DNA of 64,000 nt, taken from Halomonas denitrificans. GTDB taxonomy: Bacteria > Pseudomonadota > Gammaproteobacteria > Xanthomonadales > Wenzhouxiangellaceae. The position numbers were made by a program, and so were the translations under genes. Positions 1-64,000 of the stretch are shown here, one piece after another. How positions within the stretch are numbered: the first letter of the stretch is position 1; every line of letters starts with the position of its first letter. The notes under the pieces were generated by a model. That model had not been told where the DNA came from. It worked only from the letters and a program-made list of their open reading frames with translations, and ran no database searches. The stretch covers positions 558,001 through 622,000 of the forward strand of contig JAHVKF010000003.1 in NCBI GenBank assembly GCA_019800895.1, read 5' to 3'.

Positions 1-528
1 GTCGACGCCGCGTTCGGCGGCGCCCGCCGCGACGAGGAGCGATCGAGGGCCAAGGAGCGGGTGTTCTCGTTCCGCGACCGCCATCACCGCTGGGACCCGA
101 AGAACCAGCGCCCGGAGCTCTGGAACCTCTACAACGGCCGCGTCGCCGACGGCGAGAGCATTCGCGTGTTTCCACTGTCGAACTGGACCGAACTCGATGT
201 CTGGCAGTACATCCACCTGGAAAACATCCCGGTGCCCGCGCTGTACTTCGCCGCAGAGCGCCCGGTGGTCGATCGCGACGGCATGCTGATCGTGGTCGAC
301 GACGACCGCCTGCCGCTGGCCGAAGGCGAAACGCCGCGCATGGAGCGGGTGCGGTTCCGCACGCTGGGGTGCTATCCGCTGACCGGTGCGATCCGCTCCG
401 AGGCCGAGACCTTGCCCGAGATCATCCACGAGATGCTGCTGGCGCGCTCGTCCGAACGCCAGGGCCGTGCGATCGACCACGACGCGTCCTCGTCGATGGA
501 ACAGAAGAAGCAGCAGGGGTATTTCTGA
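1..528 (+). CDS. cysD: Sulfate adenylyltransferase subunit 2 (CysD), C-terminal part
   Basis: This is the small ATP sulfurylase subunit, which makes adenosine phosphosulfate from ATP and sulfate in assimilatory sulfate activation, working with the GTPase CysN. The reading frame is open from base 1, so the N-terminus (roughly 130 residues by comparison with the family) lies outside the window. The visible part begins with the FGGARRDEE motif of the PP-loop family and continues with the conserved [20 protein letters not shown] and [11 protein letters not shown] segments. It ends two bases before the ATG of cysNC, so the two genes form one operon and are probably translationally coupled. Confidence 0.95.
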
Positions 529-530
529 CC

Positions 531-2450
531 ATGAACGGCACGGCCTCGACCGACTTCGACATCCACCAGTACCTGGACCGCCATCGGACCAAGGACCTGC
601 TCCGCTTCATCACCTGCGGCTCGGTCGACGACGGCAAGTCCACGCTGATCGGGCGCCTGCTGTTCGATACGCAGCAGGTCTTCGACGATCAGCTGGCCGC
701 GGTCGAGCGCGACTCGCGCAAATTCGGCACCACCGGCGATGCGCCGGACCTCGCCCTGCTCGTCGACGGTCTGCAGGCCGAGCGGGAGCAGGGCATCACG
801 ATCGACGTCGCCTATCGCTATTTCACCACGGGCACGCGCAAGTTCATCATTGCCGACACGCCGGGCCACGAGCAGTACACGCGCAACATGGTGACCGGGG
901 CGTCGACCGCGAGGGCGGCGGTGGTCCTGGTCGATGCGACCCGCGGCATGCAGGTCCAGACCCGGCGCCACAGCTACCTGGTCCACCTCCTGGGCATCGA
1001 GCACGTGCTGGTGGCGGTCAACAAGATGGACGCGGTGGACCACGACCGGTCGACCTTCAAGGCGATCGAGAAGGACTACGCCGCCTTCGCCAACCAGCTC
1101 GGCATCGAGCATTACCACTGCGTGCCGGTCAGTGCGCTGACCGGCGCCAACGTCACCCGGCCGGCCGAGTCCATGCCCTGGTACGAGGGGCCGACGGTGC
1201 TGGACTGGCTGGAGCGGGTGCCGACCGGGGCCGGGCGCGACGCGATGCGTGCGATGCGGTTTCCGGTCCAATACGTGCACCGCAGTCGCTCGGACTTCCG
1301 CGGGTACTGCGGCCAGCTCGCCGGCGGTACCGTGACGCCGGGCGACGAGGTGGTCGTGCTGCCGTCGGGAAAGCGCAGCCGCATCCGCGAGGTGCTGCTG
1401 CACGGTCGGCCGGTCGAGCGGGGCAAGGCCGGTCAATCGCTGACGATCACGCTGGCCGACGAGGTCGACGTCAGCCGCGGCGACATGCTGGTCCATGGCG
1501 GGGACCTCCCACGGGTCGGCGAACTGTTCGACGCCCGCGTCGTGTGGATGAACGAGCGTCCGCTGCTGCCCGGTCGCCAGTACGACCTGAAGCTCGCCGC
1601 GACCGAGTTGCCTGCGACGCCCGAGACCTTGCACCATCGCATCGACGTCAACACGCTCGAGCACCATCCGGCCGACCAGCTCGATCTGAACGAGATCGGC
1701 TATTGCCGCATCCGGACCGGCCGGCCGCTGGCCTTCGATGGCTACCACGCACACCCGGGCACCGGCGCCTTCATCCTGGTCGACCGGGTCAGCAACCTGA
1801 CCGTCGGTGCCGGGATGATCGTCCGTCCCGTTACCGACGCCCTGGCCGACAAGTCGCAGAACGTGGTCTGGCATCGCCAGGCGGTGGACAAGCGCTCGAG
1901 GGCCGCGCAGAAGGCCCAGCGTCCGGCGGTGCTGTGGTTCACGGGCCTGTCCGGCGCCGGCAAGTCGACCGTGGCCAACGCACTGGAAACGGCGCTGTTC
2001 CGGCGCGGTCACCACAGCTACCTGCTCGACGGCGACAACGTGCGTCACGGCCTGAACCGCGACCTCGGCTTCAGCGACGACGACCGGGTCGAGAACATCC
2101 GCCGGATCGGCGAGGTCGCCAAGCTGATGGCCGACGCGGGCCTGGTCGTGCTGTCCGCGTTCATCTCGCCGTTCCGGGCCGATCGGGCGATGGTGCGCGA
2201 GTTGATGGAAGACGGCGAGTTCATCGAGATCCATGTCGACGCGCCGCTGGAAGTCTGCGAGTCGCGCGACCCCAAGGGCCTGTACGCCAAGGCCCGCGCC
2301 GGCGTGATCCGGAATTTCACCGGCATCGACTCGCCCTACGAGGCGCCCGAGGATCCGGAGATCGTGGTCGATACGTCCGAACTCAGCGTCGACGAGTGCG
2401 TCGAAGAGCTGCTGGCCTACCTGAAGCGCCGTGGCATCCTGATCGGCTGA
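531..2450 (+). CDS. cysNC: Bifunctional sulfate adenylyltransferase subunit 1 / adenylylsulfate kinase (CysN-CysC fusion)
   Basis: A 639-residue fusion protein. The N-terminal CysN part is an EF-Tu-like GTPase that drives ATP sulfurylase: the P-loop GSVDDGKST lies near residues 30-38, followed by [12 protein letters not shown] and NKMD. The C-terminal CysC part is APS kinase, which makes PAPS: its P-loop GLSGAGKST lies near residue 472 and it carries the FISPFRADR segment. The fusion of both enzymes behind cysD is known from xanthomonads, pseudomonads and related groups. I chose the ATG two bases after the cysD stop. An upstream in-frame extension would run inside cysD and does not look like CysN. 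Confidence 0.96.
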
Positions 2451-2521
2451 TCGGCCGACGAGACGGTCGATCTTCCGTCGGATCTTCGCGGCGCCCACAC
2501 AACGAAACGCGGACCCAACCC

Positions 2522-3622
2522 ATGGCGCGAGGCACCGAAGCGGTCATCGATGTTCCCGCCCTGGCGCGCAACCTGCAGAAGGTGCGTGACTGGGCCGGCG
2601 ACGCGCGCGTGGTCGCCGTGGTCAAGGCCGATGCCTACGGCCACGGGCTGGAGCGCTGCTTCCCGGCGCTCGGACAGGCCGACCTGCTGGCCGTCGCGAC
2701 GCTGGACGAGGCGCGCGCGATCCGGGTCCTCGATCCGCGCATCCCGGTACTGCTGCTCGAGGGTGTCCTGACCGGCGACGAACTGGCCGCCGTCGAAGAG
2801 CTCGGCCTGGAAATGGTCGTCCACTCGCCGGAACAGTTGGAGTGGATCGAGCGCTCGGGCCGCACGCTGGCACCAAGGATCTGGCTGAAGATCGACAGCG
2901 GAATGCACCGCCTGGGCTTCGCGCTCGACCGGGCGCGCGAGGCCCATGCGCGGCTGAGCGACCTGCCCGGGGTGCACGAAGTCGTGCTGATGACCCACCT
3001 GGCCTGCGCCGACGAGCCGGATCACCCGATGACCGCACGCCAGATCCAGCTCTTCGATGACGCCGTCGAGGGCCTGGCGGGGCCGCGGTGCATCGCCAAT
3101 TCGGCCGCGCTGCTGACTCGCCACGACGCGCGCCGGGACTGGGTCCGGGCGGGCCTGCTCCTGTTCGGCGTCTCGCCGATCGCCGATCGTCCCGGCGCAT
3201 CGCTGGGCCTGGAGCCCGTGATGACGCTCTCGACCCAGCTGATCTCGGTGCGCCACGTGCCGGCCGGGGACTCGATCGGCTACGGCGCGCGCTACGTCGC
3301 CGAACGCGATCTGCGCATCGGGGTGGCTGCGATCGGCTACGGCGACGGCTACCCGCGCAACATGCCGGACGGCGCGCCGGTGCTGGTCAACGGTCGTCGC
3401 CAGCGGATCGCCGGGCGCGTGTCGATGGACATGGTCACGATCGACCTCGACGGGCAGCCCGACGCCGCGGTCGGCGATCCGGTCGTGCTGTGGGGCGAAG
3501 GCCTGCCGGTGGAAGAAGTGGCCGGGGCCCTGGGCACCATCCCCTACGAGCTGGCCTGCCGGGTCACGCGGCGGGTCCGCTACCGCGAGATTCCGTACTT
3601 GCGCAGCGCCGCGCGCAGCTGA
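2522..3622 (+). CDS. alr: Alanine racemase
   Basis: PLP enzyme that interconverts L- and D-alanine for peptidoglycan. The 366-residue product starts MARGTEAVIDVPAL, a normal N-terminus for the family. The PLP-binding lysine is Lys35 in VVKADAYGHG, and the second catalytic base is the tyrosine near residue 254 in SIGYGARY. The GRVSMDMVTIDL segment near the C-terminus is also typical. It lies about 70 bases after cysNC on the same strand. Its last 43 bases overlap the end of the convergent pspF-like gene, an unusually deep tail-to-tail overlap. Confidence 0.96.
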   Translation: MARGTEAVIDVPALARNLQKVRDWAGDARVVAVVKADAYGHGLERCFPALGQADLLAVATLDEARAIRVLDPRIPVLLLEGVLTGDELAAVEELGLEMVVHSPEQLEWIERSGRTLAPRIWLKIDSGMHRLGFALDRAREAHARLSDLPGVHEVVLMTHLACADEPDHPMTARQIQLFDDAVEGLAGPRCIANSAALLTRHDARRDWVRAGLLLFGVSPIADRPGASLGLEPVMTLSTQLISVRHVPAGDSIGYGARYVAERDLRIGVAAIGYGDGYPRNMPDGAPVLVNGRRQRIAGRVSMDMVTIDLDGQPDAAVGDPVVLWGEGLPVEEVAGALGTIPYELACRVTRRVRYREIPYLRSAARS

Positions 3623-4590
3623 TCGTAGGTCAGGCCCAGGCGAGCGGCCGTGCGCTTCTGGTGATGGCCGCATTCGGCCAGGGCCCGCTCGATCCATGCC
3701 TGCTCCCGCTCCGCCAGCCAGCCCTTCAGGTCGTCGGGCAAGCGATCGGAGGCTGCAGCGCGATCGTCGGAACCGGGGCGCCACGGCGATTCGAATGGAT
3801 CGAACTCGACCCCGTCGATCGGAGTGTCGGCGTCCGGCTGCCGGTAGACGGCGCGCTCGACGACGTTCTTCAGTTCGCGCACATTGCCGGGCCAGGACCA
3901 CGCGCGCAGCTGATCGACAGCGCGAGGCGAGAACCCGGCGAAGAGCTCGCGCCCCAGCTCGCGACTCATCCGCATCGCGAAATGTTCGGCCAGGGGCATC
4001 AGGTCCTCGGGCCGCTCGCGCAACGGAGGGAGGGTGATCACGTCGAAGGCGAGCCGGTCGAGGAGGTCGGCGCGGAACCGCCCCTCGGCGGCCAGCGCCG
4101 GAAGGTCTTCGTTGGTCGCGCCGACCACGCGCACGTCGACGCGGCGGGTGTCCGAGCTGCCCAGCCGCTCGAACTCGCCGTACTCGATCACGCGCAGGAT
4201 CTTTTCCTGCACCGGTGCGGCGGTGGTCGCGAGTTCGTCGAGGACCAGCGTGCCGCCGTCGGCCTGCTCGAAGCGCCCGATCCGGGTCCGCGAGGCGTCG
4301 GTGAACGCGCCCGCCTCGTGACCGAACAGTTCGGATTCCAGCAGCGCCGGACTGATCGCTGCGCAGTTGAGCTTGACCAGCGGCTGGTCCCAGCGCGGGG
4401 AAAGAAAGTGCACCCGCTCGGCGATCAATTCCTTGCCGGTCCCGCGCTCGCCGACGATCAGCAGCGGACGGTTCAGCGCGGCCGCGTGCGAGACGCGCTC
4501 CAGGACCGCCAGGAACGCGCCGGACTCGCCGATCAGGGGTTGTTCTTCGCGCTCCACGCGGCCTCGTCGGTTCGGAGTTGGTACCTGCAT
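3580..4590 (-). CDS. pspF: PspF-type sigma-54 transcriptional activator
   Basis: A 336-residue bacterial enhancer-binding protein without a receiver or sensor domain, the architecture of PspF. It begins directly with the AAA+ domain: PLIGES near residue 18, Walker A GERGTGKE at 47-54, ELFGHEAGAF, a Walker B-like GGTLVLDE, and a C-terminal Fis-type helix-turn-helix (KRTAARLGLTYDQLRAALRK). Similarity to E. coli PspF runs through most of the protein. The sigma-54 contact loop reads GAFTDA (94-99) instead of GAFTGA. No pspA, pspB or pspC gene is next to it; the divergent neighbour is radA. I chose the Met that precedes QVPTPNRRG. The assignment to PspF is firm at family level, but its targets here are unknown. 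Confidence 0.85.
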   Translation of the reverse strand: MQVPTPNRRGRVEREEQPLIGESGAFLAVLERVSHAAALNRPLLIVGERGTGKELIAERVHFLSPRWDQPLVKLNCAAISPALLESELFGHEAGAFTDASRTRIGRFEQADGGTLVLDELATTAAPVQEKILRVIEYGEFERLGSSDTRRVDVRVVGATNEDLPALAAEGRFRADLLDRLAFDVITLPPLRERPEDLMPLAEHFAMRMSRELGRELFAGFSPRAVDQLRAWSWPGNVRELKNVVERAVYRQPDADTPIDGVEFDPFESPWRPGSDDRAAASDRLPDDLKGWLAEREQAWIERALAECGHHQKRTAARLGLTYDQLRAALRKYGISR

Positions 4591-4696
4591 TGTATCGGTG
4601 ACCGGTCCTGCGCCCCGTCTCGGAATCGAGCCCGGATACCGATCGCGCAGGGCGCAGGGATGCAAGCTGCGCCCGGGCTTCTGCCAGAATAGTCGC

Positions 4697-6073
4697 ATGG
4701 CCAGGACCAAGACTCTCTACCTGTGCGGCGAATGCGGCGCCAGCCAGCCCAAGTGGTCGGGCCAGTGCCCGGACTGCGGTGCGTGGAACAGCCTCGAGGA
4801 GAGCGCCGCGGCCGCGAGCGGAAGCGGGCCGCGCCAGCGGCGCGGTTCGAACTGGACCGGCGAGGCATCGGCGGAGGTGGTGCGGCTCGGCGCCGTGCGC
4901 GCCGAGGACACGCCGCGCTTCTCTTCGGGGCTCAGCGAGCTCGACCGCGTGCTCGGCGGCGGCCTGGTGCCCGGTTCGGTGATCCTGATCGGCGGCGACC
5001 CGGGCATCGGCAAGTCGACCCTGCTGCTCCAGGCCCAGGCCGCCGTGGCCGAGCGGGTCCCGTCGCTCTACGTCACCGGCGAGGAATCGGCCGCGCAGGT
5101 CGCGATGCGGGCCCGGCGCCTCGGCCTGGAGCCCGACCGGCTCGAGTGCCTGACCGAGACGCGGCTGGAAACCATCCTGGCGACCGCGGCAGCCAAGGGG
5201 CCGAAGTTCCTGGTCATCGACTCGATCCAGACCCTGTGGAGCGAAGCCCTGCAGTCGGCGCCCGGCGCGGTCGCGCAGGTGCGCGAGTGCGCCTCGCGGC
5301 TGGTCCAGTTCGCCAAGCAGACCGGCTGCAGCGTCGTGCTGGTCGGCCACGTGACCAAGGAAGGTGCGCTGGCCGGACCGAGAGTGCTCGAGCACATGGT
5401 CGACGGCGTGTTGTACTTCGAATCCGACTCCGGCAGCCGGTTCCGACTGATCCGGTCGGTCAAGAACCGCTTCGGCGCGGCCAACGAGCTGGGCGTGTTC
5501 GCGATGACCGACGGCGGGCTGCGGGCGGTGGCCAATCCGTCGGCGATCTTCCTGTCGGAGGATAGCGAGCCGTCGGCCGGTTCCTGCGTGCTGGTCACGC
5601 GGGAAGGCACCCGGCCGATGCTGGTCGAAGTGCAGGCCCTGGTCGCGCCCAGCAGCCTGTCGCAGCCGCGACGGGTCGCAGTCGGCGTCGACGCCGGCCG
5701 GCTGGCGATGCTGCTGGCCGTGATGCATCGGCACTGCGGCATCCAGGTCGGCGACCAGGACGTGTTCGTCAACGTGACCGGCGGCATCCGCGTCGGCGAG
5801 ACCGCCTCGGACCTCGCCGTCGCGCTCGCCCTCCAGTCGTCCCTGCGCGAGAAGCCGCTGCCCCGCGGTCTGGTCGCGTTCGGCGAGGCGGGTCTGTCGG
5901 GCGAACTGCGGCCGGTCTATAACGGCGAGGAGCGCCTTCGCGAGGCCGCCCAGCAGGGATTCCGCACGGCGCTCGTGCCTTCGGGCAACGTCAAGGGCGT
6001 CAAGGCGAAGCTCGACCTGCGCGGCTGCAAGCGCCTTGCCGACGCCCTCGCGGCCGCCCGCGGAGCGGAGTAA
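4697..6073 (+). CDS. radA: DNA repair protein RadA
   Basis: RecA-like ATPase that promotes branch migration during recombinational repair. The 458-residue protein has all RadA parts: an N-terminal four-cysteine zinc finger (C10, C13, C24, C27), Walker A GGDPGIGKST, the RadA-specific KNRFG motif (in SVKNRFGAANELGVF), and a C-terminal Lon-protease-like domain ending in a conserved LRGCKRLADAL segment. The start is fixed by MARTKTLYLCGECG. It is divergent from the pspF-like gene across about 106 bases, so both promoters must lie in that gap. Confidence 0.96.
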   Translation: MARTKTLYLCGECGASQPKWSGQCPDCGAWNSLEESAAAASGSGPRQRRGSNWTGEASAEVVRLGAVRAEDTPRFSSGLSELDRVLGGGLVPGSVILIGGDPGIGKSTLLLQAQAAVAERVPSLYVTGEESAAQVAMRARRLGLEPDRLECLTETRLETILATAAAKGPKFLVIDSIQTLWSEALQSAPGAVAQVRECASRLVQFAKQTGCSVVLVGHVTKEGALAGPRVLEHMVDGVLYFESDSGSRFRLIRSVKNRFGAANELGVFAMTDGGLRAVANPSAIFLSEDSEPSAGSCVLVTREGTRPMLVEVQALVAPSSLSQPRRVAVGVDAGRLAMLLAVMHRHCGIQVGDQDVFVNVTGGIRVGETASDLAVALALQSSLREKPLPRGLVAFGEAGLSGELRPVYNGEERLREAAQQGFRTALVPSGNVKGVKAKLDLRGCKRLADALAAARGAE

Positions 6074-6110
6074 CTAGGCGGAGTCTGGACGGGCAGGAGA
6101 GCAATTCGCT

Positions 6111-6425
6111 TACCGCAGATGAACGCGGATGAACGCGGATCAGGAAGACGCGAACCCTGGCTAGAGTTCGTGAAGCGACGGAGCGCGCACCATCTCCAGC
6201 TGCTGTTTTTCTCCAGTGCGGCAGCGCCGCACTGAGGGAGGTCAGCATCGCTCGTCCGATGCCGACTCGCCGGAACGGGGAGCCGCTCTACCGTGCGATT
6301 CCGCGTCGACCCAGGGAGTTCGTCCGGGCCAGTCCCGGATCGGGTGAGCGAGCGCAGGGCAGGGATGTGATCGGCTTGTGCGCGGGCTTCTTTATCTGCG
6401 TCCATCCGCGTTCATCTGCGGTGAA
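6111..6425. repeat. Inverted-repeat-bounded intergenic element
   Basis: The left arm (6111-6141) reads ACCGCAGATGAACGCGGAT and then repeats GAACGCGGAT. The right arm (6391-6425) is its inverse complement with the same core, differing mainly where the left arm has GATGAACGCGG and the right reads as GATGGACGCAG. The interior has no transposase. The arrangement resembles a small non-autonomous mobile element or a decayed palindromic repeat. Similar GATGAACGCGGATG strings recur between genes in many proteobacterial genomes (general recollection, not searched). Confidence 0.5.
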
Positions 6426-6468
6426 CGGGGATTCCCCGCAGACGCCGAGGCGGCCATATCGCTGGGGT

Positions 6469-6497
6469 TTTCTCGACCCCTGAAACCGGTTTATAAT
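6469..6497 (+). promoter_or_regulatory. Probable sigma-70 promoter for rplY
   Basis: A perfect TATAAT -10 hexamer sits at 6492-6497, 71 bases before the rplY ATG. The -35 region around 6469-6474 is T-rich (TTTCTC-like) and only weakly matches TTGACA. The long leader could carry ribosomal-protein regulation, but no structure was identified. Confidence 0.5.
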
Positions 6498-6567
6498 GGG
6501 CGGCTGGTTCGGAGGCCTGGTCGCGGGCGTCCGGTGTTTCCATTCAACTTTCATGGGGTATTCCCGA

Positions 6568-7332
6568 ATGAGCAAGATCTACAAAGTGCCGGCCGAAGTC
6601 CGCGAGGACGTGGGGAAAGGTGCGAGCCGCCGCCTGCGTCACGCGAACAAGGTGCCGGCCGTTGTCTACGGCGGTGGCCGGGACCCGGTGTCCCTGACCC
6701 TCGAACACGACTTCCTCTTCCACGCCTCCGAAGAAGAAGCCTTCCATGCCTCCATCCTCGAGCTCAAGGTCGGGGACGGGCGCAAGCAGAAGGTGGTGCT
6801 TCGCGACCTGCAGCGTCATCCGTACAAGCCGCGGATCATGCATGTCGATTTCCTGCGGGTGAAGGACGACCAGGAGATCCGCATCTCCGTGCCGCTGCAC
6901 TTCGTCAACGAAGACAGCTCGCCGGCCGGCAAGAAGGGCGGCGTGGTCATCTCGCACATGGTCACCGAAGTCGAGATCTCGGCGCTGCCGAAGAATCTGC
7001 CGGAGTACATCGAGGTCGACCTGGGCGACCTGGAGCCCGGCGGTGCGTTCATGCTCAGCGAGCTGAAGCTGCCGGAAGGCGTGACCATCCCGGCGATCGC
7101 GCACGATGAAGAGTTCGACCAGACCCTGGTCTCCGCGGTCTTCGTCCGTGCCGGCCAGGGTACGGGCGAGCTGGCCGCCGAAGCCGATGCCGCGCTGGCC
7201 GAAGGCGCCGAGCCGGAGCTGGCCGACGAAGAAGCCGCCGAGGACGTCGAGGGCGAAGAGTCCGAAGACGGCGATGCCGATGGCGATGCCGAAGGCAAGT
7301 CCGACGACGAGGACAAGGACAAGTCCGAATAA
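6568..7332 (+). CDS. rplY: 50S ribosomal protein L25 (general stress protein Ctc form)
   Basis: The long, two-domain L25/Ctc form: the N-terminal 5S-rRNA-binding domain (about 1-95, starting SKIYKVPAEVREDVGKGASR) is followed by the Ctc beta domain to about residue 190. The last 50 residues form a strongly acidic tail rich in Glu, Asp and Ala (EEAAEDVEGEESEDGDADG), probably disordered. The product is 254 residues, longer than E. coli L25 (94 residues), which lacks the second domain. It is followed 24 bases later by pth on the same strand, a common rplY-pth-ychF order in gammaproteobacteria. An alternative Met lies five codons upstream; the chosen one fits the family start. Confidence 0.95.
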   Translation: MSKIYKVPAEVREDVGKGASRRLRHANKVPAVVYGGGRDPVSLTLEHDFLFHASEEEAFHASILELKVGDGRKQKVVLRDLQRHPYKPRIMHVDFLRVKDDQEIRISVPLHFVNEDSSPAGKKGGVVISHMVTEVEISALPKNLPEYIEVDLGDLEPGGAFMLSELKLPEGVTIPAIAHDEEFDQTLVSAVFVRAGQGTGELAAEADAALAEGAEPELADEEAAEDVEGEESEDGDADGDAEGKSDDEDKDKSE

Positions 7333-7356
7333 GGACGTCCCTGACTTCGATCACCG

Positions 7357-7947
7357 ATGGACGGCCTCTGGCTGATAGCCGGGCTGGGAAACCCCGGCTC
7401 GAAGTACGACAGGACCCGGCACAATGCCGGGTTCTGGTTTCTGGACGCCGTGCTGCGCCGCTTCGGCGGTGAACTCCGCCGCGAGAAGAAGCTGCTGGGC
7501 CGTGCGCTGAAGACGTCCCTGGATGGCCGGGATGTCGTACTGCTCGCGCCCGAAACCTTCATGAACGAGTCCGGACAATCGATCCGGGCGGCCACCGACT
7601 TCTACCGGATCGACCCCGGTCGCGTGCTGGTCGCGCACGACGAGCTGGACCTGCCGCCCGGCACGGCCCGCCTGAAGCAGGGCGGCGGTCACGGCGGTCA
7701 CAACGGCCTGCGCAGCAGCTTCCGCCATCTCGGTACCCCCGAGTTCTGGCGGCTGCGGATCGGCATCGGCCACCCGGGCACTGCCGAGCAGGTGACCCCC
7801 TGGGTGCTGTCCAGGGCGCCGGCGGACGACGAACGGTCGATCGAAGCCTCGATCGACAAGGCGCTCGACGTCGTGCCCGAGTTCCTGGCCGGTCGCCCGG
7901 GCGAGGCGATGAAGCGGCTGCACGCCCGGGACCGGTCGGCCGACTGA
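7357..7947 (+). CDS. pth: Peptidyl-tRNA hydrolase
   Basis: Releases tRNA from prematurely dropped peptidyl-tRNA. The 196-residue product has the family N-terminus with AGLGNPG and the catalytic His22 in RHNAGF. It also has the ETFMNESGQS, LVAHDELDLPPG and GGGHGGHNGLRS motifs in the right order. Length is normal. It sits between rplY and ychF in the usual translation cluster, with short gaps that suggest co-transcription. Confidence 0.97.
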   Translation: MDGLWLIAGLGNPGSKYDRTRHNAGFWFLDAVLRRFGGELRREKKLLGRALKTSLDGRDVVLLAPETFMNESGQSIRAATDFYRIDPGRVLVAHDELDLPPGTARLKQGGGHGGHNGLRSSFRHLGTPEFWRLRIGIGHPGTAEQVTPWVLSRAPADDERSIEASIDKALDVVPEFLAGRPGEAMKRLHARDRSAD

Positions 7948-8010
7948 GTCGGCAAGCCGGTCGATCGGACGGTCGGACTACAGATCAGCAGAAAATCGAG
8001 GAAGGACCTG

Positions 8011-9102
8011 ATGGGATTCAAGTGCGGAATCGTCGGCCTGCCGAACGTGGGCAAGTCGACCCTGTTCAACTGCCTGACCCGGGCCGAGATCGCGGCGGAG
8101 AACTACCCGTTCTGCACCATCGACCCGAACGTCGGCATGGTCCCCGTGCCCGACCCCCGGCTCGACGCCCTGGCATCGATCGTCAAGCCCGAGAAAGTCC
8201 TGCCGACCACCATGCAGTTCGTCGACATCGCCGGCCTGGTCGCCGGTGCATCGAAGGGCGAGGGCCTGGGCAACAAGTTCCTGGCCCACATCCGGGAAAC
8301 CGATGCGATCGCGCACATCGTGCGCTGCTTCGAGGACGACGACGTGACCCACGTCGCCGGCCGGGTCGACCCCATCTCCGACATCGAGACCATCGACACG
8401 GAGCTGGTGCTCGCCGACCTCGATGCTGCCGAAAAGGCCCTGGCGCGGACCGCCAAGCAGACCAAGTCGGGGGACAAGGACGCGATCAAGCTGGCCGCAC
8501 TGCTGGAACGGGTGGTTGCCCACCTGGGCACCGGCGACCCGCTGCGCTCGATGTCGCTGGATGCCGAGGATCGTGCCCGCCTGCGCAGCTGGCAGTTCAT
8601 TACCGCCAAGCCGGTGCTGTACGTGGCCAACGTCGACGACACCAGCGCCGAGGACAATGCCTTCGTTGCCGCCGTTCGAGAGCGCGCCGAAGCCGAGCAG
8701 GCCGAGGTGGTCGTCGTGTCGGCGGCCATGGAGGCGGAGCTTGCCCAGCTCGAGGCGGACGAGCAGGCCGAGTTCCTGGCCGATCTCGGTGAGTCCGAGC
8801 CCGGCCTGAATCGCCTGATCCGGGCCGGCTACGAGCTGCTCGACCTCCTGACCTTCTTTACCGCGGGACCGAAGGAGGTGCGCGCCTGGACCGTTCGACG
8901 CGGCGCCACCGCGCCGGAAGCGGCCGGACGCATCCATACGGACTTCCAGAAGGGCTTCATCCGCGCCGAGGTCACGGCCTACGACGACTACATCGCCGCG
9001 GGCGGGGAAGCCGGGGCCAAGGCGGCCGGCAAGCTCCGCCTGGAAGGCAAGGAGTACATCGTCGCGGAAGGCGACGTGATGCACTTCCGCTTCAACGTCT
9101 GA
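8011..9102 (+). CDS. ychF: Redox-regulated ATPase YchF (Obg-like)
   Basis: Universally conserved Obg-family P-loop protein that binds ATP and associates with ribosomes. It has 363 residues with the G1 motif GLPNVGKS at 9-16, the [13 protein letters not shown] switch region, [19 protein letters not shown] (G3), and the C-terminal TGS domain with [14 protein letters not shown] and FIRAEV. Length and motif order match the family. It follows pth by 63 bases. Confidence 0.97.
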
Positions 9103-9249
9103 CCCTGTCCGGGACCGGTTTTCGAAGCCGGTCGCCGTCTTCGAAGTCTCCTGCTGCAGATCCTGCGGTTCCGTTCTCGGGTTCTGAGAACGCCGGGTGG
9201 TCCACTACGACCATCAGGACGATCCAATCCGGTGAACCAGGAGACCGCC

Positions 9250-9501
9250 ATGAACCCGATCGAGACCTCATCCAGCCGCGGCCTGCGCGACGGCATCGTC
9301 GGCAAGTGCATCGAGGGCGTGATTGCGCGCCCCGGACGGAACGGCGAGCCGCCGGTCGTGATGATGCTGCAGTTCGACGACGGCAGCGTGCTGGAGTTCG
9401 TGTCGCCGCGCAGCGACCGGTTGCTGCGCCAGGCGATCGACGCCACCCGGCGCGGACGGCCCCAGGCGGCACCCGACCAGCTTGCGCTGGCGGTGGCGTA
9501 G
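9250..9501 (+). CDS. Small protein of unknown function
   Basis: Codes for 83 residues starting MNPIETSSSRG. The ATG at 9250 was preferred over an in-frame GTG at 9232 because a CAGGAGA ribosome-binding site lies just before it. The middle (VVMMLQFDDGSVLEFVSPRSDRLL) looks like a short beta-rich domain; the end is Ala/Gln-rich. No family was recognised. There is no signal peptide, transmembrane segment or cysteine pair. It follows ychF by about 150 bases on the same strand. Codon use and the good Shine-Dalgarno sequence make it likely to be real. Confidence 0.55.
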   Translation: MNPIETSSSRGLRDGIVGKCIEGVIARPGRNGEPPVVMMLQFDDGSVLEFVSPRSDRLLRQAIDATRRGRPQAAPDQLALAVA

Positions 9502-9891
9502 GCCCCGGTCGGAGCGGCCATCGGGCGGCGACTGGCCGGTGGTGGTGCGTGTCGCCGGAGCCGCTCGTTTATCCACAAAACCTGTGGAAAACTTTGTGTG
9601 TAAACGGGCCGGCCCCGACAGCCGCGCAGGTGTCACGGAATTGACCAAAAATCAGCCATTTCACAACAAGCGTATATATTTCAATGCTTTATTGACGAAA
9701 GCTTGAAACTTTTTGTAGGAAATTTGCGTAAAGAAAGCGTCAACGTGCGGTCCGTCTCGTGTGTGCATAACGAAAGCGGCCGCCGATTCGGCCAAGCGTG
9801 GGATTTCATTCGGGAATCATGCGGACCGGCGTCGCCGGCAGGGGAGTGATCGATGGCCTGGCGGCCCCGCCAGCGCCGGGCCGGTGATCGT
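9502..9891. other. AT-rich intergenic region with a DnaA-box cluster
   Basis: No gene is visible in 390 bases. The interval contrasts sharply with the GC-rich surroundings. DnaA-box-like nonamers are: TTATCCACA at 9569-9577 (+), TTTTCCACA at 9583-9591 (minus), TTACACACA at 9595-9603 (minus, one mismatch to TTATNCACA) and TTATGCACA at 9762-9770 (minus). Between them, about 9640-9745 is A/T-dominated. TTTCAATGCTTTA at 9679-9691 matches the IHF consensus WATCAANNNNTTR with one mismatch. This is the composition expected of a replication origin or another DnaA-binding locus. No dnaA gene is in the window, and genes on the left run towards the site, which argues against it being the main origin. 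Confidence 0.4.
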
Positions 9892-11355
9892 TCAGGATGC
9901 GGTGGCGCCCGCGTCCAGACCCAGCCGATCGGGCCACTGGCGCAGGGCCCGGAACAGCTCGCCCCGGTCATGATGCTGCTCGGCCAAGGCCTCGACGCGC
10001 AGACGGTACTCGTCGATCCGGATCGGCGCCAGGTCCGGGTCGTCGACCAGCCTGCGTCGTCTCCAGCTCTCCCAGGCGGCCTCGAGGTCGGGATGGAGGG
10101 TCCCGGGTGCGTGGCGCCCGGCAAATCGCAGCAGCAGATCGTTCAGGCGCGCATCGGCGAACGGCGACGGATCCCGGTTCACCTCTTCGGCGACCTGCTC
10201 GGGTGAAAGGTCGGCCATGCGGTCGGCCAGCACGCGGTCCCCGCGCGGCACGAAGCCGGCGTACAGCGCGCTGTCGGCGTCCTCGCGGGCCTCGCCGGCG
10301 GCCGGCTCGCGCGGTGCGCCGAAGATCTCGAGCAGGCGGGCGACCAGTGCCTCGGCGCGGCCCAGCCGTTTGGCGTGGTGGTTGGCCAGGGCGAGGTCGA
10401 TCCCGGTGCGCTCGGCGGCCGCGTCGTCGAGCACGCCGGTCGGCGCGATCATCGGGCAGCGATTGGTCCGCACCCACTTGACCGGAAGACGCTCGAGGTC
10501 CTCGGGCAGGTCGGCCGCCGGAGTCCAGTAGAGGTCGGACAGCATTTCGGCGTCGAGGTCCGCGTACTCGGCAGGATCGACCCGGAGATTCCAGACCAGC
10601 CACTGGCTGGCGATCTGCGGATGGCGGAACAAGGGCAGGACCGGTGCGATGCAGTGGATCGACGCCGGGAAGCGCGCCGAGGCATGCAGGATCACCTCGC
10701 GCTTCGACAGCAGGCCGTCGACAATCGCCTTGTCGCGCAGGCGCAGCGCCCAGTTCCACAGCTTCGGCTGCGCGGTGCGGACTCGCCGCGCCAGCGCCAG
10801 CGTATTGCGCACATCGGCCAGTGCATCGTGCGCATCCCCCGTCTCCAGCCCGTTCGCCGCCGCCAGGTCCTCGAGGCGGAACCCCGCAGTCCCGTCGTCG
10901 CGGTCGAACCAGGTCAGGCCCTCGGGGCGCAGCGCGCGGGTCAGGCGCAGCACGTCGATCAGGTCGAAGCGGCTGTTGCCGTTGGCGTATTCGCGACGGT
11001 ACGGGTCGAGGAAGTTGCGCCAGAACAGGAAGCGCGTGACTTCATCGTCGAAGCGGAAATTGTTGTAGCCGACCGCGCAGGTGCCCGGCACGCCCATGAG
11101 TTCGGCGATCCGTCGAGCGAACTCGTACTCGGGTACGCCGCGTTGCTCGGCGAGCTGGGGCGTGATACCGGTGATCAGGCAGGCCTCCGGTGCCGGCAGC
11201 ATGTCCAGGGTCGGCCGGCAGTACAGCATTTCCGGTTCACCGACCGGCGCGAGTTCGAGGTCCGTGCGGATGGCCGCGAACTGGCAGGGGCGATCGCGGC
11301 GCGGGTCCGCGCCGAAGGTTTCGTAGTCGTGCCAGAGAAAGGTGTCCGCGGTCAT
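9892..11355 (-). CDS. sbcB: Exodeoxyribonuclease I
   Basis: A 3'-5' exonuclease on single-stranded DNA (SbcB/ExoI), acting in recombination and mismatch repair. The 487-residue length is typical. The DEDDh exonuclease core starts with FLWHDYETFG (Asp10, Glu12), continues with CLITGITPQ and VGYNNFRFDDEVTRFLFWRN, and ends with GDAHDALADVRNTLALA. The SH3-like and helical C-terminal regions follow. It is transcribed towards the DnaA-box region and stands alone. Confidence 0.95.
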   Translation of the reverse strand: MTADTFLWHDYETFGADPRRDRPCQFAAIRTDLELAPVGEPEMLYCRPTLDMLPAPEACLITGITPQLAEQRGVPEYEFARRIAELMGVPGTCAVGYNNFRFDDEVTRFLFWRNFLDPYRREYANGNSRFDLIDVLRLTRALRPEGLTWFDRDDGTAGFRLEDLAAANGLETGDAHDALADVRNTLALARRVRTAQPKLWNWALRLRDKAIVDGLLSKREVILHASARFPASIHCIAPVLPLFRHPQIASQWLVWNLRVDPAEYADLDAEMLSDLYWTPAADLPEDLERLPVKWVRTNRCPMIAPTGVLDDAAAERTGIDLALANHHAKRLGRAEALVARLLEIFGAPREPAAGEAREDADSALYAGFVPRGDRVLADRMADLSPEQVAEEVNRDPSPFADARLNDLLLRFAGRHAPGTLHPDLEAAWESWRRRRLVDDPDLAPIRIDEYRLRVEALAEQHHDRGELFRALRQWPDRLGLDAGATAS

Positions 11356-11457
11356 GCCTTCGGTTTCATCGTTTCGGGATCCGGGCGGGTTGAAGATCAG
11401 GGCGTCGGATTCACGGAGCCGGGGATCGGTCCGCGCCCGCAGCGGAGCGCCGAGGGA

Positions 11458-11706
11458 CTATTTCCTGAACAGCTGCAGCAGTCCGAGCAGCGCGGCGGCG
11501 CCGACGATCGCGATGACCAGGCTGCCGATCACGCCACCGGCATGGATATCGAGCAAGCCGAACAACCAGCTGCCAAGGATCGCACCGACGATGCCGACCA
11601 CGATATTCAGGATCAGACCCTGGCCGCGGCCCTTGACCAGCAGGCCGGCGATCCAGCCGGCCAGCCCGCCGATGATCAGTGCCCCGAGAATGCTTTCGAT
11701 GGTCAT
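11458..11706 (-). CDS. GlsB/YeaQ/YmgE-family small membrane protein
   Basis: An 82-residue integral membrane protein with three hydrophobic helices separated by short glycine-rich loops. The family pattern is visible: IIGGLAGWIAGLLVKG near the N-terminus, then LNIVVGIVGAILGSWLFGLL, and a last helix ending LLQLFRK. Such transglycosylase-associated/YeaQ proteins are often stress-induced, but their molecular role is unsettled. An AGGGA Shine-Dalgarno lies just before the ATG. It sits about 100 bases upstream of sbcB on the same strand. Confidence 0.85.
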   Translation of the reverse strand: MTIESILGALIIGGLAGWIAGLLVKGRGQGLILNIVVGIVGAILGSWLFGLLDIHAGGVIGSLVIAIVGAAALLGLLQLFRK

Positions 11707-11893
11707 CGTTTGTTCCCTCCTGGATGGAATGACGGACCCAACGCAACGAAGAAGGCTAGTCTAGCCCGTTGCCGGTCGCTCGATCGGTTCGCGGAACGGT
11801 CTTCGGACGTCCTTCCCATCCATCGACCGACCCCGTGTACGCTTGTTCGCCATCGCCGTCCGACCCACCCATGCCCGAGGTCCGATTCCTCCG

Positions 11894-12655
11894 ATGACCG
11901 CCACCACGACCAGACCCGCTCTCGATGCCTGCGGCGAGTCCCGCAGCGAGCGCTCGACGACGTCGGCTTGCGGGGTCGGCCCGGCCCGGCTCGTGCTGAT
12001 ACGCCACGCCCAGGGGTCGCTGGGGACCGACGACTACGACCGGCTGTCACCGACCGGACACGTCCAGGCGGGAATCCTCGGGCGTCACCTGCAGGAGCGC
12101 TACGATGCCGGGCCGGTGGTGCGAGGCGCGCTGCGTCGCCATCGCGAGACCGCGGAGCGGATCGGCGCCGCTCACCGGGTCGATGAGGATCTCGACGAAT
12201 ATCGCGTCGATCATCTGCTGGAGGCTGCGTTCGATCCGGCCTCCGGACTGGACATGACGCCGCCGCCGGACGAAGCCCGGGCCGATCCGGTGGCCTACCT
12301 CCAGACCTTCCTGGACCTGTTTCCCGACGTGCTGGCCGCCTGGCAGGGCGAGCGGCTGGCGTGTCCCGTGAACGGCAGCTGGGCCGGGTTCGATGAGCGC
12401 GTTCGCCGTGCCGGACGACGCCTGCAAGCCGGGCTGGATCGTGGCGGCTGCGTCATCGCGGTGACGTCCGCCGGCGTCATCAGCACGCTGGCGGCCGCGC
12501 TGCTCGGTCGCGATCTCGCCTGGCAGCGCCGCCTGAATGTGGAGTTGTACAATGCGTCGGTCACGGAATTGCAGCGCGACAGGGCGGGGCGGTGGCACGC
12601 CGAACGGTTGAACTGCGTGGCCTTTCTGCCGTCCGAACACCGTACGCTTGCATGA
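11894..12655 (+). CDS. Histidine phosphatase family protein
   Basis: A 253-residue member of the phosphoglycerate mutase-like histidine phosphatases. The catalytic motif LIRHAQGS (Arg37, His38) replaces the usual RHG, a substitution found in many members. It is followed by LSPTGHVQAGILGRHL and RHRETAERI. The second part of the active site is probably VIAVTSAGVIS, where the usual GH is not obvious, so the substrate cannot be inferred. About 30 residues of low-complexity sequence precede the domain, so the true start may be further downstream. It is followed by an SDR gene about 100 bases later. Confidence 0.75.
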   Translation: MTATTTRPALDACGESRSERSTTSACGVGPARLVLIRHAQGSLGTDDYDRLSPTGHVQAGILGRHLQERYDAGPVVRGALRRHRETAERIGAAHRVDEDLDEYRVDHLLEAAFDPASGLDMTPPPDEARADPVAYLQTFLDLFPDVLAAWQGERLACPVNGSWAGFDERVRRAGRRLQAGLDRGGCVIAVTSAGVISTLAAALLGRDLAWQRRLNVELYNASVTELQRDRAGRWHAERLNCVAFLPSEHRTLA

Positions 12656-12700
12656 TCGGATGTGCTGACCCGCGTCCGTGACCCGGATCGGATCGCGTCT

Positions 12701-12745
12701 ATTGTCAACCCGATCATTGTCGACCCGATTATCGTCAACCCAGTG
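12701..12745 (+). repeat. Three 15-bp direct repeats upstream of the SDR gene
   Basis: Three tandem near-copies of ATTGTCAACCCGATC-like sequence lie immediately before the ribosome-binding site. Copies two and three carry GTCGACC/GTCAACC variants. They are in phase with the downstream gene and would encode IVNPI-IVDPI-IVNPV if an earlier start were used. They could be operator-like repeats or simple slippage products. Confidence 0.5.
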
Positions 12746-12754
12746 GGAGTCTCG

Positions 12755-13513
12755 ATGAGCGAAGGGCCCGTAACCATCATCACCGGATCCAGCCGCGGCA
12801 TCGGCCGAGCGGCGGCCGAACTGCTCGCCTCGCGCGGTCATCGGGTGGTGATCTCCAGCCGCAACCAGGAGTCGTGCGACGCCGTGGCCGAGGCGATCCG
12901 CGAAGCCGGCGGCGATGCTCGGGCCATCGCCTGTCACGTTGGCCAGGACGAACAGCTCGAGGCGCTGGTCGCCGGCACCGTCGACGCCTATGGCCGCCTG
13001 GACAACCTGGTCCTGAATGCGGCCAGCAACCCGGTCTACGGTCCGTCGGACAACGTCGATCGCAAGGCCTTCGACGTGATCATGCACAACAATGTCTTCG
13101 GCTCGCTCCGCCTGAGCCACCTGGCCAGGCCGGAGATCGCCAGGGCCGGAGGCGGGGCGGTGGTCCTGGTCTCTTCGATCGCCGGTCAGCTCGGCAATCG
13201 CGTGATCGGCGCCTACGGCATGTCCAAGGCCGCCGAGAACCAGCTGGTGCGCAACCTCGCGCTCGAGTTCGGCGGCGACGGCATCCGCGTCAACGGCGTG
13301 GCGCCCGGCCTGATCCGAACGGACTTTTCCAAGGCGTTGCTCGCCGACGAGCGGGCGGTCAAGCACTTCGAGCAGACCACACCGCTGGGCCGCATCGGAG
13401 AGCCCGACGACATCGCCCGGATCATCGCGTTCCTGGTCGGGCCGGACTCGGCCTGGTTGTCGGGCCAGGTGATCACCGCCGACGGCGGGATCACGGTGAC
13501 CGGCGGGTTCTGA
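12755..13513 (+). CDS. SDR-family oxidoreductase
   Basis: A classical short-chain dehydrogenase/reductase of 252 residues. The cofactor motif TGSSRGIG is at 10-17, NAAS replaces NNAG, and the catalytic pair is Tyr154 and Lys158 in AYGMSKAAE. The C-terminal GEPDDIARIIAFLVGPDSAWLSGQ and TADGGITV segments are standard for the family and resemble the DHRS4/FabG-like branch. The substrate is unknown. The chosen ATG follows a GTGGGAG ribosome-binding site; an upstream extension would consist of a 15-bp repeat (see the repeat entry) and is not family-like. The lytic transglycosylase gene starts two bases after its stop. Confidence 0.85.
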   Translation: MSEGPVTIITGSSRGIGRAAAELLASRGHRVVISSRNQESCDAVAEAIREAGGDARAIACHVGQDEQLEALVAGTVDAYGRLDNLVLNAASNPVYGPSDNVDRKAFDVIMHNNVFGSLRLSHLARPEIARAGGGAVVLVSSIAGQLGNRVIGAYGMSKAAENQLVRNLALEFGGDGIRVNGVAPGLIRTDFSKALLADERAVKHFEQTTPLGRIGEPDDIARIIAFLVGPDSAWLSGQVITADGGITVTGGF

Positions 13514-13515
13514 TC

Positions 13516-14103
13516 GTGCGGCGGGCCGCGACGCTGGTGCTGGTCACGGTGCTCGCAGCGCCTGCGGCCGCGCAGGTCTATCGCTATACGGACGAGAACG
13601 GCATCACCGTGCTGACCAACATTCCGCCCGAGCGCGGGCGCTATGCCGATCTCGAGAACATCGGTTGCTACGGCACCTGTATCAAGGGCGTCGACTGGCA
13701 CGCCACGCCGCTGAAGCGCGAACCGTTCCGTGACGAAGTCAGGATCGCGGCCGACATGTTCGACGTCGACGAGGCACTGGTCCGGGCGATCATGCATGCG
13801 GAATCGTGGTTCAACCCCAAGGCTCAGTCGCACGCCGGCGCCCAGGGCCTGATGCAACTGATGCCCGCCACCCAGGCCCGCTTCGGCGTCGCCGACCCCT
13901 TCGACCCGGTCGAGAACATCTCCGGCGGGGTGGCTTACCTGGCCGAGCTGCTCGAGCGCTTCGAGCAGGACTGGGAGCTCGCGGTGGCCGCGTACAACGC
14001 CGGTGAGAACGCGGTCGACCGCTACGGCGGGGTTCCGCCCTTCGACGAGACCCGCGAGTACCTGCGCCGGGTGCGCATTCTGCGCGCCCGTTACGGCAGC
14101 TGA
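13516..14103 (+). CDS. Lytic transglycosylase with DUF4124-like N-terminus
   Basis: A 195-residue exported protein. It starts at a GTG two bases after the SDR stop. A signal peptide (VLVTVLAAPAAAQ) is followed by a DUF4124-type beta segment (VYRYTDENGITVLTNIPP). The Slt-type catalytic domain follows: the Glu lies in MHAESWFNPKAQSHAGAQG, and GLMQLMPATQARFGV and VAAYNAGENAV complete the family pattern. It cleaves peptidoglycan glycan strands in the periplasm. Its last 13 bases overlap the convergent antiporter gene. Confidence 0.88.
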   Translation: MRRAATLVLVTVLAAPAAAQVYRYTDENGITVLTNIPPERGRYADLENIGCYGTCIKGVDWHATPLKREPFRDEVRIAADMFDVDEALVRAIMHAESWFNPKAQSHAGAQGLMQLMPATQARFGVADPFDPVENISGGVAYLAELLERFEQDWELAVAAYNAGENAVDRYGGVPPFDETREYLRRVRILRARYGS

Positions 14104-15785
14104 CCGCGCCAGCGGATTGCCGCGATCACGACCGCCGCGCCCACCGGCAGGCAGATCCACCAGGGCACTCCGAACCCGGCCGGAAGCGCGCCGAACAGCA
14201 GCGCAGCGCCGCCGGCCAGCATCGCGTAGGGCAACTGCGTGCGGACGTGTTCGATGTGGTCGCACTGGCTGGCCATGGACGACAGGATCGTGGTGTCGGA
14301 AATCGGTGAGCAGTGATCGCCCCAAACGGCGCCCCCCATCACCGCGGCGACCGTCGCGTAGAGAATCGGCAGGTGCTCGGCGCCCGCCATGCCCTGGGCG
14401 GCCATCAGGGCCCAGCTCAGCGGAACCATGAGCGGCAGCAGGATGCCCATCGTTCCCCAGCTCGACCCGGTCGAGAACGCGGTCACCGCCGCGATCACGA
14501 AGACCAGCGCCGGCAGCAGACCCGGATGCAGCGAATCGCCGATGAGCGAGACCAGGTAGTCGGCGGTGCCGAGGACGTCGGTCACCGACGACAGCGACCA
14601 GGCCAGGACCAGGATGACGATCGCGAAGAGCATCGATCGGCAGCCCGAGAACCACGCACCGAAGGCCTCTTCGATCGAAAGCACGCGCTGGACCACCGAC
14701 AGCGCGATCGCGACCAGCGATCCGGCCAGCGAACCCCAGATCAGCGATCGGTACGGGTCGGCGGAGCCGATGATGTCCCGGACCGATTCGCCCTCGCCGG
14801 TGATGAACATGCCGGCGACCACGCCGAAGATCATGGTCAGGATGGGCAGGACCGCGTTGATCGCGCGAAGCGGGATGCCGTCCTCGGGCTGCACGTCGTC
14901 GAGATCGTTGCCGCTGGCCCGGGCGGCGCCGCTCGGCGGTGCCACCTGGCCCTCGTGCCGGGCACGCCGCTCGGCCGCCAGCATGGGCCCCAGGTCGCGC
15001 CCGAAGCCGACCACGCTGAACACGAGGACCAGCGCGAGCAGCGGATAGAAGCTGTAGGCGATCGAATTCAGGAACACCATGTAGGCGTTCAGTTCCAGGC
15101 CCGGGATCGAGGCCATCGCATCCCGGATCAGGCCGACCTCGTAGCCGACCCAGGTCGTGACCAGCGCGATGCAGGCGATCGGGGCCGCGGTCGAGTCGAC
15201 GAGGTAGGCGAGCTTTTCGCGCGATACCTTGAGCCGATCGGTGATCGGTCGCATCGTATTGCCGACCACCAGCGTGTTGGCGTAATCGTCGAAGAAGATC
15301 GCAAGGCCCATGCCGACCGTGGCCATGGTGGCCCGACGGGCCGTGTCGGCGTAGACCACGATGCGCTCGACGATGCCGAGCATGCCGCCGTTGCGGGAGA
15401 TCACGCCGACCATGCCGCCGACCAGCACCGTGAACAGGATCACCGACACGTGGTCCGGGTCGGCCAGTGCTTCGGCGATGTAGGTATCGGCAGTGGCCAT
15501 CAAGGAGGTCAGCAGCCCCATCGGCGAGAACCCCGTTGCTGCCCAGGCACCGACCCAGACGCCGGCGAACAGGGCAGGGATGACCTGTCGCATGACCAGG
15601 GCCAGACCGATCGCCAGCACCGGCGGCAGGAGGGAAACCCATCCGGCGTTGGACACCGTACCGCCGTCCTGCGCGAAGGCCACGCCGGGCAACAGGATCG
15701 TCGCTGCGACGATCGACAGCCCGGCCGGCACACCGGCCGGAAGCGAGAACGGCGGTGAGGTCGCCACCCGAACACCATGCGTCAT
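14091..15785 (-). CDS. NhaC-type Na+/H+ antiporter family transporter
   Basis: A 564-residue polytopic membrane protein of the Na+/H+ antiporter NhaC/tetracycline-resistance-like superfamily. Many hydrophobic segments are interrupted by conserved charged patches such as AIFFDDYANTLVVGNTMRPITDRLKVSREKLAY and GAVWGDHCSPISDTTILSS, which are family hallmarks. The N-terminal stretch resembles a cleaved or first-helix signal (LLPGVAFAQDGG). Its ATG overlaps the TGA of the DUF349 gene by four bases (ATGA), indicating coupled translation. The transported ion or substrate is uncertain; some members carry other solutes. Confidence 0.85.
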   Translation of the reverse strand: MTHGVRVATSPPFSLPAGVPAGLSIVAATILLPGVAFAQDGGTVSNAGWVSLLPPVLAIGLALVMRQVIPALFAGVWVGAWAATGFSPMGLLTSLMATADTYIAEALADPDHVSVILFTVLVGGMVGVISRNGGMLGIVERIVVYADTARRATMATVGMGLAIFFDDYANTLVVGNTMRPITDRLKVSREKLAYLVDSTAAPIACIALVTTWVGYEVGLIRDAMASIPGLELNAYMVFLNSIAYSFYPLLALVLVFSVVGFGRDLGPMLAAERRARHEGQVAPPSGAARASGNDLDDVQPEDGIPLRAINAVLPILTMIFGVVAGMFITGEGESVRDIIGSADPYRSLIWGSLAGSLVAIALSVVQRVLSIEEAFGAWFSGCRSMLFAIVILVLAWSLSSVTDVLGTADYLVSLIGDSLHPGLLPALVFVIAAVTAFSTGSSWGTMGILLPLMVPLSWALMAAQGMAGAEHLPILYATVAAVMGGAVWGDHCSPISDTTILSSMASQCDHIEHVRTQLPYAMLAGGAALLFGALPAGFGVPWWICLPVGAAVVIAAIRWRGQLP

Positions 15786-18457
15786 GAAGCGCCCATCTGC
15801 TTGAGAATCCGGTCGGCCGCGGCGAAGCGTTTCTCCAGTTCGCCGTGCGCCTCGGGGTCGTGCGGAAACGAGTTCAGCCAGCGTTCGCGAAGGTCGCTGC
15901 GCTCGGTGTCCAGGTCCGGTCGCTCGGCACCTTCGCCGAGACGTCCGGCCAGCCGGCCGAGTTGGTAGTCCATGCGCAGTTGCTTGTCCGCCGCGGGGGT
16001 GTCCAGGCCGGACAGGCACTCCATCTCCACGCAGACCTGGCGGGCCTGGTCGGTGAATCGCTGGACCTGCTCGGCGAGGACGTCGGGCGTCGCGTCGTCG
16101 GCCAGGAAGGCATCGAGGCGCGCATCCAGCTTCCGAGCCAGCTCATCGTCTTCCGGTACATCGGGGCGGTCGATCTGCGCCGCCTTGCCCTCGGCGCGCG
16201 CGCCCCAGGCCGACTGAAGCGCATCGGTCAGCGCCTCGAGGTGGGCCTGCGCGGCGCGCTCCCGCGCCTCGTCCCGTTCGCGGATGCGCTGGCGATGACG
16301 CTCGATCGCGGCCTCCATGCGCTTGCGCAGCGCGGGCGGCACGCGTCCGTGCTGATTGAACTCGGCCTCGAGACCGGCCAGCGGTCCGGCGGCGTCGTCG
16401 AGCTCCGCGTCGTCGGCTTCGGCCAGCACCTCGGCCTTCTCGCACAGGCTCTTCAATGCGTCGACCGCTGCCTTCTCCGCCTGGCGTCGTTCGTCCCGCT
16501 CCTGTTTCAGCCCCTCGAACAAGGGGTCGATCGGTTCGCGGAATTCCTTCCACAGCGCGTCTTCGACCTTCCTGCGCCCGCGCCCGGCCTTCTTCCATTC
16601 GGCCTGCAGCGCCTTGGCCCGGTCGATGGCGACCGCGCGGTCCTTTTCGTGCGCCAGCTTGCGCGCCTCGGCGACCAGGCGCCGCTTTTCCTGTTCGATC
16701 GCTTCGGAGGCCTCGTCGAGGCGGGCGGAAATTCGGTCCATCAGCGCACGCAGGCGCTTGGCGACCTTGCCGCGGGCCTTCGGCGGGACCTGCTCGAGGT
16801 TCCGGATCACCTGCCGCGCAGCGCGCTGATGACGCACCAGCGCATCCCGGTCCGCCTCGGGATCCCGGACCAGCTGGTCGGCCGCGGCCAGGAACTCGTT
16901 GACCTCGTCCAGCGAGGCCTCGCGCGCTTCGGTCCGCTTCTCGAGGTAGGGCTTGGCGCCCTCGAACGCCTCCTTGCAGGCGGCCTGGAAGCGGCGCCAC
17001 TGCGCGTGCGGTGCGGCGAACTTCCGCTTCTCGCCCGGCAGGATCTCCTGACGGTCGAGATCGCGCCAGCGCTCGCGCAATTCCTTGAGCCGCTCCGTGA
17101 TCGCGTCCGGATGCAGTTCGGCAGCATCGAGGTCCTCTGCGCGCTGGATCAGCCGCTCGCGCAGCTTGTTGTTCGACCAGTGCTGCCAATCGCGCATCTC
17201 CTTCAATCGGCGCGCCATTCGATTGAGGCGGCCCTCGACGTCGCGCGGTCGATGCTTCTTCGGAATGCGATCGTGGGCGCTGCGCGCGCGGGAAATCGCC
17301 TCTGAGGCTGGCGGAATCTCGCCGTGCTCGATCGCCGCGTCGGCAGCTTCGAGGGCGCGGTCGAGGGCCTCGAGGGACTCGGGGTCGGGCCCCGCCGGCG
17401 CCGGCGTCGGCTCGCGGGCGGGTCGGGCCGGCGCCGCCGGTTTCAAGCGGGCACGCAGTTCATCGGCCAGCGCGTGGAAATGCTTCATCTTCGCCCGGGC
17501 ATCGTCGTCGGGTGCCTCGAGGGATTTCCACGCCTGTTCGAATTCGGTAACCAGTTGTTTCAGCCGCGCCTCGCTGTCGTCGCCGAGCGGACGGCTCGCC
17601 AGCGCCTGGACCCGATCGACCAGGGAGTGCAGAACGTCGTCGTCCGCCGCGTCGGACGGCTCCGGGGTGTTCGTGGCCGGTTCCGGGCGCGGCTCGAGCG
17701 CACGCCGGACGATCCGCATCGCGCCGTCGAAGCGGCGCGCGTGTGCCGGATCGGGGTCGGCGAGCTGCTCCCAGTCGCGCTGCAGCGCATCGGCGCGCTG
17801 GGCACGGTCGCCCGTGAACTGGCCGCGGGCCAACTGCTCGATCCGTTCGATCAGCTCCAGCGCGAGCGCATCGCGGGTTTCGTGCCGGTCGTCGCCTTCG
17901 AGCGAGGCCAGGCGCTCGAGCGCGGCGTGATGTCGCTGCTTGTGGCGCGTTCGCAGCCGGTCGGCGATCCGCTTCAGGGTCGAGACCTGGTCGAGACGCG
18001 CGAGGATCTCGGCGGCCAGCGCGTCCGACGGTTCATCGCAGTAGCGATCGCCGAGGAACCCCTGGGCCTGGATCCGCGCCAGCGCATCGCGCCGCAGCGC
18101 CTCGTCGGCCGCGCGCTCGGCCACCTGGCGAAGCCGGTTGCCGTCCTCCACCGCCTTCAGCCAGCCGCGCCTGGCCTCGAGATCGCCGCCGGGCTCCGCG
18201 ACCAGCCGGACCAGCGCTCGATCGGCCGCGTCGCGCACTCCGGCGTCGCCGTCGTCCGCGCGAGCGGCCAGCCAGTGCGATTCGTCGTCCATGCGCTTGA
18301 GCGCGGCCAGGCGGACCGCGGCCTCCGGATCGTCGGAGGCCAGTCGGGGGAGGGCATCGCGCAGTCGCGGATCGGCGCCCTCGGCCACGGCGCGGGTGCG
18401 GGTTGCGGTGTCCTTGTGTTCCCAGGGCAGCCCGAACAGGCGCTCTTTCAGACTCAT
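15782..18457 (-). CDS. DUF349 domain-containing protein
   Basis: A large (891-residue), highly charged, mostly helical protein. The N-terminal third has HEAT-like alanine/arginine-rich helices (AAVRLAALKRMDDESHW). The rest contains repeated DUF349 units with the pattern W-x-L-x-(R/E)-R-W and long coiled-coil predictions, for example ITERLKELRERWRDLDR and ALWKEFREPIDPLFEGLKQ. DUF349 proteins are abundant in this lineage but have no assigned activity. The Met in MSLKERLFG was chosen as start because the family begins there. It is transcribed between the TraB-like gene (130 bases upstream) and the coupled antiporter. Confidence 0.8.
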   Translation of the reverse strand: MSLKERLFGLPWEHKDTATRTRAVAEGADPRLRDALPRLASDDPEAAVRLAALKRMDDESHWLAARADDGDAGVRDAADRALVRLVAEPGGDLEARRGWLKAVEDGNRLRQVAERAADEALRRDALARIQAQGFLGDRYCDEPSDALAAEILARLDQVSTLKRIADRLRTRHKQRHHAALERLASLEGDDRHETRDALALELIERIEQLARGQFTGDRAQRADALQRDWEQLADPDPAHARRFDGAMRIVRRALEPRPEPATNTPEPSDAADDDVLHSLVDRVQALASRPLGDDSEARLKQLVTEFEQAWKSLEAPDDDARAKMKHFHALADELRARLKPAAPARPAREPTPAPAGPDPESLEALDRALEAADAAIEHGEIPPASEAISRARSAHDRIPKKHRPRDVEGRLNRMARRLKEMRDWQHWSNNKLRERLIQRAEDLDAAELHPDAITERLKELRERWRDLDRQEILPGEKRKFAAPHAQWRRFQAACKEAFEGAKPYLEKRTEAREASLDEVNEFLAAADQLVRDPEADRDALVRHQRAARQVIRNLEQVPPKARGKVAKRLRALMDRISARLDEASEAIEQEKRRLVAEARKLAHEKDRAVAIDRAKALQAEWKKAGRGRRKVEDALWKEFREPIDPLFEGLKQERDERRQAEKAAVDALKSLCEKAEVLAEADDAELDDAAGPLAGLEAEFNQHGRVPPALRKRMEAAIERHRQRIRERDEARERAAQAHLEALTDALQSAWGARAEGKAAQIDRPDVPEDDELARKLDARLDAFLADDATPDVLAEQVQRFTDQARQVCVEMECLSGLDTPAADKQLRMDYQLGRLAGRLGEGAERPDLDTERSDLRERWLNSFPHDPEAHGELEKRFAAADRILKQMGAS

Positions 18458-18588
18458 CGGGTGGTCTCGCAGGTCTCGAACAATGGCTTGGCGCGAGGGG
18501 CGTCGCGCATCCGACGCGGCTCCCCCGACCTCCGATTGTGCTTGAATTCGTTGACCGTCGCCACCGCGCGGCGGTCCGGCGTCGGCGC

Positions 18589-19830
18589 TCAGGCCAGTTG
18601 CTTGATCATGCTGGCCCCGGCCACCCAGGTCCCGATGGCCGAGCCGAGATTGGACAGGAAGAACACCAGGAACACGCGGGCGACCCGATTCTTCCACCAG
18701 CCGGACAGGTGGATGACATCGTCGCGCAGCGACTCGAAGTCGCCCATCCGTGGCTTGCGCAGCCAGGCCTCGACCGCGCCGGTGACCATTCCGGCTCCGA
18801 CCGTCGGGTTCAGGGACGTGAGCGGGGCGGCGCACAGGGCGGCGAGCACGGTCACCGGGTGGGCCCGGGCCACCGCTGCCCCGAGGGCCGAGAGCCCGCC
18901 GTTGATGACGACCCAGGTCGCCACCAGGGACCAGCCGAGCTCCGGGCTGCGGGAGAACCCGATGCCGAAGCCCGTGAGCACCGCGGCCAGGATCAGCCAG
19001 GGGATGAATTTCCAGATTCTCGAGGCCGGGGGCACCGCATCGAGTTCGCGGACCTCTTCGACCGGGTCCGCGTCGGCCCGAAGCGCCTCGACGGTGCCTG
19101 CAAGGTGGCCGGCGCCGAGCACGGCGAGGACCCGTCGCTCGCCGCGCCCCTCGTTCTCCGCACGCAGCCGGGCGGCCATGTAGCGGTCGCGCTCGGCGAT
19201 CAGGCTTTCGTACAGTTCGGGCGACTGGTCGGCGAATTCGCTGAAGGTTTCGGTCAGGATGTCGCCCTGTTTCAGGCGCTCGATATCCTCTTCGGCGATT
19301 TCCTCGCGCGAGAACAGGCTCAGGACCATGCCGTTGGTCAGCACCCAGCGCTTCCACCACGACAGGCGGCGGCTGGTGCGCTTCAGGGTCACGCCGATTT
19401 CGCGGTCGATCAGCTGGAGGGGCCGGTCGGCCGCTTCGGCCGCGTCGATCGCGGCCTTCATCTCCGCCCCCGGTTCGATCCCGAACTGTTCGGCGATCCG
19501 CCGCTGGTAGGCGGCCAGCGCGAGGCTCGCCATCATCATCCCCGCCTTGCGGTCGCGGATGATCTGGAACAGGTTCATGTTGCGCCACGCGTCACGATCG
19601 GTCAGCGCCCGGTGGCGGGAAGAACACAATTCGATCGCCACCGCGTCGAAGCGGCCCGACTCGATGTGATGGCGCACGGCGGCGACCGAGGCCGGCGAAA
19701 CGTGCGCGGTCCCGAGCAGCGTGTACCGGACGCCGCCCCGTTCGACCTCGCGGACCGGTTCGTCGGCGAAGTCCGGCCGCTCTCCGCTCCGGTCGGCTCG
19801 TGGTTCGTCGGGCGTGTCGCGTTGTGGCAT
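18589..19830 (-). CDS. TraB/PrgY-family membrane protein
   Basis: A 413-residue TraB-family protein. The N-terminal domain begins with YTLLGTAHVSPASVAAVRHHI and VAIELCSSRH, matching the GxxH motif of TraB/PrgY/GumN. The C-terminal third has several hydrophobic segments (FIPWLILAAVLTGFGIGF, FLVFFLSNLGSAIGTWVAG) and the LTSLNPTVGAGMVTGAVEAW motif typical of the membrane-anchored subgroup. These are thought to be metalloprotease-like inhibitors or regulators of signalling peptides, but the function is not established. The start before PQRDTPDEPRADR is a choice; the first 30 residues are low-complexity. Confidence 0.8.
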   Translation of the reverse strand: MPQRDTPDEPRADRSGERPDFADEPVREVERGGVRYTLLGTAHVSPASVAAVRHHIESGRFDAVAIELCSSRHRALTDRDAWRNMNLFQIIRDRKAGMMMASLALAAYQRRIAEQFGIEPGAEMKAAIDAAEAADRPLQLIDREIGVTLKRTSRRLSWWKRWVLTNGMVLSLFSREEIAEEDIERLKQGDILTETFSEFADQSPELYESLIAERDRYMAARLRAENEGRGERRVLAVLGAGHLAGTVEALRADADPVEEVRELDAVPPASRIWKFIPWLILAAVLTGFGIGFSRSPELGWSLVATWVVINGGLSALGAAVARAHPVTVLAALCAAPLTSLNPTVGAGMVTGAVEAWLRKPRMGDFESLRDDVIHLSGWWKNRVARVFLVFFLSNLGSAIGTWVAGASMIKQLA

Positions 19831-19992
19831 GTCGGATCGAGGCCTCGGGCAGCTGGCGGAGGACGATGGGCGCAGGATGGGCGCCGAAGTGTAGCAGCCC
19901 CGGCGCAGTCGGATTCGGGGTTGCCGAGTCCGGCTGGCGACACTCCCATCGGCGGCGTAGACTGCCAGGCTGCTTCTACCGTGTCGCACCCC

Positions 19993-20562
19993 ATGCCCGC
20001 ATCCTTCCAGCCAGGACCTGCCGATGGCGACGTCGAACGTGCGACGCGTCGCTGGCTCGAGCGCGCCGTGCTCGGTCTCGACCTGTGTCCGTTCGCGCGC
20101 GGCCCGTACGAGGACGGCCGGGTCCGGATCGTCGTCAGCGCCGCGAAGGACGCGAACGAGCTGGCCGGCGATCTCGAGCAGGAAATGAAGAGACTGGCCG
20201 ATACGGATTCGAGTCGCCTGGAGACCACGCTGCTGGTTCACCCCGGGGCGCTGGTCGATTTCCTCGAGTACAACGATTTCCTCGACGTCGCCGACGCGCT
20301 GCTCGACGCGCTGGACCTGGCCGGAACGCTCCAGGTCGCCAGCTTCCACCCGTACTATCGCTTTGCCGATGTCGCCGCGGACGATCCGGCCAATTGCACC
20401 AATCGATCCCCCTATCCGACCCTGCACCTGCTTCGCGAATCGAGCATCGAGCGTGCCGTCAATGCCTACGGCGACACCGATGCAATCTACGAACGCAACA
20501 TCGAGACGCTGCGCAGGATCGGCGAGGCCGGCTGGCGGGCGCGGATCGAAGGCGAAGAGTGA
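19993..20562 (+). CDS. DUF1415 family protein
   Basis: A 189-residue member of DUF1415, a family common in proteobacteria. Conserved features seen are WLERAVLGLDLCPFARG near the N-terminus, TTLLVHPGALVDFLEYNDFLD and QVASFHPYYRFADVAADDPANCTNRSPYP. The repeated Cys, His and Asn positions hint at a catalytic or metal site, but no activity is assigned. It overlaps the next gene by four bases (GTGA), so the two are probably translated together. Confidence 0.85.
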   Translation: MPASFQPGPADGDVERATRRWLERAVLGLDLCPFARGPYEDGRVRIVVSAAKDANELAGDLEQEMKRLADTDSSRLETTLLVHPGALVDFLEYNDFLDVADALLDALDLAGTLQVASFHPYYRFADVAADDPANCTNRSPYPTLHLLRESSIERAVNAYGDTDAIYERNIETLRRIGEAGWRARIEGEE

Positions 20563-21062
20563 GCCGGCTCCTCGCGCGGTTGGAACTGAAGGTGCCGCCG
20601 GTCGCGGTCGCGCTGGCGTTGATGGCGTCGATGAAGCTGGTCGCCGGTTATGGTCCGCCGCTGCTGCCGGATGCCGGTCGCGCCGATGCGGTCGGCTGGG
20701 GGCTGATGCTGCTGGGGCTGGGCCTGGCCATCGCCGGCGTGGCGAGTTTCTCGCGCCACGACACCACCGTCGATCCGATGCACCCGGAGCGCGCCGGCGC
20801 GCTGGTCGAATCGGGCATCTACCGGTTCACGCGAAACCCGATGTATCTCGGGTTCGTCGTCCTGCTGCTGGGCGTCGCGTTCCTGGTCAATGGCTGGACC
20901 GCGGTGCACGGGCCGGTGATGCTCGCGCTCTGGCTCGACCGCTTCCAGATCCGGCCCGAAGAGCGGCTGCTGCGAGAACGGTTCGGTGACGACTTCGTTG
21001 CGTACTGCCAGCGGGTTCCGCGCTGGATCGGACGGCGTCGCGGGCGGTCGAAGGGTCGCTGA
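20559..21062 (+). CDS. Isoprenylcysteine carboxylmethyltransferase-like membrane methyltransferase
   Basis: A 167-residue integral membrane protein with about four helices and the ICMT/PEMT signature YRFTRNPMYLGFV, followed by RPEERLLRERFGDDFVAYCQRVPRWI. This pattern identifies SAM-dependent methyltransferases of the isoprenylcysteine/phospholipid N-methyltransferase fold. The bacterial substrate is unknown; prenylated protein is unlikely. The GTG start overlaps the DUF1415 stop. Confidence 0.82.
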   Translation: MSRLLARLELKVPPVAVALALMASMKLVAGYGPPLLPDAGRADAVGWGLMLLGLGLAIAGVASFSRHDTTVDPMHPERAGALVESGIYRFTRNPMYLGFVVLLLGVAFLVNGWTAVHGPVMLALWLDRFQIRPEERLLRERFGDDFVAYCQRVPRWIGRRRGRSKGR

Positions 21063-21116
21063 GCGAGCGGAACTCGGGGTAGGATACGCGCTGATCGACT
21101 CACGCCGACCCTGCCG

Positions 21117-21743
21117 ATGAACCTCCTCCCATTCCCGATGATCCGCGTCGCCGCGATGCTCGCCTGCCTGGCTCTGTCTGCGCCTGCGCTCGCCCGGGAC
21201 CACGATGACCACGAGGACCGTAGCGGCCGGTGGCACCTGTCGGTCTACTCCGGCAAGGCCGCGACCGACCGGCTGCTGGACATCATCACGAAGTTCGACA
21301 CCCCCTTCATCGACTCGTACATGGTCAGCGTCGCGCCGGCCTGGACGCACCGTGAGACCCGGCGCTGGCGTTTCGAGGTCGAAGGTCAGGCGGTCAGGCA
21401 CTGGGGCGATTTTCAGGATCACTGGGAGTTCAACAGCGCCTACATCGCTCGCTGGAAGCCCTTCTGGTGGGATGCCTACGTCGATACGAGCGTGGCGGTC
21501 GGTGCCGGATTCTCCTATGCGACCGAAGTGCCGCCGATCGAACCGCGCGCGACGCGCCCCACCACCGAGGACAGCGCCAAGCTGCTCGGTTACCTGATGC
21601 TGGAATTCGAGTTCGCGCCGCCCAACGATGCGCCGATCTCCGCCTTCGTCCGCCTGCACCATCGGTCAGGCGGCAAGGGCATCTTCAAGGACGTCGACGG
21701 CGGGTCGAACTTCATCACCGGCGGGCTGCGCTGGCAGTTCTGA
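21117..21743 (+). CDS. Outer-membrane beta-barrel protein, possibly PagL-like
   Basis: A 208-residue exported protein. The signal peptide ends at ALA-RD, and a His/Asp-rich linker (DHDDHEDRS) follows. The mature part has alternating aromatic strands and ends in the C-terminal phenylalanine (GGLRWQF) expected of an outer-membrane barrel. An HHRS motif at 181-184 recalls the His-x-Ser catalytic site of the lipid A deacylase PagL family, but the family Glu is not evident, so activity is doubtful. It is convergent with the NERD gene, overlapping by 29 bases. Confidence 0.55.
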   Translation: MNLLPFPMIRVAAMLACLALSAPALARDHDDHEDRSGRWHLSVYSGKAATDRLLDIITKFDTPFIDSYMVSVAPAWTHRETRRWRFEVEGQAVRHWGDFQDHWEFNSAYIARWKPFWWDAYVDTSVAVGAGFSYATEVPPIEPRATRPTTEDSAKLLGYLMLEFEFAPPNDAPISAFVRLHHRSGGKGIFKDVDGGSNFITGGLRWQF

Positions 21744-22596
21744 TTCGCCCCGGCCGGGGTCCGCTTCGGCCTCCGGTCCGAGCCACGGATGCAGCCGCCT
21801 GGGCCGCTGCGTCCAGGCGCCCTTCCCGAAGTGGCTCGAGCAGGGGCACCCAGGGCGTGGAGCCGGCGGCCGACAGGTCCGGCGCGCCACTCGTCCCTGC
21901 TCTCGTTCCTGAAATCGTCTGGACGAGCTGCCCGGGCACCCGCACCGGGTAGGCCGCGCGATCGGGGTCGCGGATCGCGACGTCCGGGTGGGCGAGGCAG
22001 ATCACGCCCTTCGGTTCGGCTGCAACGCCGTTCATCAGCAGCCAGCGCTTCAGCGCGTCGATCTGGTCGCGGACCTGCGGCTCGGGATTGTCCATGGCGT
22101 TCCAGCTCGGGCAGCTCGAGCAGCCCGAGCGTTTCGACAGGGGCCAGTGGCGGGCGCCGCCGACGACCTGGACCAGCCCCGGCGTGTTCTTGACCTCGAC
22201 GACCCAGAGGCCGGACGGGCCGGAAATCACGAAGTCCAGTTCGCGTTCGCCGTTCGGCAGGCGCGGGTCGGGCAGGCGGACCCGGTTCACGATGCGGTAG
22301 GCGTCCGGCAGGCGCAGGAGCTGCTTCAGCGTCGCGACCTCGCCCTCGATACCGGCCAACGCACCGGGATCGACAGAGGTCGACCCGGGCAGGAAGGCGA
22401 AGAACAGCAGCATGGACGCGATCGCCGCGACCATCAGCGCCGCCGGCGGGCTCCAGGCGTACAGCGACGTGACCAGAAGCGCCGCCAGCGGAAGGAGCAC
22501 GGCCAGCCGGATCCGGCGCTGGCGTCGCGCCGCGCTCTGCTCGGCGCGGTGCCGGGTCAGTGCCGGGTAGTCGCGAAGAAGTCGGGTATCGGCCAT
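21715..22596 (-). CDS. NERD-domain membrane protein
   Basis: A 293-residue protein. Two hydrophobic segments (about 35-75: LAVLLPLAALLVTSLYAW, AALMVAAIASMLLFFAFL) anchor it. A NERD (nuclease-related) domain follows, recognisable by GIEGEVATLKQLL, NGERELDFVISGPSGLWVVEVKN, which holds the E..D..ExK nuclease-like residues. NERD is related to the restriction-endonuclease fold, so DNA binding or cleavage is possible but unproven. The C-terminus is basic and low-complexity. It is divergent from the oxidoreductase gene. Confidence 0.7.
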   Translation of the reverse strand: MADTRLLRDYPALTRHRAEQSAARRQRRIRLAVLLPLAALLVTSLYAWSPPAALMVAAIASMLLFFAFLPGSTSVDPGALAGIEGEVATLKQLLRLPDAYRIVNRVRLPDPRLPNGERELDFVISGPSGLWVVEVKNTPGLVQVVGGARHWPLSKRSGCSSCPSWNAMDNPEPQVRDQIDALKRWLLMNGVAAEPKGVICLAHPDVAIRDPDRAAYPVRVPGQLVQTISGTRAGTSGAPDLSAAGSTPWVPLLEPLREGRLDAAAQAAASVARTGGRSGPRPGRIRTASAARR

Positions 22597-22690
22597 CGGT
22601 GGCGAGTGTGCCACAGGCCGATGTTCCGGTACCCTGACGACCTGGACTCGAGGTACCGACGATCGGGACGACCGGGGCGGGAGACGCAGC

Positions 22691-24136
22691 ATGAGCGGAA
22701 CGCGGGAGGTGGATGTCGCAGTGATCGGTGCCGGCAGCGCCGGGCTGGTCGCCTTCGGCCAGGTACGCGATCACACCGACCGGGCCGTGTTGATCGAAGG
22801 CCGTGAGTACGGGACGACCTGCGCCCGCGTGGGCTGCATGCCCAGCAAGCTCCTGATCGCCGCGGCCAACGCGGCGTACGGTGCGCGCGAGGCCGACCGT
22901 TTCGGCGTTCGAGCCGGCTCCATCGAGATCGATGGCACCGCCGTGATGGAGCGCGTCCGCCGCGAGCGTGATCGCTTCGTCCGGCTGGCGGTGCAGTCGA
23001 TGCACCGGCGCATCGATGATGAGATGCTGGTTCGAGGCCGGGCAAGATTCACCGACCCCCACGTGCTCGAACTCGAAGACGGGTCCCGGATCCACGCGGC
23101 GCGCATCGTCATCGCCACGGGCTCGCGCAGCCACGTCGTTCCCGCGCTCGAAGCGGCGGGCGATCGACTGGCGACCAGCGACGAGGTGTTCGACTGGACG
23201 GACCTGCCCGCCTCGGTGGCGCTGTTCGGGCCCGGCGTGATCGGGCTGGAGCTCGGCCAGGCGTTCGCGCGCCTCGGGGTCCGGGTCCGGATCTTCGGCG
23301 TCGGCGGTTCGATCGGATCGATCCGCGACCCGGCGATCCGGGCGCTGGCGCTGGAGCGCTTTCGCGAGGAGTTCCCGCTGCACCCCGATGCCGATGTGCG
23401 ATCGATCGAAGCGGGTACGGACGGCGTGCGCGTTCGCTGGCGCGATGGCGGAGGCATCGAGGAAGAGACCTTCGAGCGCCTGCTGGCGGCGACCGGCCGG
23501 CGGCCCAACGTCGAGGACCTCGGCCTGGAGCACTCCGGACTGGCCCTCGACGACCGCGGCGTGCCCGTGTTCGACCGCTACACGATGCAGTGCGGTGAGT
23601 CGCACGTGTTCATCGCCGGCGATGTGAACAGCGACGTTCCCCTGCTGCACGAGGCCGCCGACGAAGGGCGGATCGCCGGCGCCAACGCCGGCCGCTGGCC
23701 CGACGTGCGGGCCGGTCTCCGGCGCTGCCCCCTGTCGATCGTGTTCACCGAGCCGCAGATCGCCCGGGTGGGCCTCGGCCGGGACGAGGCCGAGGCGCGC
23801 TGCGGCGATCAGCTGGCGGTCGGCGGCGCGTCGATGCGCAACCAGGGCCGTGCGCGCACGATGGGCGTGGACTGCGGCGAGATCCGCCTGTTCGGCCAGC
23901 ACGGCAATCGCCGTTTCCTCGGCGCGGAACTGTTCGGGCCGGGCATGGAGCACATCGCCCACCTGCTGGCCTGGGCGGCCCAGCAGCGGATGACCGTCCC
24001 GGACATGCTCGACATGCCGTTCTATCATCCCGTGCTCGAAGAGGGACTGCGCACCGCACTGCGCGACCTGAACGCCTCGCTGAAGCAGACCGGCGCGCCC
24101 GACGACGAGTGCATGGAGTGCGGTCCGGGCACGTGA
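22691..24136 (+). CDS. Dihydrolipoyl dehydrogenase-like pyridine nucleotide-disulfide oxidoreductase
   Basis: A 481-residue class I flavin disulfide reductase. FAD binding: VAVIGAGSAGLVA. The redox-active disulfide is Cys44/Cys49 in TTCARVGCMPSK. The NAD(P) Rossmann motif is FGPGVIGLELGQAF, and the second FAD motif is HVFIAGDVN. The C-terminal His446-Glu451 dyad (HPVLEE) matches the proton-relay pair of lipoamide dehydrogenase and glutathione reductase. No 2-oxo acid dehydrogenase genes are adjacent, so the substrate is open. The protein ends in an extra C-x-x-C (Cys474, Cys477), not usual for Lpd and reminiscent of C-terminal cysteine pairs in mercuric or thioredoxin reductases. Confidence 0.82.
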   Translation: MSGTREVDVAVIGAGSAGLVAFGQVRDHTDRAVLIEGREYGTTCARVGCMPSKLLIAAANAAYGAREADRFGVRAGSIEIDGTAVMERVRRERDRFVRLAVQSMHRRIDDEMLVRGRARFTDPHVLELEDGSRIHAARIVIATGSRSHVVPALEAAGDRLATSDEVFDWTDLPASVALFGPGVIGLELGQAFARLGVRVRIFGVGGSIGSIRDPAIRALALERFREEFPLHPDADVRSIEAGTDGVRVRWRDGGGIEEETFERLLAATGRRPNVEDLGLEHSGLALDDRGVPVFDRYTMQCGESHVFIAGDVNSDVPLLHEAADEGRIAGANAGRWPDVRAGLRRCPLSIVFTEPQIARVGLGRDEAEARCGDQLAVGGASMRNQGRARTMGVDCGEIRLFGQHGNRRFLGAELFGPGMEHIAHLLAWAAQQRMTVPDMLDMPFYHPVLEEGLRTALRDLNASLKQTGAPDDECMECGPGT

Positions 24137-24219
24137 CCCTGCGGCCGGGCTCCGACGGTCCGGTCGCTGTATCCTTGGCCACCGATGCACCCGCCCGACT
24201 TCTTCCTGCGAGACCCCCG

Positions 24220-26214
24220 ATGAACGGCTCCGTCGACCTGACCCAGACCCGGCAACTGCTTGCCCGCGGCCGGACCGAGGAGGCACTTTCGACGCTTGCG
24301 AGCGCGGCGTCGGAAGCGACCGCCGCCGAGCTGCGCGACTGGTGGCTGGCCGAGGGCCGGCCCGACCGAGCCGAGCCCGTACTCCAGCGCCTTGCCGCGC
24401 GCGATTCCGCCGAGGGGCGGGTCAGCCGCTCGGCGCTCGCCCTGCTGCGGGGCGACCTCGCGCGGGCCGTCGATGCGGCCCAGGCCGCCCGGCAGCTGGA
24501 CCCGGACTGCGTCGCTGCCTACGGCCACCTCGGCCGCGCGCTGTTCAATGCCGGCCGGCTGACCGACGCCGGGCGCTGTTTCGAAGAGGCCGTGCGTCGC
24601 GATCCGGAGTCGGCCGTCGCGGCCTACAACCTCGGCCACCTGCGCCGAGCGTCGGGGCGGATGGACAGCGCCGTCGAGGCCTACGCCCGGGCCCTCGAAC
24701 TCGCGCCCGGCCTGCGCGCGGCTCGATTCAATCGCGGCATCACGTATGCGCTGCTGGAGCGGCCTGCCGAGGCGCTGGCGGATTTCGAAGCGCTGCTGCA
24801 GCGCGATGCCGGCGACGTCGACGCGCGCCTGAACGCGGGCCTGGCCCGACAGACGCTCGGCGAACTCGATGCAGCGGAAGCGGACTACCGCGCCGTGATC
24901 GAGCAAGCCCCCGATCATCCGCTGGCGTGGACCTATCTCGGCATCCTGCTCAACGAACGACTGCAGACCGCCGAAGCCGTGTCGGCGCTGGAGCATGCCC
25001 TTCAGCTGGACCCGCAGGAGATCGACGCCCGCCGCGAGCTGGCCAACGTGTACGAGAAGGCCAACCGCCTGGACCAGGCCGAGTCCGCGCTGGCACCGGC
25101 CTTGCCGCACGCCGCCGACCATCCGGGTGTCGCGATCGACGCCGCGCGCCTGAAGCGGCGGCGCGGCGACGCCGAGGCTGCCCTGGCGATGCTCGGCCGG
25201 ATCGATGCCGGCGGCCTGCCCGAGCGCCTGGCGCTGGAGTACTTTTTCGAACGGGCCGGCGCGCTCGACCGGGCCGGGCGCCATGACGAGGCGCTGCGCG
25301 CGTACTCGGCCGCCAACGAGCTGGCCGGCCGTGGCTCTCGCCGCGCCCGGATCGACCGCGCGGCCTTCCCGCGCGAGATCGAAGGCATCCGCGACTGGCT
25401 GGCGCGAGGGGCGCCGGGCATCCGGAGCGATGGACAGGGCGAAGGGGGCGGTGCCGACCTGTGCTTCATGATCGGCTTCCCGCGCTGCGGCACCACGTTG
25501 CTCGACACCATCCTGAATGTCGCCGAGAACACGGCGACGCTGGACGAACAGCCGACCTTCGAGCGGGCGAGGGCGGTTCTCGAGGCCGAGGGCGCGTATT
25601 GGTCGCGGACCGAGCCGATCGGTTCCACGCGGGCCGATGCGTTCCGCACCGCCTACCGCCAGGCCGTGGACCGGGCGCTGGACGGGCGCTCGGCCGGGTT
25701 GATCGTCGACAAGCTGCCCCTGAGGGTCCTCCATGCCCCGCTGCTGGCGCAGGCCTTCCCCGCGGCGCGCTTCGTCTTCTCCCTGCGCCACCCGGCCGAC
25801 GTCGTGCTGAGCAACTTCATGCAGCACTACGTGCCGAACGAGGCCTACGTCCACTTCGACACGTTGGAGGATTCCGTTGCGACCTACGTGCAGGTCATGG
25901 AGCTCTGGCGCGCCGTCCGGCCATTGATCGAAGACCGCACCCACGTCGTGCGCTACGAGGGCCTGGTCGAGAATCCGGAAAACGAAGTCGAAGCGGCCTG
26001 CCGCTTTCTCGGTATCGCCTACGATCCCGCCATGCTCGACCCCGCCCGCCGCCTCGAAGGCCGCGAACGTGTCCGCACCAACAGCTACGAACAGGTCGCC
26101 GAGAAGATCTACCGCCGCTCGGCGGGCCGCTGGCGGAACTACCGCGATGCGTTGATGCCGTTCAAGGACCGACTGCAGCCGTTTCTCGACGAGTACGGGT
26201 ACTCGATGGATTGA
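24220..26214 (+). CDS. TPR-repeat sulfotransferase
   Basis: A 664-residue two-part protein. The first about 390 residues are tetratricopeptide repeats (AYGHLGRALFNAGRLTDAGRCFEEAVRRDP, in pieces such as AVAAYNLGHLRRASGRMDSA). The C-terminal 250 residues are a PAPS-dependent sulfotransferase: the 5'-phosphosulfate loop FMIGFPRCGTTLLDTIL and the 3'-phosphate motif FSLRHPADVVLSNF are clear. PAPS could come from the cysD-cysNC operon at the left edge of the window. TPR-sulfotransferases are numerous in marine gammaproteobacteria; the acceptor is unknown. No signal peptide was seen. The start is the first Met before the repeats. Confidence 0.88.
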   Translation: MNGSVDLTQTRQLLARGRTEEALSTLASAASEATAAELRDWWLAEGRPDRAEPVLQRLAARDSAEGRVSRSALALLRGDLARAVDAAQAARQLDPDCVAAYGHLGRALFNAGRLTDAGRCFEEAVRRDPESAVAAYNLGHLRRASGRMDSAVEAYARALELAPGLRAARFNRGITYALLERPAEALADFEALLQRDAGDVDARLNAGLARQTLGELDAAEADYRAVIEQAPDHPLAWTYLGILLNERLQTAEAVSALEHALQLDPQEIDARRELANVYEKANRLDQAESALAPALPHAADHPGVAIDAARLKRRRGDAEAALAMLGRIDAGGLPERLALEYFFERAGALDRAGRHDEALRAYSAANELAGRGSRRARIDRAAFPREIEGIRDWLARGAPGIRSDGQGEGGGADLCFMIGFPRCGTTLLDTILNVAENTATLDEQPTFERARAVLEAEGAYWSRTEPIGSTRADAFRTAYRQAVDRALDGRSAGLIVDKLPLRVLHAPLLAQAFPAARFVFSLRHPADVVLSNFMQHYVPNEAYVHFDTLEDSVATYVQVMELWRAVRPLIEDRTHVVRYEGLVENPENEVEAACRFLGIAYDPAMLDPARRLEGRERVRTNSYEQVAEKIYRRSAGRWRNYRDALMPFKDRLQPFLDEYGYSMD

Positions 26215-26708
26215 GGCTTCGTTGGGTTTTGGGGGCTGTGATCTTTAGAGGATGGGCGCAAAGGCGCGAAAGGAACTGCAAGGGCGCGAAGAGAAGCTCC
26301 TCTTTGATGAAAGTCAAAAGCGAAAGGCGTTTTCTCGCAGAGACGCGGAGACGCAGAGGAAAGCAGAACCAGTTTCAAGAACCCGGGTGCGCTGCGCTTA
26401 CCCGGGCTACAGGATCGGGAATTCGTACGGGAGGAGGCAGAGCCAGCGTACCTCGTAGCCCGGGTAAGCACAGCGCACCCGGGGCCTTTCTCTTTTCAGC
26501 ATTTCCCTTTCACGCCTTTCCTCTGCGTCTTTGCGTCTTTGCGAGAAAACGCTTTTCGCTTTTCGCCTTTCGCTTTTCGCCTCTGTCTTTGTCTTTCAAA
26601 TAAAAACGCTTCTCTTCGCGCCCTTGCAGTTCCTTTCGTGCCTTTGCGCTCATCCTCTAAAACAACGAAGTCGACCAGCCAGACAAGCCGCAAAGAACGC
26701 GAAGGGCG
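26215..26708. other. Non-coding gap filled by a nested hairpin repeat
   Basis: No gene is supported in the 494 bases between the sulfotransferase and aguB (convergent). Nearly all of it is the long inverted-repeat element described at 26244-26661. Short translations here are rich in Lys, Arg and Glu and are by-products of the repeat. Confidence 0.7.
26244..26661. repeat. Long nested inverted-repeat (hairpin) element
   Basis: Three pairs of inverted arms lie one inside another. Outer: 26244-26296 with 26609-26661, about 53 bp and near-perfect, starting TTTAGAGGATG. Middle: 26319-26363 with 26513-26559 (core GAAAAGCGTTTTCTCGCA-like). Inner: 26380-26409 with 26455-26484 (core ACCCGGGTGCGCTGCGCTTA). 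The loop is about 45 bases. The whole could fold into one 418-base interrupted hairpin. There is no open reading frame for a transposase. The outer end sequence recurs at 39682-39901. Confidence 0.8.
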
Positions 26709-27596
26709 CTAGCGGCGGAAGCGCTTGGTCAGGTCCCCGTAGGCGTCGATGCGGCGGTCGCGGAGGTAGGGCCACATGCGGCGGACGCGGGCGGTGCGGG
26801 TGCGGTCGACGGTGGCGACGAGGACCTCCGGCTCGGCGCCGGCCTCGGCCAGCAGTTCCCCCTGCGGGCCGCAGATGAAGCTGTTGCCCCAGAACTCGGC
26901 GTCGTGGCCGTTGCCGGTGCGGTCGGGCTCGAAGCCCACGCGGTTGCAGGCCATGACCGGGATGCCGTTGGCCACGCCGTGGGCGCGCTGGATGATCTTC
27001 CAGGCGTCGAGCTGGCGCTTCGATTCGGCCTCGTCGGCGTTGGGGTCGTAGCCGATCGCGGTCGGGTAGAGCAGGACCTCGGCGCCGGCGAGCGCCATCA
27101 GGCGGGCGGCCTCCGGATACCACTGGTCCCAGCACACGAGCACGCCGAGCTTTCCCAGCGAAGTCTCGATCGGCTCGAAGCCCAGGTCGCCGGGCGTGAA
27201 GTAGAACTTCTCGTTGTAGCCCGGGTCGTCCGGGATATGCATCTTCCGGTAGATGCCGGCGAGCGTGCCGTCCGTGTCGAGCACCAGCGCGGTGTTGTGG
27301 GCCAGGCCGGGCGCGCGCGCTTCGAAGATGCCGCCGACGACGACAAGGCCGTAGTCGGCTGCCGCCTCGGCCAGCAGTTTCCTGGTCGGCCCGTCGATCG
27401 GTTCGGCGAGGTCGAACAGGTCCGGGTCCTGCACCTTGCAGAAGTATTCGCTGGCGTGCAGTTCGGGCAACAGCACGATCTGCGCACCCTTCGCCGCGGC
27501 CGCGGCGATGCCGTCGAGGCTCGCGGCGCGATTGGCGTCGAGGTCCTCGCCCATGGCGTGTTGGACCAGGCCCAGGGTCAGCGTGGATTCGGTCAT
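26709..27596 (-). CDS. aguB: N-carbamoylputrescine amidase
   Basis: Nitrilase-superfamily amidase that converts N-carbamoylputrescine to putrescine. The 295-residue protein has the Glu45-Lys118-Cys155 triad: LLPELHASEYFC, YRKMHIPDDPGYNEKFYFTPGD and GVLVCWDQWYPE. These, with PTAIGYDPNADEAE and CNRVGFEP, are characteristic of AguB rather than other nitrilases. It lies 21 bases downstream of the agmatine deiminase gene on the same strand, together giving the two-step agmatine-to-putrescine route. Confidence 0.93.
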   Translation of the reverse strand: MTESTLTLGLVQHAMGEDLDANRAASLDGIAAAAAKGAQIVLLPELHASEYFCKVQDPDLFDLAEPIDGPTRKLLAEAAADYGLVVVGGIFEARAPGLAHNTALVLDTDGTLAGIYRKMHIPDDPGYNEKFYFTPGDLGFEPIETSLGKLGVLVCWDQWYPEAARLMALAGAEVLLYPTAIGYDPNADEAESKRQLDAWKIIQRAHGVANGIPVMACNRVGFEPDRTGNGHDAEFWGNSFICGPQGELLAEAGAEPEVLVATVDRTRTARVRRMWPYLRDRRIDAYGDLTKRFRR

Positions 27597-27617
27597 CAGG
27601 GGGAGTCCGGGTCGGGA

Positions 27618-28622
27618 TCAGTTCAGCGCGGTCGGAATCTGCATGCTGGCGCAGTGCGGGCCGCCGCCCTGCGTGGTCAGGGTGGCGCCCGGTACCCCTT
27701 CGACCGTTCGGTCGGGAAAGAGTTGCGCCAGCCGGTCGCGTGCATCGGCGTCGAAGCGGCTGTTGTACTGCGGCACCAGCACCGCGCCGTTGATCAGGAT
27801 GAAGTTCGCGTAGCTGGCCGGAAGCTGCGGGTCGGTGTCGTCCGGGTGCGGAAGCGAGAACAGTTCGAAGGGCCGGCCGTCGGCGTCGCGCAGCGCCTCG
27901 AGCTGTCCGTTGAGGTCACGGGTCGCGGCATCGTCGGCCAGGGACTGGAACGCGATCGCGTCGCGACGGACGAAGCGGGCCAGGGTGTCGATGTGGCCGT
28001 CCGTATCGTCGCCGGGCAGCGGCTCGACGTCGATACCCAGCACCCGTTTCAGGTTCAGCCAGCGAGAAAGTTCGTGATCGAGCTCGGCGTCGTCGAGGAA
28101 CGGCATGCGCGTTCGCATGCAGTGGCGGTTGACCAGCAGCAGGCCGTCGCCGTTGCACTCGATCGCGCCGCCCTCGATCTCGAGATGACACTGCCGGAAT
28201 TCGATGTCGTCGAACAGCGGATGCCGCGCGAGGTGGGTGTTGACCAGGTTGTCGAGCCCGGACTCGTGCTTTCCGCCCCAGCCGCCGAAGTGGAAATCAA
28301 GCGCCAGCCGCTGCCCGACCCGGCACAGCGTGATCGGCCCGTAGTCACGGATCCAGGTGTCGTTGTACCGCGCTTCGATGCGGTGCAGTCCTGGCCGATC
28401 CTCGCCCAGTCGATCCCGGTCTCGCCGGCTGCCCTTCGGCACCAGCAGGACGACCCGCTGGTGACGCAGGGCCGCTTCGACCAGGGCGACGTAATCGGAC
28501 TCGATCGCGTCGAGGTTCGCGGACCAGGCACCGTCCGGGTTCGGCCAGGTCAGGAGCAGCGCGGACTGCCGCTCCCATTCGGCCGGCAGACGATAGTGCG
28601 AACGATCTTCGACCCGGGACAA
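27618..28622 (-). CDS. aguA: Agmatine deiminase
   Basis: Hydrolyses agmatine to N-carbamoylputrescine. Seen: RLPAEWERQSALLLTWPNPDGAW near the N-terminus, YNDTWIRDYGPI, EIEGGAIECNGDGLLLVN, DTDGHIDTLARF and the catalytic cysteine in TTQGGGPHC. No ATG lies where the family starts; the best start is a TTG that gives LSRVEDRSHYRLPAEW and an ordinary length of 334 residues. That start is five bases after the stop of the small exported-protein gene, so the genes are in one operon (small protein-aguA-aguB). Confidence 0.9.
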   Translation of the reverse strand: MSRVEDRSHYRLPAEWERQSALLLTWPNPDGAWSANLDAIESDYVALVEAALRHQRVVLLVPKGSRRDRDRLGEDRPGLHRIEARYNDTWIRDYGPITLCRVGQRLALDFHFGGWGGKHESGLDNLVNTHLARHPLFDDIEFRQCHLEIEGGAIECNGDGLLLVNRHCMRTRMPFLDDAELDHELSRWLNLKRVLGIDVEPLPGDDTDGHIDTLARFVRRDAIAFQSLADDAATRDLNGQLEALRDADGRPFELFSLPHPDDTDPQLPASYANFILINGAVLVPQYNSRFDADARDRLAQLFPDRTVEGVPGATLTTQGGGPHCASMQIPTALN

Positions 28623-28627
28623 GGCGG

Positions 28628-28954
28628 TCAGCCGTTGTTGCCGGCCTGGTCGCCGGAGGCGGCGCGGATCACCGCGCCCCGATGCAGCACGCTGTCGATG
28701 ACCAGGTCGTATTCGAAGTACACGCTGTAGTCGTCGTAGACCCAGCGGGTGATCGGCGGATCGCCGACCGGGCCGCTGCGGTTGACCGGCGCGCCGTAGC
28801 GTTGCTCGACGACCTCGGTCGTCATTCCGTTCTCGGGCAGGTCGCGGCGCATCCGCTCGCGGACTTCCTCGATCAGCAGCACGTCGGCGACGGCGGGCGC
28901 CGTCGATGCCGTCAACAGCAGGCCGAAGGCCAGCCCGTTCAGTGCCTTGCGCAT
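28628..28954 (-). CDS. Small exported protein, BamE-like in pattern
   Basis: A 108-residue protein with a cleavable signal peptide (LAFGLLLTASTAPAVA-DV). The mature part has the order VVEQRYGAPVNRSG, then ITRWVYDDYSVYFEYDLVIDSVL, which recalls the SmpA/BamE fold (a turn before a G-x-P, then W-x-Y and a strand), but identity is not certain. An AGGAGA Shine-Dalgarno six bases before this ATG decides the start over a Met seven codons upstream. It is the first gene of the aguA-aguB operon, though nothing links it to agmatine. Confidence 0.65.
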   Translation of the reverse strand: MRKALNGLAFGLLLTASTAPAVADVLLIEEVRERMRRDLPENGMTTEVVEQRYGAPVNRSGPVGDPPITRWVYDDYSVYFEYDLVIDSVLHRGAVIRAASGDQAGNNG

Positions 28955-29157
28955 CGCGAATCTCCTCTTGCTCATGGTGCTCTCCATGGCCCCCGGTGGT
29001 CCAGGCCGCCGCCGACGCGATTCGTCGGAATCCAACCCTTGCGGCGACATTCTCGTGGCGTCGAAATCGTAGCATAGCGCTTCGATTTTCGAGAATTCAT
29101 CGCGCAGCGCGGGCGTCCCCCGGGCTGCGTACGTCCCTCGACACGAAGGAGATCTCC

Positions 29158-29826
29158 ATGGCCAACGTACTCGTTACCGGCGCGAATCGCGGCATCGGAC
29201 TGGAACTGGCACGACAGCTCGCCGAGCGCGGGGATCGCGTCATCGCCGTGTGCCGCGAGCGCTCCGACGAGCTCTCCGCGCTCGATGCCCGGATCGAGTC
29301 GGGCATCGACGTGACCGACCGCGACTCGCTGGCCGACCTGGCCGGCCGACTCGACGGGGTCGAGCTTCACGGTCTGTTCAACAACGCCGGCGTGCTGCGG
29401 TCCAGCGACTTCGACGCACTCGAGGACCAGCTCGACGACTACCGCCTGCAGTTCGAAGTCAATGCGCTGGGGCCGCTGCGGGTGACCCGTGCGCTGGTCG
29501 ATCGCCTGGTCGAAGGTTCGAAGGTCGCGATCATCACCAGCCGGATGGGTTCGATCGCCGACAACACGTCGGGCGGCCATTACGGCTACCGGATGTCCAA
29601 GGCCGCGGTCAACATGGGCGGCGTGTCGCTGGCCCACGAACTGAAGCCGCGCGGCATCGCCGTCGGGCTTCTTCACCCGGGCTACGTCCAGACGGACATG
29701 ACCGGACACACCGGCCACGTCGGCCCCGCCGAGGCGGCCGCGGGCCTCATCCAGCGCTTCGACGAATTGTCCCTCGAGTCCACCGGCAGTTTCCGCCATG
29801 CCAACGGGGAGGCGCTCGACTGGTAG
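29158..29826 (+). CDS. SDR-family oxidoreductase (short, sniffer/C-factor-like)
   Basis: A 222-residue short-chain dehydrogenase of the carbonyl reductase/C-factor type. The cofactor motif TGANRGIG is at 7-14, NNAG is canonical, and the catalytic pair is Tyr144 and Lys148 in YGYRMSKAAV. It has the LHPGYVQTDMTG segment and a C-terminal GEALDW, typical of this subgroup. The start is supported by a GAAGGAG ribosome-binding site. It is divergent from the aguBA operon and tail-to-tail with rsgA. The substrate is unknown. Confidence 0.85.
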   Translation: MANVLVTGANRGIGLELARQLAERGDRVIAVCRERSDELSALDARIESGIDVTDRDSLADLAGRLDGVELHGLFNNAGVLRSSDFDALEDQLDDYRLQFEVNALGPLRVTRALVDRLVEGSKVAIITSRMGSIADNTSGGHYGYRMSKAAVNMGGVSLAHELKPRGIAVGLLHPGYVQTDMTGHTGHVGPAEAAAGLIQRFDELSLESTGSFRHANGEALDW

Positions 29827-29845
29827 GCGCCGGACGGACGTCGGT

Positions 29846-30733
29846 TCAGCCGTCGGCGGCGAGCCGCCGCTGCTCGTCGAGCAGGCGAAGCCAGGCCCGG
29901 TAGCGGCACGGCGGGACGACCCCGTCGTCGGCCGCGCTGCGCACCCCGCACCCGGGCTCATGGTCGTGCGTGCAGTTCCTGAACCGACAGTCCGGCGCGT
30001 CGGCGAATTCGGGGAATCCGCGCTCCAGTTCGTCGACCGGCATTTTCCATAGGCCGTACTCCCAGACCCCGGGCGTGTCGACCAGCCAGCCGCCGCCGGG
30101 GAGCGGGTGCAGGCGAGCGGCCGTGGTGGTGTGGCGTCCCTTTCCGGTACTGTGCGAAAGCCCCCCGGTCTGCAGCCCCAGATCGGGCAGCAGCGCATTG
30201 GCCAGCGACGACTTGCCGACGCCGGACTGGCCGGCGAGAAGGTGGATTCCTTCGCTGAGCCGCGCGCGGAGGCCGTCGAGATCGGCCGGCGGCTCGGCGC
30301 GCGTACGATGGACCTCGACGTCGAGGTCCGCCAGGTCGGTGAACGGCGGCGCCCCGGGAACCGGCAGGTCGCACTTGTTGATCACCACGACCGGGTCGAT
30401 GCGCTGCATCCATGCAGCAGCGAGGTAGCGGTGCAGCAGGTCTTCGCTGGGCGCCGGCTCCGGCGCGATCACGACCAGCAGCGTATCGAGGTTGGCGGCG
30501 ATGGGCTGGAACGCCCCGCGCGCCGTGCCGCGACCGAACACGCTGCTGCGCGGAAGGATGGCCGAGACCGCGCCGTCGCCATCGACTTCGACCCGGTCGC
30601 CGGCCAGCGGACGACCGGCGCGGCGGCGGAAGTGCAGCTCCGTCGGCGTCGCCGTCGGGTCCTCGTCCGGTACGCCGAGACCGTGGTTGCCGAGCGCGGT
30701 GACGATCCGCATCGGCGGTCTCATGCCGGCCAC
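29846..30733 (-). CDS. rsgA: Ribosome small subunit-dependent GTPase A
   Basis: A circularly permuted GTPase that checks late 30S assembly. The order G4 ([10 protein letters not shown]), G1 ([12 protein letters not shown]), then G3 ([12 protein letters not shown]) shows the permutation. An N-terminal OB-like part and a C-terminal zinc-binding region with Cys/His ([14 protein letters not shown]) complete it. The product is about 295 residues, depending on which of three close Met codons is used. It is divergent from orn, the usual gammaproteobacterial pairing. Confidence 0.94.
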
Positions 30734-30757
30734 CCCGAGGTGCGGACGAGCCGCTGG

Positions 30758-30763
30758 TATAGT
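30758..30763 (+). promoter_or_regulatory. Possible -10 element for orn
   Basis: TATAGT lies 40 bases before the orn ATG in the rsgA-orn gap. No convincing -35 hexamer is seen 17 bases upstream, so this is a weak call. Confidence 0.3.
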
Positions 30764-30802
30764 CCCCGCTCGAATTCTGGATCTCGTCGAGGATCACGTC
30801 GC

Positions 30803-31351
30803 ATGGAAGCTACCCGCCTGATCTGGATCGATCTCGAAATGACCGGCCTGGACGTGCGCCGTGATCGCATCATCGAGATCGCCACCATCGTCACCGATGC
30901 CCAGCTCGAGGAAATCGCGACCGGGCCCAACCTGGCCATCCACGCCACCGACGACGAGCTGTCGACGATGGACGAGTGGAACACGCGCACCCACACGGCC
31001 TCGGGCCTGGTCCAGCGCTGCCTCGAAAGCCATATCGACATGCGCGCCGCCGAGCGGCGAACGATCGAGTTCCTCGAGGAGCACGTGCCGGCCGGCACGT
31101 CGCCGATGTGCGGCAACTCGATCTGCCAGGACCGGCGCTTCCTGGCCCGCCAGATGCCCGACCTGGAGGCCTATTTCCACTACCGGAACCTCGACGTCAG
31201 TACCCTGAAGGAACTGGCCCGGCGCTGGGCGCCGGAGATCGCCGACGGGCTGGTCAAGGACACGGGCCACCAGGCGCTGGAGGACATCCGCGACTCGATC
31301 CGCGAGCTGCGCTACTACCGCCAGTACATGGGACCGCTGGGCGGAAGCTGA
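30803..31351 (+). CDS. orn: Oligoribonuclease
   Basis: A 3'-5' exonuclease that degrades two- to five-nucleotide RNAs and pGpG. The 182-residue product has the DEDDh motifs: Asp10 and Glu12 in [12 protein letters not shown], then [31 protein letters not shown] (in part), and the last Asp in [12 protein letters not shown]. Length and motif spacing match E. coli Orn. It is divergent from rsgA and convergent with ppsA. Confidence 0.97.
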
Positions 31352-31369
31352 CGGCAAGCGGCTTTGCCC

Positions 31370-33733
31370 CTACGCGCCGTTCCGGATCGCCGCGAGCCGG
31401 CGCCAGGTGTCGACGACCGTATCCGGGTTCAGCGATACGCTTTCGATGCCTTTTTCCATCAGCCACTCGGCCAGGTCCGGGTGGTCGGACGGTCCCTGGC
31501 CGCAGATGCCGATGTACTTGCCCTGCGCGCGGCAGGCCTTGATGGCCATCTCCAGCAGCGCCTTGACCGCACCGTCGCGTTCGTCGAAGCGGTGCGCGAC
31601 CAGTCCCGAGTCCCGGTCCAGGCCCAGCGTGAGCTGGGTCATGTCGTTCGAGCCGATCGAGAAGCCGTCGAAATGCTCGAGGAAGGCGTCGGCGAGCAGC
31701 GCGTTGGACGGCAGCTCGCACATCATGATGATCTTCAGGCCGTTCTCGCCGCGCTTCAGGCCGAAGCGCTCCATGACCTCGACCACTTCCCGGGCTTCGT
31801 CGACGGTGCGCACGAAGGGCACCATGGCCCAGACGTGGTGCAGGCCGAGCTCGTCGCGGATCCGGCGCATCGCCCGGCATTCCAGTTCGAACGCCGGCTG
31901 GAAGCTCTCGGTGACGTAGCGCGAGGCACCGCGCCAGCCGATCATCGGGTTCTCTTCGTCGGGCTCGTAGGCTTCGCCGCCGATCAGGTTGGCGTACTCG
32001 TTGGACTTGAAGTCCGACAGCCGGACGATCACCGGATGCGGTCCGAAGGGGGCTGCGATGGTTGCGATGCCCTCGACCAGGCGGTCGACGTAGAACCGTT
32101 CGGGCGAGTCGTAGCCGGCGATCCGCCGGTCGATCTCGGCCTTCAGTTCCGGGCTCTGCCGGTCGTACTCGAGCAGCGCGCGCGGATGGATGCCGATCAT
32201 CCGGTTGATGATGAACTCGAGCCGGGCCAGGCCGATGCCGTGGTGCGGAATCTGGGCGAAGTCGAACGCGCGATCCGGATTGGCAACGTTCATCATGATC
32301 TTGATCGGCGCTTCCGGCATCTCGTCGAGCTTGTCCTCGGAGACGCTGAACTCCAGCAGGCCGGCGAACACGCGGCCCGTGTCGCCCTCGGCGCAGCTGA
32401 CCGTGACCTCATCGCCGTGGCGCACGCGCTCGGTGGCGTCGCCGCAGCCGACGACGGCGGGAATTCCCAGTTCGCGCGCGATGATCGCCGCGTGGCAGGT
32501 CCGGCCGCCGCGATTGGTCACGATCGCCGAGGCCTTCTTCATCACCGGCTCCCAGTCCGGGTCGGTCATGTCGGTGACCAGCACGTCGCCGGCCTCGACT
32601 TCGTGCATCGCCGAGATGTCGTCGATGACCCGGGCCTTGCCCTTGCCGATCCGCTGGCCGATCGCGCGGCCCTCGGTCAGGACCTCGCCCGATTCTTCGA
32701 GCTTGAAGCGCTCCATGACCTGGCCGCCGCGGCTCTTCACGGTCTCCGGGCGCGCCTGGAGGATGTAGAGTTCGCCGGTCTGGCCGTCCTTGCCCCACTC
32801 GATGTCCATCGGCCGGCCGTAGTGCGCCTCGATGGCCAGCGCCATCCGGCCCAGGGCCTCGGCGTCGGCGTCGGTGATCGAGAAGCGGTTCCGGTCGGCT
32901 TCCGGCGTGTCCTCGGTGGTGACGCCGCCGCCGTCGGCGTAGACCATCCGGCTGGCCTTGGTGCCGATCGACCGCCGCAGCACGGCCGGGCGACCGTCCT
33001 CGAGGTTGGCCTTGAACAGGTAGAACTCGTCGGGATTGACCGCGCCCTGGACCACGCTCTCGCCGAGGCCATAGCTGGAGGTGACGAAGACCACGCCGCG
33101 GTAGCCGGACTCCGTATCGAGCGTGAACAGCACGCCGGCCGCGCCGGTGTCCGACCGGACCATCAGCTGGATGCCGGCCGACAGGGCGACGTCCGCGTGC
33201 TCGAAGCCGTGGTGGACGCGATAGGCGATCGCGCGGTCGTTGTACAGGCTGGCGAAGACCTCGTGGATCTTCTTCAGCACCGCGTCGAGGCCGCGCACGT
33301 TGAGGAAGGTCTCCTGCTGGCCGGCGAAGGAGGCGTCGGGCAGGTCCTCCGCGGTGGCCGACGACCGCACCGCGACCGCCAGGTCGTCGCCGAAGCGCTT
33401 CTGCATTTCCGCCCACGCGTCCGTGATCGCGGCGTTCAGCGCATCGGGCAGGGGGGTCTCGACGATCCACCGGCGGATGTCCGACCCCGCGGCGGCCAGC
33501 GCCTTGACGTCGTCGGTCTCCAGGCCCTCGAGGCGCTCGGCGATCTTTGCGTCCAGGCCGGTCTCGGCGAGGAACTCGCGAAACGCATCGGCGGTCGTGG
33601 CGAAGCCGCCCGGCACGTTCACCCCGGAGGCGGCCAGGTTGGAGATCATTTCGCCCAGCGAGGCGTTCTTGCCGCCGACCTGGTCCAGGTCGTCCATGCC
33701 GAGCTGGTCGAGCCAGCGGATATACTCGTTCAC
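31370..33733 (-). CDS. ppsA: Phosphoenolpyruvate synthase
   Basis: Makes PEP from pyruvate and ATP for gluconeogenesis. The 787-residue protein has the N-terminal ATP-grasp domain ([36 protein letters not shown]), the phosphohistidine domain with GGRTCHAAI (His414) and the C-terminal PEP/pyruvate barrel ([18 protein letters not shown]). The start is a GTG giving [15 protein letters not shown], a normal family N-terminus; an upstream Met would add 19 odd residues. It is divergent from the ppsR gene, its known regulator. Confidence 0.95.
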
Positions 33734-33816
33734 GTGCGTTGCGTCCCGGGTGGGTGAGTTCTGAAGCCCGGCATTGTACCGTCCCCCCAATCGTCCGTTC
33801 CGACCAGGTCACCTGC

Positions 33817-34632
33817 ATGCGCCGAACCGTTCTGTTCATTTCCGACGGCACCGCGATCACCGCCGAAACCTTCGGACACAGCCTCCTGACCCAGTTCAAG
33901 GGCTGCGAATTCCGCCAGATCCGTTTGCCCTTCGTCGACACCCGCGAGAAGGCCGAGGACGCGGTCCAGCTCATCGACCGCGCCGCGGAGGCCGACGGCG
34001 TGCCGCCGCTGGTCTTCAATACCATCGTCAACACGGAGGTCGGCGAGCTGCTGGGGCATTCCAAGGGGCATGTGTTCGACCTGTTCGGCACCTTCCTGCC
34101 GCCGCTGGAGGACATTCTCGGCCAGAGCCGGTCGGACTCGGTCGGCCAGGCGCACGGCATTCGCGACAGCCACCAGTACGAGGACCGGATGGAGGCGACG
34201 AACTACGCCCTGACCCACGACGACGGCATTTCCAAGCGCCTCGACGAGGCCGACGTGGTGCTGGTCGGGGTCTCGCGGTCGGGCAAGACGCCGACCTGCC
34301 TCTACATGGCCTTGCATTTCGGGATAAAGGCCGCAAATTACCCCCTGACGGAAGAAGACTTGGAAAAACCGCGACTGCCGGACTTCTTGCGCCAGCATCG
34401 GCGCAAGCTGTTCGGCCTGACGATCGACGCGGAGCGACTGGCCGAAATCCGCCAGGTGCGGCGGCCGGACAGCCGCTATGCGTCGGTCAAGCAGTGCCGC
34501 TACGAGGTCGACGCGGCCGAGGCGCTGCTCCGGTCCGAGGGGGTTCCGATGCTGAGCTCGACCAGCGCCTCGGTCGAGGAACTCGGCAGCCGGATCCTGC
34601 TCGAACTCGGCCTCCAGCGCGAACTTTTCTGA
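33817..34632 (+). CDS. ppsR: PEP synthase regulatory protein (pyruvate, phosphate/water dikinase regulatory protein, DUF299)
   Basis: A 271-residue bifunctional kinase/phosphorylase that inactivates and reactivates PEP synthase by threonine phosphorylation. Conserved parts: VLFISDGTAITAETFGHSLL, the P-loop GVSRSGKTPT near residue 151, and YPLTEEDLEKPRLP. Divergent placement next to ppsA across 83 bases agrees with a shared regulatory role. Confidence 0.93.
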   Translation: MRRTVLFISDGTAITAETFGHSLLTQFKGCEFRQIRLPFVDTREKAEDAVQLIDRAAEADGVPPLVFNTIVNTEVGELLGHSKGHVFDLFGTFLPPLEDILGQSRSDSVGQAHGIRDSHQYEDRMEATNYALTHDDGISKRLDEADVVLVGVSRSGKTPTCLYMALHFGIKAANYPLTEEDLEKPRLPDFLRQHRRKLFGLTIDAERLAEIRQVRRPDSRYASVKQCRYEVDAAEALLRSEGVPMLSSTSASVEELGSRILLELGLQRELF

Positions 34633-34695
34633 ACCACTTTCGAGCCGATTTGTCAAGAATCGGAAATCGCGAATCGCTGTGGTAACCTGCCGAAA

Positions 34696-35220
34696 ATGTC
34701 GACTCTACTGCGCAATCCGAACACGCTTTCCCGGGTCATCGCCCGACGCCTGCCGTCGCTGCACTCGGGCGTTTTCCATGCCCTGAACGTGCTGATGCCG
34801 AACGACCTGGGCCGCAGCGACCTGCTGGTCTCCCGCGTCAAGGGCGCCCCGGACCTGTATCTGCGGGTCCTGGAACGGCACAACTACACCACGTTCCTGC
34901 AGCTGACCTACGTGCTCGGGCCCGAGCGCGAGCAGCACCCGAACGCGCACATCCGCGTCTACCACGACGCCCGGATGGCCGAGGCCACCTCGTTCTCGCC
35001 CGAGCAGGGCATCGAGCGGCTGGCCGGCCCGGACCTGCCGGTCCGGGGCCTGGTCGAGCGCAGCTGGCGGATGAATCGTGCCCTGCTGAAGTGGCTGGAA
35101 TACCTGCTCTCGGAGGGCCACAGCGCCGAGACCATGACCGCCACCGAAGACGTACCCGACCTGCCCGATCCCGAGCCGGTCCCGGCCGAGATGGCCAAGG
35201 AAACGCTCCGCGTCGAATAA
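34696..35220 (+). CDS. DUF1249 family protein (YqiB-like)
   Basis: A 174-residue cytoplasmic protein of DUF1249. In E. coli the homologous gene yqiB sits with cpdA. Here it is convergent with a cpdA-like gene. Typical segments are YLRVLERHNYTTFLQLTYVL, IRVYHDARMAEATSF and MNRALLKWLEYLLSEGH. The function is unknown. A strong terminator follows at 35259-35287. Confidence 0.85.
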   Translation: MSTLLRNPNTLSRVIARRLPSLHSGVFHALNVLMPNDLGRSDLLVSRVKGAPDLYLRVLERHNYTTFLQLTYVLGPEREQHPNAHIRVYHDARMAEATSFSPEQGIERLAGPDLPVRGLVERSWRMNRALLKWLEYLLSEGHSAETMTATEDVPDLPDPEPVPAEMAKETLRVE

Positions 35221-35258
35221 CGCAGGACGTTCGAAGCGCATCGTCCATCGAATTGCCG

Positions 35259-35287
35259 AAACGGCCGGGTCGCCCCCGGCCGTTTTT
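35259..35287 (+). terminator. Rho-independent terminator after the DUF1249 gene
   Basis: An 11-bp stem AAACGGCCGGG pairs with CCCGGCCGTTT and is followed by a run of T. It sits 38 bases after the stop codon. Confidence 0.85.
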
Positions 35288-35460
35288 CGTTGACGGATTC
35301 ATCGTCCGGTTCGGTGGTGCTTCCGCACCCGGCACGACGTGGCGCCGTACATGCGGCGTTGATAAATCCCGTTATTTCAATCGCTTGGCCAGCGCTTCTC
35401 GAGCCGTTCCCGCGGCACCCGGCAGGCCGTACGATACGACCCTCGCACGGACGCTCGATC

Positions 35461-36303
35461 TCAGCCCGCGCTCAACCAGGTCTCCTCGCCCGACATCGCG
35501 TCGTGGCGCAGGCTCCGCATGCGGACCCGGAAGCCGGTCTGGTCGGCGTCGACGTCGATCAAGCGCGCCGACGCGTCCGGCGCCGACGCCGAGGCGGTGC
35601 AGAGCAGGGGGATCGTCGATCCGTCGACCGCTGTCAGATCGTGCCGCCGATCGTGATGCAGGTGGCCGTGAAGGACCAGTCCTGCGCCCTCCCTTGCGAG
35701 GAGATCGGCCAGTTCGGCGTCGTCGGCCAGGGCCTTGCGCCGCTTGCACAGCCCCGGGGCCGGCGGATGGTGGATCAGGACCACCCGGAACGTGCCGCGG
35801 GCGTCGCGCAGCGCGGCACCGAGCCGATCACGGGCGCGCGCGCCGATCCGGCCGGCTGCGGAACCGACGCGAGTCACCACCGCGGAATCCACGGCGATCA
35901 GCGTGGCCGGCCCGAAGCGGCGGACGGCGACGCGGTCGATCGGACCGTGCAGCCAGCGGGCCCATCGTAGATCGACCCGTCGCCGCGAGTCGGCGCCGAA
36001 CACGTCGTGATTGCCGGGCGTGAGGAGAATCCGCTCGGCCGGCGCAAGTTGCTCCAGCCAGCGGGTCGCGACCTCGATTTCCTCGGCGGTGCCGGTCTGG
36101 CACAGGTCGCCGGTCAGGGCCCAGGCGTCCGGGGCGTGCTCACGGGCGGCCTCGATCAGCGCGTCCAGGCGCTCGCGGACGTGCAGGTGGCGGCGCCGGC
36201 GCTGCCAGCTCAACCAGCTCAGCCAGCGCTTGGACGGCCAGCCGGGGGGCCAGCGCCCCGTCAGCGGCGTCAGGTGCGGGTCGGTGAGGTGAACGAAGCG
36301 CAT
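35461..36303 (-). CDS. Metallophosphoesterase, CpdA-like
   Basis: A 280-residue calcineurin-like phosphoesterase. All metal-binding motifs are present in order: TDPHL (D-x-H), GDLCQ (GD), GNHD, LIHHPP (H) and GHLHHD (GHxH). The closest familiar member is the 3',5'-cAMP phosphodiesterase CpdA, a call supported by the YqiB-like neighbour. The start MRFVHLTDPHL is the family start; upstream in-frame sequence is junk. cAMP specificity is inferred only from context. Confidence 0.82.
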   Translation of the reverse strand: MRFVHLTDPHLTPLTGRWPPGWPSKRWLSWLSWQRRRRHLHVRERLDALIEAAREHAPDAWALTGDLCQTGTAEEIEVATRWLEQLAPAERILLTPGNHDVFGADSRRRVDLRWARWLHGPIDRVAVRRFGPATLIAVDSAVVTRVGSAAGRIGARARDRLGAALRDARGTFRVVLIHHPPAPGLCKRRKALADDAELADLLAREGAGLVLHGHLHHDRRHDLTAVDGSTIPLLCTASASAPDASARLIDVDADQTGFRVRMRSLRHDAMSGEETWLSAG

Positions 36304-36751
36304 CGAGCGGGTCAGGGATCCGGAACGAGGTCGGACAGGCAGCGTGCAGTGTACCCGCGCCGTGCATCGGCGCTCACCGCAACCGCCCCCTCGAATGCCA
36401 TAATTGGTCTTGGAGTTTTTGTTCCGCATTCGACGGGACGCCGGCAGGGCCGTCGCCCGTCAATGCTTGCATTTTTCGGGTTTCCGGCAGGGCCGACGCC
36501 CGTCAATGCTTGCATTTTTCGGGTTTCCGGCAGGGCCGACGCCCGTCGATGCTTGCGTTTTGCGGGTTTCCGGCTGGGCCGGCGCCCGTCGATGCTTGCG
36601 TTTTGCGAAAGTCGGAGGGCGAATGCCCACCACCAGCCCGGATCGATGACAACGAGTCCCTGACCCCTAATTTCCTGTCCCCCCTATTTCCCTGACCCCG
36701 GATTCCCTGACCACCAGTCCCTCGCCCCTGACCCCGAGCCCCTTGACGCCC
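36304..36751. other. Repeat-filled gap upstream of the 2OG oxygenase gene
   Basis: No gene is supported in these 448 bases. They contain four copies of a 43-bp repeat (36441-36612) and then about 90 bases of degenerate CCCTGACCCCG-type low-complexity sequence ending next to the oxygenase start codon. This gap must hold the promoters of the divergent cpdA-like and oxygenase genes. Confidence 0.7.
36441..36612. repeat. Four tandem copies of a structured 43-bp repeat
   Basis: Copies start at 36441, 36484, 36527 and 36570, exactly 43 bases apart, each beginning CCGGCAGGGCC or CCGGCTGGGCC. Each holds two small inverted repeats: GGGC-N4-GCCC (loops CGTC, CGAC, CGAC, CGGC) and ATGC-TT-GCAT. Copies 1-2 have GCAT, copies 3-4 have GCGT, which still pairs through a G-U wobble in RNA. 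The unit length is not a multiple of three and there are no unique spacers, so neither a protein repeat nor a CRISPR array fits. Confidence 0.85.
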
Positions 36752-37447
36752 ATGTTCCTGGACACCGAAAAACTGGCCGCGATGGACGGCGAAGCCTTCC
36801 GCGCCACCCACCCCTATCCCTGGGCCAACCCGGCCGGACTGCTGACCGACGAGGGCTACAGGGCGCTGATCGACCACCTGCCCGAGGTCGAGCTGTTCGA
36901 CCCGGTCTTCGGCAAGAGCCGTAAGCACGGCCAGCAGAGCCACGACCGCTACGCCCTGGAATGGAACGACACGCTGCCCGTTTCCGACGCATGGAAGGCC
37001 TTCGTCGACGAACTGCGCGGGCCGGTCTACCAGGAGTTCCTGGCCAGGATGATTGGCCACGACCGGTTCAGTCTGCGGTTCCACTTCCACTACACGCCGA
37101 ACGGCTGCTCGGTCTCACCGCACTGCGACGCGGTCTGGAAGCTGGGCTCGCACATCTTCTACCTGAACACGGACGAGGACTGGAACCCGGAGTGGGGCGG
37201 CGAGACTCAGGTGCTCGACGACAATGGGCGCTTCTCGGCCAGCTCGGCGCCTGCCTTCGAGGACTTCGACGCAGCCATGGGCTCGGAGTCGACCGGAAAC
37301 CGCAGCCTGCTGTTCATCCGCCAGGGCAATTCCTGGCACGGCGTCAAGCCGATCCGGGCGCCCGAGGGGGCGCTGCGCAAGGTATTCATCGTGGTCATCA
37401 ACCGCGATACCCCCTGGTACCGCCTGCGCAGCAAGCTCAAGATCTAG
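36752..37447 (+). CDS. 2-oxoglutarate/Fe(II)-dependent oxygenase (prolyl 4-hydroxylase-like)
   Basis: A 231-residue 2OG-Fe(II) oxygenase. The Fe ligands are the H-x-D in SPHCDAVWKLGSHIFYLN and the distal His in NSWHGVKPI. The Arg binding 2-oxoglutarate is in LRKVFIVVINRD. The strand order and GGETQVLDDNGRF match the P4H-like branch. The target is unknown: amino acid, protein or sugar derivative. The ATG follows directly on repetitive sequence with no clear ribosome-binding site. It is near a GT2 gene and other possible surface-polymer genes. Confidence 0.82.
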   Translation: MFLDTEKLAAMDGEAFRATHPYPWANPAGLLTDEGYRALIDHLPEVELFDPVFGKSRKHGQQSHDRYALEWNDTLPVSDAWKAFVDELRGPVYQEFLARMIGHDRFSLRFHFHYTPNGCSVSPHCDAVWKLGSHIFYLNTDEDWNPEWGGETQVLDDNGRFSASSAPAFEDFDAAMGSESTGNRSLLFIRQGNSWHGVKPIRAPEGALRKVFIVVINRDTPWYRLRSKLKI

Positions 37448-37574
37448 GCGCACCGACCGGGTTCGCAGAAACCCGAGCTTCAGGAGTGAGCTTGCGAGCG
37501 AAGGCTGGGGGACAAGCTGTGGGGGTGAACTTGCGAGCGAATGGTTCGAGAGGCGCCAGCCCCGAAGAATCCTC

Positions 37575-38648
37575 TCAGGGCTGACCCGGCGGTCGATCGT
37601 CCACCCTGGCCTTCGCCGCACCCCGTCGGGCGGCCCACAGGAACTTCGCACTGAGATTTCCCGGCAGGCCCCTCGCCAGGCCGGACCCGAGCATCCGCGC
37701 CATCGCCTTGCGGCGCCCGAGTTCCCGCCGCGCGTGCCAGCAGTTCAGCGCCCAGATCGCGCCCAGGGATCGGCCGAGGGCCGGCTCCGGGTAGTGCGGG
37801 CTCGAGCGATTGGCCTGCTTGATCCGCCACAGCCACGACTCGGTCCAGTCCAGGTGGCCCAGCGGGTCGTCGCGTTTCTCGTCCCGTCGCGTCAGGGCGT
37901 AGTGCCGGCGCAGCTCTCCCTCGTCGGCCTCGATGCCGATCCGCTCGAGGAGACGGCGCGCAACGGCCATCTTGCGCTCGCGGCCGAGGCCTGCGCTCTT
38001 GCCGGTCCAGCGGCCGGGGTGCTCGCGTCCGCAGACCAGGATTTCCGGCAGGTTGGCCATCCGGTGCTTCGCCGACAGCCGCGCGTGCAGGTCGAAGTCC
38101 TGGCAGCGGGGGAAGTCCAGGTCGTAGCCGTAGTCCCGATAGACCGCGGTCCGCGCCATGATGGTCCGGTTGACCAGCGGGCAGTGGAACAACAGGTGGG
38201 CGTGGATGTCGTCGGGGTCGATCGGTTGGCGCCGGACCTTGTTCAGCATCTTGCCGTCGGCGTCCATGAAGCTGCACCAGCTGCCGACCTGCACGATGTC
38301 CGGGTTGCGGTCCAGGAACTCGACCTGCCGGCCGAGCCGCTTCGGATAGGCGTGGTCGTCGCTGTCGAGCAGGGCGATGTACTCGCCGCGCGCGAGCTCC
38401 AGGCCGCGGTTGCGCGTGTAGGGGATGCCGCGGTTGCCCTCGTTCTTCTCGATACGCAGGCGCGGATCGTCGAAGCGTTCCAGCGTCTCGAACGTGTTGT
38501 CCGTCGAGCCGTCGTCGACGACCAGGAGCTCGAAGTCCTCGAAGTCCTGCGCGAGGATGCTGTTGACCGCCACGCAGACGTAGTTCGCCCGGTTGTGGAC
38601 CGGGATGAACACGGTCACCTTCGGATTCGTTTCTGCGGGTCCGGGCAT
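37575..38648 (-). CDS. Family 2 glycosyltransferase
   Basis: A 357-residue GT-A-fold glycosyltransferase of family GT2. VTVFIPVHNRANYVCVAVNS is followed by LLVVDDGSTDNT (nucleotide site) and YIALLDSDDHAYP (DxD-like metal site). The C-terminal half is basic (RRKMA-like and RRGAAKA stretches) with no transmembrane helices, so it is cytoplasmic or peripherally bound. The donor and acceptor are not inferable. A Met 11 codons upstream is an alternative start. It is tail-to-tail with the oxygenase and divergent from the kinase-like gene. Confidence 0.85.
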   Translation of the reverse strand: MPGPAETNPKVTVFIPVHNRANYVCVAVNSILAQDFEDFELLVVDDGSTDNTFETLERFDDPRLRIEKNEGNRGIPYTRNRGLELARGEYIALLDSDDHAYPKRLGRQVEFLDRNPDIVQVGSWCSFMDADGKMLNKVRRQPIDPDDIHAHLLFHCPLVNRTIMARTAVYRDYGYDLDFPRCQDFDLHARLSAKHRMANLPEILVCGREHPGRWTGKSAGLGRERKMAVARRLLERIGIEADEGELRRHYALTRRDEKRDDPLGHLDWTESWLWRIKQANRSSPHYPEPALGRSLGAIWALNCWHARRELGRRKAMARMLGSGLARGLPGNLSAKFLWAARRGAAKARVDDRPPGQP

Positions 38649-38778
38649 GCGTGGAACCGGGGGGTGCAAGGGGACGCGCATGCTACCATCCCGGCAGCCG
38701 CGACGCGCCGCAGGGCCCGCCTTTCAGCGGTTTTTCAGCGACTACGCCGACAACCCAAGACGACGACCCACGACGACG

Positions 38779-39615
38779 ATGAAGGCCCGACTCGGTTCGC
38801 TGTTCCAGACCAATGCCCACTCGTTCGCGCGCCGGCTCTACTTCTGGTGGCTGCAGCGCTGGCGCGGCGTGTTCGCCAAGCGCCAGCAGGTGTTCTTCGT
38901 CCGGGTCGGCAGGACGCGGTTCAAGCGCGTGGTCTTCGGTGACAGCGCGCAGGCCGCGGAAGTGCAGGCGGCGCTGGACGACTTTGCCGGCAGCGGCCGC
39001 TTTCCGCCCCTGGTCCATCGCCACGAGAACGAGCTGCTGCTCGGCTTCGTCGAGGGCAGGGCGTTCGACCCCGACGACTCGGCGGACCGCGCCCGGCTGG
39101 CGCGCTTCCTGGCTGAGCTGTGGCGACGGGCGCCCGAGGAAATCGCGCGGAGCGATCGGCCCTTCGATGCCCGACTGCGGGTCGACCTGGACTTCCTGGT
39201 CACGGCCGGCGTGCTGGCCGCCGAGCGGGCCCGGGCGCTGGCCGCGCGCGCCGAGGCGGTCGCGCCCGACACGCTGCTGCTGGGCTACGACTACGTCGAT
39301 CCCGTGGCCAAGAACTTCGTCATCGCCGGCAGCGCGCCCAGCGGAACCGACGGGGCCCGCCTGGTCGCGATCGACGTCGAGAGCCTGCGCGCCGACCAGC
39401 CGCTGGGCGCCGGCCTGGCCCAGGCCTCGCTGCGCTGGCTGGCGCCCGGCGACGTCGCGGTCATGGCCTCCCAGGTGACCGAATCCGGCGGCCCCGACAT
39501 CGACGCCCAGCTCGATTACGTCCGCCTGATCACTACCGTCGCCTGGACCAAGCGCAAGTTCCTTCAGGGCAAGACCAACTTCATTCGCAGCGCCCACTTC
39601 GACGCCTTGCTCTGA
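38779..39615 (+). CDS. Unknown protein, N-lobe kinase-like
   Basis: A 278-residue cytoplasmic protein without a recognised family. The first about 100 residues (FFVRVGRTRFKRVVFGD, then LVHRHENELLLGFVEGRAFD) look like the beta-sheet lobe and hinge of aminoglycoside- or LPS-kinase folds. A convincing catalytic HxD...D is not seen, although IDVESLRADQ could be its remnant. The end is rich in aromatic and basic residues (TTVAWTKRKFLQGKTNF). It is divergent from the GT2 gene and 315 bases before the convergent ELM1 gene. A role in modifying a surface glycan is only a guess. Confidence 0.6.
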   Translation: MKARLGSLFQTNAHSFARRLYFWWLQRWRGVFAKRQQVFFVRVGRTRFKRVVFGDSAQAAEVQAALDDFAGSGRFPPLVHRHENELLLGFVEGRAFDPDDSADRARLARFLAELWRRAPEEIARSDRPFDARLRVDLDFLVTAGVLAAERARALAARAEAVAPDTLLLGYDYVDPVAKNFVIAGSAPSGTDGARLVAIDVESLRADQPLGAGLAQASLRWLAPGDVAVMASQVTESGGPDIDAQLDYVRLITTVAWTKRKFLQGKTNFIRSAHFDALL

Positions 39616-39931
39616 TCGGCGCCTCCTTCGACGGTTTCGGCCTCGACCGGGCCGTGCCTATACCGGCGTCGCAGCTTCGGCTTCTAGATGAAGGACGCAA
39701 AGGCGCGAAGGAGCGAAGAGCGCCAAGGAAAAACTCTTTTCTTTGACCAGGGTGTGGCTCTTCGTTCAAAGCAAGAACGTCGGCAGGCGCCCATCTAGAT
39801 TGTTTTCTGAGCGACTTTGCTCGGGATGACCGATTTTTGTCATTGCCGAGTTCTTTGCTTTGCGCTCTTCGCCCCTTCGTGCCTTTGCGTCCATCCTCTA
39901 AAGAACATTGCCTCCCGACTCGCACGAAGTC
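39616..39931. other. Gap holding an inverted-repeat element
   Basis: No gene is visible in the 316 bases between the two convergent genes. The gap is taken up by the inverted-repeat element at 39682-39901. Confidence 0.7.
39682..39901. repeat. Inverted-repeat element related to the one at 26.2 kb
   Basis: The left arm (39682-39730) and right arm (39851-39901) are imperfect inverse complements of about 49 bases. The shared core is GACGCAAAGGCGCGAAGG followed by AGCGAAGAGCGC. The right end reads as TTTAGAGGATGGACGCAAAGG, the same end sequence as the outer arms at 26244 and 26661. The interior (about 120 bases) differs from that of the other element. It looks like a small non-autonomous element family. 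Confidence 0.75.
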
Positions 39932-41002
39932 TCAATCCTCGACGAGCGACTCGATGCGAGCCAGGACGGGTTCGAGCAGGGACTCAAGCGTCGGCGGGTT
40001 GTCGACCGGGCCGTCGAGGAGGCGGTACAGGGGGCGGACCCAGCCGTGGGTGGCGGCGACGGCGTGGAGGCGGGGCAGGTCGCGGGCCGGGAGCCAGAGG
40101 CCGCGGCGGGTCAGGGCGTTGCGGGTGGTTTCCGGCACCAGCCGGCCCAGGGCGCGCGCGATGCGGCTTCTCCGGCGCGGGTGCAGCGGCAGCACGGCCA
40201 CGGGCTTGCCCGAAAGACACGCTTCGGCCAGCATCGACGCGCTGTCGCCGGTCACCGCCAGCGCATCGCAGTCCGCGAGCACGGCCGGGTAGGGGTTGAC
40301 CGCGCTGGGCGCCCAGGGAAACAGGGTGACCCGGTCACCCAGGCGTTCGCGCAACGCGTCCAGGGCGCCGGCCGGCGTGCGTGGACTGCCGCAGGCGACC
40401 AGGTGCGCACCCGAGGCGTCGACGAAGTCGCTCAGCTGGCCGGAAATCCGCTCGATCGCCCGAGGCCCGAACCTGAAGGACCCGGAGTCGCCGCCGAGCA
40501 GCACGCCGACGGTCGGTGCATCGACCCGGTCCAGCGCCTCCCGGACCCGCTTCCGGGCGTCGGCCGCCACCGCCGGCGGCGCGTTCAGCGGCAGCGGGAT
40601 CTCGACCACGTTCCCGGCCGGCGGAAGCCGGTACTGCGGCGTGGTCACGAGCACGTCCACGGGTGCGTAGGAGGACCAGGGCCGGCCGACGGCGATGGTC
40701 CTTGCCCGCCCGCCGGACGCTTCGCGAATCCGCTGCGCATCGACCACGCTCCGGCCGCCGGCGATCAGTACGAGGTCGGGCCAGGGCGGGACGTAGCGCA
40801 CGGCCTTCGCGCCCGAAAACGTCCGCCTCGCGGCCCCCGAAACCCGGTCGACGAGCACCGTGCCGACCGGATCGATCTCGTCGAACACGCGCACCTCGCC
40901 GTGTAGCGCGTCGGCGAGCGTCAGCAGCTGGCGCTGGTCCCCGGCCCCGGGTGCGGCCAGCACCCAGATCGGGCGCGATGTCGAAGGTTTCGGGTCGGGC
41001 AT
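39932..41002 (-). CDS. ELM1/DUF1022-family protein
   Basis: A 356-residue protein of the mitochondrial-fission ELM1-like family (DUF1022), found in many gram-negatives. It has a GT-B-like two-domain pattern: N-terminal IWVLAAPGAGDQRQLLTLADAL, central GVLLGGDSGSFRFGP, and C-terminal DCDALAVTGDSASMLAEACLSGKPVAVLPLHP, which resembles nucleotide-sugar binding in GT-B enzymes. Bacterial members often lie near LPS or glycosyltransferase genes, as here. No catalytic assignment is possible. The chosen Met precedes PDPKPSTSRP; an upstream extension would run into the tRNA promoter. Confidence 0.82.
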   Translation of the reverse strand: MPDPKPSTSRPIWVLAAPGAGDQRQLLTLADALHGEVRVFDEIDPVGTVLVDRVSGAARRTFSGAKAVRYVPPWPDLVLIAGGRSVVDAQRIREASGGRARTIAVGRPWSSYAPVDVLVTTPQYRLPPAGNVVEIPLPLNAPPAVAADARKRVREALDRVDAPTVGVLLGGDSGSFRFGPRAIERISGQLSDFVDASGAHLVACGSPRTPAGALDALRERLGDRVTLFPWAPSAVNPYPAVLADCDALAVTGDSASMLAEACLSGKPVAVLPLHPRRRSRIARALGRLVPETTRNALTRRGLWLPARDLPRLHAVAATHGWVRPLYRLLDGPVDNPPTLESLLEPVLARIESLVED

Positions 41003-41042
41003 CGGGAGGGGCGTCGAGACAGGAAATTTTTCGCCATTGTAA

Positions 41043-41071
41043 TTGACAAACTCACGCTTCCCGGCTAATAT
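41043..41071 (+). promoter_or_regulatory. Strong sigma-70 promoter for the tRNA genes
   Basis: TTGACA (41043-41048) and TAATAT (41066-41071) are separated by exactly 17 bases. The tRNA-Ala gene begins 17 bases after the -10. The GC-rich start region (GCCGCGC) is the discriminator type linked to stringent control of stable RNA. Confidence 0.85.
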
Positions 41072-41087
41072 GCCGCGCTTGATCTCT

Positions 41088-41163
<76 letters not shown>

Positions 41164-41229
41164 GAATCGAAAGAATCCTAGGCGTTTCAGCAGTGCAGTT
41201 CTTGCAGGCTCTGCTTTGAAGGTTACAAC

Positions 41230-41305
41230 GTCCCCTTCGTCTAGAGGCCTAGGACACCGCCCTTTCACGGCGGCGACAGGGGTTCGAATCCCCTAGGGGA
41301 CGCCA
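41230..41305 (+). tRNA. tRNA-Glu (anticodon TTC)
   Basis: A 76-base cloverleaf with encoded CCA. The acceptor stem GTCCCCT pairs with AGGGGAC, the anticodon stem CCGCC/GGCGG encloses CTTTCAC (TTC), and the T arm is GGGG-TTCGAAT-CCCC. It lies 66 bases after tRNA-Ala, probably in the same transcript. Partial copies of its 3' end follow downstream. Confidence 0.96.
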
Positions 41306-41347
41306 ATAAAGAAAATGCCCGGCCTTGCGCCGGGCTTTTTCTTTATT
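41306..41347 (+). terminator. Bidirectional terminator after tRNA-Glu
   Basis: AATAAAGAAAA-GCCCGGC pairs with GCCGGGC-TTTTTCTTTATT around a short loop. Both strands end in a T run, so it could also stop minus-strand transcripts. Confidence 0.85.
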
Positions 41348-41815
41348 GGGGCCGCCTCTGGCGGCTTTGAACCCACGCCCAATCAACGCCCCAATATTCA
41401 CGAATCTCCAGCCTCCGATCCAGGGCGGATACCGTGATCCGGCACCCAAGGGTTCGAACCGAGCGGCGCAGCCCCGAGCTCGCTTGAGCGAAGCGAAAGC
41501 CATCCCCTAGGGGACGCCGGTCGGGGCTCGATGGTCGATCGAGGCTAAGGCTTCTCTTGCCGATCCCACCGAACCTCTTCGAGACGCTGTAACTTTCAGG
41601 GTTCGAACCGAGCGGCGAAGCCGCGAGCTCACGAGACAAGCGGCAGGCTTGCGAGCCCGAAGGACAAGCTGCCGCAGGCAGCGCAGTCATCCCCCAAGGG
41701 ACGCCGGGTCGGGGCAGGGCGGTCTTTCGAAGTTGAGGGTCTCTCGCTGAATCTCCCGATATCGTCAGCTACACGGCACCCAGGGGGTTCGAGCCGAGCG
41801 CCGAACGAGCCGCTC
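41348..41815. repeat. Degenerate tandem repeats derived from the tRNA-Glu 3' end
   Basis: The tRNA's last bases ATCCCCTAGGGGACGCC (41288-41304) recur exactly at 41502-41518, and with two changes at 41689-41705. A T-arm-like GGGTTCGAACCGAGCGGCG segment recurs at 41450, 41599 and, altered, at about 41784. The three units are separated by about 150-190 bases. No integrase or other gene is in the 468-base gap. Short translations with an RRPLGD motif are by-products of the repeated tRNA end. Confidence 0.7.
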
Positions 41816-42190
41816 TCATTCGGCTGGAAGGTTCCGATCCTGGATTCCCTCGCTCCAGATTCGTAGCTCGTCGAGGGTCTTGAGTGCCGTTTCGCCAAAC
41901 GCCGTGATCGAATACTCCACGGTGACCGGCTTCGTGTCGACGACCGAACGCTGGATCAAGCCGTTTCCTTCCAGTTCCTTGAGTCGCGTACTGATCATCT
42001 TCTTGCTCGCCCCGCCGACCATGCGTGCGAGGTCGTTGAAACGCACCGGGCCGTCCTTCAGGTGCCAGAGGATCGAGCCGGTCCACTTTCCTCCGATGAT
42101 CCGCATGCCGCGTTCGATCGCACAAGGTTGCAGGCACGGGTTTTCAGCGGTGCGTCGTCCGTTTTCATCGTGTTGGATTCGTGCGTCCAT
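41816..42190 (-). CDS. HxlR-family transcriptional regulator
   Basis: A 124-residue winged-helix HxlR regulator. The family core is clear: CAIERGMRIIGGKWTGSILWHLKDGPVRFNDL, ASKKMISTRLKELEGNGLIQR and VEYSITAFGETAL. Two N-terminal cysteines (PCLQPC) could sense electrophiles or quinones, as in YodB/QorR-type members. It is divergent from mdaB-GST, whose control is its likely job. Confidence 0.9.
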   Translation of the reverse strand: MDARIQHDENGRRTAENPCLQPCAIERGMRIIGGKWTGSILWHLKDGPVRFNDLARMVGGASKKMISTRLKELEGNGLIQRSVVDTKPVTVEYSITAFGETALKTLDELRIWSEGIQDRNLPAE

Positions 42191-42229
42191 GCCGGGCTCC
42201 GGGGTGCGGGTGGTTCAACTGCACTGCAG

Positions 42230-42245
42230 GTTACTAAAAGTATAC
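42230..42245. promoter_or_regulatory. Probable HxlR operator
   Basis: GTTACTAAAAGTATAC is an imperfect inverted repeat (GTTAC-N6-GTATAC style) of the kind bound by HxlR regulators. It lies in the AT-rich part of the HxlR-mdaB gap and overlaps a TATACT sequence that could be the mdaB -10. Binding is inferred from position and symmetry. Confidence 0.55.
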
Positions 42246-42320
42246 TGGTTGAAAAAAGAAACTGCAATCGGCATGCTCCCGCTTCGATCCATCCGGCCCA
42301 TCCGAATTCGAGGAGAGCTC

Positions 42321-42914
42321 ATGAGCAAGGTCCTGGTTCTGAACGGTGCACAGCCCTATCCATTTGCCAAAGGAGAATTGAATGCAGCCCTGGCTGATCG
42401 GGCCGCCGCCTTTTTCGAGGCACGCGGTGATGAAGTCCGGCGTACGACGACCGCGAACAGCTTCGATACGGACGAAGAAATCGATCATCACCAGTGGGCC
42501 GAGATCATCGTGATGCAGTTCCCGATCAACTGGATGGGCGTGCCGTGGTCGTTCAAGCGCTACATGGATTCGGTCTATTCGGCCGGGATGGACGGCCGAT
42601 TGTGCAATGGTGACGGTCGATCGGCCGCCGCGCCGACCGAGAACTACGGCATGGGCGGAACGCAGGGTGATACGCGCTACATGCTGTCGGTCACGTTCAA
42701 TGCGCCTTCGCAGGCGTTCGACGATCCGGCCGAGCCGTTCTTCGAAGGCATGTCGGTCGACGATCTCCTTCGGCCGATGCACTTGAACGCGAAGTTCTTC
42801 GGTATGAAGCCGTTGCCCACCTTCTCCGCGCACGATGTAATGAAGAACCCGGCCATCGAGAACGATTTCAAGCGCTTCGATCACCATCTGCAGAACACGT
42901 TCGGAGATCTCTGA
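42321..42914 (+). CDS. mdaB: NADPH quinone oxidoreductase MdaB
   Basis: A 197-residue flavodoxin-like NAD(P)H-quinone reductase of the MdaB family: KVLVLNGAQPYPFAKGELN, then MQFPINWMGVPWSFKRYMD and DTRYMLSVTFNAPSQAF, ending PLPTFSAHDVMK. All these follow E. coli MdaB closely. Two-electron quinone reduction protects against redox cycling. An AGGAGAG ribosome-binding site precedes the ATG. The GST gene starts two bases after its stop. Confidence 0.9.
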   Translation: MSKVLVLNGAQPYPFAKGELNAALADRAAAFFEARGDEVRRTTTANSFDTDEEIDHHQWAEIIVMQFPINWMGVPWSFKRYMDSVYSAGMDGRLCNGDGRSAAAPTENYGMGGTQGDTRYMLSVTFNAPSQAFDDPAEPFFEGMSVDDLLRPMHLNAKFFGMKPLPTFSAHDVMKNPAIENDFKRFDHHLQNTFGDL

Positions 42915-42916
42915 CG

Positions 42917-43633
42917 ATGAGCCAGCCCGACATCCATCTCTACACCGCCGCCACGATGAACGGTTACAAGCCGGTGATCTTTCTCGAAGAGGCGGGCGTG
43001 CCCTACGACCTGACCCTCGTCGATTTCTCGAAGCAGGAACAGAAGGACCCCGAGTACCTGAAGTTGAATCCGAACGGCAAGATACCGACGATCTTCGACC
43101 GCTCGGAAGGACGCCCGATCTTCGAATCCGGGGCAATCCTGTGGCATCTCGCGGAGCGCTACGGTCGGTTCCTTTCCGACGATCCGATCGAGCGATCGGA
43201 AACGATGCAGTGGCTGTTTTTCCAGGTCGGGCACGTCGGGCCGATGATGGGGCAGGCGATGTACTTTCAGCGCATTGCAGCGCCCAACGGCCGCGTAGAG
43301 CCGTTCAGCATCAAGCGCTATGTCGACGAGAGCCGCCGGATTCTCGAGGTGCTGGACACGCGACTGGAGGACAGGGACTTCCTGGTCGGGGACTACTCGA
43401 TCGCGGACATGGCCGTGTATCCCTGGGCGCGGGCCTGGCCCTGGGCAAGGGTCGACGTCGAGGGGCTGGATGCCCTGAAGGCCTGGTTCGAGCGGGTCGA
43501 CGCCCGGCCCGCCGTGCAGCGCGCTCTGAGAGTGCCGCAAGCGCAACCCCAGTTCTGGGATCCCGACGCCGATGCCGGCGACTTCGGTCGTGAGAACGCG
43601 GCTCGCTTCGCGTCGGACGTCGACCGGGACTGA
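42917..43633 (+). CDS. Glutathione S-transferase (YfcG/Ure2-like)
   Basis: A 238-residue GST with the thioredoxin-like N-terminal domain (IHLYTAATMNGYKPVIFLEEAGVPYDL, NPNGKIPTI, FESGAILWHLAERYG) and an all-helical C-terminal domain (LVGDYSIADMAVYPWARAW). The pattern is that of the Nu/YfcG group, which has disulfide-bond reductase activity with glutathione. It is in an operon with mdaB under the presumed HxlR control. Confidence 0.88.
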   Translation: MSQPDIHLYTAATMNGYKPVIFLEEAGVPYDLTLVDFSKQEQKDPEYLKLNPNGKIPTIFDRSEGRPIFESGAILWHLAERYGRFLSDDPIERSETMQWLFFQVGHVGPMMGQAMYFQRIAAPNGRVEPFSIKRYVDESRRILEVLDTRLEDRDFLVGDYSIADMAVYPWARAWPWARVDVEGLDALKAWFERVDARPAVQRALRVPQAQPQFWDPDADAGDFGRENAARFASDVDRD

Positions 43634-43741
43634 ACCGGCGGGGCCGCGATACGGTTTGTTCTGTACGCGTTCTCCGGCTGATGGCCGGGCGTTCGTCGAG
43701 CCACTCGGTTCGGGAATTGCCGGACCATCGAAAGCGCCACG

Positions 43742-43770
43742 AAAAACGCCCGCCGGAACCCGGCGGGCGC
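43742..43770 (-). terminator. Terminator of the GntR-ABC operon (minus strand)
   Basis: Read on the minus strand, CGCCCGCCG pairs with CGGCGGGCG and is followed by TTTTT. It lies 40 bases after the permease stop. On the plus strand the same hairpin follows the GST gene but has no T run. Confidence 0.75.
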
Positions 43771-43809
43771 TGTGCGCTCCGGCGCGGGGCGCCGGCGAGC
43801 CTGCAGTGG

Positions 43810-44766
43810 TCAGTTGTCGGTCGCGCGCCGCCGGAACCACACGGCCCCGGCCAGCAACACGAGGCCGATCGCCACGCCGACCCACATCTCCAGGCTGAAC
43901 AGGTGGCGGGTCACGGAGCCGAAGTTCATGAACAGGTCTTCGGACGGCCGGATCGTCGAGCCGCCGGAGGTCGCGATCTGCTCCCACTCGATGCTGGCCG
44001 GCGTCACGCCCTTGCCGATTCGGTCGAGCATGATCAGCAGCAGGTTGACGTCCGGCAGCTTGAAGTTCGAGAAGAAGCTCCAGAAGTGCTGAAGCATCCC
44101 GATCAGCAGCGGTACGAGAACGGCGATCAGGATCGGCAGGCGCGGCGCCCACGACGAACAGAAGATCAGCCACGCGTAGATCGGCAGCAGCCACAGCGCC
44201 TGGACCAGGCTGCCGTAGAGCATCAGCGTCCACTGTTTCGGCAGGTTGGCCGGCATCCAGAGCTCGGCGAACACGTTGATGTCGGCCATCAGCCCCAGCA
44301 CGGAGCCGATCAGCAGCAGCGTGACCTGGGTCAGCACGATGCCGGCAAGGTAGAGCAGCGGCGCCAGCAGGCACGCGGCGAGCACCTTCGAGGCCACGGT
44401 CATCAGGTCGGAGACCGGCAGCGACTTCCAGAACAGGATCGAGCGGTCGCGTCGATCGTCGTACAGGCTTCCGGCCAGGTAGAAGATCAGTACCAGGTAC
44501 ATCACCTGGTGGAACAGCGCGGAGATCGAGAACAGCGCGCCGGACGTGAACAGTCGCTGCTGCGCATCGTCCAGCTCGGCGAACATGCGGATGCCGTCCT
44601 TGGTGAACACCATCTGGTCATCGACCCGGATGCCGATGATCAGCGTCAGCAGGGTGATCAGCAGGATGAAGCCGAAGATGATGACCGGCGTCCACTTGAA
44701 GGCCACCGGGCTTTCCCACATCTCGCGCCGGACCAGGATGAACATGCGGTTGATCGAAGCCTTCAT
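43810..44766 (-). CDS. ABC transporter permease
   Basis: A 318-residue membrane protein with about six transmembrane segments (for example WTPVIIFGFILLITLLTLIIG and VMYLVLIFYLAGSLYDDRRD). The SLYDDRRDRSILFWKSLPVSD stretch is typical of ABC-2 type permeases of the YtrA-associated kind. It overlaps the ATPase gene by four bases. The substrate is unknown; related systems in gram-positives are linked to cell-wall antibiotics. Confidence 0.85.
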   Translation of the reverse strand: MKASINRMFILVRREMWESPVAFKWTPVIIFGFILLITLLTLIIGIRVDDQMVFTKDGIRMFAELDDAQQRLFTSGALFSISALFHQVMYLVLIFYLAGSLYDDRRDRSILFWKSLPVSDLMTVASKVLAACLLAPLLYLAGIVLTQVTLLLIGSVLGLMADINVFAELWMPANLPKQWTLMLYGSLVQALWLLPIYAWLIFCSSWAPRLPILIAVLVPLLIGMLQHFWSFFSNFKLPDVNLLLIMLDRIGKGVTPASIEWEQIATSGGSTIRPSEDLFMNFGSVTRHLFSLEMWVGVAIGLVLLAGAVWFRRRATDN

Positions 44767-45659
44767 GCCGCGCCCTCCACGATGTCCGCGTGCGCTTCCG
44801 CATCGGCTTCCTTGTCGCCCATCAGGGCCACGAACAGGTCGGACACGCTGGGCTTGTGGATCTCGCCGAGGGTCTCGAGGCGCTCGGCGTCGGCGCGGTC
44901 GAACAGGAAGATGTGGCGGCCGAACAGCACGCGCTCGTGGAGAGGCTTCATCGAGCGCGCTTCGTCGACGTCGCCGGGCTTGACCATGACCTCCGTGTAG
45001 CGTTCGTAGATGTCGTCCATGGTGTCGTTGAGCACCAGCTTGCCGTCCTTGATGAAGATCAGGTCGGTGAGGATGTGCTCGACTTCCTCGACCTGGTGGG
45101 TCGTGATCAGGATCGTGCGCTGCTCGTCGAAGTACTCGTTGAGCAGGTTCGAATAGAACTGCTTGCGGAACAGAATGTCGAGGCCCAGCGTGGGTTCGTC
45201 GAGCACCAGGAGCTTGGCGTCGATGGCCATGACCAGGGCCAGGTGCAGCTGGACGATCATGCCCTTGGACAGCGACCGGATCTTGGACTTGTGCTTGATC
45301 TTCGTCTTCGCCAGGTACTTCATGCAGATCTCGCGCGAGAACTTGGGGTGCAGCTTCTCGGTCAGGTCGATGATCTGCCAGACCCGCGCCCAGCGGGGCA
45401 GCACCGCGACGTCGGCGATGAAGCAGACGTCCTGCATCAGGTCGTCCCGGTCCTTGGAAGGGTCGAGTCCGAGCACTTCCAGCGTGCCGTCGAAGCGGGT
45501 CAGGCCGAGAATCGCCTTCAGCGCGGTGGTCTTGCCGGCGCCGTTCGGGCCGATCAGGCCCACGATGCGGCCGGACGGCACATCGAGATCGACGTGGTCC
45601 AGGGCCACGGTCGATCCGTATCGCCGGCTGAGGTTTCGGGCGTGGATGGTCGCGTTCAT
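44763..45659 (-). CDS. ABC transporter ATP-binding protein
   Basis: A 298-residue ATPase. Walker A is GPNGAGKTT, the signature is a variant LSKGM in place of LSGGQ, and Walker B is LLVLDEPTLGLD, with a switch His in ITTHQVEEVE. The signature variant is common in YtrB-like ATPases. About 70 C-terminal residues form an accessory domain. The gene touches the GntR stop (TGATG) and overlaps the permease start. Confidence 0.9.
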   Translation of the reverse strand: MNATIHARNLSRRYGSTVALDHVDLDVPSGRIVGLIGPNGAGKTTALKAILGLTRFDGTLEVLGLDPSKDRDDLMQDVCFIADVAVLPRWARVWQIIDLTEKLHPKFSREICMKYLAKTKIKHKSKIRSLSKGMIVQLHLALVMAIDAKLLVLDEPTLGLDILFRKQFYSNLLNEYFDEQRTILITTHQVEEVEHILTDLIFIKDGKLVLNDTMDDIYERYTEVMVKPGDVDEARSMKPLHERVLFGRHIFLFDRADAERLETLGEIHKPSVSDLFVALMGDKEADAEAHADIVEGAA

Positions 45660-46030
45660 CAGTGCTCCGTCGGTTTCGTTGAATTCAATCCGGGCAGTTC
45701 GTCGATGTCCAGCCCCAGCTGCTGGATGCGCTCGGCGATCCGCGGCCAGTCTTCCTTGAGGAACCGGGCGCGCTCGGAAGCCAGCAGGCGCTCGCGCGCG
45801 CCCTCGACCACGAACATGCCGACCCCCCGGCGCTTCTCGACCAGTGCATCGTCGACCAGCGACTGGTACGCCTTGGAGACGGTCAGCGGGTTGATATGGA
45901 AATCCACCGCGACCTGGCGCACCGAGGGCAGGGGTTCACCCTCGGCGAGCGTGCCGTCGAGAATGGCCGCGACGGTGCGCTCGCGCAACTGCCAGTAGAT
46001 CGGCTGGTTGTCGTCCCAGCGATCGCTCAT
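45659..46030 (-). CDS. GntR-family regulator (YtrA subfamily)
   Basis: A 123-residue GntR protein without a large effector domain, the YtrA form. IYWQLRERTVAAILDGTLAEGEPLPSVRQVAVDF and NPLTVSKAYQSLVDDALVEKRRGVGMFV make the winged helix; the short helical tail dimerises. It is located before an ABC transporter, as YtrA regulators usually are, and probably represses this operon. Confidence 0.9.
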   Translation of the reverse strand: MSDRWDDNQPIYWQLRERTVAAILDGTLAEGEPLPSVRQVAVDFHINPLTVSKAYQSLVDDALVEKRRGVGMFVVEGARERLLASERARFLKEDWPRIAERIQQLGLDIDELPGLNSTKPTEH

Positions 46031-46305
46031 CGGCGCCCCGGCGAGAAGGGCAGGACCAGCGGGCCGAAGCCCGGGAGCATTTCGCGGCCGCGCGGATCCT
46101 CGCGACCCGGCCCGGGCACGTGCTTGTCGGCCGCGTCGTCGCGATCGTCCTCGATCGTGACCATCGGCGGCGGCGAAGCGGTCGCCGCGCCGTCGATCGC
46201 CTGGGGCCGATCCCAGCTCAGCGCCACGATCAGGCCGACGATGGCGGCTCCCACGGCCAGGCTGTGCGGAACGTGCAGCACCCGGTGGTTCGTGATCGGC
46301 AACAT
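46027..46305 (-). CDS. Small one-helix membrane protein, first gene of the GntR-ABC operon
   Basis: A 92-residue protein with one hydrophobic segment (SLAVGAAIVGLIVALSW) near the N-terminus, followed by a charged, proline-rich tail. No family was recognised. It overlaps the GntR start by four bases and follows the operon promoter, so it is very probably translated. It may be an accessory part of the transporter. Confidence 0.6.
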   Translation of the reverse strand: MLPITNHRVLHVPHSLAVGAAIVGLIVALSWDRPQAIDGAATASPPPMVTIEDDRDDAADKHVPGPGREDPRGREMLPGFGPLVLPFSPGRR

Positions 46306-46347
46306 GGTCAGGCTCCTGGCGGCAGTGGGCCGCGCGTTGCATGTGTT

Positions 46348-46384
46348 GGTGTTCTACTCTACTAGTACACCAAGACGCTGTCAA
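46348..46384 (-). promoter_or_regulatory. Promoter and YtrA-type operator of the ABC operon
   Basis: On the minus strand a perfect TTGACA -35 (46379-46384) and a TAGAGT -10 (46356-46361) are 17 bases apart. The spacer and -10 are covered by the inverted repeat GGTGTTCTACT...AGTACACC (46348-46371). Such placement predicts repression by the operon's own GntR protein. Confidence 0.7.
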
Positions 46385-46460
46385 GCGAATTCGATGGATC
46401 GAATCGGATCGGGTGTGGTCACAGTCAGTCGGCGGCCGGCGCGAAGCGCGCCGGTCGCTT

Positions 46461-46469
46461 TGGTATCAT
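46461..46469 (+). promoter_or_regulatory. Possible extended -10 promoter for the FKBP gene
   Basis: TGGTATCAT fits the extended -10 pattern TGnTATnAT. It is 124 bases before the FKBP start and has no clear -35. Confidence 0.35.
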
Positions 46470-46593
46470 TCGCCCGTTTCGCGCCACCCGGGTGACGACA
46501 ACGGTTCCATCGCGATGCTTGCGGTGCCCGGTGGCCGGTGGAATGATCGCCACATCTGCACGAATCCAATTCAACGTTTCGGAGTACCAATCT

Positions 46594-47301
46594 ATGATTC
46601 GCAAGCCCGTTGCACTGGCCGGCGTCGCCCTGTTCGCACTCGGCACCGCCCACGCCCAGACCACCGAGCTGGAAACCCCGGAAGAGCGCCTCAGCTACAC
46701 CATCGGCATGGACATCGGTCAGTCGCTGACCGGCCAGGACATGGAGCTCGACATCGACATCCTGATCGAGGGCCTGCGCGCCGTCTACACGGGTGAAGAA
46801 ACCCTGCTGACGCAGGAAGAGGCCCTGGCCGAGCGCCAGCAGTTCATCGAGCGGCGCCAGCAGCAGCTCGAGCAGGAGCGCACCCAGGAAGCCCGGGTCA
46901 ACCTCGAGGAAGGCCAGGCCTTCATGGAACAGAACGCCGAGAAGGACGGCGTGATGACCACCGAGTCGGGCCTCCAGTACCGCGTCATCGAGGAAGGCGA
47001 CGGCGAGCGTCCGTCGGCCACCGACCGCGTCACCGTGCACTACAAGGGCACGCTGATCAACGGCGTCGAGTTCGACAGTTCCTATGCGCGCGGCGAGCCC
47101 GCCACCTTCGGCCTGAACCAGGTCATCCCGGGCTGGACCGAAGGGCTCCAGCTGATGCGCGAAGGCGCCAAGTACGAACTGGTCATCCCGTCCGACCTCG
47201 CCTACGGCGAACAGGGTCGCCCGGGTCCGATCGGGCCGAACTCGACGCTGATCTTCGAAGTCGAGCTGCTCGAGATCGCCGACGCGGCCGGCCAGGAATA
47301 A
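46594..47301 (+). CDS. FKBP-type peptidyl-prolyl isomerase (FklB/Mip-like)
   Basis: A 235-residue periplasmic isomerase. A signal peptide (LAGVALFALGTAHA) is followed by the FKBP N-terminal dimerisation helices (about 25-120, rich in Gln and Glu) and the FKBP domain (about 130-230): GLQYRVIEEGDG, VTVHYKGTLINGVEFDSS, VIPGWTEGLQLM, FEVELLEI. This is the Mip/FkpA architecture. A GGAG ribosome-binding site precedes the ATG; an upstream Met at 46546 is less likely. Confidence 0.92.
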   Translation: MIRKPVALAGVALFALGTAHAQTTELETPEERLSYTIGMDIGQSLTGQDMELDIDILIEGLRAVYTGEETLLTQEEALAERQQFIERRQQQLEQERTQEARVNLEEGQAFMEQNAEKDGVMTTESGLQYRVIEEGDGERPSATDRVTVHYKGTLINGVEFDSSYARGEPATFGLNQVIPGWTEGLQLMREGAKYELVIPSDLAYGEQGRPGPIGPNSTLIFEVELLEIADAAGQE

Positions 47302-47369
47302 GCCTTCGGGCTCGACCCCTTCGCGGCCGGCCCGGCCGGCCGCGATCCCTTCCAACGGAGACTTCGACC

Positions 47370-47981
47370 TTGGGTTCCCTTCAGGACGCATTGTTGAACA
47401 CGGGCCTGGCCAGCGAGGAGCAGGCACGCAAGAAACCCCGCAAACCCCAGGCCAAGGGCGGCAAGCCCGGCGGCAACAAGGGGCCGAAGAAGGCCCGGGG
47501 CGGAAAGGGCGCTCCCGGTCCGCGCACGTCGCGGAAGCCGGGCGGTCCGCTCAAGGAGCGAAAGCCGCAGAGCGATCTCGAGCGGGCCTACGCCGCCCGG
47601 ATGCGGGCCGAGAAGGCCGAGAAGGAGCGCGAGAAGCAGGCGCGCGTGGCCGACCAGGAAGCCCGCCGGAAGCGCAACCTCGAACTCGACAAGCTGGTCG
47701 AAGGCAAGGCCCTGAACGTCCCCGAGGCGGAACTGCCGCGCTATTTCGAGCACATCGGGCGCATCCGGCGCGTGCTGTGCACGCCGGAGCAGCGCGAGAA
47801 GATCAACGCCGGCGAGCTGGGCGTGGTGAGCCTGCGCGGCGGTTACCTGATCGTCGAACCCGAGGTTCTCGAGGCCTACAAGGCGATCGCGCCCGACCTG
47901 GTGCCCGATCTCGCTGGCAAGGAGCCGGACGCGCCCGAGGACGATGACTATCCGCCGGTGCCCGACGACGTGACCTGGTGA
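47370..47981 (+). CDS. DUF2058 family protein (YaiL-like)
   Basis: A 203-residue DUF2058 protein: GSLQDALLNTGLASEEQA at the start, a Lys/Gly/Pro-rich basic linker with GGKPGGNKGPKKARGGKG-type repeats, a charged coiled coil, then HIGRIRRVLCTPEQREKINAG. The start is a TTG with an ACGGAG site nine bases upstream; no ATG fits the family N-terminus. The basic linker suggests nucleic-acid or ribosome binding. The function is unknown. It overlaps the PPK2 gene by four bases. Confidence 0.82.
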   Translation: MGSLQDALLNTGLASEEQARKKPRKPQAKGGKPGGNKGPKKARGGKGAPGPRTSRKPGGPLKERKPQSDLERAYAARMRAEKAEKEREKQARVADQEARRKRNLELDKLVEGKALNVPEAELPRYFEHIGRIRRVLCTPEQREKINAGELGVVSLRGGYLIVEPEVLEAYKAIAPDLVPDLAGKEPDAPEDDDYPPVPDDVTW

Positions 47982-48754
47982 ACGGACGCCCGCAGGGCAG
48001 CGCCGAGGGCCTCGACTACAAGGCCAGGCTCCACGCGCTGCAGATCGAGCTGGTCAAGCTCCAGCGCCACGTCATTGCCTCCGGCGAACGCATCGTCGTG
48101 GTGTTCGAGGGCCGCGACGCGGCCGGCAAGGGCGGGGCGATCAAGCGCATCGTCGAACACCTCAGCGCCCGCGACCTGCGCGTGGTCGCGCTGCCCAAGC
48201 CGTCCGACCGCGAACGCAGCCTGTGGTACTTCCAGCGCTACGTCGCGCACCTTCCGGCGGCCGGCGAGATGGTCCTGTTCGATCGCAGCTGGTACAACCG
48301 GGCCGGCGTCGAGCCGGTGATGGGGTTCTGTTCCGACGCGGAATACCGGCGCTTCCTGTCCACCGCACCGGACTTCGAGGCGATGCTGCTCCAGTCGGGC
48401 ATCAAGCTGATCAAGTACTACCTGGACATCGGGCGCGAAGAGCAGGCCGAGCGCCTCGCAGCCCGCCGGCGCGATCCGCTGAAGCAGTGGAAGATCAGCG
48501 CCGTGGACGAGGCCGCGCTGGAGAAGTGGGACGAGTACACCCGCTACCGCGACGTGATGCTCGATCGCACCCACGCACCGATCGCGCCGTGGACCATCGT
48601 TCGCAACGATGCCAAGAAGCCGGGTCGCATCGCCCTGATCCAGGACCTCCTAGATCGTCTGCACTACCTCGACAAGGACCCCTCGGTCCTCGACTGTGAC
48701 CGGACCATCGCGTTCCGCTATTCGGCCGAGCAGGCCGAGCGCATGTCGCGCTGA
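47978..48754 (+). CDS. ppk2: Polyphosphate kinase 2 family protein
   Basis: A 258-residue PPK2, which phosphorylates nucleoside di- or monophosphates with polyphosphate. Walker A is FEGRDAAGKGGAIKRI, the lid has PKPSDRERSLWYFQRY and Walker B is LFDRSWYNRAGVEPVMGF. The single-domain form is class I or III. The GTG start lies in a GTGA overlap with the DUF2058 stop, so expression is coupled. Confidence 0.93.
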   Translation: MNGRPQGSAEGLDYKARLHALQIELVKLQRHVIASGERIVVVFEGRDAAGKGGAIKRIVEHLSARDLRVVALPKPSDRERSLWYFQRYVAHLPAAGEMVLFDRSWYNRAGVEPVMGFCSDAEYRRFLSTAPDFEAMLLQSGIKLIKYYLDIGREEQAERLAARRRDPLKQWKISAVDEAALEKWDEYTRYRDVMLDRTHAPIAPWTIVRNDAKKPGRIALIQDLLDRLHYLDKDPSVLDCDRTIAFRYSAEQAERMSR

Positions 48755-48920
48755 TCGACCCCGAACCGGCGCGGCCCCTGCATGACTTTGGTCAGGGGTG
48801 CCGCTGACGGCCGGGATGCTATGCTTTTCGGCTGACCGCTGGGTTGGTCCGACCGACCCACGATTCACCCGCGGTCCACTCACACGATCCACTCACGATT
48901 CACCAACGGAGAGTCCCCAC

Positions 48921-51164
48921 GTGAACGTTCCCAACCGAATTCTGATCGTCGCCATGGCGGCGGCCCTGGCTGCCTGCGGCGACGCCGAACAGGCGCCGGT
49001 CGAGACGACCGACAGCACCACGCCCGAAGCATCGGTTCCGGCCGAAGCCACGTCCGACACGACCGCGGAGGAGTCCACCGCCGGTGTCGAGAACCCGTTC
49101 TTCGAGGACTGGACCCTGCCGCTGGGCATGCCGCCCTTCGACCGGATCGAAGACGACCATTTCGTCCCGGCCATGGAGCGGGGCATGGAAGAGCACCTGG
49201 CCGAGATCGAGGCGATCGCGACCAGCGAGGAGGAGCCGACCTTCGAGAACACGATCGTGGCCATGGAGCGCAGCGGCGCGCTTCTCGGCAAGGTCACCCG
49301 CGTGTTCTTCAACCTGGTCAGCGCCGATACCAACGACGAGCGGCAGGCCATCCAGCGCGAGATGTCGCCGCGCCTGACCGCCCACTCGGACGCCATCCAG
49401 CTCAACCCGGAGTTGTTCGCCCGGGTCGACGCGCTGTACCAGCAACGGGAGTCCCTGGAGCTGGACGCGGCTTCGATGAAGCTGTTGGAAGACACGCACC
49501 GCGGCTTCGTCCGCTCCGGCGCGCTGCTCGACGAGGACCAGAAGGCACGCCTGCGCGAGATCAACGCCGAGCTGTCCCGCCTGGGGACCGAGTTCTCCCA
49601 GAACGTGCTCAAGGAAGTCAATGCATCCGCCGTCGTCGTCGACACCGCCGAAGAACTCGACGGCCTGACCGAGGCGCAGATTCAGGGCGCGGCGGCCGAA
49701 GCGGCCGACCGGGGCCTGGACGGCAAGTACGTGCTGACCCTGATGAACTACTCCAGCCAGCCCCAGCTGGCCTCGCTGACCAATCGCGACGTACGCCAGC
49801 GCCTGATGGAAGCGTCGCTGCAGCGAGGTGCCCGCGGCAACGAATTCGACAACCGCGAGATCGTGTCGCGCGTGCTCACGCTGCGTGCCGAGCGCGCCAA
49901 CATGCTGGGCTACGACACGCACGCCGATTTCGTGCTGGAAGAGCGCACGGCGAAGACCGTCGCCGCCGTCGACGAGCTGCTCGGCCAGCTGGCGCCGGTG
50001 TCGGTGGAAAACGCACGCAAGGAAGCCGCCGATCTGCAGGCCATGATCGACGAGAGCGAGGCCGAGCCCTTCGAGCTCGCGTCCTGGGACTGGCCGTTCT
50101 ACGCCGAGAAGGTCCGCCAGGAGCGCTACGATTTCGACGAGAGCCAGATCAAGCCCTATTTCGAGCTCGAAAGCGTGCTGGTCAACGGCGTGTTCTGGGC
50201 CGCCCACCAGGTCTACGGCCTGGACTTCGTCGAGCGTCCGGACCTGCCGGTCTACCACCCCGACGTCCGCGTCTGGGAAGTGCGTGAGGCCGACGGCGAG
50301 CTGCTGGGCATGTTCTACGGCGACTTCTATGCGCGCCCGTCGAAGCGCGGCGGGGCGTGGATGAATGCCTACGTCGGCCAGTCGGGCCTGCTCGGCACGA
50401 AGCCGGTGGTGGCCAACCACCAGAACATTCCGAAGCCGCCGGAAGGCGAGCCGACGCTGATGACCCTGGACGAGGTCACCACGATGTTCCACGAGTTCGG
50501 CCACGCACTGCACGGCCTGTTCTCCGACGTGCGCTACCCGAGCCAGGCCGGCACCTCCGTGCCGCGTGACTTCGTGGAGTATCCGTCGCAGGTCAACGAG
50601 ATGTGGGCCACCTGGCCGAGCATCCTCGAGAACTACGCGCGGCACTACGAGACCGGCGAACGCATCCCGCAGGAACTGCTCGACCGGGTGATCGAGGCCG
50701 AGAAGTTCAACGAAGGCTACCGGACCACCGAGTACCTCGCGGCGTCGATCCTGGACATGTGCTACCACACCAAGCCGGCCGACGAGATCCCGTCCGCCGA
50801 CGAAATCCTCGAGACCGAGGCCGAGTGCCTGGAAGCCGCGGGCATCGCCTACGACCCGGTGCCGTCGCGCTATCGCACGACCTACTTCTCGCACATCATG
50901 GGCGGCTATTCGGCCGGCTACTACTCCTACATCTGGAGCGAGGTGCTGGACGCCGATTCGGTCAAGTGGTTCAAGGAGAACGGCGGCCTGACGCGCGAGA
51001 ACGGCGACCACTTCCGCGCGACCCTGCTGTCGCAGGGCGGCAGCAAGGACGCCATGCAGCTGTTCGAGGACTTCGCCGGCCGCACGCCGGACATCCAGCC
51101 GCTGCTCGAGCGCCGCGGACTGGCGGTCACCGAAGGCACCGGCGAGACCACCGGTCCCATGTGA
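48921..51164 (+). CDS. M3-family metallopeptidase lipoprotein (Dcp-like)
   Basis: A 747-residue zinc peptidase with peptidyl-dipeptidase-like sequence. The zinc motif is HEFGH at 524-528 in TMFHEFGHALHGLFSDVRYPSQAG, with the third ligand in VEYPSQVNEMWA and the GGYSAGYYSYIWSEV motif near the end. The N-terminus is a lipoprotein signal with lipobox LAAC-G, followed by a Thr/Glu/Ala-rich linker. It is thus probably anchored in the envelope, unlike cytoplasmic E. coli Dcp. The GTG start follows an ACGGAGAG ribosome-binding site. A strong terminator follows. Confidence 0.9.
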   Translation: MNVPNRILIVAMAAALAACGDAEQAPVETTDSTTPEASVPAEATSDTTAEESTAGVENPFFEDWTLPLGMPPFDRIEDDHFVPAMERGMEEHLAEIEAIATSEEEPTFENTIVAMERSGALLGKVTRVFFNLVSADTNDERQAIQREMSPRLTAHSDAIQLNPELFARVDALYQQRESLELDAASMKLLEDTHRGFVRSGALLDEDQKARLREINAELSRLGTEFSQNVLKEVNASAVVVDTAEELDGLTEAQIQGAAAEAADRGLDGKYVLTLMNYSSQPQLASLTNRDVRQRLMEASLQRGARGNEFDNREIVSRVLTLRAERANMLGYDTHADFVLEERTAKTVAAVDELLGQLAPVSVENARKEAADLQAMIDESEAEPFELASWDWPFYAEKVRQERYDFDESQIKPYFELESVLVNGVFWAAHQVYGLDFVERPDLPVYHPDVRVWEVREADGELLGMFYGDFYARPSKRGGAWMNAYVGQSGLLGTKPVVANHQNIPKPPEGEPTLMTLDEVTTMFHEFGHALHGLFSDVRYPSQAGTSVPRDFVEYPSQVNEMWATWPSILENYARHYETGERIPQELLDRVIEAEKFNEGYRTTEYLAASILDMCYHTKPADEIPSADEILETEAECLEAAGIAYDPVPSRYRTTYFSHIMGGYSAGYYSYIWSEVLDADSVKWFKENGGLTRENGDHFRATLLSQGGSKDAMQLFEDFAGRTPDIQPLLERRGLAVTEGTGETTGPM

Positions 51165-51223
51165 TCGGTACAAGCAATCGGTCCTGCCGCGGTCGCGCCA
51201 CGCCGCGCGGCCGCAAGGATGAC

Positions 51224-51258
51224 GAAAACGCCCGGGTTCGCGCCCGGGCGTTTTTTTT
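51224..51258 (+). terminator. Rho-independent terminator after the M3 peptidase gene
   Basis: CGCCCGGG pairs with CCCGGGCG around a short loop and is followed by eight T. Confidence 0.9.
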
Positions 51259-51347
51259 GTCCGTGGACGCGTTCGGGGGGCGGGACGATTTCGGTGCGCT
51301 CCCGTCACGGAGCGGCCGGTGCGGGAAGCGCCGGCCGGTGCAGACAC

Positions 51348-51374
51348 GAAAACGGCCGGGCAGGACCCGGCCGT
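51348..51374 (-). terminator. Rho-independent terminator after the small lipoprotein gene
   Basis: On the minus strand ACGGCCGGG pairs with CCCGGCCGT and is followed by TTTTCG. It lies 46 bases past the lipoprotein stop, facing the M3 gene's terminator. Confidence 0.75.
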
Positions 51375-51419
51375 GATCGAAGCGCTTGCAGGGACCGGCG
51401 TGCCGGCCCGCCGGGCGGG

Positions 51420-51995
51420 TCAGCCGCCGTTCGGGTTGCGGTTCGGCGAATTGCCGTAGCGGGTCTCGGCGAGGCCCTTGGCGCGCGCGATGACTTCGGC
51501 GCCGGTCATGCCGTCGACCAGGTCGCGCAGCTGCTCGGAGCTGCCGAGCACGGCCGGATCGTAGGCGAGCAGGAAGCGGATGGCCTGCTCGAGTTCGCCG
51601 TACTGCTCGGCCGACGTGCTGGCGGCGACGTCGTTCAGGCTCTGCCGGAACGCGGCGTCGGAGGTCGCGTCAAGAATGGTCTCCAGGCCCTCGCCCTCCG
51701 AGTCGAGCTGGCCTTCGACCTTCGGCACGACCTGGTAGCGCGCGTCGGCGGCGTTCGGCAGCGACTGACGCTCCGGGCCGGTGGCCATGCGCACGGGCGG
51801 GCCGCTGCTGCGGTCCGAACGTCGGTCGGCGCTGGGCAGCGGCCGCGGCGCGGCCTCGACCTGCGGTTCGGACTCGGCGACCGGCTCGTTGTCCGGTTCG
51901 CTGCCGCAGCCGGCCAGGCCGAAGGAGGCGGCGGACAGGGCGATCACCATCGCGGCGGTCGGGGACAGGCGGAATCGGTTGAGCGGCTTGTTCAT
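51420..51995 (-). CDS. Lipoprotein of unknown function
   Basis: A 191-residue protein with a lipoprotein signal (lipobox LAGC-G) and a disordered Glu/Pro/Arg-rich linker. A helical C-terminal domain follows, with TSDAAFRQSLNDVAASTSAEQYGELEQA and DGMTGAEVIARAK. That pattern resembles small envelope proteins of the DUF6694 type, but I am not certain. It is convergent with the M3 peptidase. Confidence 0.7.
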   Translation of the reverse strand: MNKPLNRFRLSPTAAMVIALSAASFGLAGCGSEPDNEPVAESEPQVEAAPRPLPSADRRSDRSSGPPVRMATGPERQSLPNAADARYQVVPKVEGQLDSEGEGLETILDATSDAAFRQSLNDVAASTSAEQYGELEQAIRFLLAYDPAVLGSSEQLRDLVDGMTGAEVIARAKGLAETRYGNSPNRNPNGG

Positions 51996-52206
51996 GAAAG
52001 AATCCTGTGGGTGGTTCGTTCTGGGTGAGTGCGCCCGAACGGGCGCGATTTCAACGGCTCGGGCGGCGCAGGCGCGCCGCGCCGGGCGGGAACGGTGACT
52101 GTGATCGGTTCGCCGCCCAATAGTTCCTGCAATGATCGTCTGCCGCTGGTACGAAGAAGCCCGCGGATCGACGCCGTCGCCGACCGGGTGCAGGTCGTCG
52201 GCGGGG

Positions 52207-53550
52207 TCAGTCGGCCAGGCGGGCGAACAGGTCGTACGCGTCGTGTCCCTCGATCGCGACGTCGACGAAGTCGCCCGGCGCCAGGTGGCCGGCGCCGGAG
52301 ACGATGACGTTGCCGTCGATCTCCGGCGCGTCGCCGTAGCTGCGCGCGATCGCCGCGTCGCCCTCCACGCCGTCGACGATCACCGGCTCGACCTGGCCGA
52401 CCCGGCGGGCCAGGCGCCGCTCGCTGATCACCTGCTGGTGCTCCATGAAGCGGTGCCAGCGCTCTTCCTTGACCTCCTCCGGCACCGGGTTCGGCAGCGC
52501 GTTGGCCGCGGCCCCCTCGACCGGCGAGTACTTGAAGCAGCCGACCCGGTCGAGGTCGGCCTCGTCCAGCCAGTCCAGCAGCTCCTGGAAATCCTCCTCG
52601 GTCTCGCCGGGAAAGCCGACGATGAAGGTCGAGCGGATGACCAGGTGCGGGCAGGTCTGGCGCCAGGCCCGGATGCGTTCCAGCGTGTTCTCGGCCGCGG
52701 CCGGTCGCTTCATGGCCTTCAGCACCCGCGTCGAGGCGTGCTGGAACGGAATGTCGAGGTAGGGCAGGATCGCGCCCTCGGCCATCAGCGGAATGATCCG
52801 GTCGACGTGCGGGTAGGGGTAGACGTAGTGCAACCGCACCCAGGCCTCCATGTCGCCGAGCTCCCGGGCCAGGTCGTACAGGCGCGTCTCGACCTCGCGG
52901 TCCTTCCAGTAGTCCTTCCGGTAGCGCGTGTCGACGCCGTAGGCACTCGTGTCCTGGCTGATGACCAGCAGTTCGCGCACCCCGCGCTCGACCAGCTGCT
53001 CGGCCTCGCGCAGGACCATGCCGATCGGACGGCTGACCAGGTCGCCGCGCATCGCCGGGATGATGCAGAAGCGGCAGCGGTGGTTGCAGCCCTCGGAGAT
53101 CTTCAGGTAGGCGTAGTGGCCCGGCGTCAGCTTCAGCCCCGCCGGTGGAACCAGGTCGGTGAACGGGTCGTGCGGGCGGGGCAGGCTGCGGTTCACCGCG
53201 CCGAGCACCGCCTCGGCCTGGTGCGGGCCGGTCACGCCGAGGACCTTGGGGTGGATCGACGTGATGTCTTCGGGCTTGGCGCCCATGCAGCCGGTCACCA
53301 GGACCTTGCCGTTGGCGTCGAGGGCGTCGCCGATGGCTTCCAGCGATTCGGCCTTGGCCGCATCGATGAACCCGCAGGTGTTGACGATCACCAGGTCGGC
53401 GTCGGCGTGATCGCCGACCAACCGATAGCCCTGCTGGCGCAGGCCCGTGACGATCTGCTCGGAATCGACCAGTGCCTTCGGGCAGCCCAGGCTGACCAGG
53501 CCGACCGCGGGCGCGCCGGATTCTTCGGATGGGGTGGGAGCGGTACTCAT
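52207..53550 (-). CDS. rimO: Ribosomal protein S12 methylthiotransferase RimO
   Basis: A radical-SAM methylthiotransferase acting on an Asp of ribosomal protein S12. The 447-residue protein has the UPF0004 domain with Cys23, Cys59 and Cys88, the radical-SAM cluster at Cys155, Cys159 and Cys162 (CNHRCRFC), and a C-terminal TRAM domain ([16 protein letters not shown]). The [15 protein letters not shown] start is specific for RimO as opposed to MiaB. Confidence 0.96.
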
Positions 53551-53590
53551 GGGCGCGTATTGTACGCGCCGTGACCGCCGGCGATCCGCG

Positions 53591-54361
53591 TCAGTCGGCC
53601 CGCCGGCAGGCCTCGACCACGTGGCGCAGCCGATCGATGCCGTCGAGCAGGCGCGGGCCCGGCCGGCCCAGCCAGGCCTCGCTGACCGGTACGATGCGCT
53701 GCCTGCGAACCGCCGGGATGTCCTGCCAGCCGTCGCGCCGCGCGACGACGTGGGGCCGGTACTTGGCCTCCTCGACCCCGCACCAGCTCATGACCACGGC
53801 TTCCGGCGCGGCGCGACGGGCGTCCTCGGGGGTGATCTCCAGGCTCTCGGCGTCGCGGTCCGCGAACGGGTTGACACCGCCGGCCAGTTCGAGCATCTCG
53901 TTGACCCAGCTCTTCCTGCCGGGAACGATGACCGGCTTCGGCCACCATTCGACCAGGATCGGCACCGGATCGGCCGGGGCGGGGCGGTCGTGCAGCGCCT
54001 CGAACCGCTCGAGGATCGGCTTCGCGGCGTCTGTCGCGTCCAGTGCCTCGGCGATCCGGCGGATGTCGGCGGCGACATCGGCCAGCGAGTGGGGCCGCGT
54101 GACCAGGCAGGGCAGGCCGGCGGCCTCGAGCTTCGCCAGACAGCGCTCGTGGCCCGGGACGGTCAGCGACGTGACCACCAGGTCCGGCTGAAGCGCCGCG
54201 ACGCGGTCGACATCGATATCCAGGTCCGGCCCGATGCGGGGCAGGGCATCGACGACGTCGGGCGGATGATCCGAGTGGTCGTCGACCCCGACCAGCCAGT
54301 CGGCCCGGCCCAGCGCGCAGACGATCTCGGTGTTGGAGCAGGTGTGGGCGACGATGCGCAT
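53591..54361 (-). CDS. BtuF-like cobalamin-binding-type periplasmic-binding-fold protein
   Basis: A 256-residue protein of the helical-backbone metal/cobalamin-binding family (BtuF/FecB): [27 protein letters not shown] near the N-terminus, [16 protein letters not shown], and [12 protein letters not shown]. It has no signal peptide, so it may be cytoplasmic, as known for some orphan family members. No transporter gene is adjacent. It follows rimO on the same strand. Confidence 0.75.
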
Positions 54362-54417
54362 GGTGCCAGTGTAGTGTGCCGGCCCGCGCGCCCGACCGTC
54401 GACTTCGGCCGGGAACG

Positions 54418-56793
54418 TCAATCCAGCGGTTCGTCCCGTCGTTGCTCGAAGTACGCGCGCTGCGCGGCCACACCGTCGCCGAGCGCCTCCAGCGCCGCCC
54501 GGAAGCGGGGGTGGTCGCGCAAGCGATCGAATACCGGCAGGCTCTCCAACCCCCACCAGTAGTAGCGCCAGCCGCTGCGGACCAACGTCTCGAACTCGTC
54601 CAGCGCGTCCTCGTCGCGGCCCTGCAGGGTGAGCAGCCAGACGCGCTCGTAGCCGGCCACCATCCACGGGCCCTTCTCGACCCGGGTTCGCTCGATGGTG
54701 TCGGCGAGCGCCTCCAGCAGCGGGCCGTCCTGGACCGACGTGCCTTGGCGGCGCAGGCAGAGCACCGCGGTCTTGGCGGCGATCAACCGCGTCGGGTCGA
54801 CCTGCGGGGCCGCCTCGAACAGTTCCGGGAAGGACTCGCGGAGAACCTCGAGAGCGGCGTTGCAATCGGTCATCGAGTAGGCCTGGGCCAGCAGCGCCTT
54901 GGACATCGGTTCGCGGTTGCCCAGCGCGTAGATCGTCTCGAGTTGCTCGACGTGCTCGTCCCAATCGCCCTCGAAGGCCGCGATGGCCTGTCGAAGATAG
55001 GGGATGCGCAGCGGCAGGTCGTGCTCGGCCGCCAGCGCATCGGTGCATCGGCGGGCCGAGTCCGAGTCGCCGAGCTGCAGGTGGAACTCGCACACGCGGA
55101 ACCAGCGTGCGCCGGAATCGGGGTCGAGTTCGCGCTGGCGCAGGATGTAGCGCATCGCCTCGCCGGTTTCGCCGGTCTGGGCCAGGTAGGTCGCCAGCCG
55201 GTCGTAGGCCAACGGGAAATCCGGGCGGTCGCGGATGATCCGCCGCAGCCGGAACAGGGCTTCCTCGGCCCGTCCCTGGGCCCAGTAGGCGTCGGCCAGC
55301 CAGACCACCCCGATGCCGGCGAATGGATCCAGCCGCACTGCGGTCCGGAGCGGCTCGATCGCGTCCTCGTAGCGGCCGTCGCGGAACAGGATCCGTCCCA
55401 GTCCGCGCTGCGCGATGGGGTCGTTCGGGTTCAGCTCGACCGCGCGACGGTAGCTGGCGATCGCCTCGTCGATCCGGCCGCTGCGGAAATGCCAGTCGCC
55501 GGTGGCCCGGATCACCAGCGGATGATCCGGATCGATGCGCCGGGCGCGGTCGATGTACTCCTCGGTGAAATCGTGGACGTCCTCGCGCGTTCGCATCGGT
55601 CCCTGGCTGCGCTGCATGCCGATGGCATCGACCAGGCGGACCAGGGCCTCCACGTTGTCGGGGTCGAGTTCCAGTGCACGCTCGAACAGCGCGCGCGCCT
55701 CGGTCGCCGAGGCGAGCGTGAAATTGTCCGCCGCGAAACGACCCCGGGTGATCAGGTCGTGGACCTGCTGGTTCTCCGGATGGGCGGTCACGGTGTCGGC
55801 GAGCAGCGTGTCGGTGAGCGTGTCGCTGACGAGATTGGCGATCTCGTCCTGGACGTCGAACAGGTCGTCGAGCGGTCGATCGTAGGTACGCGACCACAGG
55901 TGGCGCTCGTTCCCGGTCTCGATGAGCTGGGCCAGCACACGGACCGTGTCGCCGTCGCGCTGTACGCTGCCTTCGAGCACGGCGTCCACGCCGAGCCGGT
56001 CGGCGACCTCGCGGATGCTCACGTCGCGACCCTGGAACGCGAAGGCCGAGGTGCGGGCCACGACTTCGAGCTCCGGCGACTGGGCCAGCATGTGGGTGAT
56101 CCGGTCGACAAGGCCGTCGGCGAAGAACCGGTGATCGCTGCCGGCGCTCATGTCGAGGAAGGGCAGGACGACCACCGATGGCCGAGTCTGTCCCGCAGGC
56201 TTGGACGCTGGCGCCGGGTCACCGGCCACCGGACCACCGGGCTCTGCAGGCCGGGCGTCCACCGCGATCTCTTCGCCGGAGGGCACGTCGTCCGCCCGAT
56301 CGAACAGGAACGGCGCCGCCACCGCGAGCGCAAGGGCGGCCGCCAGTGCCAGGGCGACCCCGGCGCGCGGACCGCGCGCTCGCTGCGGGTGCGGCGGCGG
56401 GATCGTTCCGCCCTCGGCCGGTGAGTCGGCGTGGTCCGCGACGGGCATCGGTCGCCCTGCGAGATCGCTCACGGCCTCCGGCACCAGCCGGTAGCCGCGC
56501 CGTGGAACCGCCACGATCACGCCGTGCGGCCGCCGCGTATCGCCCAGTTCGCGGCGCAGCGAGGACACCGCAACGTTGACCGAATCGTCGCTGGCCGCCT
56601 CGAGGTGTCCCCACACGTTCTCGATGATGTCGTCGCGGCTCAGGACGTCGCCTGCGTGCTCGACGAAGTAGGCCAGTAACGCGAGCAGCCGGGGCGCCAG
56701 AAAGCGCTCCTGGCCGTCCTGGACGATTCGGCCCCCTTCGAGATCGATCGCCCGACCCCGGATTTCGATGTTCCGCACCTGGTGATTCCCCAT
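54418..56793 (-). CDS. CadC-like membrane regulator: OmpR-type wHTH, TM, TolB_N-like and TPR domains
   Basis: A 791-residue one-component regulator. Residues 1-106 form an OmpR/PhoB winged helix (ALLAYFVEHAGDVLSRDDIIENVWG, SVNVAVSSLRRELGD, VPRRGYRLVP). One transmembrane helix lies near 142-162 (ALALAAALALAVAAPFLF). Then comes a periplasmic FlgO/TolB-N-like domain (VVVLPFLDMSAGSDHRFFADGL, VDAVLEGSVQRDGDTVRV) and about ten TPR units. Such proteins sense envelope conditions and act directly on DNA; the signal and targets are unknown. The Met in MGNHQVRNIE was taken as start. Confidence 0.85.
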   Translation of the reverse strand: MGNHQVRNIEIRGRAIDLEGGRIVQDGQERFLAPRLLALLAYFVEHAGDVLSRDDIIENVWGHLEAASDDSVNVAVSSLRRELGDTRRPHGVIVAVPRRGYRLVPEAVSDLAGRPMPVADHADSPAEGGTIPPPHPQRARGPRAGVALALAAALALAVAAPFLFDRADDVPSGEEIAVDARPAEPGGPVAGDPAPASKPAGQTRPSVVVLPFLDMSAGSDHRFFADGLVDRITHMLAQSPELEVVARTSAFAFQGRDVSIREVADRLGVDAVLEGSVQRDGDTVRVLAQLIETGNERHLWSRTYDRPLDDLFDVQDEIANLVSDTLTDTLLADTVTAHPENQQVHDLITRGRFAADNFTLASATEARALFERALELDPDNVEALVRLVDAIGMQRSQGPMRTREDVHDFTEEYIDRARRIDPDHPLVIRATGDWHFRSGRIDEAIASYRRAVELNPNDPIAQRGLGRILFRDGRYEDAIEPLRTAVRLDPFAGIGVVWLADAYWAQGRAEEALFRLRRIIRDRPDFPLAYDRLATYLAQTGETGEAMRYILRQRELDPDSGARWFRVCEFHLQLGDSDSARRCTDALAAEHDLPLRIPYLRQAIAAFEGDWDEHVEQLETIYALGNREPMSKALLAQAYSMTDCNAALEVLRESFPELFEAAPQVDPTRLIAAKTAVLCLRRQGTSVQDGPLLEALADTIERTRVEKGPWMVAGYERVWLLTLQGRDEDALDEFETLVRSGWRYYWWGLESLPVFDRLRDHPRFRAALEALGDGVAAQRAYFEQRRDEPLD

Positions 56794-57186
56794 TCCGGCG
56801 ACCGGGCGGCGCCCCATGGAGGAGTGCGCCGCGATCCGGCCGATGACCGGACGAGTGTCGCATTCCAACTCGGTTCGATCAAGCGCGAACCGTGGAGAAA
56901 AGGAGGTTTATATCGCTGAAAAATATGAACTTTGATCCGCAGGAATCGAAAGAACGGACACCGGCTGATGGTCGAATTGCAGTGGAACGCGACCGCAGGG
57001 GCGACCAGGTGCATGGTGATTCACGGGCCAGGCCTATGCCCCGCACCTCACGCGAGGACGTTTCGACCGGCGGCTTCGGAACGACCGATTGTCCATTGCC
57101 GATACGTGTTCATCCGGCTCGGCCGATCGAGAAAAACGCCGGGCGGGGCCCGGCGTCGTGGTACAGCGTCCGGCGGGGCGGCCGGG
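56794..57186. other. Gap between the CadC-like and PDZ genes
   Basis: No convincing gene lies in these 393 bases. It holds the promoter region of the CadC-like gene (an AT-rich stretch around 56905-56935, TATAAA on the minus strand) and the terminator of the PDZ operon at 57132-57156. A perfect AAGGAGGT lies at 56900-56907 but no ATG or GTG is at a usable distance. Confidence 0.55.
57132..57156 (-). terminator. Terminator of the sigma-PDZ operon (minus strand)
   Basis: On the minus strand CGCCGGGC pairs with GCCCGGCG around CCC and is followed by TTTTTC. It lies about 30 bases past the PDZ stop. Confidence 0.8.
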
Positions 57187-58287
57187 TCAGTAGGTGCCGG
57201 TCGGGACCGGAGCCGCGGGCCGTGCCGGTCGTGGCGGCCGCGGGGCGCCCATACCGACTTCGCGCTTGCGATGCAGACGTGGGAAGCGGCTTTCGGGCAC
57301 GGTGCCTTCGACCTGCTGCAGCGTGCCGTCACGCATGATCTCGAGCACCACCGTATCGCCGGCTTCGCGGTCGAGCATCGCGCGGCCCAGGTCGGCCGGG
57401 CGGCTGATGCTCTCGCCGTCGATCGACAGGATCACGTCGCCGTCGGCGAGCTGCAGCGGATTGTCGTCGCCGATTCGCAGCACGACCACGCCGTCACCGG
57501 TGCCGAAGTAGGACGCCAGGCCGTCGTGGTTGCTGACCAGGTCGGAGTCGCCGCCGAGCACGAACAGGCCGGGCAGGCGCGGCGCATGCGGTGCGTCCGG
57601 CGGCATCGGGAAGTCGCCCTCGTGCATGCGGATGATTTCCCGCTCCATGCCTTCCAGGCCCTCGCGGATCGCGTCGACGTCGAGATCGATCTCCGGGGCG
57701 AAGCGGTGAGCGAAGGCATGCAGGCCGTGTTCCGGCGCCGAGGTCTCGACGTCGAAGCTCATGCGCTGGCCGTCCCGCTCGACGACCACCGGCACCACGG
57801 TACCGGCCTCGAGATCGGCGAGGGCATCGCCGATGGTCGCGTTCGCACCGACCGCCATGCCGTTGACCTCGACGACCTTGTCGCCGCTCTGCAGGCCGGC
57901 GGCTTCGGCGCCGCCGCCGGGCGTCAGGCCGAGCACCTCGAAATCGCCGCCTTCGCCGCCGACCAGGATGCCGAGCTTCGGCGTGGTGCCGCCGAACGCG
58001 TGGGCAATGGCCGAATCGACGATGATCTCGATGTTCTCGTCGCCTTCGCCCATCTTCATCTGCCAGCGGCCCCGGTGGCCGCCCTCCTCGACCAGCTGGC
58101 GCTGGAGCCGGGCCATCCGGCGGGCGGCCTCGGCCAGTTCGGCGCGGGCGGCGTCGAGCTCGGCACGGAGTGCGTCGCGCTGCGCCTGCTGCTCTGCGCT
58201 GGTGGCGCCCTCGCTCTGGGCGAGCGCCAGCGGCGACAGCAGCAGCGCGCCGGACAACAGCAGGGGCTTGATCATCGGTCGTTTCAT
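57187..58287 (-). CDS. Exported protein with two PDZ domains, no protease domain
   Basis: A 366-residue protein with a signal peptide (LLLSGALLLSPLALA-Q). A coiled coil follows (about 27-70, ALRAELDAARAELAEAARRM). Two PDZ-like domains come next: about 105-180 (KLGILVGGEGGDFEVLGLTPGGGAEAAGLQSGDKVVEVNG, seen in pieces) and about 240-330 (YFGTGDGVVVLRIGDDNP, LADGDVILSIDGESI). The last 40 residues are Pro/Arg-rich. No catalytic Ser-His-Asp is seen, so it is a binding protein. It is the last gene of an operon with an ECF sigma factor and a membrane protein. Confidence 0.78.
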   Translation of the reverse strand: MKRPMIKPLLLSGALLLSPLALAQSEGATSAEQQAQRDALRAELDAARAELAEAARRMARLQRQLVEEGGHRGRWQMKMGEGDENIEIIVDSAIAHAFGGTTPKLGILVGGEGGDFEVLGLTPGGGAEAAGLQSGDKVVEVNGMAVGANATIGDALADLEAGTVVPVVVERDGQRMSFDVETSAPEHGLHAFAHRFAPEIDLDVDAIREGLEGMEREIIRMHEGDFPMPPDAPHAPRLPGLFVLGGDSDLVSNHDGLASYFGTGDGVVVLRIGDDNPLQLADGDVILSIDGESISRPADLGRAMLDREAGDTVVLEIMRDGTLQQVEGTVPESRFPRLHRKREVGMGAPRPPRPARPAAPVPTGTY

Positions 58288-58348
58288 GACATTCCTCCGG
58301 TTTCGGATCGGGCAAGGCCCGGTTGGGGTTCTGATTCGTTCTTCGGTG

Positions 58349-58861
58349 TCAGTAGCTGGCCAGCATCATCTCGCTGCGCCAGTCGGAACGGATGTAGCGC
58401 TGGTTGATCTCGCCGAGCAGCGCCACGCGCTCGGCCCAGAGCACCGGGTCGTAGGGCGATTGTTCGATCTGCACGTCCAGCCAGGCCAGCTCCTGCTCCA
58501 GCCGCGCGACCGAGTCGGCGGTCGATGCGCTGACCGCGCCGTAGCGGTAGTCCTCGAGCTGCGACTCGAGGGCGGACGACACGGCCTGCAGCCGGATCAG
58601 CGGGTCGATGCCGTCGTCCGGGGACGCCGGTACCGGGCCGTAGGTTCCGCGCAGCAGGGCGATGCTCAGGGCCAGCGCGGCCACGGTGGCGGCCATGGCC
58701 AGGGGCACCCAGCCGCGTCGCGGTGCACTTCCGCTACCGGATCGGGCATCCAGTGCGCTCTCGATGTCGGACCAGAGGCCGTCCGGCGCCTCGAGCGGTG
58801 GCAGCGACTTCAGGTTCAGCGGATCCCTGTTTCGGGTCATCGTGGTGTGGTCATCGGCCAT
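58349..58861 (-). CDS. Single-pass membrane protein, probable anti-sigma factor
   Basis: A 170-residue protein. The first 50 residues are cytoplasmic (SLPPLEAPDGLWSDIESALDARS), one transmembrane helix covers about 51-70 (WVPLAMAATVAALALSIALL), and the periplasmic part is helical (LEQELAWLDVQIEQSPYDP). The size, topology and position right behind an ECF sigma gene, with an 11-base overlap, are those of an anti-sigma factor, but no zinc-binding HxxxCxxC or other known anti-sigma domain is seen. A Met seven codons later is an alternative start. Confidence 0.65.
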   Translation of the reverse strand: MADDHTTMTRNRDPLNLKSLPPLEAPDGLWSDIESALDARSGSGSAPRRGWVPLAMAATVAALALSIALLRGTYGPVPASPDDGIDPLIRLQAVSSALESQLEDYRYGAVSASTADSVARLEQELAWLDVQIEQSPYDPVLWAERVALLGEINQRYIRSDWRSEMMLASY

Positions 58862-59441
58862 GGGGCATCGACCTCGCGGTGGTGTTCGCCGGTTCGGGAT
58901 CGGTCCCGGGACCGGCCGGTGGTTGCAGCGGGGCTTGCAGCCATTGGCGCGCCTTCGAACGCGCCCGGCTGAGCCGGGTCTTCGACCAGGGAATGCTCTG
59001 GTCCAGCGTTTCGGCGATCTCGCCATGGGTCAGGCCCTCCACGTCGTGGAGCCAGAGCACGGCGCGGTCGAGGGCATCCAGCCGGCCCAGGGCGCGCAGC
59101 AGGTCCAGCGCGCCATCGTGGTCCGGGGCCGCCTCGGCCGGCTCGTGGTGCTCGGGCAGCGGGTCCATCGAGCGCCGACCGGCATCCATCACCTGGTTGA
59201 CGACGATCCGCCGCAGCCAGGCGCCGAAGCGGTCGGCGCGTTCGAGCTGGGCGATCTTCTCGAAGGCCTTGACGAAGCCGTTCTGCACGGCGTCCCAGGC
59301 GGTGGCCTCGCTGCCGGACAGGCGCACCGCCAGCGTCCAGGCCGGCCGCGAATAGTCGCGGTAGACCTGCTCCTGGGTGCGCCGGCAGTCGCGCTTCAGC
59401 GCGGCCAGCGAGATGTCGTCGAGAGGCGTCGAGAAGTCCAT
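58851..59441 (-). CDS. ECF sigma-70 family RNA polymerase sigma factor
   Basis: A 196-residue ECF sigma factor. Region 2 reads ALKRDCRRTQEQVYRDYSRPAWTLAVRLSGSEATAWDAVQNGFVKAFEKI with the -10 recognition helix after it (DRFGAWLRRIVVNQVMDAGRR). Region 4 has LDRAVLWLHDVEGLTHGEIAETL and IPWSKTRLSRARSKARQWL. The start is preceded by AAAGG at eight bases. It heads an operon with a membrane protein and a PDZ protein and is probably autoregulated. Confidence 0.88.
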   Translation of the reverse strand: MDFSTPLDDISLAALKRDCRRTQEQVYRDYSRPAWTLAVRLSGSEATAWDAVQNGFVKAFEKIAQLERADRFGAWLRRIVVNQVMDAGRRSMDPLPEHHEPAEAAPDHDGALDLLRALGRLDALDRAVLWLHDVEGLTHGEIAETLDQSIPWSKTRLSRARSKARQWLQAPLQPPAGPGTDPEPANTTARSMPHGR

Positions 59442-59575
59442 TTCGGTACCTTTGACGCGGGCCATGCGAGAAAGGTCGCAGAAATTTTTCGACGGCGCCA
59501 CCGGGGACGGGCACGACGACGGCGTCCGTGGCACAGTGATGGCCCCGTATCCGAACGCAGAAGCAGATCGAAACC

Positions 59576-60088
59576 ATGGGCCGCTGGCGTCCACCCCCCG
59601 ACAAATCCAGCCCCTACGTCACAGCCGACGGGCTGACGAAGCTGAAGGCCGAGCTGAAGGACCTGTGGCGGGTCCAGCGGCCCGAAGTGGTCAAGGCGCT
59701 CGCCGCGGCCGCGGCCGAGGGCGACCGCTCGGAGAACGCCGAGTACACCTACCGCAAGAAACAGCTCGGCGGCATCGACCGACGGATCCGCTATCTCAGC
59801 AAGCGGATCGACGTGCTGAAACCGATCGAGGGCACGCCTTCGGACCCCGAAAAGGTGTTCTTCGGTGCCACGATCACTGTCGAGGATGCCGACGGTGAGG
59901 AGATCACCTACCGGATCGTGGGGCCCGACGAGATCGACGCTTCCAGGAACTGGATCTCGATCGACTCCCCGCTGGCCCGGGGACTGCTCGGCAAGCGTCT
60001 GGACGACGAGGTCAGTGTCGAAACGCCGGGCGGGATGCGGTCACTGGTGATCGTCGAGATCGAATACGAGGGGGGCGGAGGCCGCTGA
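59576..60088 (+). CDS. greB: Transcription elongation factor GreB
   Basis: A 170-residue Gre factor that restarts backtracked RNA polymerase. The N-terminal coiled coil has the acidic tip ([31 protein letters not shown], in pieces), and the C-terminal FKBP-like part has [11 protein letters not shown], then [27 protein letters not shown]. The [14 protein letters not shown] spacing favours GreB over GreA. It is divergent from the ECF sigma gene and overlaps the convergent peptidase-like gene by 48 bases. Confidence 0.94.
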
Positions 60089-61027
60089 GCCGGGCGCGGA
60101 AATCGCCCGCCGAAGGGCGGCCGCCCGCGGATCCGGATCGAAGTCCAGCGCCGAACCGTCGAAGGCCAGGCCGAGCCGGCCGAAGGCGCGATCGATGTCC
60201 GGTCGGGCGATGCCGTCCATCAGGCGCTGGTATTCCTGTCGCCAGATCGACGGCGCGGTCAGCGAGCCCAGCTGATCGATCAGGCTGCGCGCGGTCCAGC
60301 GCGAACGCCGGTGCATGCAGCAGCGGTGGAATTCAGCCAGCGCCGAATCCAGCGAGTGGCGCCCGCCGGTCTCGGTGCGCAGGCGCACGTCGACGTTGAG
60401 GAAGAACGAGGCCCCGGTCCAGTAGACCCGGCGGTAGGCGCGCAGCTGGCGCATGCGGGGACTGAGACTGCGCAGGTTCCGGTCCGCGCCCTGGGGGTCG
60501 TTGAAGCCGCGCTGGAAGCCGCGAGCCAGTTCCGTCCAGGCCTCCTGTTCCGAGATCACCCCCGCGCGCGCCTGCAGCAGGTACTGGTAGTACGAGGCCA
60601 GGCCCTCGGTGAACCAGATGTCGCGATTGCCGGGGAACGGGATCAGCAGGTGGGCGGCTTCGTGGAAGCCTCGCCAGTCGGCGTTCAGCGCGTCCAGGTC
60701 GGCGTGCGGGTCGACGTAGAACTCCAGACCGGGCGTCGTGCCGCGCCGGACCCGCCCGAACACCACCGCATCGCCGCCCGTGTCCACGGCCTGCAGGCGC
60801 ACGCTCAAGCGCTGGACGGGGTAGTCGGGGCTGACCGTCAGGACCGCGCCCAGCGCCGTCTGCATCCACTCGGTCCACGGCTCGGGACCGGAGGCCTCGC
60901 GCGGCGGTTCGAGCACCAGGTGGATGGGCGGCGTCGCCGCGAGGACGGCGCAGGGACTCGCCAGCAGCGCCGCGAGCAGGACGGACGCGAAGACAGGCTG
61001 CTTCGTACGTTCTATCGCACGCTTCAT
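60041..61027 (-). CDS. Exported gluzincin-like metallopeptidase homologue
   Basis: A 328-residue protein with a signal peptide ([16 protein letters not shown]). Residues [16 protein letters not shown] and [18 protein letters not shown] form an HExxH...E pattern (HEAAH, then Glu in TEGLA), as in M1/M61-type gluzincins. [18 protein letters not shown] resembles the M61 C-terminal part. The family is otherwise unclear. A peptidase function is plausible but unproven. Its end overlaps greB. Confidence 0.65.
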
Positions 61028-61083
61028 CGATACAGCTTGCGCGGTCGGTGGTGAACGCGGGCTGAACCCGCGTGCCCGGCCGC

Positions 61084-61662
61084 TCAGCCGGGGTTGTAGA
61101 TACGGCTGCCGCGGGCGGCATAGTCGTGGAGAACGGCGGCGGCCTCGGGCTGCATCAGGCCGGTCACGACCTCGATGCCGCGGCGCTGCAGCATGCCGAT
61201 CCAGTCGTCCATCCGCTCGCCCTCGTCGAAGCCCGTGACCTCGGCGTCGTTCTTGGTCGCGCCGCACAGCACGCGCTTCACGCCGGACCAGGGGATCGCG
61301 CCAAGGCACATCGCGCAAGGCTCGCAGGACGTGACCAGCTCCAGTTCGCCGTGCTCGGCCAGGTTCCAGTCGCGAAGGCGCGCCTGGGCGAGACTGAGCG
61401 CAACGATCTCGCCGTGCGCGCTGCTGCAGGCGTCGGGCTCGACCCGGTTGACGCCGGCGGCGACGAGGCGGCCGTCGGCGGACGTGACCAGCGATCCGAA
61501 GGGTCCGCCGGTGCCGCGCTCGACGTTTTGCCGGGAAAGCTCGACGGCCGCCGCCATGCGCGCTTCGTCGTCGGCGTAGCGCTCGGGCTGGGCGGCCAGC
61601 CAGTCGTCGAACCAGTCGGGCAGCTCGATCCGGAAGGCGGACGGGTGGGGCCGGTCGATCAT
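61084..61662 (-). CDS. Nucleoside/guanine deaminase-family zinc protein
   Basis: A 192-residue cytidine-deaminase-fold enzyme. The zinc ligands and catalytic Glu are in SSAHGEIVAL (H-x-E) and TSCEPCAMCLGAIPWSG (PCxxC). The pattern and a C-terminal RIYNPG are like guanine deaminase or related nucleoside deaminases rather than TadA. It overlaps the rlmB stop by four bases (ATGA), so it is translated with rlmB. Confidence 0.82.
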   Translation of the reverse strand: MIDRPHPSAFRIELPDWFDDWLAAQPERYADDEARMAAAVELSRQNVERGTGGPFGSLVTSADGRLVAAGVNRVEPDACSSAHGEIVALSLAQARLRDWNLAEHGELELVTSCEPCAMCLGAIPWSGVKRVLCGATKNDAEVTGFDEGERMDDWIGMLQRRGIEVVTGLMQPEAAAVLHDYAARGSRIYNPG

Positions 61663-62396
61663 TTCGCGCCCCGCTGGCGCACGGCCTCGAACAGCGCGAT
61701 GCCCGTCGCGACGGAGACGTTCAGGCTTTCCATGGAGCCAGGCATCGGGATCTTCGCCAGTTCGTCGCAGCGCTCGGCGGTCAGGCGGCGCAGGCCCTTT
61801 TCCTCGCTGCCCATGACCACGATGCGCGGGCCCCTGAGGTCGATGTCGTGGATCGATGTCCCGGCCTCGCCGGCCAGGCCGACCGCCCAGACGCCGGCCT
61901 GCTTGAGGTGCTCGAGGGCGCGGGCCAGGTTGGCGACCTCGACCAGCGGCACGACCTCGGCCGCACCGGCGGCGGCGCGGCGGGCCGCGGGACTCAGCGG
62001 CGCGGAACGATCGCGCGGCACCAGCACCGCATCGACGCCGGCAGCGGCCGCCGAGCGCAGGCAGGCGCCGAGGTTGTGCGGGTCCTGCACCTGGTCGAGG
62101 GCGAGCAGCAGAAGGTCGCCGCCCCGTGCCTCGACCAGCGCGTCGAGTTCGGCTTCGCTCATCGGCTCGACCGGCCGGAACTCGGCGACCACGCCCTGGT
62201 GGGTCTCCCCCCCGGTCTGCTTGTCCAGCGTGCCGGCCTTCGCGGCCTGGACCGGGATGCCGGCGGCCTTCGCGCGGCCCACCAGCGCTTTCACCCGCGG
62301 GTTGTCGCCGGCCACCCAGAGCTGGAGCACGCGCTCGGGGCTGCGCTCGATCAGGGCCTCGACGGCATTGATGCCGCCGGTCTGCTCGCGTCTCAT
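61659..62396 (-). CDS. rlmB: 23S rRNA (guanosine-2'-O-)-methyltransferase RlmB
   Basis: SPOUT-fold enzyme that methylates G2251 of 23S rRNA. The 245-residue protein has a short L30-like N-terminal domain (GGINAVEALIERSPERVLQLWV) and the three SPOUT motifs: LDQVQDPHNLGACLRSA, IVVMGSEEKGLRRLT and IPMPGSMESLNVSVATGIALFE. It follows rnr with an ATGA overlap, the usual gene order. Confidence 0.95.
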   Translation of the reverse strand: MRREQTGGINAVEALIERSPERVLQLWVAGDNPRVKALVGRAKAAGIPVQAAKAGTLDKQTGGETHQGVVAEFRPVEPMSEAELDALVEARGGDLLLLALDQVQDPHNLGACLRSAAAAGVDAVLVPRDRSAPLSPAARRAAAGAAEVVPLVEVANLARALEHLKQAGVWAVGLAGEAGTSIHDIDLRGPRIVVMGSEEKGLRRLTAERCDELAKIPMPGSMESLNVSVATGIALFEAVRQRGAK

Positions 62397-64000
62397 TGCT
62401 TCCGGCCTCCGCGCTTGCCGCTGCCCTTGCCCTTGCCTTTGCCGCTGCGCCGAGCCTTCTTCTTCGCGGGCTTGCGTCCGCCGGCGCGCTTGTTCGCATC
62501 CTCCGCGTCGCCTTCGCCGGCGATCCGGAAGTCGATCTTGCGCTCGTCGACGCTGACCGACAGCACCTCGATGCGGACCGGGTCGGCCAGGCGGAAGCGC
62601 AGGCCGCGGCGTTCGCCGGTCAGCACCCGGCCGGTCGGGTCGAAGTGGTAGTAGTCGTTCGGCAGGGAAGTGATGTGCACGAGTCCGCTGACGCCCATCT
62701 CCGGCAGTTCGACGAACACGCCGAAGCCGGTCACGCCGGTGATCACGCCGTCGAACTCGTCGCCCACGTGGCGCTGCATGAACTGGCACTTCAGCCGCTC
62801 GTCGACCTCGCGGCTGGCGTTCTCGGCGCGACGCTCCAGGTACGAGCACTCGCGGCCGAGCTCGGCCATCTTCTTGGCCGAGTAGGGGTAGTCCTTCTTC
62901 GGCTGGCGACGCAGCCAGGATTTCAGCGCCCGGTGCAGCAGCAGGTCGGGGTAGCGGCGGATCGGCGAGGTGAAGTGCGAGTACGCGTCCAGCGCCAGGC
63001 CGAAGTGGCCCTTGTTCTCGGGCTGGTAGACCGCCAGCGCGAGACTGCGCAGCAGCACGGCGTCGACCAGCGGCGCGATCGACGAGCCGCGGGCCTTCTT
63101 CTGGATCCGGGTCAGGTCGGCCGGCTTCGGCTCGTCGCTCCAGTTCGGCGTCAGGCCATGGGCCGACAGGAACGCTTCGAGCTCGCCGAGCTTGTCCGGC
63201 GGGGGCACGTCGTGGACCCGGTAGAGCACCGGCCGTTCGATCGTCTCGGCGGTCTTCGCGGCCTGTACGTTGGCCGCGATCATGCACTCCTCGATCAGCT
63301 TGTGCGCGTCGTGGCGGGTACGCCGGCGCAGCTGCTCGACCCGGCCGTCGGGGTCGAACACGAAGTTGACCTCGCTGGAGTCGAAATCGATGGCGCCGCG
63401 CTGGTCGCGCTTCTTCGCCAGCAGGCGGTAGACCTCGTAGAGATGATCGAGATTCTCGCGAACGTGGGCGAAGCGCTCGTTCAGCGCCTCGTCGCCGTGC
63501 TCGACGATGTGGCGGACCTGGTCGTAGGTCAGGCGCGCCTGGGAGCGCATCACGCCCTCGGCAAAGCGGCTCTTCGTGACCTTGCCCTTCGCGTCCAGGG
63601 TCATGTCGCAGACCATCACCAGGCGGTCGACGTCCGGGTTGATCGAGCACAGGCCGTTCGACAGCGCTTCCGGCAGCATCGGCACGACCTGGTCCGGGAA
63701 GTAGGTCGACGTGCCGCGCTTCTGGGCCTCGTCGTCGAGCGCCGATCCGGGCGTCACGTACTCGGCGACGTCGGCGATCGCGACGATCACCCGCCAGCCG
63801 TCGCCGCGGGGCGCGGCGTAGACCGCGTCGTCGAAGTCGCGCGCGTCGGCGCCGTCGATCGTGACCAGCGGCAGGTCGCGCAGGTCCAGCCGGCCCTTCG
63901 CCCGTTCGGGGTCGATCGAATCGCCGAAGGCCTCGGCCTCGCGGATCACCTCGTCGGGGAAGGCCGCGGGAAGCTGGTGGTTGAAGATCGCGATCTGGGT
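62393..64000 (-). CDS. rnr: Ribonuclease R, partial (N-terminal part outside the window)
   Basis: RNB-family 3'-5' exoribonuclease. The open frame reaches base 64000 at its 5' side, so about the first third of the protein is missing. The visible part has the RNB catalytic motif ITIDGADARDFDDAVYAA, then GTSTYFPDQVVPMLPEALSNGLCSIN and YSHFTSPIRRYPDLL-type segments, then the S1 domain (VGDEFDGVITGVTGFGVFVEL). The C-terminal tail is very basic and repeats Lys and Gly (SGKGKGKGSGKRGGRK), as is usual for RNase R. It is the first of three coupled genes. Confidence 0.95.
   Translation of the reverse strand, partial: TQIAIFNHQLPAAFPDEVIREAEAFGDSIDPERAKGRLDLRDLPLVTIDGADARDFDDAVYAAPRGDGWRVIVAIADVAEYVTPGSALDDEAQKRGTSTYFPDQVVPMLPEALSNGLCSINPDVDRLVMVCDMTLDAKGKVTKSRFAEGVMRSQARLTYDQVRHIVEHGDEALNERFAHVRENLDHLYEVYRLLAKKRDQRGAIDFDSSEVNFVFDPDGRVEQLRRRTRHDAHKLIEECMIAANVQAAKTAETIERPVLYRVHDVPPPDKLGELEAFLSAHGLTPNWSDEPKPADLTRIQKKARGSSIAPLVDAVLLRSLALAVYQPENKGHFGLALDAYSHFTSPIRRYPDLLLHRALKSWLRRQPKKDYPYSAKKMAELGRECSYLERRAENASREVDERLKCQFMQRHVGDEFDGVITGVTGFGVFVELPEMGVSGLVHITSLPNDYYHFDPTGRVLTGERRGLRFRLADPVRIEVLSVSVDERKIDFRIAGEGDAEDANKRAGGRKPAKKKARRSGKGKGKGSGKRGGRKQ

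Follow-up and report, generated by a model that had tools for sequence, protein, structure and literature searches.

A conserved operon of an ECF sigma factor, a predicted membrane anti-sigma factor and a non-protease PDZ protein as a candidate envelope-signalling module

Which role may be assigned to an ECF sigma gene that is followed by the genes of a single-pass membrane protein and of an exported PDZ protein devoid of a protease part? Such a set is found in the window, i.e. the whole stretch of 64,000 nucleotides analysed here from Halomonas denitrificans (contig JAHVKF010000003.1, positions 558,001 to 622,000). An earlier note, made from the sequence alone, had described it as one operon in positions 57187-59441; this was borne out, that range being the exact extent of three minus-strand ORFs (Table 1).

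Operon layout, promoter and conservation

The first gene encodes a sigma factor of the ECF kind, that is a short protein with regions sigma2 and sigma4 only, both recognised above the Pfam cut-off (Sigma70_r2, PF04542, E 1.4e-11; Sigma70_r4_2, PF08281, E 7.4e-12), and the published large ECF classification may well hold its group as a numbered entry. The gene shares an 11-base overlap with that of the membrane protein. As far as can be read from the sequence, the set appears to be a single, complete transcription unit, since it is flanked by a promoter-like motif on the 5' side and by a hairpin plus T run on the 3' side; the hairpin was seen by folding and is absent from the output of the pattern scanner. 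Downstream of the operon lies a gene (54418-56868, minus strand) for a protein with a Trans_reg_C DNA-binding domain and TPR repeats, and the sigma gene is adjoined by a divergent gene (59576-60088, plus strand), the product of which we take to be GreA/GreB-like.

Table 1. Features of the operon, in positions of the window.
Feature	Position	Strand	Basis
Predicted autoregulatory ECF promoter, TGCGACC-N15-GCGTC	59454..59480	-	12 nt 5' of sigma start codon
ECF sigma factor, 196 aa, sigma2 + sigma4	58851..59441	-	ORF and Pfam
Single-pass membrane protein, 170 aa, predicted anti-sigma factor	58349..58861	-	Homology
Cytoplasmic segment LKSLPPLEAPDGLWSDI, about residues 13-41, read as what is left of an anti-sigma domain lacking the zinc motif	58739..58825	-	Extent by inspection
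Transmembrane helix, about residues 48-70	58652..58720	-	Hydropathy maximum; ends by inspection
C-terminal LASY tail, PDZ-ligand-like	58352..58366	-	Comparison of tail composition
Double-PDZ protein, 366 aa, exported, coiled-coil, no protease domain	57187..58287	-	Signal peptide by inspection; Pfam; AlphaFold2
PDZ1, about residues 102-184	57736..57984	-	Pfam and AlphaFold2
PDZ2, about residues 249-330	57298..57543	-	Pfam and AlphaFold2
Intrinsic terminator, 10-pair hairpin + T run	57131..57157	-	Fold -19.7 kcal/mol, z -4.25

Conservation of the three-gene order, which the earlier note had set as a test, was confirmed from each of the three genes. When loci were entered with the sigma profile, 79 of 80 loci (the best 80 of 384 relatives) had the sigma, middle and PDZ genes in this order and on a single strand, the exception (L063) being a contig that stops inside the middle gene. 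Entry with the PDZ protein gave all three genes in order in 27/30 loci, the other three stopping before the position of the sigma gene, and all 30 of the best-scoring loci entered with the middle profile held the three genes; the three sets of loci overlap, so that the counts are not independent, and 13 of the 80 contigs, as judged by their length, also gave rows of the profiles. The ORFs that became rows of the first middle profile had been picked by their position between the sigma and PDZ genes; the match of the sigma factor by the single window protein, with no positional choice, was obtained in 27/30 loci. Chance clustering was rejected, because the same order recurs in distant genomes and the two neighbours tested in the window do not generally travel along, a homologue of the GreA/B-like protein being near the module in 20/80 loci and the TPR regulator in 0/80.

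The carriers comprise Wenzhouxiangella and other Lysobacterales, Nevskiales, Steroidobacter and Gemmatimonadota, with Oleiagrimonas, Sinimarinibacterium, Tahibacter, Rudaea and Arenimonas among the named genera and six records from Gemmatimonadota; many of the records are metagenome assemblies. Within the order, the middle profile found matches in 185 of 298 genomes and 70 of 89 genera, of which those near 1e-4 may be other proteins; absence is common, as the remaining 113 genomes had no match. A search with the PDZ protein gave matches at E<=1e-5 in 60 of 101 genomes, the weak ones of which may be other PDZ proteins. In the source genome, the membrane protein and the PDZ protein, each searched singly, gave one match, and the middle profile gave two, the second perhaps being another anti-sigma factor. 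One further genome (G022, C1) has two module copies of equal score near both ends of its contig (5562-7132 and 3482845-3484366), perhaps an unresolved circular overlap.

The motif TGCGACC-N15-GC[AG]TC was present 5' of the sigma gene with at most one mismatch in 72/80 loci, as compared with none of 240 control stretches, it being understood that the motif was derived from an earlier set sharing genomes with these loci. The number of mismatches was 0 in 47 loci, 1 in 25, 2 in seven and 4 in one; no control stretch had fewer than two mismatches and seven had two. In 73 of the 80 loci, 8-16 nt separate the end of the best match from the start codon of the sigma gene as chosen by script, so the message of the operon is probably leaderless or nearly so.

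The membrane protein and its carboxyl-terminal tail

The membrane protein had been described as having no recognised anti-sigma domain, which holds as far as Pfam is concerned (no family at E<=1); by homology, the protein belongs to the anti-sigma kind. Its gene lies beside an ECF sigma gene, as do those of class I anti-sigma factors, and no domain of that class is recognised by profile, the one anti-sigma match in NCBIfam (NF052375, E 0.0011) reaching 19 bits where the model requires 100. All over the family, however, a cytoplasmic segment of the form LxxLPxxxPPxxLWxxIxxxLD precedes the membrane helix, and in 13 of 80 homologous middle ORFs (an uncontrolled count) the motif Hx3Cx2C stands just upstream of the LxxLPxxxPPxxxW segment. 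Its distance to the start of the shared model is exactly 14 residues in ten of these 13 ORFs and 9 to 12 in the rest; they match the middle profile with E-values from 3e-15 to 9e-25, and originate from six Gemmatimonadota, six Gammaproteobacteria and one genome labelled Holophagae. The Pfam family zf-HC2 appeared below threshold in two of ten middle homologues scanned (E 0.13 and 0.19) and above threshold in none. The window membrane protein does not have the Hx3Cx2C zinc motif.

According to a study on class I anti-sigma domains (PMC7406223), Hx3Cx2C is the signature of zinc binding and spans helices 2 and 3 of these domains, the helix 4 of which binds sigma2; the motif is optional, about 56% of class I anti-sigma factors carrying it, and members with and without zinc are intermixed in the tree. 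It is on account of the 13 motif-bearing homologues that the window membrane protein is predicted to be of the anti-sigma kind. With the class I anti-sigma factors (ASDI) it shares, besides the adjacent ECF sigma gene, homologues with Hx3Cx2C and the last helix before the membrane, whereas it lacks the zinc motif and, judged by its length, the earlier helices. Homology thus points to a reduced member, in which only the part near helix 4 would be left. Among the middle homologues, the anti-sigma domain occurs both in a form that has the zinc motif and in one that lacks it, the membrane-proximal part being kept. The class II anti-sigma factor CnrY is a structural analogue. The middle protein of one gemmatimonadotal locus (L136) is weakly similar to DUF3379 (E 0.011, below the cut-off), and this family may be a source of further anti-sigma factors.

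Structure prediction was applied to a homologous pair (L070), the sigma factor and middle protein of which were fused in one chain; the AlphaFold2 model had a pTM of 0.36, with no interface score given, and showed three long periplasmic helices, confidently predicted, and an end with little order. A structure search with this model was uninformative on the middle protein, the best 50 of 262 matches being led by sigma factors, and the middle profile against solved structures had its best match at E 0.06. Alignment A6, with fewer rows (24 middle and five sigma), replaced alignments A4 and A8, which were dropped for having middle rows aligned onto the sigma half.

The carboxyl terminus of the membrane protein deserves separate attention, hydrophobic C-termini being common ligands of PDZ domains. 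Of the 79 complete middle proteins, 62 have F, L, I, V, M, Y or W as their final residue, as do 34 of 48 representatives sharing less than 50% identity (binomial p 1.4e-7 against 0.335, the hydrophobic fraction in the 30 residues preceding the last four), and no such bias was seen in the sigma factors (8/80) or the PDZ proteins (18/77) taken for comparison. Among the 17 middle proteins with another final residue, 11 end in D, and if a single terminal D or N is allowed after the hydrophobic residue, 75/79 middle proteins fit as against 20/77 PDZ proteins, a pattern picked post hoc after inspection of the data. These tails provide a strong lead that the cognate PDZ protein may bind the anti-sigma factor by its end. 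The first 25 rows had hinted that the PDZ protein, too, might have a ligand-like tail; this was dismissed as not general (18/77, as above).

The PDZ protein and the proposed switch

Two PDZ stretches of the third protein score above the Pfam cut-off, and a protease family was found neither above that cut-off nor in the AlphaFold2 model; as PDZ families alone exceed the cut-off, its identity as an HtrA-type protease was rejected. In the model, residues 30-68 form a helix, and two PDZ-like domains are predicted, for the most part at pLDDT above 90; the mean pLDDT of the whole is 76 and the pTM 0.43. The nearest solved folds are chains of DegQ/DegP and RseP, which hold PDZ pairs; thus the PDZ fold and the tandem arrangement are in common with the HtrA family (DegP/DegQ) and with RseP, and the protein differs from the HtrA family in having no protease family above the cut-off. 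Glycine 106 of PDZ1, invariant in 58/58 rows, presumably lies in the ligand loop, by comparison with DegP. The idea of a PDZ protein acting on the regulator is newly supported by this invariant glycine and by the PDZ-ligand-like C-terminus of the anti-sigma factor.

The sigma factor, the lock in the membrane and the exported peptide-binding protein apparently make up a conserved, self-regulating alarm circuit. In the reading that we hold to be the probable one, though with reserve, the three genes would form a self-contained unit spanning the envelope. The second gene product, as an anti-sigma factor, would keep the sigma factor inactive at the membrane by a cytoplasmic domain that, by homology, seems to have shrunk to the last part of the class I anti-sigma domain, and its periplasmic part is predicted to be a helical bundle with a hydrophobic carboxyl tail. 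This tail would be bound by the periplasmic double-PDZ protein with its long helix, which may thereby shield the anti-sigma factor from a site-1 protease or present it to that protease. Trouble in the envelope would alter this state, e.g. when unfolded outer-membrane proteins offer free hydrophobic C-termini that compete for the PDZ groove, and cleavage at site 1 and subsequently by RseP would free the sigma factor. Regulated intramembrane proteolysis is possible in this organism because RseP is encoded in the source genome (361 bits). The freed sigma factor is predicted to transcribe its own operon from the near-leaderless TGCGACC-N15-GC[AG]TC promoter as well as a few envelope genes, among them, in some relatives, that of a secreted serine hydrolase of the beta-lactamase fold. 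From the interpretation in the earlier note, the sigma/regulator operon, its conserved order and the non-protease nature of the PDZ protein have been retained, and the membrane protein is now read as an anti-sigma factor by homology.

The part of the PDZ protein in such a switch can be worded in several ways. That a single groove both clamps the anti-sigma tail and reads the C-termini left free on unfolded envelope proteins, the activity of the sigma factor then being set by competition between peptides, is a tentative proposal to which we give somewhat better than one chance in three; if true, it would mean that the sensing PDZ has been uncoupled from the protease. The protein could instead be an output of the circuit, a periplasmic chaperone or scaffold induced by the sigma factor against stress: its gene is the last in an operon predicted to be autoregulated, and the PDZ pairs closest to its own belong to DegQ/DegP, which handle unfolded proteins. 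Such a role appears rather unlikely, as the hydrophobic tails of the anti-sigma factors (62/79) and the tight linkage to the sigma gene agree better with a protein that takes part in the switch itself. As a further option, the protein might be an adaptor, handing the anti-sigma factor over to a protease once ligand is present and hence activating the switch rather than restraining it. The modelled arrangement of tandem PDZ domains beside a long helix would suit such an adaptor, and the anti-sigma tail would be a plausible docking site for it; the operon, however, has no protease gene, and sequence does not tell whether the protein acts positively or negatively. We regard this reading as unlikely, at about one chance in five.

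Known systems with a comparable arrangement are RpoE-RseA-RseB with DegS/RseP of E. coli and AlgU-MucA-MucB with AlgW of Pseudomonas, which likewise have an ECF sigma factor, a single-pass anti-sigma factor and a periplasmic regulator. The PDZ domains of DegS (PMC8103513) and AlgW (PMC8545111) are reported to read C-termini. In contrast to these systems, the module has its PDZ domains in an operon-encoded protein that is no protease, and the ligand-like tail is on its own anti-sigma factor. A diverged copy of RpoE-RseA-RseB would have the same logic and the same order of genes (sigma, membrane regulator, periplasmic protein) and is nonetheless a highly improbable and largely refuted explanation, since the second and third proteins match neither the RseA nor the MucB_RseB families, Pfam finding no RseA_N or MucB_RseB domain in the window proteins, and a separate RseA_N locus exists in the genome at C3:727094. 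Because of this RseA_N gene elsewhere, the module is an additional circuit, apart from the RseA locus of the genome. No description of the operon as a unit was found in the titles and openings of abstracts among the papers listed, subscription literature being mostly outside that search, and the module is filed here as a variant of ECF/anti-sigma signalling in which the way of sensing the envelope would be as proposed above. If correct, it would represent a widespread envelope-stress circuit beside the classical sigma-E, from Lysobacterales to Gemmatimonadota, and its sharp promoter motif and short tail make it directly testable.

Candidate targets outside the operon

A stricter form of the motif gave 31 matches in 29 of the 298 genomes, the reversed pattern giving six; 26 of the 31 lie 573-1116 bp 5' of the middle gene on the same strand, one precedes a sigma gene (G308) and four are elsewhere. 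The first, over-strict pattern had given two matches. In the 43 genomes of the family, TGCGACCNTTN{11,13}GCGTC yielded 19 matches versus ten when reversed; by inspection, 11 of them precede the sigma operon and four precede genes of PF00144-kind hydrolases, and the remainder consists of one before another apparently secreted protein and three elsewhere. The looser motif matched 11 times in the source genome versus seven times when reversed, so that most of these matches are probably due to chance; two precede PF00144 genes (L148 and L152, the latter assigned from a scan of part of the protein). The regulon looks narrow from these motif matches; its predicted members are the module itself and, in some lineages, a small number of envelope genes.

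One candidate target in the source genome (C2:193155-194659; L148, L171) encodes a secreted serine hydrolase of the beta-lactamase fold with an extra N-terminal part and has the module motif upstream. Close homologues were found in G002 (a fragment), G010, G015 and G032, so that five of the 43 family genomes have the gene. The cases in G000 (the source genome), G002 and G010 came via the motif search and are thus no test of the motif; the two orthologues found by the protein alone (G015 and G032) are both preceded by the motif with one mismatch. The motif also stands before a hydrolase of the same kind, interrupted as judged by eye, in a genome of another family (G100). A further 46, more distant matches of the hydrolase were obtained in 200 genomes; of the 27 for which loci were examined, two (G193 and G208) had the motif with at most one mismatch, 29-34 nt 5' of the hydrolase start (rough p 2e-4, uniform base frequencies). 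As a target, the hydrolase would suggest that one output of the circuit lies in envelope or peptide chemistry. Most module-bearing relatives are without a close copy of it, and the main reading of the sigma factor, anti-sigma factor and PDZ protein does not depend on these cases. In G002 (L156) and G100 (L217) the motif precedes copies that are shortened or interrupted, so that decay of this target may be under way in some lineages. In another family (L192, G056:C40), the motif is placed before the gene of a small, apparently secreted protein of no known function.
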